Notes under the pieces: generated by a model
Database searches by the model: none
Seen by the model: the letters and a program-made list of their open reading frames with translations, nothing else
What the model was told of the DNA's origin: nothing
NCBI GenBank assembly: GCA_027297435.1
Contig: JAPUIA010000260.1
Span: 1 to 45,653 of the forward strand
DNA length: 45,653 nucleotides
Source of the DNA: Gammaproteobacteria bacterium
GTDB lineage: Bacteria > Pseudomonadota > Gammaproteobacteria > Pseudomonadales > Azotimanducaceae
Reading direction: 5' to 3'
Shown here: positions 1 through 45,653 of the stretch, one piece after another
Numbering within the stretch: position 1 is the first letter of the stretch
Layout: each line of letters opens with the position of its first letter
Translations under genes and position numbers: made by a program

Positions 1-731
1 TGCAGGACAGGGAAGGACTTGCGTTCGTGTTCATGCTCGACTCAATAACGTTTCTTGCGCCCATAGCGATCCTGTTGGTCATTCGTGATCGCTTTCCACC
101 ACAGGTGAACGAACAGGACGACATCTGGGCCTCACTCAAGGTGGGGTTGAAGCACGTCTGGGATGACATACCGATGCGCATGTTCGTCTTCATGATCGGC
201 GGGCTGACGCTGATTTTTCGAGGGCCGTTCAGTGTTGGCGTTCCAGCGTTTGCCGATGGATTTCTCACCGAAGGTGCCGCCGGATTCGGTACGATTCTTT
301 CCGCACTCGGTGTCGGCGCGATCATCGGCACCGTCATAGCTGGATCTACGCCGCTACCGCGCAGCAATCGGATCGGCATATTGCTGCTGGTGGATTTTCT
401 GGGCTTCGGCATCGTACTTGCCGCGATGACGTTCGTGCGCGAACTGTGGATCATCGCCGCCATGGTATTGGTCGGCGGTATACTCGACGGCTACATCATT
501 ATCTTCATCATCACATGGGTACAGAAACGCGTACCGACACACCTGATGGGAAGGGTGATGAGCGTCGTCATGTTTTTCTCCCAGGGCATGTTTCCGATCT
601 CAGCCGCGATTGCTGGAGTCGCCGCAGGCATCGATCTTGCCATGATGTTGCTGGTAAGCGGTCTATTGATGATTTTCGTGGCAGCGGTCGGGCTGTTGTT
701 CAGACCTTTGCGCCGGCTCGGCTACGACTGA
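1..731 (+). CDS. MFS transporter, C-terminal half (gene cut by window edge)
   Basis: The frame is open to the left edge, so the gene begins outside the window; an internal ATG at 27 is not needed. About 240 residues are visible, with roughly six hydrophobic membrane segments, for example around the LAPIAILLVI, IIGTVIAG and IIAAMVLVGGILDGYIII stretches. A cytoplasmic loop carries KRVPTHLMGRVMS, which matches the motif in the second half of drug and enterobactin-type major facilitator exporters (inner-membrane antiporters). The protein ends in a basic RPLRRLGYD tail. The substrate cannot be told. It could belong to an operon that starts upstream. Confidence 0.8.
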   Translation, partial: QDREGLAFVFMLDSITFLAPIAILLVIRDRFPPQVNEQDDIWASLKVGLKHVWDDIPMRMFVFMIGGLTLIFRGPFSVGVPAFADGFLTEGAAGFGTILSALGVGAIIGTVIAGSTPLPRSNRIGILLLVDFLGFGIVLAAMTFVRELWIIAAMVLVGGILDGYIIIFIITWVQKRVPTHLMGRVMSVVMFFSQGMFPISAAIAGVAAGIDLAMMLLVSGLLMIFVAAVGLLFRPLRRLGYD

Positions 732-747
732 TTCGCGTGCTTGGGAC

Positions 748-775
748 TTTGCATCGATTGGCGATTCTGTATGAT
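748..775 (+). promoter_or_regulatory. Possible promoter of the tRNA-Val region
   Basis: A -10-like TATGAT at 770-775 lies 16 bases after a weak -35-like TTTGCA at 748-753. A GC-rich stretch follows directly (GCGACCCGCTCGCG), the kind of discriminator seen at stable-RNA promoters under stringent control. Transcription from here would run through both tandem units at 822-1134 into the tRNA. The -35 match is only fair. Confidence 0.4.
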
Positions 776-821
776 AGCGACCCGCTCGCGAGCAGGTTCG
801 CGGGCGATTGGTAGGAATGCT

Positions 822-978
822 AGGCGCGTAGCTCAGTTGGTTAGGCAATTCCCGATTCGCGCAAGCGAAAGCGAGGCGCAGCGTCGGTAGGGAATTGCGA
901 CCGGCCATGGAAGGCCGGACCGTAGGTTTGTAGAATGATCCCGTTGCGCCAGGGATGGCGAGAAAAGACCTAAATATT
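822..978 (+). repeat. Tandem unit 1: tRNA-Val 5' end joined to a structured block
   Basis: The first about 23 bases are identical to the 5' end of the intact tRNA at 1135 (acceptor strand, D stem and part of the D loop). The sequence then departs into a block with several hairpins: GCAATTCCC (845-853) pairs with GGGAATTGC (890-898). Inside it, TTCGC-GCAA-GCGAA (856-869) closes a GNRA-type tetraloop. CCGGCC pairs with GGCCGG (901-918), and CGCCA with TGGCG (947-960). The unit ends with GACCTAAATATT, exactly before the next copy. No anticodon or 3' half is present, so this is not a functional tRNA gene. Confidence 0.75.
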
Positions 979-1134
979 AGGCGCGTAGCTCAGTTGGTTA
1001 GGCAATTCCTGGTTCGCGCAAGCGAAAGCGAGGCGCAGCGTCGCTAGGGAATTGCGACCGGCCATGGAAGGCCGGGCTGTAGGTTTGTAGAATGTTGCCG
1101 TTGCGCCAGGGATGGCGAGCAAGACCTAAATATT
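979..1134 (+). repeat. Tandem unit 2: second tRNA-5'-end plus structured block
   Basis: This is a near copy of the unit at 822-978, one base shorter and with a handful of substitutions. The same hairpins are kept: an ATTCC/GGAAT stem, TTCGC-GCAA-GCGAA, CCGGCC/GGCCGG and CGCCA/TGGCG. It again starts with the tRNA-Val 5' sequence and ends with GACCTAAATATT directly against the intact tRNA. The two units are therefore a head-to-tail duplication that shares its first bases with the tRNA gene. Confidence 0.75.
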
Positions 1135-1211
1135 AGGCGCGTAGCTCAGTTGGTTAGAGCGCTATCTTGACATGGTAGAGGTCCCCGGTTCGAATCCGGG
1201 CGTGCCTACCA
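1135..1211 (+). tRNA. tRNA-Val (GAC)
   Basis: The 77 bases fold as a complete tRNA. The acceptor stem AGGCGCG pairs with CGTGCCT (one G-T pair). The D arm is GCTC...GAGC, and the anticodon stem CTATC/GGTAG closes the loop TTGACAT with anticodon GAC. The T arm is CCCGG-TTCGAAT-CCGGG, and a discriminator A plus encoded CCA ends at 1211. The GAC anticodon reads valine GUC and GUU codons. It converges with pdxH. Confidence 0.95.
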
Positions 1212-1278
1212 AATAAACTATAGGCCATCATCCGTTTTCTGGTTAGCCTTAAGCACTTTCAGGGGTGCATGGCGGCAG

Positions 1279-1932
1279 TCAAGGCTGCAACCGCTCTACC
1301 TGCCAGACTCCGCCGTTGAGCAAGTAACGAAACCGGTCATGCAGTCGTGCTTCGCGGCCTTGCCAAAATTCGTAGTAGTGCGGGCGGAGACGATATCCGC
1401 CCCATTCGGTCGGCCGCGGCACGTGACCGTCTGGATACCGGACCTTAAGTTCAGCTACTGCAGTTTCGAGACTATCACGGTCGCGTATCGACTCAGATTG
1501 AATGGACGCAGCCGAAGCAAAACGGCTCGCTTCCGGGCGGCCTTGGAAGTAGTCGTCGGCCTCCTTATCAGACAGCGTTTCGACGCGCCCGGTGATACGT
1601 GCCTGGCGATCAAAATCGCGCCAGTAAAACAGCCCCGATGCAACTGGATGGCTGGCCAGTTCCACGCCTTTCTGACTGCGATAATCGGTATACCAGCAAT
1701 AACCATCCGCATCGAAGTGTTTCAAAAGTACGATGCGCACGGACGGTGTGCCGTCTTCGGCAACCGTCGCCAGCGCCATGGCGGTAGCGTCTTTGGCTCC
1801 GAGGGCGGTGGCAGCTTCTAGCCAGCCAGCAAATTGAACCAGCGGATCATCGGCCAGGTCGCGTCTACGCAGAGGTTCAGACTGGTACTCTCGACGTACT
1901 TCACGTTGGTCTTTGGGGTCGTTCACGCGCAA
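1279..1932 (-). CDS. pdxH: Pyridoxamine 5'-phosphate oxidase
   Basis: This FMN enzyme oxidises pyridoxine or pyridoxamine 5'-phosphate to pyridoxal phosphate, the last step of vitamin B6 synthesis and salvage in the cytoplasm. The 217 residues match the usual length of about 218. Visible family features are LRRRDLADDPL near residue 21, the FMN-binding RIVLLK (66-71), YTDYRSQKG (81-89), RPTEWGGYRL, the substrate-site segment FWQGREARLHDR, and a C-terminal ERLQP. The start is uncertain: TTG at 1932 or GTG at 1926 (MNDPKDQ...), neither with a good ribosome binding site. A 22-bp tandem repeat lies just upstream. Confidence 0.95.
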   Translation of the reverse strand: MRVNDPKDQREVRREYQSEPLRRRDLADDPLVQFAGWLEAATALGAKDATAMALATVAEDGTPSVRIVLLKHFDADGYCWYTDYRSQKGVELASHPVASGLFYWRDFDRQARITGRVETLSDKEADDYFQGRPEASRFASAASIQSESIRDRDSLETAVAELKVRYPDGHVPRPTEWGGYRLRPHYYEFWQGREARLHDRFRYLLNGGVWQVERLQP

Positions 1933-1955
1933 CAGTATGCGCGGACCACTTCTTG

Positions 1956-2072
1956 TTGACGAGAAGCCGCGGGCGCTTTGACGAGAAGCCGCGGGCGCTT
2001 TGACGAGAAGCCGCAGGCGCTTTGACGAGTCGCCGCAGGCGCTTTGACGAGTCGCCGCAGGGTATTGACGAG
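1956..2072. repeat. 22-bp tandem repeat, five units
   Basis: Five head-to-tail units start at 1956, 1978, 2000, 2022 and 2044, and a sixth TTGACGAG fragment ends the array at 2072. Each begins TTGACGAG and continues through a GCCGC-rich half. Units 1-3 carry GAGAAGCC and units 4-5 GAGTCGCC, so the array has diverged along its length. The period is two helical turns and not a multiple of three, so it is not coding. It fills the gap between the divergent pdxH and acyl-CoA synthetase genes. TTGACG resembles a -35 hexamer. Confidence 0.85.
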
Positions 2073-2091
2073 GCGTGCCAGCCGGTACAAT
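2065..2091 (+). promoter_or_regulatory. Possible promoter of the acyl-CoA synthetase gene
   Basis: TTGACG at 2065-2070, the last unit edge of the 22-bp array, is followed after 15 bases by TACAAT at 2086-2091. The gene's ribosome binding site (GGGGGGAA, about 2108-2115) and ATG (2124) follow. The spacing is short for a sigma-70 promoter, so this is tentative. Confidence 0.35.
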
Positions 2092-2123
2092 CGTGTGACG
2101 TAGTTGCGGGGGGAATTAATCAA

Positions 2124-3674
2124 ATGTCGTTGAGCCTCGAAGATGCCGTTGCCACTGGCATGACCATCGCCTATCACGCCGAACGCCAACCGGACGTACC
2201 GGCTGCAATCACAGACTACGGCAATCGCACTTTCGGCGAGGTGAACGCCAACGCCAATCGGTTGGCGCGGCTGCTGCGAGACTCGGGCGTTTCGGCAGGC
2301 GACAGCGTCGCGGTCGTCACAAGAAATCGGCCGGAGTTCATCGAGGCGTTGGCGGCCGCGAGTCGCTCGGGGCTTCGCTTTACACCGATCAACTTTCATC
2401 TGCGGGGTGAAGAGATCGGTTACATCGTCGACAACTGTGAAGCGAAAGCGTTCGTCGCCGATGCGACGCTGGGGGCTTCCCCGGTGGAGGCGGTCGAGCA
2501 CGCTTCCAAGTTGCAAGTGAAGTTGGCTGTGGGCGGCGGATTGGAGGGCTTCGAAGATTACGAGAACGCGATCGCAAGTTACCCGGGCGACAACATCGAC
2601 AATGCCACGCTTGGGTCGCGCATGCTCTACACCTCCGGTACGACAGGTCGTCCGAAAGGCGTGTATCGAAAAGATCGACTTCCGGAGCAGCCGCAATGGG
2701 AAGGTACGCTATCCAACTATCGTCCCGGAGAAGACATGGACCTTGTGACGGGGCCCGCGTATCACGCGGCGCCGCTACTCATCGACATCATTCAAGCACT
2801 CATTTCGGGTGTCGGCATCGTCATGATGGACAAGTGGGATGCAGAACAGGCGTTGCGGCTCATCGACCAGCACAAGGCGACCCACACGCACATGGTAGCA
2901 ACGATGTTCCACCGCCTCTTGCAGCTTCCAGAAGACGTGCGAGCAAAGTACGACCTATCGTCAATGCGTTTCATCATTCACGGTGCGGCGCCGTGCCCCG
3001 TGCACGTCAAGCAGGCCATGATCGATTGGTTCGGCCCCATCATCTGGGAATACTATGCCGCTACGGAGGGTGGCGGTGGCTTCCTGGTAAGTAGCGAAGA
3101 GTGGCTGACAAAACCCGGAACGGTGGGCAAACCCGGGCCCGATTTCGACAACAAGATACTCGACGACGACGGTCACCTCGTCGCCATCGGCGAAGTCGGT
3201 ACGATCTATATGCGGGCCCCCGACACAGGTCGCTTCGAGTATTTCAAAGACGACCAGAAAACCTCTGATTCCTATCGTGATGACTATTTCACGCTGGGCG
3301 ACCTCGGGTATTTCGACGAAGACGGCTATCTGTTCCTAACCGGTCGTTCTGCCGAGCTGATCATCTCAGGCGGGGTCAACATATACCCTCAAGAGGTCGA
3401 CAGCGAGTTGATGACTCATCCCGCGGTATACGACGTCTGCACCATCGGTATCCCAAACGACGAATGGGGCGAGACCGTAAAATCGGTCGTCGCGCTCAGC
3501 GAAGGTTTTGAACCGAGCGAGGAACTCACCGACGAGTTGCTCGCCTGGGCGCGGGATCGGCTGGCCAACTTCAAGTGTCCGCGCAGCATAGATTATGTCG
3601 AAGAGCTACCCCGCTCGGCGACGGGTAAGATTCAGCGCCGTCAGGTTCGATCCGAATACGTAGACGCCGGGTAG
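2124..3674 (+). CDS. AMP-forming acyl-CoA synthetase (FadD-like)
   Basis: It activates a carboxylic acid, probably a fatty or other hydrophobic acid, to its CoA thioester with ATP. The frame opens earlier, but the ATG at 2124 fits best: it follows a GGGGGGAA ribosome binding site and gives MSLSLEDAV, 516 residues. The AMP-binding family motifs are clear: YTSGTTGRPKG near residue 168, YYAATEGGG, GDLGYFDEDGYLFLTGR near 392 (ATP and hinge region), GGVNIYPQEVD, and PRSATGKIQRR near the C terminus with the catalytic lysine. No membrane segment is seen. The exact substrate is unknown. The gene converges on uvrB. Confidence 0.9.
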   Translation: MSLSLEDAVATGMTIAYHAERQPDVPAAITDYGNRTFGEVNANANRLARLLRDSGVSAGDSVAVVTRNRPEFIEALAAASRSGLRFTPINFHLRGEEIGYIVDNCEAKAFVADATLGASPVEAVEHASKLQVKLAVGGGLEGFEDYENAIASYPGDNIDNATLGSRMLYTSGTTGRPKGVYRKDRLPEQPQWEGTLSNYRPGEDMDLVTGPAYHAAPLLIDIIQALISGVGIVMMDKWDAEQALRLIDQHKATHTHMVATMFHRLLQLPEDVRAKYDLSSMRFIIHGAAPCPVHVKQAMIDWFGPIIWEYYAATEGGGGFLVSSEEWLTKPGTVGKPGPDFDNKILDDDGHLVAIGEVGTIYMRAPDTGRFEYFKDDQKTSDSYRDDYFTLGDLGYFDEDGYLFLTGRSAELIISGGVNIYPQEVDSELMTHPAVYDVCTIGIPNDEWGETVKSVVALSEGFEPSEELTDELLAWARDRLANFKCPRSIDYVEELPRSATGKIQRRQVRSEYVDAG

Positions 3675-3695
3675 CAGGCGCAGCCGCCTCCTACC
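3670..3695. terminator. Hairpin shared by two converging genes
   Basis: GGTAG-C-AGGCG-CAGC-CGCCT-C-CTACC forms a ten-pair stem with one C-C mismatch and a four-base loop. The acyl-CoA synthetase stop (TAG, 3672-3674) lies inside it and the uvrB stop begins at its right edge. It has no T run. The sequence resembles the GTAGGAGCG-type REP motif seen near 19050, 30120-30280 and 34430-34497. It is likely a bidirectional transcript end or stabilising hairpin. Confidence 0.55.
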
Positions 3696-5716
3696 TAGCT
3701 CAATATCCGTTCTTCGCGAATCACCTGAATCTGATCCCTGAGCTGTGCCGCTTCCTCGAACTCGAGATTCCTCGCGTGCTCGAGCATCTGTTGTTCGAGC
3801 TTGGAGAGCAGCTTGCCGAGCGCCTTCGGGTCTTCGGGAATGTCGATTGGTCGCCCCGACCGGTCGCGAAGATTGCGCTTGGTCTTTCTCGCAGCACCCG
3901 GAGCGGGCGCCCTCGCACTCTCCATGATGTCGGCCACGTGTTTACGAATCGTTTGCGGCGTGATGCCGTGGGCTTTGTTGTGGGCGACCTGTTTCGCGCG
4001 ACGTCGATCGGTCTCGGCAATCGCCCGTTCCATAGATCCGGTCATATTGTCTGCGTATAAAATCGCTCGCCCGTTCACATTGCGAGCGGTACGCCCAATG
4101 GTTTGAATCAACGAGCGAGCTGACCTCAAGAACCCTTCCTTGTCGGCATCGAGTATGGCAACCAACGATACCTCCGGCATGTCCAGCCCTTCCCGCAGCA
4201 AGTTGATGCCGACTAACACGTCGAATTTCCCCATACGCAAATCGCGGATGATTTCCACTCGTTCTACCGTTTCGATATCGGAGTGCAGGTAGCGCACCCG
4301 CACCTTGTGATCATCGAGGTAATCGGTAAGGTCCTCTGCCATGCGTTTGGTCAGTGTCGTGACCAACACCCGCTCGCCGTTTGCGACCGTAGCGCTGATC
4401 TCGCCCAACAGATCATCCACTTGCGTTGAAGCCGGGCGTACGATCACGTCCGGCTCAACCAATCCGGTCGGCCGGACAACCTGTTCCACGACCTGACCCC
4501 CGTATTCTTCCTCGTAAGGGCCGGGCGTGGCGGAGACAAAAATTATTTGCGGGCTCAACCTCTCCCACTCATCGAACCGCAAGGGGCGGTTGTCCAGCGC
4601 GGACGGTAGCCTGAACCCGTACTCGACGAGGGTTTCTTTGCGCGACCGGTCACCCTTGTACATCCCGCCGAGTTGCGGAACGGTGACGTGCGATTCGTCA
4701 ATGATCAGCAATGCGTCTTTCGGCAGATAGTCGAACAACGTCGGCGGCGGTTCGCCCGGTTCGCGCCCAGATAGGTAGCGCGAGTAGTTCTCGATTCCCG
4801 AACAGTAACCAAGCTCCTTGATCATCTCGAGATCGAACCGCGTACGCTGTTCCAAGCGTTGTGCCTCAACCAGCTTGTTGTTGTCCTGCAGCGTTTTAAG
4901 TCTGTCGCGCAACTCATCCCTGATATCATCGAGAACCGCCAAGATACGTTCTCGCGGTGTAACGTAGTGGGATTTTGGGAACACCGTGAAGCGCGGTACG
5001 CGGTTGAGAACTTCTCCGGTCAAAGGATCGAACGTGGATAGGTTTTCGATCTCGTCGTCCAATAGTTCGATGCGCACCGCCTCTTTTTCCGATTCAGCAG
5101 GAAAAATATCGACCACGTCGCCACGCACGCGATAGGTACCCCGCTGAAACGCCATGTCGTTGCGCGTGTACTGAAGCTCGACCAAGCGTCGTAGGATGTA
5201 CCGCTGATCGACGCGGTCGCCTCGGTCGAGGTGCAATACCATTCTCAAATAGGATTGAGGATCGCCTAACCCGTAGATTGCCGATACCGACGCGACGATG
5301 ATCGTATCGCGTCGCTCCAGAAGGGCTTTGGTGGCGGAAAGACGCATCTGCTCTATGTGAGCATTGATAGACGCATCCTTTTCGATGTAGGTATCCGACG
5401 CGGGAACGTAAGCTTCGGGTTGGTAGTAATCGTAATAAGAGACGAAGTACTCAACCGAATTGTTTGGAAAGAACTCGCGAAACTCGCCGTATAGCTGGGC
5501 CGCGAGAGTTTTGTTCGGCGCCAACACAAGCGTAGGACGTTGCACTGCTTGGATCACGTTGGCAATGGCAAAGGTCTTTCCGGAACCCGTTACCCCCAAC
5601 AACGTCTGGTGACTTAAGCCGATCTCCAGCCCATCGATCAAGCCCGCTATGGCGGCCGGTTGATCGCCCGCCGGTTCATAGTCGGCGAAGACCTTAAACT
5701 CTGCAACGGACTGCAC
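3695..5716 (-). CDS. uvrB: Excinuclease ABC subunit B
   Basis: UvrB is the helicase-like damage-verification subunit of UvrABC nucleotide excision repair; it takes DNA from UvrA and recruits UvrC. The 673 residues are full length. Seen are Walker A GVTGSGKT (41-48), the damage-probing beta-hairpin [16 protein letters not shown], the DESH box (DESHVTVPQ), [11 protein letters not shown], the helicase motif [15 protein letters not shown], and a C-terminal UVR domain ([21 protein letters not shown]) that binds UvrC. The start is a GTG giving [10 protein letters not shown]; no convincing ribosome binding site precedes it. Confidence 0.97.
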
Positions 5717-5807
5717 TAGATTTCACCATTTGGAAGTGAACCGACCATTGTAAAACAGCAGGCAAGACTCTGTCGCGAAGATCTACGCTTCGGCTGGTAT
5801 TTAACCT

Positions 5808-6041
5808 TTATGCGGCCGCGGTGGCGTGCGCCGTGACCCAATGCCAAGTCACAGACTCGCCCAAGTCGAAGGCTCCATTGGCAATGACATCGAATACCTC
5901 GAACACGCATCCGTACTCGTATAGATCGGAAGGCACCACCTTATTGTGGTAGAACTCTCTAAGCATTGTGGACGTGGGCGAGGCATCGCCCAAATAATGA
6001 CGCCACAGTGTTAAGAGCTTCCGCTGCTCTGACAACTCCAT
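5808..6041 (-). CDS. Small protein of unknown function
   Basis: A 77-residue protein, MELSEQRKLLTLWRHYLGD..., rich in aromatic residues (several Trp, Tyr and Phe), with no signal peptide or membrane segment. A GGGGAAG ribosome binding site sits 7-8 bases before the ATG, which supports translation. It lies upstream of uvrB on the same strand with about 90 bases between. I do not recognise a family. Confidence 0.6.
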   Translation of the reverse strand: MELSEQRKLLTLWRHYLGDASPTSTMLREFYHNKVVPSDLYEYGCVFEVFDVIANGAFDLGESVTWHWVTAHATAAA

Positions 6042-6104
6042 TTTTTACTTCCCCGAACTCCGCGGCCATTATGCTACCGGAGCATCATGATGTCATTGTG
6101 ACAC

Positions 6105-6127
6105 CACTAAAGAATTATTCCTTAGTG
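6105..6127. terminator. Inverted repeat at the end of the Ala/Glu-rich gene
   Basis: A 23-base near-perfect inverted repeat (CACTAA...TTAGTG, with GAAT/ATTC inside) overlaps the stop codon of the minus-strand gene ending at 6115. There is no T run on either side, so Rho-independent termination is uncertain. It may mark a transcript end or a protein-binding palindrome. Confidence 0.35.
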
Positions 6128-6600
6128 TCCTTAGCTTTGTCCTCGGCTTTGTCCTCGGCTTTGTCCTCGGTTTTGTCGTCGGCTGCATCGGCTTCCTCAG
6201 CGGCGGGCTCCTCCGCCTCGACCGGTTCCTCATCCGTTGTCGCTTCCGGCGCCTTGTCTTCCGCAGTTTTCTCTTCCGGGACTTCCTCAGCCTTTTCTAC
6301 GGGTGCTTCTTTTACCTCAGCAACTTCCTCAGTAGCTTTCTCGGCGGCTGCTTCCGTTTCCGCCTCGACAGTTTCTGCCTCAACAGTTTCTGCTTCGGCG
6401 GCTTCGGCTTTTACAGCGGGTGCTTCGACGGGTTCCGGCTCCGGATCCTTCGGCAGGACCGCGTCGATCAGCTTGTGCTCCAGCAGAATGCCGATCTTCG
6501 CAGCTCCGTTGACCCATCCGCGGTCAGCGTTCTTGACGGCATAACGTTCGTTGCGTTTCTTATAGATGGTGTACTCGTCAGTCCGTACAACAACCTTCAT
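6115..6600 (-). CDS. Small conserved domain with a long Ala/Glu-rich acidic tail
   Basis: The frame opens at 6720, but the ATG at 6600 follows a good ribosome binding site (CAGGAGAAAGTC), giving MKVVVRTDEYTIYKK, 161 residues. Residues 1-45 look like a compact basic domain (YTIYKKRNERYAVKNADRGWVNGAAKIGILLEHKLI). From about residue 50 the protein is low complexity, built from EAE, AET, EEP and KAEDKAED repeats, strongly acidic, and likely disordered or helical. No signal peptide or membrane segment is present. Function unknown. It is divergent from the korA-type gene. Confidence 0.75.
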   Translation of the reverse strand: MKVVVRTDEYTIYKKRNERYAVKNADRGWVNGAAKIGILLEHKLIDAVLPKDPEPEPVEAPAVKAEAAEAETVEAETVEAETEAAAEKATEEVAEVKEAPVEKAEEVPEEKTAEDKAPEATTDEEPVEAEEPAAEEADAADDKTEDKAEDKAEDKAKDTKE

Positions 6601-6796
6601 GACTTTCTCCTGTTGACCTGTATCGCGGCCTCGCGTCCCTCTGATGCCCAGCCGCCTTCTACCTACGTTTTCCAGGTTTTTTCGAGGGTTTCTACGAGGG
6701 GTGCTTGTTTCGGCGCGCACTCTAATCCATCGAAATCACAAAAGCACCTATCGATATGCCAAGGCGAAACTCCCCTTTTCGATCGATTTCGCTAAA

Positions 6797-8686
6797 ATGC
6801 CCGCCCTTTTGACCGATAGGCCGAACGTGAGGCAAGAGTTCGCAGACAAGATCAGTCACGTGGTGCGTTTTGCGGGAGATTCCGGCGACGGCATCCAGCT
6901 GCAGGGTCAGCAATTCACCGTCGCGTCCGCCCTTGCCGGTCACGATCTCGCGACGTTGCCCGATTTTCCTGCGGAAATTCGCGCGCCTGCGGGTACCCGT
7001 TACGGGGTTTCCGCCTTCCAAATACAGTTTGGCGGCGACCGCGTCACGACGCCGGGGGACGCGCCAGATGTGCTGATCGCACTGAATCCGGCTGCACTGG
7101 TTGTCAACCTGGCAAACCTGGTACCCGGTGCGCTGATTATCGTCGATGAGAGTGCTTTTACGGCCCAGCGATTGAAGCGCGCCAGTCTCGACACCAATCC
7201 ACTGGAAGATGACACCCTAGAGAAGTTCGACGTTTGCCCGGTGGATATCTCACACTTAACGCTGGAGGCCGCGAAGCCGTTCGGCCTCGGGGCCAAAGAT
7301 GCGATGCGCTGCAAAAACTTCTGGGCGCTGGGCTTGGTGCTGTGGATGTTCGACCAGCCACGCGACGCGACGGCCCATTGGATCCAGACCAAGTTTGCGA
7401 ACAACGAAGCCGTTCGAAACGCCAATCTCGCCGCTCTCAGTGCCGGCCACGCATACGGCGAGACGGCCGAAATGGGCCACATACTATCGCAGCACCCCAT
7501 TCCCGAAGCACCGCTCGATGCCGTCGAGTACCGCACCATCACGGGGGCCGAAGCGATGGCGCTGGGACTCGTCGCCGCTGGAGAATTAGCCGACACGGAA
7601 CTGCTGTTTTGCTCTTACCCGATTACGCCGGCCTCTTCGCTACTCCATCACCTCACCGGTTTGGACGATGCGGGCGTTGCCACCTTTCAAGCCGAGGACG
7701 AGATCGCCTCCATCTGCGCGGCCATTGGCGCTTCCTATGCAGGCAAGCTCGGCGTCACGTCAAGTTCCGGACCGGGCATTGCGCTGAAAACCGAAGCCCT
7801 CGGCTTAGCCGTAGCGACAGAATTACCGCTCATCGTCGTGAACTCTCAGCGCGCGGGTCCATCGACGGGTATGCCTACCAAGACCGAACAGAGCGATCTC
7901 TATCAGGCAGTCTACGGACGCAACGCCGATACCCCCTTGCCTGTTCTCGCGGCCCATTCGCCGGCCGATTGTTTCGAGACGGCCATAGAAGCGGTGCGTA
8001 TTGCGCTGCGTCACATGACACCCGTCATCTTGCTGACCGATGGTTACATCGCCAACGCCTCGGAGCTTTGGCCGATACCCAATATCGACGACTTTCAGGT
8101 GATCACCAACAACAAACCCACCGAGACGAGCGGCGACATCTGGGAACGCGACGCCGAAACGCACGCGCGGTTGTGGGCGGCACCCGGGGACAAGGGGTTC
8201 ATCCACCGCATCGGCGGCATCGAGAAGGACATCGTCACGGGCAACATCTCCTACGATGCGGACAACCATCAGGCAATGACGAACTTGCGTCAGGCCAAAG
8301 TCGAGAGCGTTGCCAACTTCATTCCCGAACAGACCATCGATCAGGGCACAACTGCCGGTTTGGCGGTTGTCGCCTGGGGATCGACCTATGGCGCCGTCTA
8401 CCAAGCCGTCAAAGAGTGCTTGCAAGAAGGCTTGGCGGTCGCCCACATTCATCTGCGCTATATCAGCCCTTTGCCTAAGAATCTTCACGACTTGTTAACC
8501 CGATACGACAAGCTGCTGGTTCCGGAACTCAACACGGGACAGCTTGCGACGCTGTTGCGCGACAAGTTGTTGGTCGACATCCAACAACTGAACAAGGTGT
8601 CGGGTCAGCCGTTGACCGTCGCAGAGGTCAAGGAGGCCATCGCCCGGTTGGCCAACCCGCGTATGCAGGAGGTAACCAATGCCTGA
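6797..8686 (+). CDS. korA: 2-oxoacid:ferredoxin oxidoreductase, fused gamma-alpha subunit
   Basis: With the next gene it forms an enzyme that decarboxylates a 2-oxoacid, probably 2-oxoglutarate, to the acyl-CoA while reducing ferredoxin. The N-terminal part (about 20-210) is the gamma domain, with FAGDSGDGIQLQGQ at 25-38. The alpha domain follows, with SYPITPASSLLHHL near 272, QAEDEIASICAAIGASYAG and TSSSGPGIALKTEALGLA. The length, 629 residues, suits the fused two-subunit type. The start is uncertain: ATG 6797 overlaps a TAAAAT that could be a -10 box, and GTG 6827 after GATAGG is an alternative. It overlaps the beta-subunit gene by 8 bases. Pyruvate or another oxoacid cannot be excluded. 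Confidence 0.85.
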   Translation: MPALLTDRPNVRQEFADKISHVVRFAGDSGDGIQLQGQQFTVASALAGHDLATLPDFPAEIRAPAGTRYGVSAFQIQFGGDRVTTPGDAPDVLIALNPAALVVNLANLVPGALIIVDESAFTAQRLKRASLDTNPLEDDTLEKFDVCPVDISHLTLEAAKPFGLGAKDAMRCKNFWALGLVLWMFDQPRDATAHWIQTKFANNEAVRNANLAALSAGHAYGETAEMGHILSQHPIPEAPLDAVEYRTITGAEAMALGLVAAGELADTELLFCSYPITPASSLLHHLTGLDDAGVATFQAEDEIASICAAIGASYAGKLGVTSSSGPGIALKTEALGLAVATELPLIVVNSQRAGPSTGMPTKTEQSDLYQAVYGRNADTPLPVLAAHSPADCFETAIEAVRIALRHMTPVILLTDGYIANASELWPIPNIDDFQVITNNKPTETSGDIWERDAETHARLWAAPGDKGFIHRIGGIEKDIVTGNISYDADNHQAMTNLRQAKVESVANFIPEQTIDQGTTAGLAVVAWGSTYGAVYQAVKECLQEGLAVAHIHLRYISPLPKNLHDLLTRYDKLLVPELNTGQLATLLRDKLLVDIQQLNKVSGQPLTVAEVKEAIARLANPRMQEVTNA

Positions 8687-9683
8687 ACTATCGTTCAAGA
8701 ACTTCGCCACTGACCAGGAAGTACGCTGGTGCCCTGGCTGTGGCGACTATTCGATCTTGAAAGCCGTTCAACGCTCGTTGGCCGAGGCAGGCGCCAAGCC
8801 TGAAAACACCGTATTCGTATCCGGAATCGGCTGTGCTTCCCGTCTACCCTATTACATCGAGTCTTACGGTTTTCACACCATTCATGGGCGCGCACCGGCC
8901 ATCGCGACGGGTGTCAAATTGGCCAATCCTAAGCTCGACGTTTGGGTTATCACCGGGGACGGAGACGGCCTGTCGATCGGCGGCAATCACCTGCTGCATG
9001 CCCTGCGCCGCAACATCGACGTCAACATTCTGCTGATCAACAACGAGATATACGGGCTGACCAAGGGCCAGTACTCACCGACGTCTAGGGTGGGTACGAC
9101 AAGCCCGTCGAGTCCCGGCGGTTCCGTTGATTCACCGATAGACCCGGGACGGTTCGCGATCGGTGCGGGCGCCACGTTCTTCGGCCGCGCCGTGGATATC
9201 GATCAAAAGGGTCTACCCGGGTTGTTGAATGAGGCCCGCGGGCACGAGGGCACATCGTTCATTGAGATTCTGCAGAACTGCATCGTCTACAACAAAGACG
9301 TCTTCGATGACGTTGCCAACAAGAAAACCGCGGCCGATCACCAAATTCACGTCCAACACGGCGAGCCCTTGCTGTTCGGGAAGACCAACGACAAGGGCTT
9401 GCGCCTCAACCCCAGTACGCTGGCGCTCGAAGCAGTGATGGTCGGCCACGATGGCGTGACGACTCGTGACATTCTGGTGCACGACGAAACCAATGCGACG
9501 TTCGCCCACCTGCTACTGTCCATGGAAGCCCCACTGCCGACGGCGATGGGGGTCATCCATCGGCGCAGGCTCGAGAGCTTCGATCGTGCATTCTGGAACA
9601 GCAAAACCCAAAAACGCCGACAGAAAGTGGTGAATTTGCTGCATCAAGGCAACCTGCTCGACCGCCGAAATGGGTCAGAGTAA
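8679..9683 (+). CDS. korB: 2-oxoacid:ferredoxin oxidoreductase, beta subunit
   Basis: This is the thiamine-diphosphate-binding subunit. WCPGCGDYSILKAV (17-30) carries cysteines that hold a 4Fe-4S cluster, and a further conserved Cys is in LQNCIVYN. The ThDP/Mg motif is GDGDGLSIGGNHLLHALRRN with NNEIYGLTKGQYSPTS. The protein has 334 residues, and its ATG lies inside the end of the alpha-subunit gene. No ferredoxin or delta-subunit gene is adjacent, so electron acceptors must be encoded elsewhere. The last codons (LLDRRNGSE) are read from a repeat that recurs just downstream, so the natural C terminus may have been altered by that insertion. Confidence 0.88.
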   Translation: MPELSFKNFATDQEVRWCPGCGDYSILKAVQRSLAEAGAKPENTVFVSGIGCASRLPYYIESYGFHTIHGRAPAIATGVKLANPKLDVWVITGDGDGLSIGGNHLLHALRRNIDVNILLINNEIYGLTKGQYSPTSRVGTTSPSSPGGSVDSPIDPGRFAIGAGATFFGRAVDIDQKGLPGLLNEARGHEGTSFIEILQNCIVYNKDVFDDVANKKTAADHQIHVQHGEPLLFGKTNDKGLRLNPSTLALEAVMVGHDGVTTRDILVHDETNATFAHLLLSMEAPLPTAMGVIHRRRLESFDRAFWNSKTQKRRQKVVNLLHQGNLLDRRNGSE

Positions 9684-9767
9684 AGTGCGAGAGTAAACTT
9701 ACGACCGCCGAATGGGGTCAGGGTAAAGTGCCAGAGTAAATTTACTCTGGCACTTTACCCTGACCCC
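9659..9767. repeat. Direct repeat plus 54-bp perfect palindrome
   Basis: CGACCGCCGAA followed by a (T)GGGTCAG(A/G)GTAAAGTG-type segment occurs twice, starting at 9659 and 9702 (period 43). The second copy's 9714-9740 is followed at once by its exact reverse complement, 9741-9767, so 27 bp pairs with 27 bp with no spacer. The GGGGTCAG...GTAAA motif is the kind found in dispersed repeats of gammaproteobacteria, often linked to REP-associated tyrosine transposases (recollection, not searched). As RNA it would form a very stable hairpin after korB and could stop transcription. Confidence 0.8.
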
Positions 9768-9800
9768 TGTCACATTTCGTTACCTAAGGTAACGAAAAGC

Positions 9801-9828
9801 TGGACTTTTCCGCCCTTTACACTACAAT
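9801..9828 (+). promoter_or_regulatory. Promoter of the efflux operon
   Basis: A -35-like TGGACT (9801-9806) and -10 TACAAT (9823-9828) with a 16-base spacer precede the regulator gene. A separate palindrome CGTTACC-TAA-GGTAACG at 9779-9795 lies just upstream and could be another regulator site. The predicted transcription start, about 9835, falls at the edge of the operator array. Confidence 0.5.
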
Positions 9829-9834
9829 TGCCCC

Positions 9835-9868
9835 GACCAAATTGGTCTGACCAAACTGGTCAGACCAA
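9835..9868. promoter_or_regulatory. Overlapping GntR/FadR-type operators
   Basis: Alternating GACCAAA and TTGGTC half-sites make a series of overlapping palindromes: GACCAAATTGGTC (9835-9847), TTGGTCTGACCAA (9842-9854) and TGGTCAGACCA (9857-9867). The last two fit the FadR-subfamily pattern TNGTNNNACNA exactly. They sit directly downstream of the predicted -10 box and 18 bases before the regulator's ATG, the position of an autorepressor site. Confidence 0.65.
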
Positions 9869-9885
9869 ATTGTTGGACGAGGTTC

Positions 9886-10614
9886 ATGAGTACGAAACAC
9901 GATCACATCGCCGACACGCTCACCGGTGAAGTGTTATCGGGCCGTTACCAGCCCGGTGACCGCCTGCCCTCGGAGCGCGAACTAGCCGTCCGCTTCGATG
10001 CCAATCGCGGCGCGGTACGCGAAGCCATGAAGAAATTGGCACAGCTCGGTATCGCCGACATCCAGCCCGGCGGAGCCCGCGTTGCCCCGATTGCAGAGGC
10101 GAGCTTGGACATCATCGGTTGCATGCTCGCGAGCACCGACGTCCCCGACGCAAACCTCATGAATCAGATTTTCGAGGTCGTAGAGCGTTTGCTGAGCATG
10201 GCGGCTGAAACAGTGGTCGAACGCGCCTCCGATGAACAAATCGAAGACATTCGCAAACTCGTGCAGCTACTTTGCAATGGGCCACTAGATCGCGAGGCAC
10301 ACGTCCAAGCACGGATGGAAATGATGCGCGCGTTCTTGGTAACGTCAGAAAATCTCGTGTGTCGGTTGATCGCCAAGAGTCTATTCGATCAGTTTGCTCC
10401 CAGCATGGCAGCGCTCGACCAATACTTTCAACTCGACGTAGCAGCGTTCAGCGTCTTCGTGCGTCAACTCGACCGGGCACTTGCATCCCGTGATCGAGAC
10501 GCTGTGCGGGCCATCTTCGACGGCATTACCAAACTTCACCGTGAAACCATGATGCGCGCCATCGAAGCGGCCTCACAGGACAGCCAAAACACGACAAAAG
10601 TGGCCGCATCATGA
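9886..10614 (+). CDS. GntR-family (FadR-type) transcriptional regulator
   Basis: A 242-residue cytoplasmic DNA-binding protein. Residues about 8-70 are a winged helix-turn-helix: ADTLTGEVLSGRYQPGDRLP, SERELAVRFDANRGAVREAM, then LGIADIQPGGARV as the wing. The C-terminal part (about 95-225) is all-helical, as in FCD-type ligand domains of FadR relatives. It is the first gene of an operon; its stop overlaps the adaptor gene's start by 4 bases. The operator palindromes ahead of it suggest it represses itself and the efflux genes until a ligand binds. The ligand is unknown. Confidence 0.85.
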   Translation: MSTKHDHIADTLTGEVLSGRYQPGDRLPSERELAVRFDANRGAVREAMKKLAQLGIADIQPGGARVAPIAEASLDIIGCMLASTDVPDANLMNQIFEVVERLLSMAAETVVERASDEQIEDIRKLVQLLCNGPLDREAHVQARMEMMRAFLVTSENLVCRLIAKSLFDQFAPSMAALDQYFQLDVAAFSVFVRQLDRALASRDRDAVRAIFDGITKLHRETMMRAIEAASQDSQNTTKVAAS

Positions 10615-11765
10615 TGCGCAAATTCACGATCCCAGCCCTTGTCATCATGGTATCGATATTCGGCGCCGTCACGCTGATGGCGACAAGCCCTCAGATTGAG
10701 CCCAACGTACCCGAACCCGTGCCCCCGACCGTTCGGGTAGTCGTCATCGAGCCGCAACCCGTTCAGATGAGCGTTCAATCCCAGGGCACGGTCGCACCCA
10801 ACACCGAAAGCGAGCTCATCCCGGAAGTCTCCGGCCGCGTGATCTGGATGTCGAAATCGCTCGTCAACGGCGGCTATTTCGAAAAAGGTGCGGTGTTGTT
10901 GCGGCTTGACGACGAGGATCACCGCTCGTCTCTCCAAAGAGCCAAAGCTACACTCACGCGTGCTGAAGCCGAGTACCAGCACGCGCGGTTCGAGTATCAG
11001 CGTATGAAGAGTTTGGAGGAACGCCAGCTCGCCAGCCGCTCCCAAATGGAAAACACGTTGCGTGCTTCTCGGGTGGCCGAAGCCACGCTACAAGACGCGC
11101 GGGCCAGCTACGAGCAAGCTACGCGCGATCTCGCTCGCACCCAACTGAAGGCGCCATTCACGGGCCTCGTGCGCCGTGAGTCCGTCGACATTGGACAACT
11201 GGTCGGCCGCGGTTCCGCGGTCGCGACCATCTATGCGAGCGATCAAGCCGAAGTGCGGCTGCCCATCGCCGACCGGCAACTGGCATTCCTGAATCTGCCT
11301 GTCGGCCATCGCGGCGAGTTACCACCCGATCAACAACCCAACGTTCGCCTGAGTGCCGAGTATGCGGGCCAGATGTTGGAGTGGACCGGCAAGATCGTTA
11401 GAACCGAGGCACAGATCGACACGTCGAGTCGCATGGTGCACGTGATCGCACGAGTTACGAACGCAGACCAGGTAGCCCCCTTATCAGTGGGGCTATTCGT
11501 CAATGCGGATATTGAAGGTCGGCTGGTGGATGACATCGTCGTACTGCCCCGCAACGCGCTGCGCACGGGCAATCGCGTGCTCGTCGTGGACGATGACAAC
11601 AAGCTGCGCTTTCGCGACATAGAACCACTGCGCTTTTATCAGGATGACGTGCTCATCAAAGCGGGGCTGCAGCCGGGTGAACGGGTCTGCATCTCACCGA
11701 TGCAGACACCCATCGAGGGCATGACGGTCAATCCCGTCCTGAACAGCGAACTCGCCACGAGCTGA
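10611..11765 (+). CDS. RND efflux periplasmic adaptor (membrane fusion protein)
   Basis: The 384-residue protein links an inner-membrane RND pump to an outer-membrane channel. An N-terminal hydrophobic anchor (FTIPALVIMVSIFGAVTLMA, about 5-24) is followed by a proline-rich linker. Next come a lipoyl-like half (GTVAPNTESELIPEVSGRVIWM), a helical hairpin (about 95-165, EYQHARFEYQRMKSLEERQL), the second lipoyl half (LKAPFTGLVRRESVDIGQLV) and beta-barrel domains. No lipobox is seen. It overlaps the regulator gene by ATGA, and the pump gene starts 2 bases after its stop. No TolC-type gene is in the operon. Confidence 0.9.
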   Translation: MMRKFTIPALVIMVSIFGAVTLMATSPQIEPNVPEPVPPTVRVVVIEPQPVQMSVQSQGTVAPNTESELIPEVSGRVIWMSKSLVNGGYFEKGAVLLRLDDEDHRSSLQRAKATLTRAEAEYQHARFEYQRMKSLEERQLASRSQMENTLRASRVAEATLQDARASYEQATRDLARTQLKAPFTGLVRRESVDIGQLVGRGSAVATIYASDQAEVRLPIADRQLAFLNLPVGHRGELPPDQQPNVRLSAEYAGQMLEWTGKIVRTEAQIDTSSRMVHVIARVTNADQVAPLSVGLFVNADIEGRLVDDIVVLPRNALRTGNRVLVVDDDNKLRFRDIEPLRFYQDDVLIKAGLQPGERVCISPMQTPIEGMTVNPVLNSELATS

Positions 11766-11767
11766 CC

Positions 11768-14700
11768 ATGCACACTGCTATCGCTTGGTTCGTGCGCAAC
11801 CCGGTTGCCGCCAATTTACTGATGTTCATTCTCATCATCGGCGGGGTGATGGGATTGATAACCGTCAACCAGGAAGAATTCCCCAACATGGACGTGCAGG
11901 TGGTCTCGGTCACCGTCCCATACCTAGGAGCCGCCCCGGAAGAAGTCGAACAAGGGGTCTGTATCCGCATCGAAGAAGCGATCGAGGGTGTGGAGGGTAT
12001 CGACAAGATTCGCTCCACGTCTAGCGAAGGAACCTGTTCGGTGCAAGCTGAGTTGGACCTCGATTCCAATGAGATCGTCGCGCTCAACGAGATCAAGAGT
12101 CGTGTGGACGGCATCAACAGCTTTCCGGTCGAGACCGAAAAGCCCATCGTCTCGAAACTGACGATCAGCCGCTCAGTCCTGCAGATCGCGCTTTCCGGAA
12201 ACGCGGACGAGCGCGTTCTGAAAGAAATCGGGCGCGAAATACGCGATGACATCGCCGCGATGGACGGCATTTCCCAGGTGAATCTTACCTACGTACGACC
12301 GTACGAAATCTCCATCGAGGTCTCGGAGTATGCCCTGCGTAGGCACGGCCTAACGCTGGATGAAGTGACCCGAGCGGTACGCAATACGTCCCTCGACATG
12401 CCCGGGGGGACGATCAAAACTGCAGGCGGCGAGATCCTCATCCGCTCCAAAGGTCAGCGGTATTGGGGCGAAGAGTTCGAACACATCGTCATCGTCACAC
12501 GCGAGGATGGTACGCGGGTTACGCTCGGTGAGATCGGCGAGATTCGTGACGGTTTCGAAGAGGGCGATTTGTCCGCACGCTTCAACGGTGAACCGGGAGT
12601 CGTGATCAAAGTGATGCAGATCGGCTCGCAAGATCTATTGCAGATCGCGGACGATGTCAAAGCCTACGTGGAGCAAATTCGATCCAGCATTCCAGAAGGA
12701 CTGACGTTGACCATCTGGACGGACAGTTCGGCGAGCCTGATCGAACGACTGAATACGCTCAACAGCACGGCCGCCGGCGGGCTCGTTCTGGTACTTCTCA
12801 TCCTGGCATTGTTTCTACGTTTTCGTCTAGCGATGTGGGTGGCTGCGGGCATTCCGATAGCGCTACTCGGTACCTTGGCCATCTTCCCGTATGCCGATAT
12901 CACCATATCCACAATGACCGTCATGGCCTTTATCCTGGTGCTTGGTATTCTCGTCGATGACGCCATCGTCGTCGGCGAACGGGTTTACGCGCACGAACAG
13001 ATGGGTAAGCCGCCCGTACAGGCTGCCATCGACGGCACTTGGGAAGTTTCCATTCCTGTCATCTTTGGCGTGTTGACCACCATGGCGGCATTTCTGCCGC
13101 TGGTATTCTCCACCAGCCGCATGGCCGATTTCTTTGCGGTGATCGGCTACGTCGTCATCATCAGCTTGGTGTTTAGTATCATCGAGTCGCAGCTCATCTT
13201 GCCCGCCCACCTTGCCCATAGAAATCACGAAGAAGCAGACCACGGTCTCGGCAAGTTCTGGAACAGCATTCAGGGCACGCTATCGGACGGCTTACAGAAT
13301 CTTGCCAACCGCTACTACATTCCGTTTGCACGCAAGGCCATCGAATGGCGGTATGTCAGCGCCGCCGTAGGCGTGGGTATTTTGATCTTGGCCGTTGCGC
13401 TCATAGCGAGCGGACGTGTCGTCTTCGGTTTCTTCCCTTCCGTCGAAGGCGACCGCATCTACGCTCAACTGGAAATGCCTGAAGGCGTATCCGTCGCCGT
13501 GACCACTCGGGCGGCGAAGCAAATCGAACGCGGCATACAAGAGCTCAACACCGAGTTCACTGCACAACTGGAACTCGATCATCCATTCATCGTCAATCAG
13601 CTAACCAGCATCGGCATGAGCGTTCCCAAAACCGGTCCGCCTAGGCGTCCCAGTCCCGGCCGTAGCCACTTCGCCGAGATCGTCATCGAGCTCGTCCCAC
13701 TTGGCGAACGCGACAACATGAGCGCCAAAACGGTTGCCAAGCGCCTGCGAGAGCTGGTCGGCGATATCCCGGACGCTGTGAAATTGTCATTCAACGCCGA
13801 CATGTTTTCGGCCGGCGAGCCCATCAACTATGAGTTGAGCGGGAAAAACGTCGAGGAACTACGCACGGCCGCTGCGGAGCTTCGCGCAGAGTTGGCCCGC
13901 TACGACGGAGTCTTCGACATTACCGACTCGTTTCGCGCCGGCAAGCAGGAAATCAAGCTCAACCTGCTGCCGGAAGCCCGCAATCTGGGGCTGACGCTTC
14001 GCGATCTGGCACGCCAGGTACGCAGCGCCTTTTACGGCGCGGAAGCGCAACGCGTACAACGCGGACAAGACGACGTGCGGGTGATGGTGCGATTTCCGGA
14101 ATCGGAGCGCACGTCAATCGGCGATCTGGAAGACATGTACATTCGCACACCTGACGGCAAAGAAGTGCCCTTCTATAGCGTTGCCAGTTTCGAACTGGGC
14201 CGCGGCTTCTCAGCCATACGCAGAACCGACGGTCGACGAGTCGTGAACGTAATCGCGGACATAGATCGTTCCACCATCCAACCCGAAGAAGTGTTGAGCA
14301 GCATCGACAGCGAGGTGATGCCTGATTTCAAAGCCAAGTACCCACGTTTGTCGATCAGCTTGGCCGGCGAACAACGAGAGTTCTCCAAGGCGATGTCGGG
14401 TTTGCTCCAAGGCGCGTTGTTGTCCCTGGTGATCATCTACACGTTGCTCGCCATCCCGCTCAAGAGTTACGTGCAGCCCCTGGTGATCATGAGCGTCATC
14501 CCGTTTGGCGCCGTCGGCGCAATATTGGGTCATTGGGTGATGGGCATCGACCTGATGTTCTTCTCCGCACTCGGAATCGTCGCGCTGTCCGGTGTCGTGG
14601 TGAATGCCAGCTTGGTGCTAGTCGACTACGTCAATCGACGGCGTCGGGAGGGTATGGGGGTCGACGAAGCGCTCATCACTTCCTGTTCCATCCGGTTTCG

Positions 14701-14962
14701 ACCGATCGTTCTGACGTCGGTGACGACGTTTGTGGGCTTGATTCCGCTCATGAGCAACGTAACGCCGATTACCGCACCGTTCGTGCCCATGGCGGTGTCG
14801 CTGGCCTACGGGGTACTGTTCGCAACGTTCATTACGTTGCTCTACGTCCCCGTTCTGTATCGCATTGCAGAAGATATATTCGGGTGGGATGCCGTAGCGC
14901 AAGGCGCGCAGGTCGTCGGGGAAAAAGACATCGCGCCCAATCCGCCCTTAACGACCCGGTAG
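11768..14962 (+). CDS. RND efflux pump, inner-membrane permease
   Basis: The 1064-residue proton-driven exporter has the AcrB-like layout: TM1 near the N terminus (VAANLLMFILIIGGVMGLI), a large periplasmic domain (about 35-330), TM2-6, a second periplasmic domain, then TM7-12. The TM4 proton-relay pair is present (GILVDDAIVVGERVYA). The matching TM10 segment reads GIVALSGVVVNASLVLVDYV, so the lysine of the AcrB relay is absent, as in several divergent RND subfamilies. Substrates cannot be predicted. It lies in the GntR-type operon and probably works with the preceding adaptor and a TolC encoded elsewhere. Confidence 0.93.
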   Translation: MHTAIAWFVRNPVAANLLMFILIIGGVMGLITVNQEEFPNMDVQVVSVTVPYLGAAPEEVEQGVCIRIEEAIEGVEGIDKIRSTSSEGTCSVQAELDLDSNEIVALNEIKSRVDGINSFPVETEKPIVSKLTISRSVLQIALSGNADERVLKEIGREIRDDIAAMDGISQVNLTYVRPYEISIEVSEYALRRHGLTLDEVTRAVRNTSLDMPGGTIKTAGGEILIRSKGQRYWGEEFEHIVIVTREDGTRVTLGEIGEIRDGFEEGDLSARFNGEPGVVIKVMQIGSQDLLQIADDVKAYVEQIRSSIPEGLTLTIWTDSSASLIERLNTLNSTAAGGLVLVLLILALFLRFRLAMWVAAGIPIALLGTLAIFPYADITISTMTVMAFILVLGILVDDAIVVGERVYAHEQMGKPPVQAAIDGTWEVSIPVIFGVLTTMAAFLPLVFSTSRMADFFAVIGYVVIISLVFSIIESQLILPAHLAHRNHEEADHGLGKFWNSIQGTLSDGLQNLANRYYIPFARKAIEWRYVSAAVGVGILILAVALIASGRVVFGFFPSVEGDRIYAQLEMPEGVSVAVTTRAAKQIERGIQELNTEFTAQLELDHPFIVNQLTSIGMSVPKTGPPRRPSPGRSHFAEIVIELVPLGERDNMSAKTVAKRLRELVGDIPDAVKLSFNADMFSAGEPINYELSGKNVEELRTAAAELRAELARYDGVFDITDSFRAGKQEIKLNLLPEARNLGLTLRDLARQVRSAFYGAEAQRVQRGQDDVRVMVRFPESERTSIGDLEDMYIRTPDGKEVPFYSVASFELGRGFSAIRRTDGRRVVNVIADIDRSTIQPEEVLSSIDSEVMPDFKAKYPRLSISLAGEQREFSKAMSGLLQGALLSLVIIYTLLAIPLKSYVQPLVIMSVIPFGAVGAILGHWVMGIDLMFFSALGIVALSGVVVNASLVLVDYVNRRRREGMGVDEALITSCSIRFRPIVLTSVTTFVGLIPLMSNVTPITAPFVPMAVSLAYGVLFATFITLLYVPVLYRIAEDIFGWDAVAQGAQVVGEKDIAPNPPLTTR

Positions 14963-15002
14963 ATTGTCAATCGCGCCCAAAGGCGCCCGCGATGCTGTTC
15001 CG

Positions 15003-16343
15003 ATGAACGTCACCCTGCCGAACAGCCCCAAAGAATGGCACCGGAAGGTCTGGTCGTTGTCGTGGCCGATGATCCTCGCCAACCTGACCATCCCCCTGGT
15101 CGGCGTCGTCGATACCGCCATCATGGGCCGGTTACCCGATCCGCGCTACGTCGGCGCGATTGCCGTCGGCGTGACCATCATGAACGCCTTGTACTGGATG
15201 TTCGGGTTCCTGCGCATGGCCACCACCGGCCTCGCCGCGCAAGCGCTCGGTGCCGACAACCTCAACGAATTGGCAGCGGTTGCCCTACGCGCCGCCATGA
15301 TCAGTCTCGCCATTGGCCTCGCTCTAATACTCCTGCAGGTACCATTGAACCTTTTAGCTTTTTGGCTTTTCGAGGCTAGCGACCAGGTCGAAACGCTGGC
15401 GTCCGCGTACTTCGGCATTCGCATCTGGGGCTCCCCCGCGATGCTGCTCTACATGGTCGAGCTCGGGGTGCTGTTCGGCTTGCAGCAGATGCGCGCGACG
15501 CTGCTCATCAGCGTTATCCTCAACGTCACCAACGTGTTGCTCGATCTGTTGTTCGTGATCGGTTTCGGATGGGGCGTGGAAGGCGTCGCCTACGGTACGA
15601 TATTGAGCGAATGGCTCGCGGCCGGTCTCGGTTTGATCATTACCGTGAACGCCTTCAAACGCAGCGGCCGGGCGCTCGCCATTCCCGAGCATCTCTTTCA
15701 GCGCGAGCGACTTGCCGCGCTGTTTCACGTCAGCTCCAACCTTATCGTGCGCACCTTCTTTGTCCAGCTGCCGTTTTTCATGCTCACCGCACTCGGGGCA
15801 ACCCTTGGCGATCTGGTGTTGGCGGCCAACGCCGTACTCATGCAGTTTTTCTTCATCATGGCCTTCGGTTTGGACGGATTCGCCCACGCCGCAGAAACCT
15901 TGGCCGGCCATGCCTTCGGCGCCCGCGATCCCGAGCGCCTGCGCAATGCGAGCAAGTTCTGTGCTCTATGGGCGGGCATCATCGCGTGCGCCTTGAGCCT
16001 GATCTACGCCGTGTTGGGTCCTCAACTGATCGATCTCTTGACCCTGCTGCCGGAAGTTCGCGAAACGGCGAGCCAGTACCTTCCGTGGTTGATCGCGCTT
16101 CCCATCATCTCGGTGTGGGCGTTCATGTTCGACGGTATCTTTATCGGTACGACACGTACGGTGGAGTTACGCAACAGCATGTTCGTTGCACTCGCCATCT
16201 ACCTGATTGCCATCTGGTTGAGCTTCGATCGCTTCGCCAACCACGGCATCTGGCTGTCCATGTCGCTGTTCATGGTCGCCAGAAGCCTGTTACTAGCCCT
16301 ACAGTACCCGCGAATAGAGAAGTTGGCCGCGGTGCGCGACTAG
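15003..16343 (+). CDS. MATE-family efflux transporter (DinF-like)
   Basis: A multidrug/toxin-extrusion antiporter of the inner membrane. About 12 hydrophobic segments, starting with WPMILANLTIPLVGVVDTAIMGRL, are typical of the DinF/NorM group, including the VDTAIMG motif of helix 1. The ATG at 15003 gives 446 residues; an in-frame TTG at 14964, two bases after the pump gene, would add MSIAPKGARDAVP. Neither has a strong ribosome binding site, so translational coupling to the pump gene is plausible. Having RND and MATE pumps in one operon suggests a joint response to a toxic compound. Confidence 0.88.
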   Translation: MNVTLPNSPKEWHRKVWSLSWPMILANLTIPLVGVVDTAIMGRLPDPRYVGAIAVGVTIMNALYWMFGFLRMATTGLAAQALGADNLNELAAVALRAAMISLAIGLALILLQVPLNLLAFWLFEASDQVETLASAYFGIRIWGSPAMLLYMVELGVLFGLQQMRATLLISVILNVTNVLLDLLFVIGFGWGVEGVAYGTILSEWLAAGLGLIITVNAFKRSGRALAIPEHLFQRERLAALFHVSSNLIVRTFFVQLPFFMLTALGATLGDLVLAANAVLMQFFFIMAFGLDGFAHAAETLAGHAFGARDPERLRNASKFCALWAGIIACALSLIYAVLGPQLIDLLTLLPEVRETASQYLPWLIALPIISVWAFMFDGIFIGTTRTVELRNSMFVALAIYLIAIWLSFDRFANHGIWLSMSLFMVARSLLLALQYPRIEKLAAVRD

Positions 16344-16437
16344 CAACGAACCGTTATAGTTTGGGCAGCGTTTCGTTCAGCTTCGATTCAGTCAACCGAT
16401 GGTTCACTGAACCGTTACTCATAGAGGTGGTAAAGAC

Positions 16438-16806
16438 ATGCAGCAGTTGATCCGGACCAGCACTATTTTGAGCATCCTGTTGCTCGCCGGTGCATGTGCG
16501 CACAACCGCGGGCCGATCGTCGATATGCGGGGCGTCAATCCAGAACAGTATCAATCGGACCTCGCCGAGTGCGGCGAGTACGCCGACCAGGTACGCATCG
16601 GACAGAAAGCCGGTGCAGGCGCAGTCGGCGGCGCGGTCGTTTGGGGGCTGATCGGTGCCGCTGTCGGCAACAGCGACACCGCGCAACGCGGGGCCGGGGC
16701 CGGGGCCGTCTACGGCGGCGCGCATGGCACCGTTGATGGGGTGCGAGAAAGACACCAAGTCGTCGGTAACTGCCTACGCAATCGCGGATACGCGGTTCTG
16801 AACTAG
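16438..16806 (+). CDS. Glycine-zipper outer-membrane lipoprotein
   Basis: A 122-residue exported protein. The signal sequence ends in a lipobox, LLAGAC, with the lipid-carrying Cys at about 20. A central glycine-rich stretch, GAGAVGGAVVWGLIGAAVG then RGAGAGAVYGGAHGTVDG (about 59-101), has the small-residue spacing of glycine-zipper membrane helices, as in Lpp/OsmB/YMGG-like proteins. Two other cysteines (AECGEYA, GNCLRNRGY) may pair. The ribosome binding site AGAGGTGG is good. Its TAG stop lies in the left terminal repeat of the element at 16803-16960. The specific role is unknown. Confidence 0.85.
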   Translation: MQQLIRTSTILSILLLAGACAHNRGPIVDMRGVNPEQYQSDLAECGEYADQVRIGQKAGAGAVGGAVVWGLIGAAVGNSDTAQRGAGAGAVYGGAHGTVDGVRERHQVVGNCLRNRGYAVLN

Positions 16807-16960
16807 CAGCTTGTTGAAAAAACCCGCTATGCGGCTTTTTTCCCGCCTTCGGCCATCCTTGGCCTCGGGGCTCCTCCATTTTTCAAACACTTACCTGTTC
16901 GAAAAATGCCCGCGACGTCCAGTCGCGGGACTAGCAGCGTGTTTTTCAACACGCTGCTAG
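16803..16960. mobile_element. MITE-like element with 19-bp terminal inverted repeats
   Basis: The left end CTAGCAGCTTGTTGAAAAA (16803-16821) matches the reverse complement of the right end (16942-16960) at 18 of 19 positions. The 158-bp interior has no open reading frame of note but several hairpins. A direct copy of the left tip (CTAGCAGCGTGTT, 16931-16943) pairs with the right tip. The stop codons of both flanking converging genes are in its ends. Target duplications were not recognised. It could be a small non-autonomous transposon or a dispersed repeat used as a terminator. Confidence 0.6.
16816..16842 (+). terminator. Rho-independent terminator after the lipoprotein gene
   Basis: GAAAAAA-C-CCGC-TAT-GCGG-C-TTTTTTC is a symmetrical stem-loop with an A run before and a T run after, so it can work in both directions. 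It starts 10 bases after the lipoprotein stop, inside the MITE-like element. Confidence 0.7.
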
Positions 16961-16962
16961 TC
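16929..16962 (-). terminator. Long hairpin at the 3' end of the ABM-like gene
   Basis: GACTAGCAGCGTGTT pairs perfectly with AACACGCTGCTAGTC across a four-base TTTC loop (15 bp). The minus-strand gene's TAG stop (16957-16959) is inside the stem. It is formed by the right tip of the MITE-like element and is a likely transcript end. Confidence 0.55.
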
Positions 16963-17280
16963 CTCTACCGGAGCGAAATGCGGAAACGTCTGTTCCGCTT
17001 CCGATAGATCACACAGGCGAACAAAGTCCGCGACGACGCCCATCTGCTCCCACAGCTTCGACACGGCCGGTAGCTGATGCACCTGTTCTGCACTCGCCGC
17101 CGATACCCACTCGAAAATCTCGATAAACGTGCCATCGCCGCTTTCAAGCAACAGGGTCGGTCGGTCGGTCACCATCTCGTACTCGCGTAGTGTCGGCAGG
17201 TGTACGTCCACCAGAGCCTTCAGCGCATCACGCTTGCCTTCATGCGGTCGATACATTGCAAACACGACAACACCACTCAT
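16957..17280 (-). CDS. Small protein, possibly of the dimeric alpha-beta barrel (ABM-like) class
   Basis: A 107-residue cytoplasmic protein, MSGVVVFAMYRPHEGKRDALKALVDVHLPTL. The pattern of a first strand, a GK/R helix (HEGKRDALKALV), then FIEIFEWVS and a helix ending in LWEQMG resembles stress-responsive or antibiotic-biosynthesis-monooxygenase-like ferredoxin folds. No catalytic residue can be assigned. The ribosome binding site GGGAGAAGCGAG is strong. It lies 36 bases after the ArsR-type gene on the same strand, so it is probably controlled by it. Its stop codon is in the MITE-like element. Confidence 0.7.
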   Translation of the reverse strand: MSGVVVFAMYRPHEGKRDALKALVDVHLPTLREYEMVTDRPTLLLESGDGTFIEIFEWVSAASAEQVHQLPAVSKLWEQMGVVADFVRLCDLSEAEQTFPHFAPVED

Positions 17281-17316
17281 CTCGCTTCTCCCGCTATCAA
17301 AGTTCTTCTCCCGTCA

Positions 17317-17616
17317 TCAATCCACATCAAAATTATCGAACCAGCCTCGGCCCACGCGAAACAGCAGCGCGTAGTCGATGCTGTAAAACCGCTCGCGGCC
17401 AACCGTCTCGATTTGTAGCAGCCCAGACACTTCCAAGACCTTGAGGTGCCTCGAGGTCGTGGGCCAGGTGTGGGCGAACCGATCGGCAATGGCGCCAGCA
17501 CTCACCCGCCCGCCGCCGGCTTCGACCACGATCATGATGTGCCGGCGCACACGGTGCGCCAGCGCCCGAAACACGCCTTCGAGCTCAGTGATTTCGCGTT
17601 CGGCCCGGGTCGTCAT
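17317..17616 (-). CDS. ArsR-family winged-helix regulator
   Basis: The ATG at 17616 gives 99 residues; the longer TTG start is unlikely because it would lie within the operator. The winged helix is seen in FRALAHRVRRHIMIVVEAGG, AGAIADRFAHTWPTTSRHLKVLEVSGLLQIE (recognition helix) and GRERFYSIDY (wing). The family's metal-site cysteines are missing, so it is probably a non-metal member, of the type that often controls a small neighbour gene. Two matching palindromes overlap its promoter. It likely represses itself and the small gene downstream. Confidence 0.85.
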   Translation of the reverse strand: MTTRAEREITELEGVFRALAHRVRRHIMIVVEAGGGRVSAGAIADRFAHTWPTTSRHLKVLEVSGLLQIETVGRERFYSIDYALLFRVGRGWFDNFDVD

Positions 17617-17630
17617 GATCTCTATCTTTA

Positions 17631-17671
17631 TTAGCAATTCAGCTAATTAATATATTTAGCATTATAGCTAA
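17631..17671. promoter_or_regulatory. Two ArsR-type operator palindromes
   Basis: TTAGC-AATTCA-GCTAA (17631-17646) and TTAGC-ATTATA-GCTAA (17656-17671) share identical five-base arms and a six-base centre. They lie 25 bp apart centre to centre, in AT-rich sequence directly upstream of the regulator gene. The acyl-CoA dehydrogenase gene is divergent, about 105 bases away, and might also be affected. Confidence 0.75.
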
Positions 17672-17776
17672 TTATTGGTCCACGTCAAACGTTTGCATGG
17701 CCGTATGAGCGTCTTCTAGCGCGAAGCGTTACAATCGCCGGTTTTCTCGATGCACAAAACCAACCAGGGGGAAATC

Positions 17777-19036
17777 ATGGCCGAAGAAAACGGTTTGCAA
17801 GCCGATATGTACAACCTGACGATGTCGGAAGAAGCGTTGCCGCTTTTGGATGCGGTGAAAAAGCACATCGCTGACAACGTGGAACCCATCGTCGACGAGT
17901 TCTACCAGCTTGGCGAAGGTCGCGAGGACCGCTGGAGTTGGGCACCGGGTCAACTCGAGCTCTTGGATGGCGCAAAGCAAAAGGCCAAAGACAGCGGCCT
18001 GTGGAACTTCTTTCTACCCGATGCCGATACCGGCGAAGGCCTCAAAAACCTCGACTACGCCTACATCGCGGCCGAGCTTGGCAAGACACCGCTCGCCTCG
18101 GAGTCGTTGAACTGCAGCGCGCCGGACACGGGCAACATGGAGGTATTGGAACGCGTCGGCACCGAGGCTCAAAAAGAACAATGGTTGAAGCCGCTGTTGA
18201 ACGGCGAGATTCGTTCCTGTTTCGGCATGACAGAACCGAACCTGGCCTCCTCGGATGCCAAGAACATCGGCACGAAAGCGGTTTTAGAAGGCGACGAGTG
18301 GGTAATCAACGGCGAAAAATTCTACATTTCCGGTGCCGGCGATCCACGCTGTAAAATCATGATCTGCATGGTCAAGACCAGTCCGGACGCACCGCCGCAC
18401 CGCCAGCAATCACAAATCTTGGTGCCGATGGACACCCCGGGTGTCAACATATTGGGTCCCATGCATGTATTCGGCCACGATGATGCACCACACGGCCATA
18501 TGCACATCCTGTTGGAGGACGTACGCGTACCGAAGGACAACATGCTGCTCGGCGAGGGCCGCGGTTTCGAGATCTCTCAGGTACGTCTGGGCCCCGGGCG
18601 CATCCATCACTGCATGCGCTCCGTCGGCCAAGCCGAAAGAGCCCTGGATCTCATGGTGCGCCGCGGCATCAGCCGCGAGGCTTTCGGCAAGCCTATCGCC
18701 CAACTAGGCAAGAACATCGAGGTAATCTCTCGGGCCCGTATCGATATCGAAGCCATGCGCCTCATGGTGTTACACGCGGCCAAGGCGATGGACGTCCTCG
18801 GCAACCAAGAAGCCCGGATCTGGGTACACATGGTGAAGGCGATGGTTCCAGAACGGGTTTGCCAGATCATCGACCAGGCGATCCAGATGCATGGCGCCAC
18901 CGGTGTTTCACAGTGGACACCATTGGCCGGCATGTACACCGGACAACGCACGTTACGGTTGGCGGATGGGCCGGACGAAGTGCACCATCTCGTCGTCGGT
19001 CGCGCAGAACTGCGTAAGTACGGTGGTATGGCTTAG
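17777..19036 (+). CDS. Acyl-CoA dehydrogenase
   Basis: An FAD enzyme that introduces the alpha-beta double bond in an acyl-CoA, passing electrons to ETF. ATG 17777 follows a GGGGGAAATC ribosome binding site and gives 419 residues; the upstream ATG at 17750 lacks one. Family signatures: CFGMTEPNLASSDAKNI (substrate/FAD loop), WVINGEKFYISGAGDP, the helical C-terminal half with SREAFGKPIAQLGKN, and IQMHGATGVSQWTPLA followed by RTLRLADGPDEVHH. The last resembles ACAD10/11-type long-chain enzymes, where the catalytic residue is Asp in the DGPDEVH segment. A TACAAT at 17730-17735 may be its -10 box. Confidence 0.92.
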   Translation: MAEENGLQADMYNLTMSEEALPLLDAVKKHIADNVEPIVDEFYQLGEGREDRWSWAPGQLELLDGAKQKAKDSGLWNFFLPDADTGEGLKNLDYAYIAAELGKTPLASESLNCSAPDTGNMEVLERVGTEAQKEQWLKPLLNGEIRSCFGMTEPNLASSDAKNIGTKAVLEGDEWVINGEKFYISGAGDPRCKIMICMVKTSPDAPPHRQQSQILVPMDTPGVNILGPMHVFGHDDAPHGHMHILLEDVRVPKDNMLLGEGRGFEISQVRLGPGRIHHCMRSVGQAERALDLMVRRGISREAFGKPIAQLGKNIEVISRARIDIEAMRLMVLHAAKAMDVLGNQEARIWVHMVKAMVPERVCQIIDQAIQMHGATGVSQWTPLAGMYTGQRTLRLADGPDEVHHLVVGRAELRKYGGMA

Positions 19037-19090
19037 CACAAGGCCGTAAAGGCGCTCCTACCCAGGGTGTAAATGTCGTTGTAGTGCGGC

Positions 19091-20473
19091 TTACCCCTGG
19101 AACGCGAAACGGACCCCCGTGCGCACCGGCATGGGGCGTCCGCCGACCAGGTACGGCTTGAAGCGCCATCTGTCGATCGCGCGCAGCGCAGCTTCTTCAA
19201 ATTTCGAATCGCTGCTTACGGTGACGTGGGCATCGATTACCTTGCCGGTTTCGGAAACCGTGAACAACAGCTCCACCCAACCGTCCCCCGAGGCTCGACG
19301 CGGATAGGTGGGCAACGCTTGGCGGCGGGCTTCGAGTTCGCCGATACGATAAATTTTATCGAACTCGCCAGACCGTGCTCTGACCAACGCACGTTGGTAT
19401 AGAAGCTCGTTTTTCACTTCACCGAGAGCATCGGTGGCGGCCCCGGCTGCTTCTGCCGAGCCAATCGACGTTTCCGCTTCCACGAGATCTCCCGCTGCTG
19501 TGTGACTGCGAGCTCTATCAAGCAACGCTTCTGCCACCAGCGCCTTGCCGCGCAACGCGGCTTCCGACTGCGGGTCTTTAGACAGCACGGACTCGAATAG
19601 CGCTAGCGCGTTCGGCTCGTCGGGCGCGGCTAAACGGCCCTTCTGCAGAGCCACCGATGCAGCCAACAATTCGTCTTGAATCGTTTGGTCCTGCACCATG
19701 CGGGTCCACTGCTCGGTCAGCGCTTCCGCTTCGGCCAGTCCCGGGGCGTTCGGATCGACGGACTTGGCAGTCGCGATGAAGCCGCGGGCTTTCTCATGCT
19801 CTTGGGCAAACGCCGCCGTTTGCGCAAAGCCCAAGAATCGTTGCGCGATGGCTTGGATGCCCTGCTTGGCGTTGGCATTGCCGGGTTCCAATGCCAACAT
19901 CTGCCGGTACGTTGCCAAAGCGTTGGTACCCTTAGGCTTGGTCAGCCGCCCCGCAGAAATCTGTCGGATCGCCGCTTGCGCCAGCGTGTCGAGTTGCTCG
20001 TAACGATTGATTCGATCGAGTATCTGTAGCGCGTCTACGTCGCGAGGTTTGACGGCAATAATACGCTCCGCGTTGTGACGAGCCACCTGCCAGTCGTTAC
20101 GAAACACCGCCGCTTCGGCGGTATTCAAGAGATACGTTACGACCCGCCGTATACCCGCAAGCGAAGCTGCATGCTCGGAATCCTGCGTTAGCGCACGTTG
20201 GTAGTAGTAAAGTGCGTTGTCCGTCGCCGGTTCTACGATACGACCGGCAGCGTAGGCACCGTTACCACGTTGCGCCCAGGCATCGACCATGCCATCGACG
20301 CTCCCCGTCGGAAGGACTATTTCGATCGTGGCGATTTCCGGCAGCACAAGTAGCTGTCGCTCGACGCCCTGTTTCAGATAAATCCAGCTTAACATCACAC
20401 CTGTTATGACGACGAGCGGGGCAAACGCAAAACTGCGCATCAACCCGGCACCGTTCGTGGCATCCACCGCCAT
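19091..20473 (-). CDS. TPR-like periplasmic protein with TonB C-terminal domain
   Basis: The 460-residue protein has one N-terminal membrane anchor (FAPLVVITGVMLSWIYL, about 17-33). A long helical middle follows, with repeated motifs such as ALYYYQRALTQDSEHAASLAGI, ALATYRQMLALEPGNANAKQGI and ALALFESVLSKDPQSEAALRGK that look like tetratricopeptide units. The C terminus (about 365-458) is a TonB-like domain: GWVELLFTVSETGKVIDAHV, FEEAALRAIDRWRFKPY. It starts two bases after the response-regulator stop, so the three genes form an operon. The role may be envelope assembly or energy transduction; no proline-rich TonB spacer is present. Confidence 0.82.
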   Translation of the reverse strand: MAVDATNGAGLMRSFAFAPLVVITGVMLSWIYLKQGVERQLLVLPEIATIEIVLPTGSVDGMVDAWAQRGNGAYAAGRIVEPATDNALYYYQRALTQDSEHAASLAGIRRVVTYLLNTAEAAVFRNDWQVARHNAERIIAVKPRDVDALQILDRINRYEQLDTLAQAAIRQISAGRLTKPKGTNALATYRQMLALEPGNANAKQGIQAIAQRFLGFAQTAAFAQEHEKARGFIATAKSVDPNAPGLAEAEALTEQWTRMVQDQTIQDELLAASVALQKGRLAAPDEPNALALFESVLSKDPQSEAALRGKALVAEALLDRARSHTAAGDLVEAETSIGSAEAAGAATDALGEVKNELLYQRALVRARSGEFDKIYRIGELEARRQALPTYPRRASGDGWVELLFTVSETGKVIDAHVTVSSDSKFEEAALRAIDRWRFKPYLVGGRPMPVRTGVRFAFQG

Positions 20474-20475
20474 GG

Positions 20476-20919
20476 CTATCCGGTGCTCCTAAAGGACCTG
20501 AACCATCTGGCGAACCTACGGCCGGACGTAGCATCGGTTCCCGGATGGGATGTGTCGGCGTCGCCCCCTAAAACTTTGTTGATCGCCGAGTTGAGCCAGA
20601 TTCGACACTGTCCGCCCTGAATGGGTTTCAGCAAGAATCGGAAAACCTGCCCGGTCATCAGAATTCGCGCGGTTTGCGGCGCTCCGCGTTTGGCCTCGGA
20701 CAACATCTCTACGCCAGTCATTTCCGGCATGCGTTGATCGGATATCACGACGTCCACTGAGGCGTCGAGCACTTTCAACGCTTCGGCGCCGGAGTTCGCG
20801 ACGAGCACCTGGTACTCACGACGAAACAGCGCCCGCATCGACGTCAACACCCGCTTTTCGTCATCGACAAACAGCAACATTGGGCGATTTTCGGGCAACA
20901 TCGCAGCAGGCTCGCTCAT
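20476..20919 (-). CDS. Response regulator with internally shortened receiver domain
   Basis: The ATG at 20919 overlaps the kinase stop (ATGA). The 147 residues start as a normal receiver: acidic pair DD 19-20, phospho-acceptor D61 in VVISDQRMP, switch T89 in ILMTG, and K98 in FRFLLKP. In CheY-like receivers the Thr and Lys are about 22 residues apart; here they are 9, so about 13 residues (helix 4 region) are missing in frame. No output domain follows, only a short basic tail (GRRFARWFRSF). It may be a non-functional remnant or a modified single-domain regulator. It is paired with the adjacent kinase. Confidence 0.75.
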   Translation of the reverse strand: MSEPAAMLPENRPMLLFVDDEKRVLTSMRALFRREYQVLVANSGAEALKVLDASVDVVISDQRMPEMTGVEMLSEAKRGAPQTARILMTGQVFRFLLKPIQGGQCRIWLNSAINKVLGGDADTSHPGTDATSGRRFARWFRSFRSTG

Positions 20920-22785
20920 GCCGCTGCCTCCGCCTCTCCGCCCCTGATCGGAAAGCCAAGGGTGATGCGTGTACCGTGCCCCACTTTCGAGTCGACGAGA
21001 ATCTGCCCGTGATGTTCCTCGACTATTTGTCGCACGATCGAGAGACCGAGCCCCGTGCCTTCGCCGACCGGTTTCGTGGTGAAAAACGGATCCATGATCT
21101 TGTGCAGATGTTCTTCGGGTATACCGCAGCCGGTATCTTCGAAGACGATTTCCACCCAATCGTCGGCACAGCGTATCGTGATGCTCAGCCGTCCCTCACC
21201 GTTCATTGCCTGCACCGCGTTCGTGATCAGATTGATGAAAACTTGGTTGATGCGAGACGGTGAACAGGTGATACGCGGCACCTCCGAAAAGTATTTCTCG
21301 ACTTCGATTCCGGTCCTGAAAAGATTCTTGGTGATGTTCAGCGTTTTCTCGATGCCGTCGCGCACATCGAATTGATCTTCGCCCGCACGATCGAGACGGC
21401 TGAAATCTTTGAGACTTTGCACAAGCTGGCTGATCTGATTGAGTCCTTCAACGCTGTCGGCGCTCAATGTCGTTACCTCGGCGATGCCTTCCTGAACGGT
21501 TTTGACATCGAGTGAGCGACGCTCCCGCAATAAGTTCTGCACGGCGCGTTTGGCGTCTCCGGAATTTCGCGCCTGGACGATCGGCATGGTCGCCTCGATG
21601 TAGGCGCTGAGATCACCGATGATCTCGGCGCTGACGGTGGTGTTGTTGAGCACAAACAACAGCGGTGTATTGATTTCATGCATGACACCGGCAACCAGCT
21701 GGCCCAGCGACGACATCTTTTCGGCTTGCACCAGTTGCACCTGCGATTCTTGGAGTTCCTGGTAGGCCGATTCTAAATCTGCGGTGCGTTCACCGACTTT
21801 TTCTTCGAGTTCTTCGTGAGAGACGTTCAGCACCTTATAGCTGGATCTGAGGCGCAAGCCGAAGTATGCAAGCACGCACAGCAACAGCACGGTATATACG
21901 TTGAGCAACACGCGCGCGTCATTGACCGTCGACAACGTATAAACGTAGTCTGACGTCGCACCTTCTTTTACCTCGGCAGCGACCTGCTGCAAACCGACCA
22001 GGTCCATCGCGACCCTGTCGGCATCCAAGGCCCTTCGCGCGATCACCAATCGGCGCGCCGCGTCCAGTAGATCCGTAAAGAGATTCCGTTCCGCTACTGA
22101 CAGGTCGTCCGACGGTATGGCCATACGTTCGATGAGCTCATCGACTAGCTGCAAATTAGCCGGTTCTCCGGATGACACCAAGTCGATGATTTGAGCGGTT
22201 ACTTGAAATACGCGATCGGCAAGGCCGGCACGCCTGGATTCGCGCAACCGCGCAACAAAACTCTGACTTTCATCCTCGATAAACGTGTAGTCCGAAACGT
22301 AGGTTGTGAAATGCTGTTCGAACAGTTCCACCTCTTCCTCGAGGTTCTGCGCCCTGGACGCTAACGCCTGATAGACGCCGTCGACTTCCGCGACGTCCAG
22401 CAGCTGGCCCAACCCGGAATCGATCGCATTGAACGCGATCATCGCCGGACGCCTGAGATGCGATCATCGCCGGACGCCTGAGATGCCCGAAAATCGAGGT
22501 CGCGACGTAGATCTCCTGCAACTCACCATCGATAGAAACTACCGTCTCCGCCAAGATTGCGGCACGCTCGATGAGTTCGGAGGTGTAGTCGACGCGAGAA
22601 CGAACGCTGGAACCAACCAATCGGTCGATAGATACGCTAAGGTCGCTTACGTACCGCAGCTTCGTGTCGATGTCGCGATAGGAGTCTTGGTAGGGGAACG
22701 ACGATACCAGTAGCAGCAGGCCAAGCATCGCGACGGCGATCACAACACTCAAAAGAGCAACAACTAAGCCAGTCGGTCTCGGCAT
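20916..22785 (-). pseudogene. Sensor histidine kinase, frameshifted by a 25-bp duplication
   Basis: Two frames together encode one kinase. 22785 to about 22435 gives an N-terminal part with membrane helix LVVALLSVVIAVAMLGLLLL and a periplasmic helical region. From 22442 the other frame continues with a second helix (VYTVLLLCVLAYFGL), a coiled coil, the H-box MHEINTPLLFVLNN, then N ([11 protein letters not shown]), G1 (DTGCGIP), F (DPFFTTKP) and G2 (GTGLGLSI) boxes. Removing one copy of the 25-bp repeat at 22435-22484 joins them into a 614-residue reading frame. An ATG at 22442 could still start a 508-residue form that lacks the first helix, though without a ribosome binding site. Confidence 0.85.
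22435..22484. repeat. 25-bp exact tandem duplication inside the kinase gene
   Basis: 22435-22459 and 22460-22484 are identical (GCGATCATCGCC...GAGAT). As 25 is not a multiple of three, the second copy shifts the reading frame. Deleting either copy restores an uninterrupted kinase gene. Confidence 0.95.
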
Positions 22786-22921
22786 GGCGGCCCGATTCCA
22801 TCCTTGTAATCAACGGATTCAGCGGCTCGCGCTGAGAATCAATCCTTCGCCCAAAGCACTCCGCACAACGACACTTTAGGGGGTTGCGAGTGCGCTATCC
22901 GTGCCTCGTGCACATATCCAG

Positions 22922-22937
22922 CGTGACCGAGATCACA
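22922..22937. promoter_or_regulatory. CRP/Vfr-like site upstream of the signalling operon
   Basis: CGTGA-CCGAGA-TCACA matches the CRP consensus TGTGA-N6-TCACA at 9 of 10 positions. It lies about 140 bases before the kinase start and just after the end of the short-chain dehydrogenase gene, in otherwise gene-free sequence (22786-22957). Confidence 0.45.
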
Positions 22938-22957
22938 TGAATGCGGACGTTTCAGCG

Positions 22958-23665
22958 CTAGGCGATCGACCAGTTTTCGCCGAAGGGTCGAATCAGGACG
23001 TTGAACGTCCAAGCCGATCTGGCTTGGTGTGCTACGTGGTAACACTCGTCCGCGATATCGCGGGGATGGCAGAAGAAATCATCCGGCTTGTCCGCGAAAC
23101 GCTTGCGGGTCCAGGGTACGTCTATGACCGCATCGATCGCGATGAACGCAACGTGTACACCTTTCGGGCCCAGATGGCGCGCCATCGACTCACAAAGAAT
23201 ACGCTGGGCCGCCTTGGTAGGCGCAAAACCCGCAAAGTTTTCCACGCCCCGATAGGCGGAGGTGTTGCCGGTACAGAGTATCGCGCCATGCCCCTGTTCG
23301 ATCATTTGCGGCGCTGCGGCTTGCGCAAGATGCAGGAGCGCCATCGTGTTGATCTGAAAGTTTCGGTTCAGCACGTCGGGATCGATGCTTAGAAAATCTC
23401 CGAAAGCGCCCCCTACCGCGTTGTGGATGACGATGGAGGGCGCCCCAAGCTCTGTCCGTACTTGCTGCAACGTTGCTTTGAGCTGCTCCGTTTCGCTGAC
23501 GTCGCACGTGTAGGCCTTGGTGTTGACCGTCGCTTGCTCGATCTCATTCAGGCGTTCGGTATTGCGCGCGAGCATTGCAACATCATAGGTTTGGGCAAAC
23601 CGCTCTACCAACGCTCTACCGGTGCCGGGACCGACCCCGGTGACTAAGCAAACTTCTCGACTCAT
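22958..23665 (-). CDS. Short-chain dehydrogenase/reductase-like protein
   Basis: A 235-residue Rossmann-fold protein with the NAD(P) motif TGVGPGTG (9-16), the NAG-equivalent HNAVGGAFGDF, and helix 5 segment GFAPTKAAQRILCESMARHLG. The classical YxxxK catalytic pair reads FAPTK, so the tyrosine is phenylalanine while the lysine is kept, and the usual upstream Ser region is GNTSAYRG. Catalysis may use other residues, or the protein may bind cofactor without standard chemistry. No signal peptide. Its 5' neighbour, the amidohydrolase gene, ends 27 bases upstream on the same strand. Confidence 0.85.
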   Translation of the reverse strand: MSREVCLVTGVGPGTGRALVERFAQTYDVAMLARNTERLNEIEQATVNTKAYTCDVSETEQLKATLQQVRTELGAPSIVIHNAVGGAFGDFLSIDPDVLNRNFQINTMALLHLAQAAAPQMIEQGHGAILCTGNTSAYRGVENFAGFAPTKAAQRILCESMARHLGPKGVHVAFIAIDAVIDVPWTRKRFADKPDDFFCHPRDIADECYHVAHQARSAWTFNVLIRPFGENWSIA

Positions 23666-23692
23666 CGTGTCCTCCTTGTATCCGTGTCCTTG

Positions 23693-26600
23693 TCAACGCG
23701 TCGTCTGTGGGTTAGGCCCCGTGTGCCACCACCATTGATCGGGTAGGGGTCGTTGCTGCGGCCATACCTGGTCGAGCGTCGCAGCCTCGAAAACCTGCCC
23801 ACCTTTCACGACGAGCTGCAGGTCTACCGTGTTGCGCACGTCCAGCAGAGGGTCGCTATTCAGCACCACCAGGTCCGCCAGTTTGCCTTGCGCGATCGTG
23901 CCGATATCTTCGGCAACACCGATGATTTCCGCACCGTGACGGGTCGCCGCAGTCAACGCCTCCAGCGGCGTCAGGCCACCACTGGCGATAGCCCACAACT
24001 CCCAATGATACCCAAGACCCTGCAGCTGGCCGTGTGCGCCCACGCCGACACGCCCGCCGGCACGAATGATCTTGGCCGCCTGCGCCGCAACGCGCGAGAA
24101 CGTGTACTCACGCTCATGGAACCACGGCCGGCGCAACGTGCGCGCAGCGAGGAATTGAGCCGGCGTAAACCGCCGTAGCTTCGCGTCCTCATGGGGCGAC
24201 TCGTTGGTGTAGTAAAAGTTTTCCCCGGACGGGCCACCGTAGGTCACCAACAACGTCGGGGTGTACGACATCCCGGATTGGGCAACCAGTTGTACCGTGT
24301 CGTCATACAGGTCGATGATCGGAAAGTTGTGCTCGTTGCCGCGAAACCCATCGATCGCATGGGTCATGTCCAGTTTCATGTCGAGCGAGCCTTCGGCCGT
24401 CGGCATCAGTTGCAACTTCTTCGCCGCCTGAACCAGCCATTGGCGCTGCTTGCGATTGCCGGAGATGTATGCCTTCAAGTTCCTGACCCGATAATGTTCC
24501 TTATAGCGGGTCAACACCGCTTCCGCGTGTTCTCGCGAACGAAATTCATTGTTGCTGAAGATGCCCGGGCCGGTGGACAGCGCGCGCGGGCCGATCATCA
24601 TCCCGGCGTCGAGCAGGTCTTCGTAGGACAGAATGTCGACGGTGCTCGGCTGTACGTCCAGACCCGTCGTCACGCCGTAGGCCAGGTTGGCGAGAAACGA
24701 CGCGTTGTTCGTATCCAACACCCGCCGCAGCGGTCGGTAGTGAGCATGGGTGTCGACAAAGCCCGGCAAGATGTACTTGCCCGTCACATCGATGATCTCG
24801 ACGTCGTCATCGAGCGCGACATCGGCTCTCACACCAACGCCCGCGATGCGGTCGCGGTCGATGAGCACGACCGCGTCCTCGAGGGGTACCGCACCCTCTT
24901 CCATCGACAAGACCGTTGCTCCCACCAACGCAACTCGTCCTTCGGGGCGGTAGCGCGGCCGGTAAACTTCGAGCGCGATACTGGAAACGGATTCGTGCGC
25001 TTCCATGAGTGGCTCGACATCGTCCGGGCCATCACCGTCGTCGCTATTCTCCGCGTCGTCGTCTTCGTCCTCCTCAAAAGAGACGTCGGCCACCGCCCGC
25101 TGGTATAGCTGATGCCCCGTAGACCAAAACACTTGCTTGCCGGCATCGGCCCAACCAAAAAAATCCGCGCCGATATCGGTCAACCGTGCGAGCGGCATGG
25201 ACGGCTTCGTGATGTCGAGCGAGACGTTTCGCAAATGAGCGTTCAGCAATCGCACCAAGTACAACTGATTGGCGTGGTGAATCAGAACGTGGCGCCCATC
25301 CGGCGCGATCCGCACGTCTTTCGAACCCACCGCCTCCTCGGCAAAATATATTCCGGGACCTTTCGACTGCAACAGAACGTGTCGGTCGGTACCGTCATAG
25401 CGTATCGACGTGAGGCCCGACGTATCGTTGTTGGCGAACGCGCCGCCACTGAGATAGAGATAGATACGATCGGCTTCCGGGCCGAAGTGCGGAGTACCGT
25501 AACCGCGCGACGGTATGACCACGCTTGCAGCGCCACCGCTCGCCGATAGCCACACGACATCGGATCCTACCGGTGCGCCGAAATCGGCTTCCCGGTAGAG
25601 GCGCTCATAACCGGTTGCTCGAAGCGCAACCAGCCGTTCGCCATCGCGAGACCACGCCGGGTCCGTGTAATGCCCTCGGTGCTCGGTCAACTGGCGCGGA
25701 TTGCCTCGCCCGTTGGCACGCATACGCCAGATATGGCCGCCGATGCTCGACCAATCGACAAACGCCAGATGACGACTATCGGGCGACCAAGTGGGATGGA
25801 AGGCCTGCATGTCTTCAGGGGTCAATGTTTGCGTCTCGCCCGTCGCAAACGTGTGGATGTGGATGCGCGTAAACGCGGAAAATGCCAATCGCTCACCATC
25901 CGGCGACACGGCCGGATCGCGAATCAACCTCGCTTTCACCGGCCCAACGCCCAAGCGGTGTGGAAAGTTCAGGCGCGGACCGAGCCCCAATTTAACGTCA
26001 GCCGAAAACGGTATCCGGCTGACCTCTCGGGTACTCAGCGTGACTTGCCGAATGCCACCCTCAGCCGTATAGATAACGGCAAGCCCGTCCGGCGTAAACG
26101 CATATCCGGGTAGCAGATCTCGGGTGAAACGCGCCTCCTGATCGTCGCGCTGGACCGGGTAGACCAACCAGTCGTCCTCACCGGTATTCAAATCACGTAC
26201 GCGCAATCCGGTTTGTTGCTCGTAGCGGGTTCCGTAAACCAAGGTCCCACCATCCGGTGAGAGAACGGGTCGAATCGCGCTACCCTGGGCTCGGGTCAAG
26301 ATGTCTTCCACATCTTCCCGTAGATCGCGGCGCGCAATCTGCCACAAGGGAAAGCGCAGGTTGTAGCCGAAACCACCATTCTTGCGCGCATAGTAGAGGT
26401 AACGCCCGTCCGGCGAATAGGTCGCGCCCAACGCGTTGTGACGTTGATTGACGGGCGTGTTCGAGTTGCCTTTCGCGTGCGTCACCTGGACACCCTTGCC
26501 GCCGTCGATGTGATACGCCCACAGCTCGAACGTCCGCAATCCCCAGGTGGTACGAGATACGATGACGTGTTGTCCGTCGGGCGACCAATTCGGCGACGCG

Positions 26601-26980
26601 AAGTCGACGCGATCGTCGCCGGGCCCGATTTTCTTCGGGTTGGCGCCATCGCGTTCCATGATCCATACCCCCTCTCGGCCATCGCGATCCGAAATGAAGG
26701 CGACGTGCTCTCCATCGGGTGAGAATTTCGGTTGACTGTCGTAAGCCATGCCTTCAGTAATCGCCCGAGCGTCGCCACCGGCAATCGGTAGCAAGTAGAG
26801 GTCACCCAGAATCTCCATGACGAGTTGCTGGCCATCCGGAGCGACATCCAGCGACAACCAGGTTGCTTCCGTAACGGTAAACTCGAGCGTTCGCTCGGGT
26901 TCGAGCGGCAACGTTTCTTCGTCGGCGAACCCAGCTACGGCAACTGACAACAACAGCAACCAGGTGACGGGATATTTCAC
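23693..26980 (-). CDS. Exported beta-propeller (TolB/PD40-like) and amidohydrolase fusion
   Basis: The GTG at 26980 follows AAGGGAAGC and begins a signal peptide (MKYPVTWLLLLSVAVAGFADEE), giving 1095 residues; longer frames lack this fit. Residues about 40-600 contain many PD40/WD40-like repeats (SPDGEHVAFISDRDG, SPDGRYLYYARKNGG, SPDSRHLAFVDWS). An acidic linker (about 633-655, EEDEDDDAENSDDGDG) leads to an amidohydrolase domain with the metal motif FVDTHAHYRP near 742 and IDLVV-type C-terminal features (IAQGKLADLVVLNSDPL). It probably hydrolyses a peptide or cyclic amide in the periplasm. The substrate is unknown. Confidence 0.88.
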   Translation of the reverse strand: MKYPVTWLLLLSVAVAGFADEETLPLEPERTLEFTVTEATWLSLDVAPDGQQLVMEILGDLYLLPIAGGDARAITEGMAYDSQPKFSPDGEHVAFISDRDGREGVWIMERDGANPKKIGPGDDRVDFASPNWSPDGQHVIVSRTTWGLRTFELWAYHIDGGKGVQVTHAKGNSNTPVNQRHNALGATYSPDGRYLYYARKNGGFGYNLRFPLWQIARRDLREDVEDILTRAQGSAIRPVLSPDGGTLVYGTRYEQQTGLRVRDLNTGEDDWLVYPVQRDDQEARFTRDLLPGYAFTPDGLAVIYTAEGGIRQVTLSTREVSRIPFSADVKLGLGPRLNFPHRLGVGPVKARLIRDPAVSPDGERLAFSAFTRIHIHTFATGETQTLTPEDMQAFHPTWSPDSRHLAFVDWSSIGGHIWRMRANGRGNPRQLTEHRGHYTDPAWSRDGERLVALRATGYERLYREADFGAPVGSDVVWLSASGGAASVVIPSRGYGTPHFGPEADRIYLYLSGGAFANNDTSGLTSIRYDGTDRHVLLQSKGPGIYFAEEAVGSKDVRIAPDGRHVLIHHANQLYLVRLLNAHLRNVSLDITKPSMPLARLTDIGADFFGWADAGKQVFWSTGHQLYQRAVADVSFEEDEDDDAENSDDGDGPDDVEPLMEAHESVSSIALEVYRPRYRPEGRVALVGATVLSMEEGAVPLEDAVVLIDRDRIAGVGVRADVALDDDVEIIDVTGKYILPGFVDTHAHYRPLRRVLDTNNASFLANLAYGVTTGLDVQPSTVDILSYEDLLDAGMMIGPRALSTGPGIFSNNEFRSREHAEAVLTRYKEHYRVRNLKAYISGNRKQRQWLVQAAKKLQLMPTAEGSLDMKLDMTHAIDGFRGNEHNFPIIDLYDDTVQLVAQSGMSYTPTLLVTYGGPSGENFYYTNESPHEDAKLRRFTPAQFLAARTLRRPWFHEREYTFSRVAAQAAKIIRAGGRVGVGAHGQLQGLGYHWELWAIASGGLTPLEALTAATRHGAEIIGVAEDIGTIAQGKLADLVVLNSDPLLDVRNTVDLQLVVKGGQVFEAATLDQVWPQQRPLPDQWWWHTGPNPQTTR

Positions 26981-27127
26981 TGAGCTTCCCTTAACAATCC
27001 GATGCAACGAACCAGGCGAACCCGCCATTCTCACCATCTGGACCGCAAACGCAATCAGCCCTTTACCCCGTCGGCGAGCATGAAATTCCGACGGCGGATG
27101 TTTAGGATAGCCGCAGATTCATCGATT

Positions 27128-27141
27128 GGAGTCGTCGGATC
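27128..27141 (+). promoter_or_regulatory. Ribosome binding site with an apparent ATC start codon
   Basis: GGAG (27128-27131) sits 7 bases before ATC (27139-27141). This ATC falls where homologues' Met would be, just ahead of the first beta strand (ISEIIVIGAGIAGL). No ATG, GTG or TTG occurs in frame between the upstream stop (27103-27105) and the GTG at 27217, which lies after the FAD motif. Confidence 0.5.
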
Positions 27142-28395
27142 TCTGAGATCATCGTCATCGGCGCCGGCATCGCCGGCCTGACATCTGCACTAACCCTGCA
27201 CCGCGGCGGGCACCGTGTGCGCGTATTCGAGGCCGTACCCGAGATTCAAACGCTCGGCGTCGGCATCAACCTCTTACCCCATTCCGTCAGCGAGCTTTGG
27301 CGACTCGACCTGCGAGAACCACTGGATGCGACCGCGATCCGTACGGGTGCGCTGCGTTACCACGCGACGGATGGCAAGACCATCTGGTCGGAACCCCGCG
27401 GTATCGATGCAGGGTACCCCTGTCCACAATATTCGATTCACCGCGGCGAGCTGCAACAAATCCTGCTCAATACCGTACTTCGCGAGCTCGGAAGCGACGC
27501 CGTGGTCACGGGTCGCCGATTTACTCACTTGAGCCAGACGGACAAAAGCGTCAGCGCACATTTTCGTGAGGAAGGTTCCGGTGGGGCCCTGGAAGCGGTA
27601 GACGGCGATTGCCTGATCGGCGCCGATGGCATCATGTCGACGGTAAGATCCGGGTTTTATCCGGACGAAGGCAATCCTGTATACGCCGGCCAGATCTTGT
27701 GGCGCGGCGTGACCGAGGCAGAACCCTTTGCCGACGGCCGCACGATGGTGATGATCGGCAACAACGCGCTAAAGGCCGTCGTCTATCCGATCGCGGCTAG
27801 ACCCAATGGCCGTCAACTCATCAACTGGATCGCCGAGCGTGCGATCGACAAGGCGCTGCCCCAGAACAAGGGCGATTGGAACAAACCCGGCGACAAGGCG
27901 GATTTTCTCGAATACTTTACGAACTGGCACTTCGATTGGTTGGACATGCCGAAACTATTCGCCGGCTCGGAGGGTTGTTGGGAATTCCCCATGGTCGATC
28001 GGGACCCGGTGGCGCGTTGGTCATTCGATCGCGTCACGTTGATCGGCGACGCCGCGCACGCAATGCGACCCAACGGTTCGAACGGCGCATCGCAAGCCAT
28101 TCTCGACGCGGTGGCGCTCGCTGATGCGCTGCATGACGAGACCCGGATAGAGGCGGCGTTAAAGCGCTATGAAACCGCGCGATTGGCGGCCACCGCTGCA
28201 TTGACCCTTTCGAATCGGCAAACGGGTCCGGAAGTCGTGCTGCAGATGGTTCACGAGCGCTGCCCCGATGGCTTCGACGACATCTATGATCACTTCACGG
28301 AAGCCGAACTCACTGAGATCGCAGATTCTTACAAACAACTGGCGGGTTTCACCACACAACAGGTCGCGGCAGCGATGCGGCAACCAGATGAGTGA
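27139..28395 (+). CDS. FAD-dependent aromatic-ring-type monooxygenase
   Basis: A flavoprotein hydroxylase of the UbiH/salicylate hydroxylase type, about 418 residues. The N-terminal dinucleotide motif is VIGAGIAGLTSAL; the second FAD motif is LIGDAAHAMRPNGSNGASQAILDA (GD motif near residue 305), and DG-type sequence GDCLIGADGIMS is near 160. A start at GTG 27217 would remove the FAD motif, so the ATC at 27139 is preferred. It overlaps the thioesterase gene by 8 bases. A hydroxylated aromatic or related compound is the likely substrate. Confidence 0.85.
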   Translation: MSEIIVIGAGIAGLTSALTLHRGGHRVRVFEAVPEIQTLGVGINLLPHSVSELWRLDLREPLDATAIRTGALRYHATDGKTIWSEPRGIDAGYPCPQYSIHRGELQQILLNTVLRELGSDAVVTGRRFTHLSQTDKSVSAHFREEGSGGALEAVDGDCLIGADGIMSTVRSGFYPDEGNPVYAGQILWRGVTEAEPFADGRTMVMIGNNALKAVVYPIAARPNGRQLINWIAERAIDKALPQNKGDWNKPGDKADFLEYFTNWHFDWLDMPKLFAGSEGCWEFPMVDRDPVARWSFDRVTLIGDAAHAMRPNGSNGASQAILDAVALADALHDETRIEAALKRYETARLAATAALTLSNRQTGPEVVLQMVHERCPDGFDDIYDHFTEAELTEIADSYKQLAGFTTQQVAAAMRQPDE

Positions 28396-28828
28396 TATCT
28401 GGTTTCAGCGTCCCACGCCAGAAGAACTCAATCGAGTGCATCGCGATACCGCCTGTGAAGCCTTGGGCATCGAGATCACCGAAGTTGGGGACGACTACGT
28501 ACGCGGTACGATGCCCGTCGACAAACGCACCGTACAACCCATCGGTCTGTTGCACGGCGGCGCATCGCTTTTGTTGGCCGAAACGCTCGGAAGCGCCGCG
28601 GCGATGTGCACCGTTGATCGCGACAAGTGGTTCTGTGTCGGCACGACCATCACGGCCAATCACATTCGAGCAGCGGCCAAAGGCCCCGTGCTCGGCACCG
28701 CAAAGGCGATCCACCTGGGGCGCACGTCCCAGCTTTGGGAAATCGATATCATCGACCCGGATGGCAAGTCGATCTGCCTTTCACGGTTGACGACCAACGT
28801 CGTTTCACTCGACCGGTACAAGCCATGA
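28388..28828 (+). CDS. Hotdog-fold acyl-CoA thioesterase (MenI/PaaI-like)
   Basis: A 146-residue cytoplasmic enzyme starting MSDIWFQRPTPEELN. The core hotdog signature is IGLLHGGASLLLAETLGSAAA (about 55-75), where the Glu after LLLA matches the catalytic residue of E. coli MenI (YdiI) and EntH-type thioesterases. A strand pair, FCVGTTITANHIRAA, and IHLGRTSQLWEIDI follow. It could hydrolyse an aromatic or 3-hydroxyacyl CoA ester. The ATG is inside the end of the monooxygenase gene, and its TGA overlaps the start of the DAHP synthase gene. Confidence 0.87.
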   Translation: MSDIWFQRPTPEELNRVHRDTACEALGIEITEVGDDYVRGTMPVDKRTVQPIGLLHGGASLLLAETLGSAAAMCTVDRDKWFCVGTTITANHIRAAAKGPVLGTAKAIHLGRTSQLWEIDIIDPDGKSICLSRLTTNVVSLDRYKP

Positions 28829-29862
28829 CACAGACCGACAATCTACGTATCGCCAAAACCCGACCGCTTATCTCGCCGGCGGTATTAGAAGAGGAAATTC
28901 CGCTGGAAACCAGCGCTTCGGAATTCATCGCGGCATCGCGAAAAACGGTGCGCGACATCCTGACCGGTACGGATGAGCGTCTGCTCATGATCGTCGGGCC
29001 CTGCTCGATTCACGATACCGAGGCCGCTACGGAATTCGCGACCAGACTCAAACAAGTCGCCGACACCGTGAGCGAAGCGATATTTGTCGTGATGCGCGTC
29101 TACTTCGAAAAGCCACGCACCATCGTCGGCTGGAAAGGTTTGCTGAACGATCCCGACCTAGATGGCAGCTATCGCATCAATAAAGGTCTGCGCTTGGCTC
29201 GTCGACTGCTCGCCGACGTCGCCGACATCGGACTACCCGCCGGGACAGAGTTTCTCGATACCACCTTCGGTCAGTACTACACCGACCTCATCAGCTGGGG
29301 CGCCATCGGTGCGCGAACCGCGGAAAGCCAAATTCATCGGCAATTGGCTTCCGGGCTCTCGATGCCTGTCGGCATCAAGAACCGCACGGACGGCAACGTC
29401 CAGGTGGCGATCGACGCCATCCTGGCCGCCAACCACCCGCACCTATTCCCGTCGCTGACGAAAGAAGGCGCACCCGCCATCCTCGAGACGCGTGGCAATC
29501 CGGACTGCCATCTGGTATTGCGCGGCGGTGATGAACCCAATCACAGCAAAGCCGACATCGTCGGCGTTCTCGAAGCCTTGCAGAGTGCCGATCTGCCGCA
29601 AATCGTTATGGTCGATTGTAGCCACGGGAATAGTCAAAACGACCCCAGCCGCCAACCCGCTATCGCTCACGAGACTTGGCGCCTGCGTCGGCAACTACCG
29701 GGCATACGCGCGCTGATGATCGAGAGCCACTTGTTAGCCGGAAGACAGGACCTGGGCGGTAAGCTAACCTACGGCATAAGCGTTACCGATGCGTGCCTGG
29801 GTTTCGAAGACACCGAGACGTTGTTGCAAGAGTTGGCTGCCAGCCCCAAGGAGGATTTATGA
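28825..29862 (+). CDS. 3-deoxy-7-phosphoheptulonate synthase (DAHP synthase, class I)
   Basis: It condenses phosphoenolpyruvate and erythrose 4-phosphate, the first step of the shikimate pathway. The 345 residues compare with 350 for E. coli AroG. Seen: metal-binding GPCSIHD (58-64), RVYFEKPRTIVGWKGLLNDP, GARTAESQIHRQLASG, GIKNRTDG, and VDCSHGNSQ with the metal His. In the AroF/G/H family the last motif usually reads CSHANSSK, so this one differs slightly. N-terminal regulatory residues were not identified, so the feedback type is unknown. It overlaps both operon neighbours by ATGA. Confidence 0.95.
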   Translation: MTQTDNLRIAKTRPLISPAVLEEEIPLETSASEFIAASRKTVRDILTGTDERLLMIVGPCSIHDTEAATEFATRLKQVADTVSEAIFVVMRVYFEKPRTIVGWKGLLNDPDLDGSYRINKGLRLARRLLADVADIGLPAGTEFLDTTFGQYYTDLISWGAIGARTAESQIHRQLASGLSMPVGIKNRTDGNVQVAIDAILAANHPHLFPSLTKEGAPAILETRGNPDCHLVLRGGDEPNHSKADIVGVLEALQSADLPQIVMVDCSHGNSQNDPSRQPAIAHETWRLRRQLPGIRALMIESHLLAGRQDLGGKLTYGISVTDACLGFEDTETLLQELAASPKEDL

Positions 29863-30119
29863 GCTATGAGTGGCACGATTTTATGGGCAATCTCGGCGTT
29901 GCCATGATTCTGTGGTGCTACCTGTTGCTGCAGTTGCAACGCTTGGACGTCAGTGCGGTGTCGTACTCACTCTACAACGGCATCGGCGCTGCCTTGATCA
30001 TCGTTTCGCTCGTGATCGACTTCAATCTTTCATCATTCATCATCGAGATCGCCTGGCTTGCGATCAGCTTGTACGGCATCTGCCGCTGGTGGTATCAGCG
30101 TTCGCCAAAACCCCAGTAG
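29859..30119 (+). CDS. Small integral membrane protein (CBU_0592-like)
   Basis: An 86-residue protein starting at an ATG after AAGGAGG; it overlaps the DAHP synthase stop. Three hydrophobic helices are seen (GVAMILWCYLLLQL, GIGAALIIVSLVIDF, FIIEIAWLAISLYGIC) with YSLYNGIGA between them. This pattern matches the short membrane proteins named after Coxiella CBU_0592. The function of that group is not known to me. Confidence 0.75.
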   Translation: MSYEWHDFMGNLGVAMILWCYLLLQLQRLDVSAVSYSLYNGIGAALIIVSLVIDFNLSSFIIEIAWLAISLYGICRWWYQRSPKPQ

Positions 30120-30285
30120 AGGGTAGGAGGCGGCTGCCCGTCCTTTGGACGGGTTGCCGCGATGTCCTTCGTCCATCTAGCCAAACACAAAGAATCGGGG
30201 TTGCCAACGGCCTAAAGGCGCTCCTACCTCAGAAACAAGGTTGTTCAAGGTGTGCTACGGCCGCTCCTACCCCAGTAGTGGATTC
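30118..30285. repeat. REP-like intergenic repeats
   Basis: The gap between the membrane-protein gene and the converging ureohydrolase gene contains several fragments of a GTAGGAGCGGC-type motif: GAGGGTAGGAGGCGGCTGCC at the left, CTAAAGGCGCTCCTACCTC near 30212-30230 and CGGCCGCTCCTACCCC near 30260-30275. The first faces the others in inverted orientation. Such elements form hairpins at transcript ends. Confidence 0.6.
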
Positions 30286-30286
30286 C

Positions 30287-31474
30287 CTACCGCGCATCCT
30301 CCACCGTCAGTGGGCTGACGTATCCCGATGCCAAGCCTTTGCGGTTCATCGCGATGCCCGTCAAACACTCGCGTACCAAACGGTCGGCGTTGAGGCCGGT
30401 GATGTATCCGGGATCAACCAGCGGATTGAACTCGACGAGGTCGAACCCGACCAAGGCATTATCGGAACACAGCCCACGAATCAGCGGAAACAACTCACGA
30501 GGCGTCAGACCCCCGGGTTCCGGTGTACCGGTGCCTGGCGCAAAGGCCGGATCCAGCACATCGATGTCCAGAGAAATGAACAGATACTCCGTACCCTCTC
30601 GCGCTTCCGCCAGCACGCGTTGCATGACCGCGGGCCATCCGTCCCGCTCGATTTCGACCATCGTGTGATAGCGCATGCCCTGTTCGCGCATCCACGCGAA
30701 CCCCTCTTCGCCCGGCCAATAGCCCCGAAGGCCAACCTGGATGTAGTTTTTGCCGAGAATGTGGCCTTCTTCGATCAGTCGCCTGATCGGCTTGCCGTGG
30801 GTTATCAGGTGTCCGCGTCCAAAACTACCGGCGTCGTAGTGCGCATCGAAATGAATGACGCCGACGTTCTTCTTCCCGTAGACGTCGGCAACACCGGCAA
30901 CGTCCGGATATTCGAGCGAATGATCGCCACCGATGATCACCGGTATGGCCCCGGCCTCGGCGATCTCGCGAACCATCGCGCGCACCGGTTCCATGGACCG
31001 TTCGGCACTTAAATTGTCGATAGGTGCATCGCCGTAGTCCACGACCCTGAGATCCTTGGTCCAATCGACCATCACGTGCATGTGAGGATCGGTGTAGAGA
31101 CCCCAGCCAAGATAAACGTCGGCAACGCGAAATTGTCTAGGCCCGTACGCCGCTCCGCGCATGCCGCTGCTCGTGTCGAGCGGCGCGCCCATGATCGCGA
31201 CGTCGACTTTGCCGGCCCGCAGATCCTCGGGCGTCAACGCGACGGGCTGATGGAAGAAGGTGGGTATGCCCGAGTAGCTCGGACCGGTGTCGTACCGTTG
31301 AATGTTGACGGGACCGGGGTCACGTTTGTCTTTCGACATATCGCGACGCTGCTTCCAGATGTCGATGCTTTCGTCGTCGGCATTCAGGGGGATGTAGCGT
31401 TCGGGCTTCGAATCTTCAGCGACAAACCCGATCTGCGGTACGCACAGCAAGGCGACCAAGAGCCAACGTTTCAT
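30287..31474 (-). CDS. Exported ureohydrolase (agmatinase/arginase family)
   Basis: A 395-residue manganese enzyme that cleaves a guanidino group to urea. An N-terminal signal peptide (MKRWLLVALLCVPQIGFVA, 1-19) indicates export, unusual for the family. The metal ligands are all present: GGDHS (182-186), FDAHYD (209-214) and SLDIDVLDPAFAPGTGTPEPGG (about 298-319). An N-terminal extension (20-85) is longer than in E. coli SpeB. The substrate could be agmatine, guanidinobutyrate or another guanidino compound. Downstream lies the REP-like region. Confidence 0.9.
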   Translation of the reverse strand: MKRWLLVALLCVPQIGFVAEDSKPERYIPLNADDESIDIWKQRRDMSKDKRDPGPVNIQRYDTGPSYSGIPTFFHQPVALTPEDLRAGKVDVAIMGAPLDTSSGMRGAAYGPRQFRVADVYLGWGLYTDPHMHVMVDWTKDLRVVDYGDAPIDNLSAERSMEPVRAMVREIAEAGAIPVIIGGDHSLEYPDVAGVADVYGKKNVGVIHFDAHYDAGSFGRGHLITHGKPIRRLIEEGHILGKNYIQVGLRGYWPGEEGFAWMREQGMRYHTMVEIERDGWPAVMQRVLAEAREGTEYLFISLDIDVLDPAFAPGTGTPEPGGLTPRELFPLIRGLCSDNALVGFDLVEFNPLVDPGYITGLNADRLVRECLTGIAMNRKGLASGYVSPLTVEDAR

Positions 31475-31518
31475 ATACTCCCCCCAAGGATCACGCGTTG
31501 GCTTCGAAGTTTACCGTG

Positions 31519-32001
31519 TCAGGCTGGTCGATACCTCAACATCACGCGAGAACCATCGCTTAAGCCCTTCCGAAAGCGCGGCCCCCACAACACCCATGCG
31601 AGAGGATACTTATCACCCATGGCATCGAGCGCTCGCGCTTGGGCAATGGGATCGGTCTCAATGCTAGCGACGGCATTGACCATCGGTAGGCTTTTGTAAC
31701 GCCCATTGATATCCCCCCAAACGCCGAGATCCCCAACCCAAATTCGCGAGTTGGTCAGTCCCTGCCGTATCGCCTGCGACCGCCAAGCGTCGGCCGCGCT
31801 GACGACATACATCGTCGTGCCGACGTTGGCGAACCACACCTCGGCTTGGCAGCGACTCTCGGCGCCGTTGGATCGTATCGGCGTTACGTAGATGACCTCG
31901 GATGCCTCCATGGCAGCAAGCAGTGCCTCATCGCCACGTGCCAGTTTCGGACTTAGTGCGGCGATCGCGGCTGTACCGAGCAAGGTTCGTCGGGTGATCA
32001 T
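31519..32001 (-). CDS. Exported protein with a twin-arginine-like signal (DUF2255-like)
   Basis: The ATG at 32001 (ribosome binding site GTGGAG) gives 160 residues starting MITRRTLLGTAAIAALSPKLA, an RR plus hydrophobic stretch that resembles a short Tat signal. The mature part has a split-barrel look: AEVWFANVGTTMYVVSAADAWR, then a basic middle and ARALDAMGDKYP. This layout is shared with the lipoprotein at 37091-37531. Both resemble FMN-type split-barrel families. No cofactor motif can be assigned. It is divergent from the MDR reductase. Confidence 0.65.
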   Translation of the reverse strand: MITRRTLLGTAAIAALSPKLARGDEALLAAMEASEVIYVTPIRSNGAESRCQAEVWFANVGTTMYVVSAADAWRSQAIRQGLTNSRIWVGDLGVWGDINGRYKSLPMVNAVASIETDPIAQARALDAMGDKYPLAWVLWGPRFRKGLSDGSRVMLRYRPA

Positions 32002-32181
32002 TGGCTGCTCCACATAGACTGCATTGCTTTATTCAGACGGTGATCGAATCGATTCGTTCAGCAATCCTTCGCAATCAAAGCTTCGGCCATTCCGTTCGAA
32101 TTCAACCGTAGTAGTCATGCGGACTATTTGCAAACCCCTGCCGCGGACACGACACTAGCGCGGGGAACAAGGGAGGTGCAC

Positions 32182-33183
32182 ATGCCCAATCGTCAAATCT
32201 TGATCGACTCGTTACCGACGGGAACGCTCACGGTCGACAACTACCGGATGCAGGAGTCCCCGATACCCGAGCCGGGCGAAGGCGAGGTGCTTTGCCGCAC
32301 GCTCGCCATTTCCATCGACGCGGGCTCACGTGCCGGCTTGCAAGGCAGTGCCAGCTACGCTGGCGCCCCAAAAACCGGCATCGTGATGAACGGCAACACG
32401 GTTGCCCGAGTCGAGCAGTCTCGCGCAGACGACTACCAAGTCGGTGATCTCGTGTCCTGCGGCTCCGGCTGGCAGGACTATGCCCTGCATTCGGCCCGAT
32501 CCTTGACCAAACTCGATACCGCGGATGATCCGGCGCTCTATCTGGGTGCGCTGGGCGGCACCGGATTGACCGCTTACTTTGGCTTGCTCAAGGTTGGGCA
32601 ACCGCAACCCAATGAGACCGTCGTCGTTTCTGCCGCAGCCGGTGCCGTGGGTCACCTCGTGGGGCAGATGGCGCGCATACACGGCTGTCGGACGGTGGGT
32701 ATCGCAGGCAGCGACGCAAAGTGCGCGCGCCTGATCGACGAGCTCGGCTTCGACGCGGCCGTCAACTACAAGGAAGACAACTTTCGCCAAACACTGAAGG
32801 AGTGCACGCCGGATGGCATCGACGTTTACTTCGACAATACCGGAGGCACGATTCTCGGCAACGCGCTGTTTCGCATGAACTTGAACGGTCGCATCGCCTG
32901 CTGCGGCGTCGTCTCCCAGTACGACACGAGCAACCCGGAACCTGGTCCTAGGGGCGTGCCCGGTCTTCTGGTGAACAAACGACTGCGTATGCAGGGCTTC
33001 CTGGTGTTCGATTACGTCGCGGAATACGCAGCCGCCCGCACCACAATCGGCAAGTGGCTGGCCGACGGCGAGCTCATTGCGTGGCAGGACGAATTTCACG
33101 ATCTGGAGTCTGCACCCCGGGCGCTGGTTGATCTGTTGGCCGGCGGCAACGTGGGCAAACGCATTGTAAGGGTCGCCGAATGA
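32182..33183 (+). CDS. Zinc-independent MDR NADP-dependent oxidoreductase (CurA/PTGR2-like)
   Basis: A 333-residue reductase of enones or other activated double bonds. The ATG at 32182 follows GGAGGT. Signatures: N-terminal MPNRQILIDSLPTG, a GroES-like part, GGTGLTAYFGLLKVGQPQPNE, nucleotide-binding VSAAAGAVGHLVGQMARIHG (about 150-169), and VYFDNTGGTILGNALFRMN. Zinc-binding cysteines of alcohol dehydrogenases are absent. It overlaps the dipeptidase gene by ATGA. Confidence 0.9.
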   Translation: MPNRQILIDSLPTGTLTVDNYRMQESPIPEPGEGEVLCRTLAISIDAGSRAGLQGSASYAGAPKTGIVMNGNTVARVEQSRADDYQVGDLVSCGSGWQDYALHSARSLTKLDTADDPALYLGALGGTGLTAYFGLLKVGQPQPNETVVVSAAAGAVGHLVGQMARIHGCRTVGIAGSDAKCARLIDELGFDAAVNYKEDNFRQTLKECTPDGIDVYFDNTGGTILGNALFRMNLNGRIACCGVVSQYDTSNPEPGPRGVPGLLVNKRLRMQGFLVFDYVAEYAAARTTIGKWLADGELIAWQDEFHDLESAPRALVDLLAGGNVGKRIVRVAE

Positions 33184-34388
33184 AGTCAATGGCCCGTTGT
33201 TTGGGCTGGTTGATTCTCACGGGTTGCGCAGCTGTCGCGCCCACAGACCCGCAATCCATTGCTCAACAATTGCTCATCGTCGACACCCACATCGACGTGC
33301 CGTTTCGGCTCCGTAACCGCCCGGACGATATCGCTCGAGCAACCGAAACAGGCGACTTCGACTATCCGCGCGCCAAAGCCGGCGGGTTGGACGCCCTTTT
33401 CATGTCGATCTACATCCCAGCCACCGTCGATGCCAGCGGCGACGCGACCCCGCTCGCCAACGAGCTCATTGATTCCGTGGAACAGCTGGCCGCCGACGCG
33501 CCGGACAAGTTTGCTATCGCGACCTGCGCCGACGATGTGCTGCGCATCAAGGCGAACGGCATGATCGCTCTGCCACTCGGCATGGAAAACGGCGGGCCGA
33601 TCGGCGGAGAGCTCGACAAGCTGCGGCATTTTTACGATCGCGGCATTCGCTACGTCACGCTGACCCATTCGAACACCAATCATATTTCCGACTCATCCTA
33701 CGATGCGTTCAAACGCTGGCAGGGTCTGTCGACTTTCGGTCAATCGCTGATTGGAGAAATGAACCGGCTCGGCATCATGGTCGACGTCTCGCACCTCTCC
33801 GACGATGCGTTCTGGCAGGTGCTGCGACTATCAGAGGCGCCGGTGATTGCCTCTCACTCTTCGCTACGACATTTCACCCCGGGCTTCGAGCGCAATCTCA
33901 CCGACGAGATGGTGAGCGCTCTCGGGCGCAATGGTGGCGTCGTGCAAATCAATTTCGGCAGCAGCTTTCTCACCGAAGCCGCGCAGGATTATCGCAATCA
34001 ATCGCGCAAAGACCTGCTCGCATATTCGTTCGCCAATCATCTAGAGGCGGACGATCCCCGCATGGTGAGTTTCCTCGAAAAGTACCGCACCGAGCATCCC
34101 TACCCCTATGCGACGCTGGACGACGTATTGGATCACTTCGATCGAGCGGTGCAACTCGCCGGCATCGATCACGTTGGAATCGGATCCGACTATGATGGGG
34201 TGGGCGATTCGTTACCTACCGGGCTCAAAGACGTCAGTCAGTACCCGAATCTGGTGGCCGGCCTCTTGGCGCGAGGCTACAGCCATCAAGACATTGCCAA
34301 ACTGTTGGGCCGCAACCTCATGCGCGTGTGGCGAGCGGTAGAGGCATACGCCGAACAACAGGGCAATGCGCCCCAATGCAAAACGTAA
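33180..34388 (+). CDS. Membrane dipeptidase (renal-dipeptidase family), lipoprotein
   Basis: A 402-residue zinc peptidase that hydrolyses dipeptides, including D-amino-acid-containing ones in the family. A short signal ends in a lipobox-like LTGC (13-16), so it is probably tethered in the envelope. Metal residues are visible: DTHID (35-39), Glu in GMENGG, His in VDVSHLSDDAFW, ASHSSLRH, and GIGSDYDG near the C terminus. The preceding reductase gene overlaps it by ATGA, so they are co-transcribed. Confidence 0.92.
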   Translation: MKSMARCLGWLILTGCAAVAPTDPQSIAQQLLIVDTHIDVPFRLRNRPDDIARATETGDFDYPRAKAGGLDALFMSIYIPATVDASGDATPLANELIDSVEQLAADAPDKFAIATCADDVLRIKANGMIALPLGMENGGPIGGELDKLRHFYDRGIRYVTLTHSNTNHISDSSYDAFKRWQGLSTFGQSLIGEMNRLGIMVDVSHLSDDAFWQVLRLSEAPVIASHSSLRHFTPGFERNLTDEMVSALGRNGGVVQINFGSSFLTEAAQDYRNQSRKDLLAYSFANHLEADDPRMVSFLEKYRTEHPYPYATLDDVLDHFDRAVQLAGIDHVGIGSDYDGVGDSLPTGLKDVSQYPNLVAGLLARGYSHQDIAKLLGRNLMRVWRAVEAYAEQQGNAPQCKT

Positions 34389-34428
34389 TCGCGGTCGGCA
34401 ACGCCCTTACAAACGTAGCTAACAAGTA

Positions 34429-34497
34429 GGTAGGAGTGGCTTCAGCCGAGATTTCCGTTGTCCATCTAACGAATCGCGGCTGAAGCCGCTCCTACCT
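34429..34497. repeat. REP-type inverted pair
   Basis: GGTAGGAGTGGCTTCAGCCG (34429-34448) faces CGGCTGAAGCCGCTCCTACC (34477-34496) with one G-T mismatch, giving a 20-bp stem around a 28-base loop. It lies between the converging dipeptidase and MerC-like genes and is the clearest copy of the REP motif in the window. Such pairs usually mark transcript ends. Confidence 0.75.
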
Positions 34498-34509
34498 TTA
34501 GAGGCACCT

Positions 34510-34878
34510 CTAAGTCGCCATCGACTGGCGCACGTTCTGCACGTGCGCGGCCGTCAGTGCGATCGCGCCTGTCATCGTGGCAACGATCTCGCCCGTGTCG
34601 CCAAACCAGTGCGTGACACCCAACAACATCAACAACAATCCGACCGACCCCAGGACGATTGCCGCCGCGGCGCGATGTCGACGGTAGCCGATGAGCAATG
34701 CGACGATGCTGACCGGGTAGCCCACCGCCAACAGAAACCAGTGAAACGCTTCGTGCGAGCCGAACAAGAGCGTGCCAACCGCCGGAAGCAGCAGTAGCGT
34801 GATCGGAATAGCCAGGCAATGGGCCAGGCAGATACCCGACAGCAATATCGCGATTCGATCCAGCTTGAGCGCTTCCAT
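34510..34878 (-). CDS. MerC-domain inner-membrane protein
   Basis: A 122-residue protein with four hydrophobic helices. The first contains SGICLAHCLAIPITLLLLP, with a cysteine pair placed as in the mercury-transport protein MerC. Other helices are WFLLAVGYPVSIVALLIGY, AAAIVLGSVGLLLMLLGV and IVATMTGAIALTAAH. No other mer genes are nearby, so a mercury role is not supported by context; many such chromosomal homologues have unknown substrates. Confidence 0.8.
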   Translation of the reverse strand: MEALKLDRIAILLSGICLAHCLAIPITLLLLPAVGTLLFGSHEAFHWFLLAVGYPVSIVALLIGYRRHRAAAAIVLGSVGLLLMLLGVTHWFGDTGEIVATMTGAIALTAAHVQNVRQSMAT

Positions 34879-34966
34879 AGGGGCGGTCTATCGAAAAACG
34901 CGACACCTTAACACTGTTGCGCCAGAGAGGAACCCGCACCTTGGTCGCAAAAAAACCTGGTGCCTA

Positions 34967-35854
34967 CTATTTGAAAGCGGGCATGACCTCTTCTATGAAC
35001 AGCTGCAACGCATCCCAATCGACCGGTGGCCGAAACGCGATGTTGAGACCCTTGAGACCCACGTCTTGGTATTCACCGATGCGGTCGATCGCCTGCTGAG
35101 CGCTACCCACCAAGCTACCTTGGGCACTGACGTCGGGCGTTCGGTCCTCGCCCAGATAAAACCCTACATTGATGCTGGTTTCCAACTCGTTCGGATCCCG
35201 ACCAATCGCGTCGCACTCCTTGGCTAGACGCTGCAAACGATCAGCCGCTGCCTCCGGGCTCAAATAGGGCATGTTGAAACCATCCGCGTAGCGGGCGGCA
35301 ATTTTCGGCGTCCGGTTGGGACCGCGTCCGCCGACCCAGAGTCGCATTTTGGGGTTGTAGGGCTTAGGACTGCACACCGCGCCTTGCACGTCGTAGTAGT
35401 CGCCCGAAAAGTCGGTGACGTCGTCGTGCCACAACGAACGAATGATGGCCAGGGCTTCTTCGAGCTGATCGAGGCGCTTGCCGAGCGGTGGGAAACCGTA
35501 GCCGAATTCGCGAAACTCTGCTTCGAACCAACCGGCGCCGATACCGATTTCGGCCCGACCGTTGGACAAGTGATCGATGGTCACCGCCGCTTTGGCAAGC
35601 ACCCCGGGGCTACGAAACAAAGCACAGAACACCAAACATCCCACCCGCACGTTTTGTGTCAGACTCGCGAGTGCGGCCATCGTCGCAATCCCTTCAAAAC
35701 AAGGATTGTTACGATCTTGGAGTGGGTTCGCATAAAAGTGGTCCCACACCGAGATCCAGTGGAACCCGCTCTCGTCGCCGATGCGCCAAAGTGATTTGAT
35801 GTCCTCCATCGACAGATCTTGAGGGCCGGCATGCATACCAATCTTTATCGTCAT
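34967..35854 (-). CDS. LLM-class (luciferase-like) flavin oxidoreductase, probably F420-type
   Basis: A 295-residue TIM-barrel enzyme. Residues 1-45 read MTIKIGMHAGPQDLSMEDI and SGFHWISVWDHF; then LASLTQNVRVGCLVFCALFRSP, the LSNGRAEIGIGAGW motif (about 96-109), and a C-terminal PKPYNPKMRLWVGGRGPNRT. These fit F420-dependent or FMN-dependent LLM hydride-transfer enzymes. Whether this organism makes F420 cannot be read here. It lies 17 bases after the CoA-transferase gene on the same strand. Confidence 0.88.
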   Translation of the reverse strand: MTIKIGMHAGPQDLSMEDIKSLWRIGDESGFHWISVWDHFYANPLQDRNNPCFEGIATMAALASLTQNVRVGCLVFCALFRSPGVLAKAAVTIDHLSNGRAEIGIGAGWFEAEFREFGYGFPPLGKRLDQLEEALAIIRSLWHDDVTDFSGDYYDVQGAVCSPKPYNPKMRLWVGGRGPNRTPKIAARYADGFNMPYLSPEAAADRLQRLAKECDAIGRDPNELETSINVGFYLGEDRTPDVSAQGSLVGSAQQAIDRIGEYQDVGLKGLNIAFRPPVDWDALQLFIEEVMPAFK

Positions 35855-35871
35855 GTCGGCAGCCTGACCTG

Positions 35872-37074
35872 CTAGTTCTCTGGCCCTGTCACGATGCCAC
35901 GCTCGAGCAATCGGCGAATCTCTTCTTCGGAGTAACCGGCTTCCTGCAACACTTCGACGCTGTGGTCACCTACGCCCGGTGCCCTGGATGGCGGGCGTTT
36001 GCTCTCTTCCGCGACAAAGATGGGGCTGTTGATCGTCCATCGATAGTCATCACCCGGATCATTCGTCGGAATGATTACATCGTTCGCGATCAGTTGTGCG
36101 TCGTTGACGACGTCACCCATGGGCGCTACCACACCGCAGGTGATGTCGTGTTCATCGAACACACGCATCAATTCGTCCTGGGCGTACTTCACGGTTTCGA
36201 CGCTGATCAACGCAATCAACTCCCGGCGATTTTTCATGAGCACACGCATGTCCGAGAAGCGTTGGTCTTCTGTCCACTCCGGATGATCGAGGGCTTTTGC
36301 CAGCTGGGGCCACTCCCGGCTTGTGTTGATGATCGCCAACACCACGTAGCGATCATCCCGCGTGGGATAGGTGCTCGTGAAGGGGCTAAACCAGCCTTTG
36401 GCCTGTTTGTAGGCGCCGAGATCCAATCCGGCGATCACACCCTGCAAGGCCATACCATTCGCCCAAACCCCATTGGCGACAAGCGACGTTGAAACATGAC
36501 AGCCAACACCGGTACGTTCGCGTCGAAACAAACCTGTCATGATCGCCCCGTACATGCTCATCGCCGTCGAGTGATCGCCCATGCCCGGTGCCGCAGCCAG
36601 CGGGGTCTGTCCCGAATCGCGGACAAAATCCATCATGCCCGAACGCGCCCACCACGCGGTGATGTCGAACGCCTTGCGCGCAACTTCCGGGCCTTGCATG
36701 CCATAGCCGGTTAGCTGGGCAAAGATGATGCGCGGGTTTATGCCTTTGAGTTGCTCATAGGTCATCTGAAACCGTTGCAGTTGATCGTCCAAGAAGTTCG
36801 TGAGAATGACGTCGGCGTCCTCCACGAGTTTGTGCAACAGCGCTTGACCGTCTTCGTTGGTGAGATCGAGCGCCAGGCTACGTTTGTTGCGTGAGGTGAG
36901 CTGCCAGTGATAGCCGACGGGGTAATTACCGACGAGCGCACGATAACCGTCGCCGTTGGGCGGCTCTATCTTGATCACATCGGCACCGAAGTCGGCCATG
37001 ACCGTAGCGGCTCCCGGCCCGGCAAGAAACGATGCCGCGTCGATGACGCGAATGTCTTCCAACAGGTAAGCCAT
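35872..37074 (-). CDS. CaiB/BaiF-type CoA-transferase (class III)
   Basis: A 400-residue enzyme moving CoA between a carboxylic acid and a CoA ester. MAYLLEDIRVIDAASFLAGPGAATVMADFGADVIKIEPPNGD opens as in the family. The catalytic-Asp segment is KAFDITAWWARSGMMDFV (about 137-154). SRNKRSLALDLTNEDGQALL and PTLGEHN-equivalent PGVGDHSVEVL near the C terminus follow. The ribosome binding site GGGAGAAACC is good. It sits between a lipoprotein gene (16 bases away) and an LLM gene (17 bases), so the three are likely co-transcribed. Confidence 0.93.
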   Translation of the reverse strand: MAYLLEDIRVIDAASFLAGPGAATVMADFGADVIKIEPPNGDGYRALVGNYPVGYHWQLTSRNKRSLALDLTNEDGQALLHKLVEDADVILTNFLDDQLQRFQMTYEQLKGINPRIIFAQLTGYGMQGPEVARKAFDITAWWARSGMMDFVRDSGQTPLAAAPGMGDHSTAMSMYGAIMTGLFRRERTGVGCHVSTSLVANGVWANGMALQGVIAGLDLGAYKQAKGWFSPFTSTYPTRDDRYVVLAIINTSREWPQLAKALDHPEWTEDQRFSDMRVLMKNRRELIALISVETVKYAQDELMRVFDEHDITCGVVAPMGDVVNDAQLIANDVIIPTNDPGDDYRWTINSPIFVAEESKRPPSRAPGVGDHSVEVLQEAGYSEEEIRRLLERGIVTGPEN

Positions 37075-37090
37075 TGGTTTCTCCCAGTGA

Positions 37091-37531
37091 CTAGCGACGA
37101 TCTAGACGAAAGATGAGGCCCTTCGCCACCCAGCCGTCAACCTCGTCGATGTCATATTTGTCCGTATAAGCCGCGGCCACTCGCGCACGCTCAGTCGGAT
37201 CATCGACCTCCATCGCGTGCAGCGGGTATAAGCGTCTGCCAAGCCTTGCCTTCACCGAGCGATCTTCGTCGATGAAACCGCTCCACCTGGTACCCTCTGC
37301 GCCGGTCGCCACGTAGAGATCCGAGCCGATGCCGACGCTCCAGATGTTGATCGAATACGGATCGGTTGGGCGTGTTTCTAGCTGGATGGTACCTGGAACG
37401 GCTGCCCATTCAACGGGGGCGTCGTTCGCCTCACCGGACAACTGCCCACCTGGAATGGTTGCGACCGGTTCGCTGCACGCCGCGAGCGAAAGTGTGCACA
37501 CCGCGCTAACGACGAATCGGTTTATATTCAC
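37091..37531 (-). CDS. Lipoprotein, DUF2255-like
   Basis: A GTG at 37531 after GAGGGT gives MNINRFVVSAVCTLSLAACSEP, 146 residues with a lipobox LAAC (Cys about 19). A TTG at 37543 is the longer alternative. The mature part: GTIQLETRPTDPYSINIWSV, SDLYVATGAEGTRWSGFI, ARVAAAYTDKYD. This layout suggests a DUF2255-like split-barrel protein, and it resembles the Tat-type protein at 31519-32001. Role unknown. It is the first gene of the CoA-transferase/LLM operon. Confidence 0.7.
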   Translation of the reverse strand: MNINRFVVSAVCTLSLAACSEPVATIPGGQLSGEANDAPVEWAAVPGTIQLETRPTDPYSINIWSVGIGSDLYVATGAEGTRWSGFIDEDRSVKARLGRRLYPLHAMEVDDPTERARVAAAYTDKYDIDEVDGWVAKGLIFRLDRR

Positions 37532-37644
37532 AACAACCCTCAACCGTCCAGTTCGGCCATGCTACGCCATGCCTGACGGAACCGAAACTAGACCACAGGG
37601 GGCAAAAGCGGGTAGCTTGCTACTCTTCTTCGTTGGGAGTCTAT

Positions 37645-38061
37645 GTGCCGATATTGACCATTGATCAACTGCGTCAGTACCTCGAAGGTTCGCCGTTCAT
37701 TCAGTGGGCCGGGATGAAAATCGAGAGCGCCGATCCGGACGCAGAGACCCTGACGATGCGAATGGCGATGACTCCGGACATGGAACGCGCGGCCGGAACG
37801 GGACAGTTTCACGGCGGGCCCATTGCAGCGCTGATCGATACCGCCGGTTGCTATGCATTGGTCATGCTGCTCGGTCAATCCGTACCCACCGTCAACTTCC
37901 GTACCGACTACCTGCGACCAGCCGTGAATACCGATCTGACCGCTATCGCCAAGGTGCGGCGCGTCGGTCGGACAGTTGGTGTCGTAGACGTGGACGTTGT
38001 CGATGACAATGCGAGGCTGGTCGCGGTCGGACGCGGCACGTTCGGTTCGAACGCTGGATAA
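37645..38061 (+). CDS. PaaI-type hotdog thioesterase
   Basis: The GTG at 37645 (ribosome binding site GGGAG, 6 bases upstream) gives 138 residues; a TTG at 37633 is the longer option. The hotdog signature is GQFHGGPIAALIDTAGCYAL (about 54-73), with Asp in LIDTAG at the usual catalytic position of PaaI relatives. TVNFRTDYLRPAVNTDLTA and a VDVDVVDDNARLVAVGRGTF tail complete the fold. It probably hydrolyses an acyl-CoA product of the local pathway. Confidence 0.85.
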   Translation: MPILTIDQLRQYLEGSPFIQWAGMKIESADPDAETLTMRMAMTPDMERAAGTGQFHGGPIAALIDTAGCYALVMLLGQSVPTVNFRTDYLRPAVNTDLTAIAKVRRVGRTVGVVDVDVVDDNARLVAVGRGTFGSNAG

Positions 38062-38090
38062 CGCGCGATTCGGGGCCTGAGGAGACAAGC

Positions 38091-38735
38091 ATGAATCAAC
38101 TCGATCACGTCGTCATCGCGGCGCCGGATCTGGACGCCGCCAAAAGGCGTTTTCAGGAGCGGACCGGCATCGCGCCGGTAGACGGTGGCCAGCACGTCGG
38201 ACTCGGCACACGCAACGCCTTGGTTTCGTTCGGCAGCGGACGCTATTTGGAAATCATCGCACCCGATCCGGAACAAGATTTGAGCAGCGGTTTTGGGGCT
38301 GCCTTGGCCGAACTCGATGACGAGTCGCTGCTGCATTGGGCCGTTAGAGTAGTTGGATTGCAATCGGTTGCCGATCACGCGACCAGCATCGGATTCGATG
38401 CGGGTCTCATTCGCCGCACGTCTAGGGCACAACCTGATGGTACGTTGCTCGAGTGGGAACTGATGGGCGTGAGCGGCCACGATCTCGGCGGGTTCGTACC
38501 CTTCTATATCGACTGGTTGGAATGCCCCCACCCATCCGATACGACGCCGGTGGTCGGCGCGCTCACACGTTTTGAACTGACCCTACCGGAGGGCGACAAC
38601 GCGCGCCGGCTGTTGGACCCAGCCCCAGACGGCATCACCCTCCTGACCGGCGAGCCTTGCTTGCGCGTGAAATTTGAATCACCCGAGGGACCGATCGACT
38701 ACGAGAGTCGAGATTTGACCGGCTTCTCGATGTAG
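38091..38735 (+). CDS. Glyoxalase-like (VOC-superfamily) protein
   Basis: A 214-residue protein starting MNQLDHVVIAAPDLDAAKRRFQERTGIAPVDGGQHVGLGTRNALV, which is the first beta-alpha-beta-beta unit of the vicinal-oxygen-chelate fold. GRYLEIIAPDPEQ follows, with Glu in a metal position and His6 as the first ligand. A second half has WELMGVSGHDLGGFVPFYIDW, matching glyoxalase-like (Glyoxalase_3) proteins. The ribosome binding site is TGAGGAGA. Activity not assignable. It is 29 bases after the thioesterase gene. Confidence 0.82.
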   Translation: MNQLDHVVIAAPDLDAAKRRFQERTGIAPVDGGQHVGLGTRNALVSFGSGRYLEIIAPDPEQDLSSGFGAALAELDDESLLHWAVRVVGLQSVADHATSIGFDAGLIRRTSRAQPDGTLLEWELMGVSGHDLGGFVPFYIDWLECPHPSDTTPVVGALTRFELTLPEGDNARRLLDPAPDGITLLTGEPCLRVKFESPEGPIDYESRDLTGFSM

Positions 38736-38772
38736 CGAATCCGCGAATCCGGCCCGGCCGCAGGCTCGCAGG

Positions 38773-39783
38773 CTATGGGACCAACACGATCTTGCCGAAC
38801 ACTTCGCGATCTTCCATCAGACGCTCCGCTTCTCGCACGTCTTGCAACGGCATGACTCGATCCACCACGGGCTCCAATCGGCCAGCTTCGGCATAAGCCA
38901 ACATCGCTTCGATGTCGGAGCGCCGCCAACCGTTGGAACCCAGCAGGCTGAGTTCGTAGGTCCAGACATACCGTATGTCGATCTGCTCATCGAACCCGGC
39001 TGTCGCGCCGCAGGTGACAAGCCGGCCGCCGACCTTCATGCAACGCGTGGAATCCACCCACGTTCCACCGCCGGTACAGTTGATGACCATCTCCACCCCG
39101 CCGCCGCCTACCACGCGTGGTTTGCCGACCAAGTCCCAAACGGCTTCACGCATATCGTGATCGACGTAGTTGACCAAGTGATCGGCTCCCAGCGTTTTCA
39201 AGCGGCTCAACTTAATCGCGGTGCTGGCGCACGCAATCACCTCCGCACCGGCCATCTTCGCGAGCAGCACACAAGCGGTGCCGACGCCGCCGCTCGCACC
39301 CAACACCAAGACCTTCTCGCCCGCCTCGATCTTGCCCCGAGTCATCATCATGCGGTGCGCCGTAGCATATGCGAGCGGGATAGCCGCCGCGGCTTCGAAA
39401 CTGACACTGTCCGGAATCGGAACCAGTTGCACGGCATGGCACACACAGTATTCTGCGCGCCCGCCGTCGAAGCGTTCGCCGATCATGCCGCCGCCGTTCT
39501 CTGCTCGCGGCGCAGGATCGATCAGCGCCCGCATGCCTGGCTCTACTCCATCCACGCCGGCACCCAACTCCACGACTTCACCCGCAACGTCCGAGCCGAT
39601 GATGAGCGGTAGCGGAAGCTTGATGCCCGGCATACCGCGGCGGCTGAATACGTCGTGATAGTTTATGGAGCTGGCGCGTACCCGTATCTTGACCCACCCC
39701 TCGGGAATGGCCGGTTCCGGGTAGTCGGACTCAAAAACGATCTGATCCAGATCACCGTGCTGGTACACCACGGCAGCGCGCAT
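38773..39783 (-). CDS. MDR alcohol dehydrogenase/quinone reductase-like enzyme
   Basis: A 336-residue NAD(P)-dependent enzyme. N terminus MRAAVVYQHGDLDQIVF; GroES-like part with VFSRRGMPGIKLPLPLIIGSDVAGEVVELG; cofactor motif VLVLGASGGVGTACVLLAKMAGAEVIA (about 158-184). The catalytic-zinc pattern GHE is GSDVAGE here, and a Cys-rich structural-zinc loop is absent, so it is closer to zinc-independent MDR members. The ribosome binding site GGGGAG precedes the ATG. It is the last gene of a three-gene minus-strand operon. Confidence 0.88.
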   Translation of the reverse strand: MRAAVVYQHGDLDQIVFESDYPEPAIPEGWVKIRVRASSINYHDVFSRRGMPGIKLPLPLIIGSDVAGEVVELGAGVDGVEPGMRALIDPAPRAENGGGMIGERFDGGRAEYCVCHAVQLVPIPDSVSFEAAAAIPLAYATAHRMMMTRGKIEAGEKVLVLGASGGVGTACVLLAKMAGAEVIACASTAIKLSRLKTLGADHLVNYVDHDMREAVWDLVGKPRVVGGGGVEMVINCTGGGTWVDSTRCMKVGGRLVTCGATAGFDEQIDIRYVWTYELSLLGSNGWRRSDIEAMLAYAEAGRLEPVVDRVMPLQDVREAERLMEDREVFGKIVLVP

Positions 39784-39813
39784 CGCCGGCTCCCCTTTTA
39801 GCAGTACCGCATT

Positions 39814-40416
39814 CTATACCGGCACATCACCCGACTGCCCTTGGAGTAACCAACGAATCATCGGTAGATGCTCGCGACCGATATAGATATCGTCCGCGAC
39901 GTAATAGGCAGGCACGTTTACCGCACCCCGTTCCAAGGCTTCAGCAGCAACATCATCCAGCGCGTGTTGGGCTTCGCTCAGCAGGTAGTCGTGGAACCCT
40001 TCGCTTGCGCCGCCCACACGTCCGAGTGCGGCCGCCACATCGACTTCGCTGGCGGGATCGAGTTCTCCGGCCCAAACCCGATCGAACACATCGCCGACGT
40101 AAGCGTCTGCAAGACCCTCGCGGCAAGCCCACAGCAATCCGGCATTGGCGACGAAACTTTCCATATCGTGCGTCGGTTGAACGAACCGAATATTCTGCTG
40201 CCGCGCATAGAACGCCCTTTCCCGCCGTCGATACTCGGTCCTCACGCGAGCATGTATTGCGCCTTTCGAATTGGCCACGCCGGTGCGTTGGCGCGGCTGC
40301 AAATGGTAAGGTCGCCAATCAACGGTGATGCCGCATTCTTCTGCGAGCTTCTGAGTCGGTCCGAGTGCGAGTCGCGCGTCCGGGCTTTTGAAGTCTATGT
40401 AGACGACCAGATTCAT
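39814..40416 (-). CDS. DsbA-family protein, HCCA isomerase-like (first paralogue)
   Basis: The ATG at 40416 gives 200 residues; earlier starts would overlap the upstream gene. MNLVVYIDFKSPDARLALGPTQKLAEECGITVDWRPYHLQPR opens a thioredoxin-fold protein of the 2-hydroxychromene-2-carboxylate isomerase/GST-kappa type. The C-terminal VNVPAYYVADDIYIGREHLPMIRWLL has the cis-Pro region. The DsbA CxxC is absent and FKSPDA occupies the active-site position, as in isomerase relatives. It lies 8 bases after its paralogue. Confidence 0.8.
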   Translation of the reverse strand: MNLVVYIDFKSPDARLALGPTQKLAEECGITVDWRPYHLQPRQRTGVANSKGAIHARVRTEYRRRERAFYARQQNIRFVQPTHDMESFVANAGLLWACREGLADAYVGDVFDRVWAGELDPASEVDVAAALGRVGGASEGFHDYLLSEAQHALDDVAAEALERGAVNVPAYYVADDIYIGREHLPMIRWLLQGQSGDVPV

Positions 40417-40424
40417 CAGACGTT

Positions 40425-41090
40425 TCAATAGGCGACGTCTGGCAGAGTTCCCGCTCGACCGCCTAGATACCATCGCACCGCCGGCAGATGCTCGCGCCCG
40501 AAGAATACCTGGCCATCGATGAGGTAAGTCGGTACACCAAACAATCCCGCAGGGTGCAACTTATCTTGCAGCGCGTCGTGTCGCACGCGACCTTCCCCGG
40601 TTAGATATTCCCGAAAGCCGTCAGTCGAAACTTTGGCCTGGCGCAACTCCTGCTCGATCACGGAAGGGTTTTCGATGTCGAGTTCGCGCCGCCAAAATTG
40701 TTCGTAAACCGAAAACGAGTAGCGCCGTAGTCCGGCAAGATCGTTATCCTTGGCCCACAACAAGCCGATGGCCGCCAACGATGAATCCCAAATCTTGGTC
40801 GTGCCCTTGATCGTGATCCCGCGCAATCGTGCCGTACGTTTCGCATCGCGGTAGGCATACTTCACCGAGGCCCACTGCGCCGGCGAGCGCTGATTTTCCA
40901 GCACCTTGCCCTTGCCGTCGGTTTTGGCCGAACCCGCGTAGCTTGGTATATCGAGGGTCAACGGCCGCCAATCGATCTCGATCCCGAAATCGTCTTCCAG
41001 CTGATACGTGGGCTCGAGCGCCAGATAAGCGTACGGGCTTTTGTAGTCGATATAGACGATGAGCGGCGCGTCGGTTTGAAGCGGGTGCAT
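40425..41090 (-). CDS. DsbA-family protein, HCCA isomerase-like (second paralogue)
   Basis: A 221-residue relative of the next gene: LIVYIDYKSPYAYLALEPTYQLEDDFGIEIDWRPLTLDIPSY, then DSSLAAIGLLWAKDNDL and LFGVPTYLIDGQVFFGREHLPAVRWYL. The YKSPYAY segment is the conserved active-site region of HCCA-isomerase-like proteins, and the CxxC is missing. Both paralogues probably arose by tandem duplication and may act on glutathione- or CoA-linked intermediates. Confidence 0.83.
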   Translation of the reverse strand: MHPLQTDAPLIVYIDYKSPYAYLALEPTYQLEDDFGIEIDWRPLTLDIPSYAGSAKTDGKGKVLENQRSPAQWASVKYAYRDAKRTARLRGITIKGTTKIWDSSLAAIGLLWAKDNDLAGLRRYSFSVYEQFWRRELDIENPSVIEQELRQAKVSTDGFREYLTGEGRVRHDALQDKLHPAGLFGVPTYLIDGQVFFGREHLPAVRWYLGGRAGTLPDVAY

Positions 41091-41148
41091 CGGCCCACCT
41101 TAGCACCGGTCTCGACCCTGTGTTAGCGTTGCGGTCGGGAGGCGCACT

Positions 41149-41988
41149 ATGAAATTCGGTCTATTTGGCATCGGCTCTGGGATCTGCACTCAACCAGAGG
41201 TCGCGCGCAACGTGGCGCGTGCCGCGGAAGACGTCGGCATCGAATCGCTGTGGACGGGTGAGCACGTCGTGCTGCCCGATCCGCGGGAGCCACCCTCGCC
41301 CGCTCCGCCGAATTTTGCGATGCTGCACCCATCGACGTCTCTCGCTTTTCTGGCCGGCGTAACCACTCGCGTCAAACTCGGTACCGGCATCGTGTTGATC
41401 GCCCAGCGCAATCCAGTGGTGCTGGCCAAAGAGATGGCGAGTCTCGACGTCGTCAGCCAAGGCCGCTTGATCCTGGGCATCGGTGCGGGCTATCTGCACC
41501 AAGAATTTGCCGCGTTGGGTATTCCCTTCAACGAGCGTGGCGCACGTACCGACGAAGCCATCGAGGTCATGCGCGCCCTGTGGACCCAAGCACACCCCTC
41601 CTTTGATGGGCGCTTCACGCAGTTTGCGAATATCGATGCCGAGCCCCGGCCCGTCCAGACCGGTGGGCCACCTATCGTCGTCGGCGGTACCAGCGATGCG
41701 GCATTGAAGCGTGCCATCCGCTCCGCCCAAGGCTGGTACGGTTTTGCGCTGAACGTCGAGCAAACTGTCACCGTCGTAGAGCGTTTGAACCAGTTGGCCA
41801 ACGAGATCGAGCGCCCCGCTGCATTGGGCGAGTTGGAGCTATCCGTCACCCCGGGCCTGCGCCTAGACGATCAGATCGTCACTGACTTTGCAGAAGCCGG
41901 CATCGAGCGACTCATTGCACTCATGCCGCAAGACACCGAACAATCGGTGCTAACCCACATCGAAAATCTTGCTGAGTTGATCGGCTAA
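41149..41988 (+). CDS. LLM-class flavin oxidoreductase, F420-type
   Basis: A 279-residue TIM-barrel protein: MKFGLFGIGSGICTQPEVARNVARAAEDVGIESLWTGEHVVLPDP, TRVKLGTGIVLIAQRNPVVLAKEMASLDVVSQGRLILGIGAGY, then PPIVVGGTSDAALKRAIRSAQGW. These match F420-dependent LLM enzymes. The ribosome binding site GGGAGG is strong. It starts a plus-strand operon with the next LLM gene (18 bases) and the hydrolase gene. Confidence 0.9.
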   Translation: MKFGLFGIGSGICTQPEVARNVARAAEDVGIESLWTGEHVVLPDPREPPSPAPPNFAMLHPSTSLAFLAGVTTRVKLGTGIVLIAQRNPVVLAKEMASLDVVSQGRLILGIGAGYLHQEFAALGIPFNERGARTDEAIEVMRALWTQAHPSFDGRFTQFANIDAEPRPVQTGGPPIVVGGTSDAALKRAIRSAQGWYGFALNVEQTVTVVERLNQLANEIERPAALGELELSVTPGLRLDDQIVTDFAEAGIERLIALMPQDTEQSVLTHIENLAELIG

Positions 41989-42006
41989 ACAGGTGGAGGA
42001 AGCAAA

Positions 42007-43269
42007 GTGAAAAACCTTTGGTTTCATTTGATGCCCTACAAAGAACTGCCTGACGAGTTTCGTGAGGAGCATCCGTCGGTTTGGGTCAACATCGATTCAC
42101 GACTGTTCGACCCGGAACGCGCGCATGTCATGTACAACGAATTCATGGACGAGTTGGAGTACGCGGCCGAGGTCGGATTCGACGGCATCTGCGTCAACGA
42201 GCACCATTCCAACGGCTATGGAATGATGCCTTCGCCGAATCTCATTGCCAGCACGCTGGCGCGGCGCACATCAGACGCCGCGTTGTGTGTCATGGGTAAC
42301 AGCCTCGCGCTGTACAACCCGCCGGTGCGGGTGGCCGAGGAATTTGCCATGCTGGACTGTATCTCGGGCGGTCGTTTGATCGCCGGATTCCCGGTCGGCT
42401 CGCCGATGGATACAGCCTTCGCCTACGGTCAAAACCCCTCAATGCTTCGCGATCGTTACTACGAAGCTCACGACCTCGTAATGAAGGCCTGGCAAGAAGA
42501 AGACACGTTCTCGTTCAACGGCCGGTTCAATAAGCTCCGGTACGTCAACGTCTGGCCGCGACCGGTGCAAAAACCGCATCCGCCGATATGGATTCCGGGC
42601 GGTGGCTCGATCGAAACCTGGCGCTGGTGTGCTGAACTCGACTATGTGTACAGCTACCTCTCTTATTTTGGCTACAAACTCGGCCTAAAAACCATGCAGG
42701 GTTTTTGGGAGGAGATGGACAAGCTCGGCAAGGATCGCAATCCCTACCGCGCCGGCTTCCTCCAGTTTGTCGGCGTCGCCGAGACCCACGAAGAAGCCCT
42801 TGCGCTCTACAAAGAGCCGGCGGAATACTTCTACGGTCGCTGCCTGCACGTAAGCCCGACGTTCGTCCAACCGCCGGGGTATACGACGGAGGCGACCATT
42901 CGTGCGCGCGTGCAATCTCAAATCGTCGCGGCGGCGACCAAGGAGCGCAGCAAGCAGCATAGCGGCGGTGGCTTCGGCGGCGGTGCGACGACGTGGGAAG
43001 AGATAGTAGAGGCGGGCTACGTAATCGTCGGTACGCCGGATGAGGTGGCGGAACGAATCAAAGAAGTCTGCACCAACCTGAACGTTGGCAACCTCATGCT
43101 GCTGCTGCAGTTCGGCAACATGGATCACGACCTCACCAAATACAACACCAAGCTGTACGCCGAGCAGGTGCTGCCACAAGTGCGAGATCTGTTCTCCGAA
43201 TGGGAAAATCGGTGGTGGCCGCGACCGATGGCGAGCGAGGCGCGACACGCGCCCAGCGAGGTCGCTTGA
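42007..43269 (+). CDS. LLM-class monooxygenase (larger, luciferase-like)
   Basis: A 420-residue protein with a GTG start after GGAGGAAGC. MKNLWFHLMPYKELPDEF, YAAEVGFDGICVNEHHSNGYGMMPSPNLIASTLARRT, SGGRLIAGFPVGSPMDTAFAYG and WPRPVQKPHPPIWIPGGGSIET fit the bacterial-luciferase/alkanal monooxygenase group, using FMNH2 or reduced F420. A glycine-rich loop (SGGGFGGGATTWEE, about 319-332) is unusual. It overlaps the hydrolase gene by one base (TGATG). Confidence 0.88.
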   Translation: MKNLWFHLMPYKELPDEFREEHPSVWVNIDSRLFDPERAHVMYNEFMDELEYAAEVGFDGICVNEHHSNGYGMMPSPNLIASTLARRTSDAALCVMGNSLALYNPPVRVAEEFAMLDCISGGRLIAGFPVGSPMDTAFAYGQNPSMLRDRYYEAHDLVMKAWQEEDTFSFNGRFNKLRYVNVWPRPVQKPHPPIWIPGGGSIETWRWCAELDYVYSYLSYFGYKLGLKTMQGFWEEMDKLGKDRNPYRAGFLQFVGVAETHEEALALYKEPAEYFYGRCLHVSPTFVQPPGYTTEATIRARVQSQIVAAATKERSKQHSGGGFGGGATTWEEIVEAGYVIVGTPDEVAERIKEVCTNLNVGNLMLLLQFGNMDHDLTKYNTKLYAEQVLPQVRDLFSEWENRWWPRPMASEARHAPSEVA

Positions 43270-44045
43270 TGGAGGAACGCTACGTTTCATTCAACGGCGT
43301 TGAAGCTCGCGTATGGGAGCAAGGCGAAGGTGAACCGGTGGTGTTTCTCCCCGGTTTCATGGGCTTGCCGAAATGGATTCCGTTTCTCGACTTGTTAGCC
43401 GAGCAACGCCGCGTCATCGTACCTTCGCTACCGGGATTTCCCGGCGCGGCCGGCCATCAACAACTCGATGAGTTGTCTGATTGGGTGGTGGCGACCTTGG
43501 AGATCCTCGAAGCCGCAACGGACGGACCGGTCGACTTGATTGCAAGTTCGGTCGCGGCCGCACTGGCGCTGGAGGTTGCGGCGACCAACCGGCCACTAAT
43601 CAAACGGCTGGTACTAATTGGGCCCTTCGGTATCTATGACGAAGCCGACCCCGCTCCCGACCCGTGGGCACAGCGACCCGGGCCGAAGAGCTATCCGGGC
43701 CTGTTGTGCGCCAGGCCGGAACGCTTCGAGGAACTTTGGTCGAAGCCCGACGACGCCGAAGAGATCGAGTGGCAGATCATTCAGATACGCGGCCGTGAAG
43801 CGGCGGCCCGTTATCTTTGGCCGCTGGGGGATACCGGTATATTGAAACGCGCCTACCGGTTGACCCAGCCAATGCTGCTGATACGCGGCAGCGAGGACAA
43901 ACTCATCCCAGCGAGCTATTTGGAAAAACTCAAGGCCGCGGTCCCGGGCGAGGCCGCTATTCAAGAATTGGCCGGCGCCGGGCACCTCGTGGAGCTCGAC
44001 GAACCCGAAGCGCTGGCCGGATCGATCAACCAATTTTTGGGCTGA
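43269..44045 (+). CDS. Alpha/beta-hydrolase
   Basis: A 258-residue protein of the alpha/beta-hydrolase fold: VEARVWEQGEGEPVVFLPGFMGLPKW with the oxyanion-hole region, and a nucleophile elbow LIASSVAAALALEVAA, where the usual G-x-S-x-G reads ASSVA. The acid lies in LIRGSEDKLIPASY and the His in AGAGHLVELDEP. It starts inside the LLM monooxygenase stop and probably acts on its product (an ester or lactone would fit). This is context only. Confidence 0.82.
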   Translation: MEERYVSFNGVEARVWEQGEGEPVVFLPGFMGLPKWIPFLDLLAEQRRVIVPSLPGFPGAAGHQQLDELSDWVVATLEILEAATDGPVDLIASSVAAALALEVAATNRPLIKRLVLIGPFGIYDEADPAPDPWAQRPGPKSYPGLLCARPERFEELWSKPDDAEEIEWQIIQIRGREAAARYLWPLGDTGILKRAYRLTQPMLLIRGSEDKLIPASYLEKLKAAVPGEAAIQELAGAGHLVELDEPEALAGSINQFLG

Positions 44046-44075
44046 CCGATCTGGAGTTCCGTGGTGGCCCGAAGG

Positions 44076-45089
44076 TTAGCCGCCCGTCGGTGACCGCTCG
44101 GGGTCGGACTCCTGCACTCTCGCCCCACGCAGGATGTTGCGCACGGCCTGGTTACCCTCGTGGCAGGCGTATTCGTGAATCTTCGCACCACGGCGCGAGA
44201 CGAGGGGTATCTCGACGGTCCACGGCGCAGTATAGATCTCGGGGTCCTCGATCGTCGCCCGCCACAGGATGGTGTCCTCATCGACACGCGTGAAGCGCTC
44301 TACCACACGCAGTTGCGAGGTGTGGGGGATGCCCTTGATGCGGCGCTGTGAGGCGCTGGTCGCGATCCAACCGCCGTCGATGTAACCGAGCGTCTCGACG
44401 ATGAGCGTGTCCCCTTCCCAGCGCCCTCGAGGCTCGCCATTCCAGAAACGAATGCCCTCTCCCAACCGCGGGCGACCGTCGAGCGGGATGATGCGCGCCT
44501 CGTGGATCATTTCGTAGTGGATGACAACGGTGCCGGGCGTCTGCAGGATGCTGTAGTAGTTGTTGTAGCCCGCCGGGAACATAGCCCCCGGCATGCCTCG
44601 CGTGATGCAGCGATCCCAAGGGCTCATGGTCTCGTAGGAGTCGGTGCTCCGACGTCGCGCTTCGTCGCGACGGGCCTCGGCTGACCGGCGCACCGGGACC
44701 CTGCCGTCGGGCGGATCGACCACCAGTGAGGAACGACCGGTTCCGACGACGCTGGTGCCGAAATCCAACCAGACCAGATTGTAGGCGCCGACGTTGCCCC
44801 CCACCGGGGGCGCCTCGGTCTTCGGAGGCCCCGCCTTCGCGTCCCGCGCTCTCGCGGCCCGGATACGCGTGGCGGCCGCCGCGGCCTCTTCAGGCGTCAC
44901 GAACTGTTTCTCGGCCTGACCCAACGGCCTCTCGAAGGGCGTGAGCGTCTCGTTCGACCAAACCCCTTCGAGGTCCGGCGCTCCCCAGGCGGTGCGGGGA
45001 GTTCGCCATTCGGTATCCTCGGCCATCGCGGGAAGTCCCGCGGGCAGCGCAAGCAGAAGAGCCGTTGCAACTCTCAGCACGGATTTCAT
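44076..45089 (-). CDS. Exported protein of unknown function
   Basis: The ATG at 45089 gives 337 residues with a signal peptide MKSVLRVATALLLALPAGLPAMAEDTEW. The mature part opens WRTPRTAWGAPDLEGVWSNETLTPFERP, a motif found in many exported hypothetical proteins of environmental bacteria. It continues with DRCITRGMPGAMFPAGYNNYYSILQ, IRFWNGEPRGRWEGDTLIVETLGY and RVVERFTRVDEDTILWRATIEDPEIYTAPW, rich in beta-strand pattern. No enzyme motif was recognised. It converges on the hydrolase gene. Confidence 0.8.
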   Translation of the reverse strand: MKSVLRVATALLLALPAGLPAMAEDTEWRTPRTAWGAPDLEGVWSNETLTPFERPLGQAEKQFVTPEEAAAAATRIRAARARDAKAGPPKTEAPPVGGNVGAYNLVWLDFGTSVVGTGRSSLVVDPPDGRVPVRRSAEARRDEARRRSTDSYETMSPWDRCITRGMPGAMFPAGYNNYYSILQTPGTVVIHYEMIHEARIIPLDGRPRLGEGIRFWNGEPRGRWEGDTLIVETLGYIDGGWIATSASQRRIKGIPHTSQLRVVERFTRVDEDTILWRATIEDPEIYTAPWTVEIPLVSRRGAKIHEYACHEGNQAVRNILRGARVQESDPERSPTGG

Positions 45090-45267
45090 CGGTAGTCGCG
45101 TCCTCTCGCCGGATGTTCTGCGGAAGTCTTTATACGCCCTGGAATGCAGGAACTGCAAATGGCCGACATTTCTCGAGCATCCCCACACATCCCGAAGAGT
45201 ACGCACGATCGTCCCCTAGCAGTCTGTCGGATTTGGACCGCCGTAGCGACGGGCGGGTCCGGGGGTT

Positions 45268-45359
45268 TTTGGCGCGGCAAAACGCTCTACATGACTGCCC
45301 GCACGAGCCTGTATCGAATCAAGTTGAGCGCCGAAGGACTGGTCTACCGCGGCGACTAA
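45268..45359 (+). pseudogene. Gluconolactonase/SMP-30 C-terminal remnant
   Basis: A frame ending in TAA at 45357-45359 encodes GKTLYMTARTSLYRIKLSAEG, which matches the last strands of SMP-30/gluconolactonase proteins (LYITA-TSVYRI-type). Upstream of about 45265 the match is lost, and a CTAGCAGTCTGTCGGATTT sequence at about 45218, resembling a mobile-element tip, sits there. The rest of the gene is missing. Confidence 0.45.
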
Positions 45360-45409
45360 CAACGTAAGATCGACCAAGCGATGATGGGCAAACCGTGCTT
45401 CTGAGTCCT

Positions 45410-45651
45410 TTAGATCAGCGTGTCTTCCACATCTCTCTCTGTGGCACGGAATGGGCCGAAGCGCTCGAGCGCCAGCGTCGCAGCCGCCGATGCGAAGCGG
45501 CCGGCCTGCTCCCCGCGACCGAGCTCACCTTGTGGACACGGAGATCCGAGTTGCGACGAGGGTAGATGTTTTCGAAGGTGGTGGTAGTCGCGCTGTAAAG
45601 GCAGGAAACGTCGATCTTCTCGGTCTTGAGCTCCGTGAGCAGGAGTAATTC
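45410..45651 (-). pseudogene. PfkB-family sugar kinase remnant, frameshifted
   Basis: Reading inward from the right edge, one frame gives ELKTEKIDVSCLYSATTTTFENIY, like the N-terminal half of PfkB kinases. About 100 bases later a different frame gives GEQAGRFASAAATLALERFG and RATERDVEDTLI with a TAA stop at 45410-45412, like a PfkB C-terminal helix. The central catalytic region (GxGD) is absent, so the gene seems to have lost its middle and its frame. The gene continues off the window. Confidence 0.45.
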
Positions 45652-45653
45652 GT

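Follow-up and report, generated by a model that had tools for sequence, protein, structure and literature searches.

Two lesions in a conserved two-component signaling block of a gammaproteobacterium, probably an early stage of gene decay

The window analyzed here (the whole stretch of 45,653 nucleotides from one contig of the source genome) carries a three-gene signaling block in which two adjacent genes are damaged: a histidine kinase gene is broken by an exact tandem duplication, and the response regulator gene that follows it contains an internal deletion. Both lesions are present in the assembly, the corresponding genes of relatives are intact, and the block was not found in congeners. 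The probable explanation is that a conserved two-component module was recently inactivated and is on its way to loss in the source genus, i.e., ordinary gene decay caught early. The module, conserved within one Pseudomonadales family, combines a membrane histidine kinase, a double-receiver response regulator, and a TPR/TonB protein. In the source genome a spontaneous 25-bp tandem duplication, of the kind expected from replication slippage, appears to have disrupted the kinase recently, and an in-frame deletion in the regulator, presumably by illegitimate recombination, has removed helix 4 of receiver 1 together with the linker and most of receiver 2. The resulting kinase-regulator pair is most likely non-functional. 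Decay is favored over an on/off switch because the regulator carries an internal deletion as well and the kinase gene was not found in congeners. Pseudogene formation is a general route by which two-component systems are lost, and the present block resembles it in its frame break, its damaged partner, and its absence from sister species, with no difference in kind, except that the process seems here to have been caught early. As such, the block would be a clear case of a conserved signaling module leaving a lineage.

Lesions in the kinase and regulator genes

The histidine kinase gene lies on the minus strand, running from an ATG at 22785 to a stop codon that ends at 20916 (features are collected in the table below). 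The preliminary description had claimed that an exact 25-bp tandem duplication at 22435-22484 breaks its frame, and this was confirmed by both TRF and string comparison. TRF on the window reports 2.1 copies of a 25-bp unit with 100% matches, the copies standing head to tail with zero mismatches, and two further matching bases past the second copy (22485-22486) bring the repeat to 27 bp. The duplication is flanked by a 2-bp repeat (GC). In a random sequence of 45.6 kb with equal base frequencies, arithmetic gives an expectation of ~4e-11 exact tandems of unit 25. A 161-base query spanning the duplication has a single match in the source genome, a draft assembly in 311 contigs (97.78% complete, 2.56% contaminated). 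The number 25 equals 1 modulo 3, so that the copy number of a unit of this length within a coding region shifts the reading frame. When one copy is removed, the kinase comprises (22785-20916+1-25)/3 = 614 codons plus a stop; the arithmetic behind the 614-residue protein proposed earlier thus holds, and the same length, counted from the aligned start, occurs in 3 of the 13 orthologues measured (L040, L042, and L054), the others having 616-666 residues.

The frame break leaves two pieces. The N piece is 171 aa long, of which approximately the first 109 are native and the remainder out of frame; it has no Pfam match at E 0.01 and would yield a short membrane peptide whose tail is nonsense. Its hydropathy reaches a peak of 3.06 in windows starting at residues 7-9, which agrees with the earlier assignment of membrane helix one to the kinase. 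The C piece would require an internal start at its ATG and would be made without helix one. It matches HATPase_c in Pfam (E 1.2e-29), with HisKA falling below the cut-off (23.6 of 26.9 bits), and it retains the H-box, N, G1, F, and G2 motifs (HEIN, NAVQA, DTGCG, FFTT, and GEGTGL), so that by its H-box and ATPase motifs it still qualifies as a histidine kinase. A Pfam scan of the sensor region in four intact orthologues found no family at E 0.01.

Table. Features of the signaling block and its flanks in the window
Feature	Position	Strand	Remarks
Acyl-CoA dehydrogenase	17750..19036	plus	Flank on the other side of the block; abuts the short-chain dehydrogenase in 4 block-less congeners
TPR/TonB_C protein	19091..20473	minus	Third gene of the conserved block; 460 aa, frame intact
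Response regulator	20476..20919	minus	In-frame internal deletion; 147 aa, ATG overlaps kinase stop
Kinase C piece	20916..22442	minus	508 aa if started at ATG 22442; remaining sensor region, then membrane helix 2, H-box, HATPase_c
Kinase N piece	22270..22785	minus	Membrane helix 1 and start of sensor region, then out-of-frame tail
Duplication copy 1 (25 bp)	22435..22459	minus	String comparison, TRF
Duplication copy 2	22460..22484	minus	Identical to copy 1; string comparison, TRF
Short-chain dehydrogenase	22958..23665	minus	Upstream neighbor of kinase; same neighbor in 3/16 named relatives (L046, L047, L053)

The block had been described earlier as a signaling operon, a correct name for the genes it contains; two of them, however, are damaged, and the deletion in the regulator had been missed. 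In this gene, receiver 1 up to ILMTG is joined to the QVFRFLLKP tail of receiver 2, the fusion following receiver 1 as far as the conserved threonine-glycine in strand 4. All 17 relatives with a complete regulator gene have both receivers (the gene runs off the contig end in two more, L052 and L005), and 157-299 residues found between the junction points in each of these 17 are missing from the window regulator. The junction is a glycine codon common to both sides, and therefore microhomology over a few bases was probably involved. The fusion keeps the invariant residues of a 14-sequence alignment (the DD pair, D, T, and K) and scores 52.7 bits against Response_reg (cut-off 30.2), with a match that ends at position 79 of 111. 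The regulators of L040, L054, and L047 each have two matched Response_reg stretches, the best reaching 110 of 111.

In the predicted structure of the fusion (mean pLDDT 75.6 overall), strands 1-4 and helices 1-3 are modeled with high confidence, and neither helix 4 nor strand 5 is formed; the strand-5 sequence is drawn as a short helix of low confidence (residues 91-100, mean pLDDT 58). A control model of the intact L054 regulator, made by the same procedure, shows all five strands in each receiver (mean pLDDT 75.0). The fusion would thus fall short of a complete five-fold beta-alpha receiver, with the conserved residues kept and helix 4 and strand 5 missing.

Orthologues, congeners, and the ancestral state of the block

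Orthologues were sought in two sets of genomes, one of 58 (the source genome and 57 relatives) and one of 206 from the family (source genome included), and no second genome of the source species was found in either. At the kinase cut-off of E 1e-80, 20 of the 206 family genomes, the source genome among them, carry an orthologue. The 19 others have no internal stop and open frames of 621-688 aa, and the source kinase is broken relative to every one of them. Independent damage in all relatives, which the preliminary description had named as a possible refutation, is therefore contradicted by intact genes. Sixteen of the 19 orthologues belong to the genomes of the named loci L040-L055, metagenome-assembled genomes labeled Pseudomonadales, Pseudomonadaceae, or Gammaproteobacteria; eight further loci in the scan for named relatives are distant kinases from other phyla or classes (25-43% identical).

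When each kinase piece was given its own row in an alignment with the 19 orthologues, both pieces carried the duplicated stretch HLRRPAMI, every orthologue had room for one copy only, and a second copy or repeat at the duplication site was absent from all 19. Because these orthologues are all open and have no second copy, the one-copy state can be taken as ancestral and the duplication as derived. The earlier view that the event is recent is likewise upheld: the duplication looks recent, given 19 open one-copy relatives and a C-piece branch that is not accelerated. In a tree of 20 rows, the end branch of the C piece is 0.56 long, compared with 0.58 for the neighbor L042 after a further 0.16, and the window row is placed with support of 93/87, below the starred level. 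Relaxed evolution of the C piece was sought in this tree and not seen; the nearest relative, at 57%, was judged too distant for dN/dS. A normal branch would fit a recent break and would equally fit retained function.

The surroundings of the block are consistent in some respects and patchy in others. Among the 16 named relatives, the regulator follows the kinase in all 16, and the TPR/TonB_C gene comes next in 15 (the L052 sequence ends earlier). Upstream of the kinase, matches were found to the short-chain dehydrogenase in three and to an amidohydrolase in five, and a downstream match to the acyl-CoA dehydrogenase was found in four (L041, L044, L046, and L047). In L046 and L047 (genus g22) the block lies between the short-chain and acyl-CoA dehydrogenases as in the window, with one extra gene between them in L047, and in L053 (genus g10) it lies between the short-chain dehydrogenase and matches to the window ORFs beginning at 14964 and 11768.

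Within the source genus, the source genome is the sole one of nine in which the block was found, and two of its three block genes are damaged. None of the eight congeners has the kinase at E 1e-80 (other kinases only, best E 1.7e-28) or the TPR/TonB_C gene at E 1e-40, and with the L054 regulator as query only weak matches to receivers were obtained, in 5 of the 8 (best E 3.3e-12). Individual absences could be gaps, because the congener genomes are 90-99% complete. The short-chain dehydrogenase is present in six of the eight, and all six loci were read. At four of them (L092, L093, L094, and L095), the short-chain and acyl-CoA dehydrogenases converge within a few bases where the source genome has a 3.9-kb block, and no match to block genes at E 1e-10 was found in the stretch read. 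At the other two, the acyl-CoA dehydrogenase is absent from the stretch read (L096) or ~3 kb away (L097). Since two other genera hold the block between matching neighbors, it was most likely ancestral and was lost in the congeners; acquisition by transfer in the source species alone would be less simple than ancestral presence followed by loss. The ancestral position is drawn from these two genera, as the flanks are patchy (short-chain dehydrogenase in 3/16 named relatives, acyl-CoA dehydrogenase in 4/16). The available genomes thus form a series, from other genera with an intact block, through the source genome with two separate lesions as an apparent intermediate, to four sister species with the flanks joined. 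The series would suggest an order of events and, presumably, relaxed selection. The regulator deletion, the absences from congeners, and the four block-less loci among six are all further damage or sister-taxon loss of the kind that marks a decaying operon.

Alternative readings of the two lesions

The preliminary description had favored a reversible phase switch, in which slippage or recombination deletes and restores the 25-bp copies (27 bp of repeat) and the kinase is switched off and on accordingly. The copies are exact, the unit is not a multiple of 3, and the duplication does form a frame-shifting repeat tract within a coding region. Precedents for changes of this general type exist: the sensor-regulator gene of Pseudomonas tolaasii is reportedly pheN, and the phase-variation site of Bordetella pertussis is said to be a homopolymer tract in bvgS. 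According to titles cited in PMC12124856, a 661-bp internal duplication in the P. tolaasii gene drives phenotypic switching (Han et al. 1997, via PMC12124856), and B. pertussis undergoes frameshift phase variation of a two-component gene (Stibitz et al. 1989, via PMC12124856). Compared with these cases, the likeness to P. tolaasii is a spontaneous duplication within a two-component sensor gene, but there it is 661 bp long and accompanied by colony switching, whereas here it is 25 bp long, one state was seen, and the partner regulator is damaged; the likeness to B. pertussis is a frameshift in a sensor gene, but there it occurs in a short simple-repeat tract, whereas here it is a single 25-bp pair not found in 19 relatives. 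No description of the module or of the 25-bp duplication was found among the literature matches listed, and the passages found in PMC12817950 concern promoter repeats. Slippage back to one copy is possible, but it cannot undo the regulator deletion, and a restored kinase would feed a damaged regulator rather than the intact output partner of a phase-variable locus. Additionally, there is one pair of copies and no array, the repeat neither recurs nor is kept in any of the 19 relatives, the kinase and TPR genes were not found in any of the eight congeners at the cut-offs used, the block is gone at four of the six congener loci, and a genome sample of 160,658 bases contains no other exact tandem array. 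The phase switch was consequently rejected as the best reading and is regarded as quite improbable. Before an exact tandem duplication can count as evidence for a phase switch, the partner genes and the relatives need to be examined; the duplication alone does not suffice.

Some function could nevertheless survive, because the motifs and branch of the C piece are normal, the deletion in the regulator is in frame and spares the invariant residues, and the TPR gene is intact. A shortened kinase starting at ATG 22442 and the shortened regulator might then form a still working, rewired signaling pair, to which all kinase motifs sought in the 508 open codons, the invariant receiver residues, and a C-piece branch that is not long lend some weight. 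However, helix one and ~106 N-terminal residues are gone, leaving a single membrane helix in mid-protein, the ribosome-binding match upstream of ATG 22442 is weak (by eye), and the regulator is modeled without helix 4 and strand 5, all of which make a working pair unlikely. About as doubtful is an assembly artefact, with one or both lesions being errors of a draft genome. The fragmented state of the assembly, its incompleteness, and its contamination speak for such errors, but the neighboring genes are frame-intact relative to relatives (TPR, short-chain dehydrogenase, acyl-CoA dehydrogenase, 11768-14962, and 14964-16343), the absence of other exact tandems from the sampled bases tells against it as well, and the presence of two unlike lesions in a single operon missing from congeners is a biological pattern. 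A combined scenario, with a kinase toggling infrequently as the 25-bp duplication is gained and lost and acting on a minimal fused receiver that is still phosphorylatable without helix 4 (a coupled rewiring by two short-homology rearrangements), is conceivable but highly improbable.

Tandem repeats in the window and in other genomes

A census of exact tandem arrays with units of 12-400 (imperfect repeats fall outside it) gave four rows in the window. The 25-bp row is the only one that lies within a Pfam-supported gene and has a unit indivisible by 3. Two 22-bp rows lie between Pfam-supported genes, where they overlap only an opposite-strand ORF without Pfam support and the 5' end of ORF 2022-3674, which is probably over-long as listed, and a 12-bp row lies within ORF 5966-6544, which has no Pfam hit. 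Elsewhere in the source genome, 20 stretches from 20 of the 311 contigs, which together make up the sample mentioned above, contributed no census row, so the sampled part bears no sign of a repeat-based switching habit, and a genome-wide habit of tandem duplication was likewise rejected on these zero rows. In other genomes, 320,416 bases of 42 loci contain five census rows, every one with a unit divisible by 3. An 18-bp in-frame array of 3.3 copies (L048:5561-5619) occupies part of the linker that joins the two receivers in the L048 regulator.

With imperfect repeats included, TRF reports nine rows in the window. Two tandem units of ~157 bp (821-1134) lie just upstream of a tRNA-Val gene (1135-1211), each opening with a copy of the tRNA 5' end and continuing with other sequence. 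An imperfect 22-bp array of 5.4 copies (1956-2072) separates a pyridoxamine-phosphate-oxidase-like gene (1279-1932, minus strand) from an AMP-binding-enzyme gene (2022-3674 as listed, plus strand). A 43-bp unit is present twice, with an 88% match, at 9659-9745, where the TPP-enzyme ORF 8679-9683 ends; it contains GGGGTCAGAGTAAA, which we take to resemble a REP-type motif.
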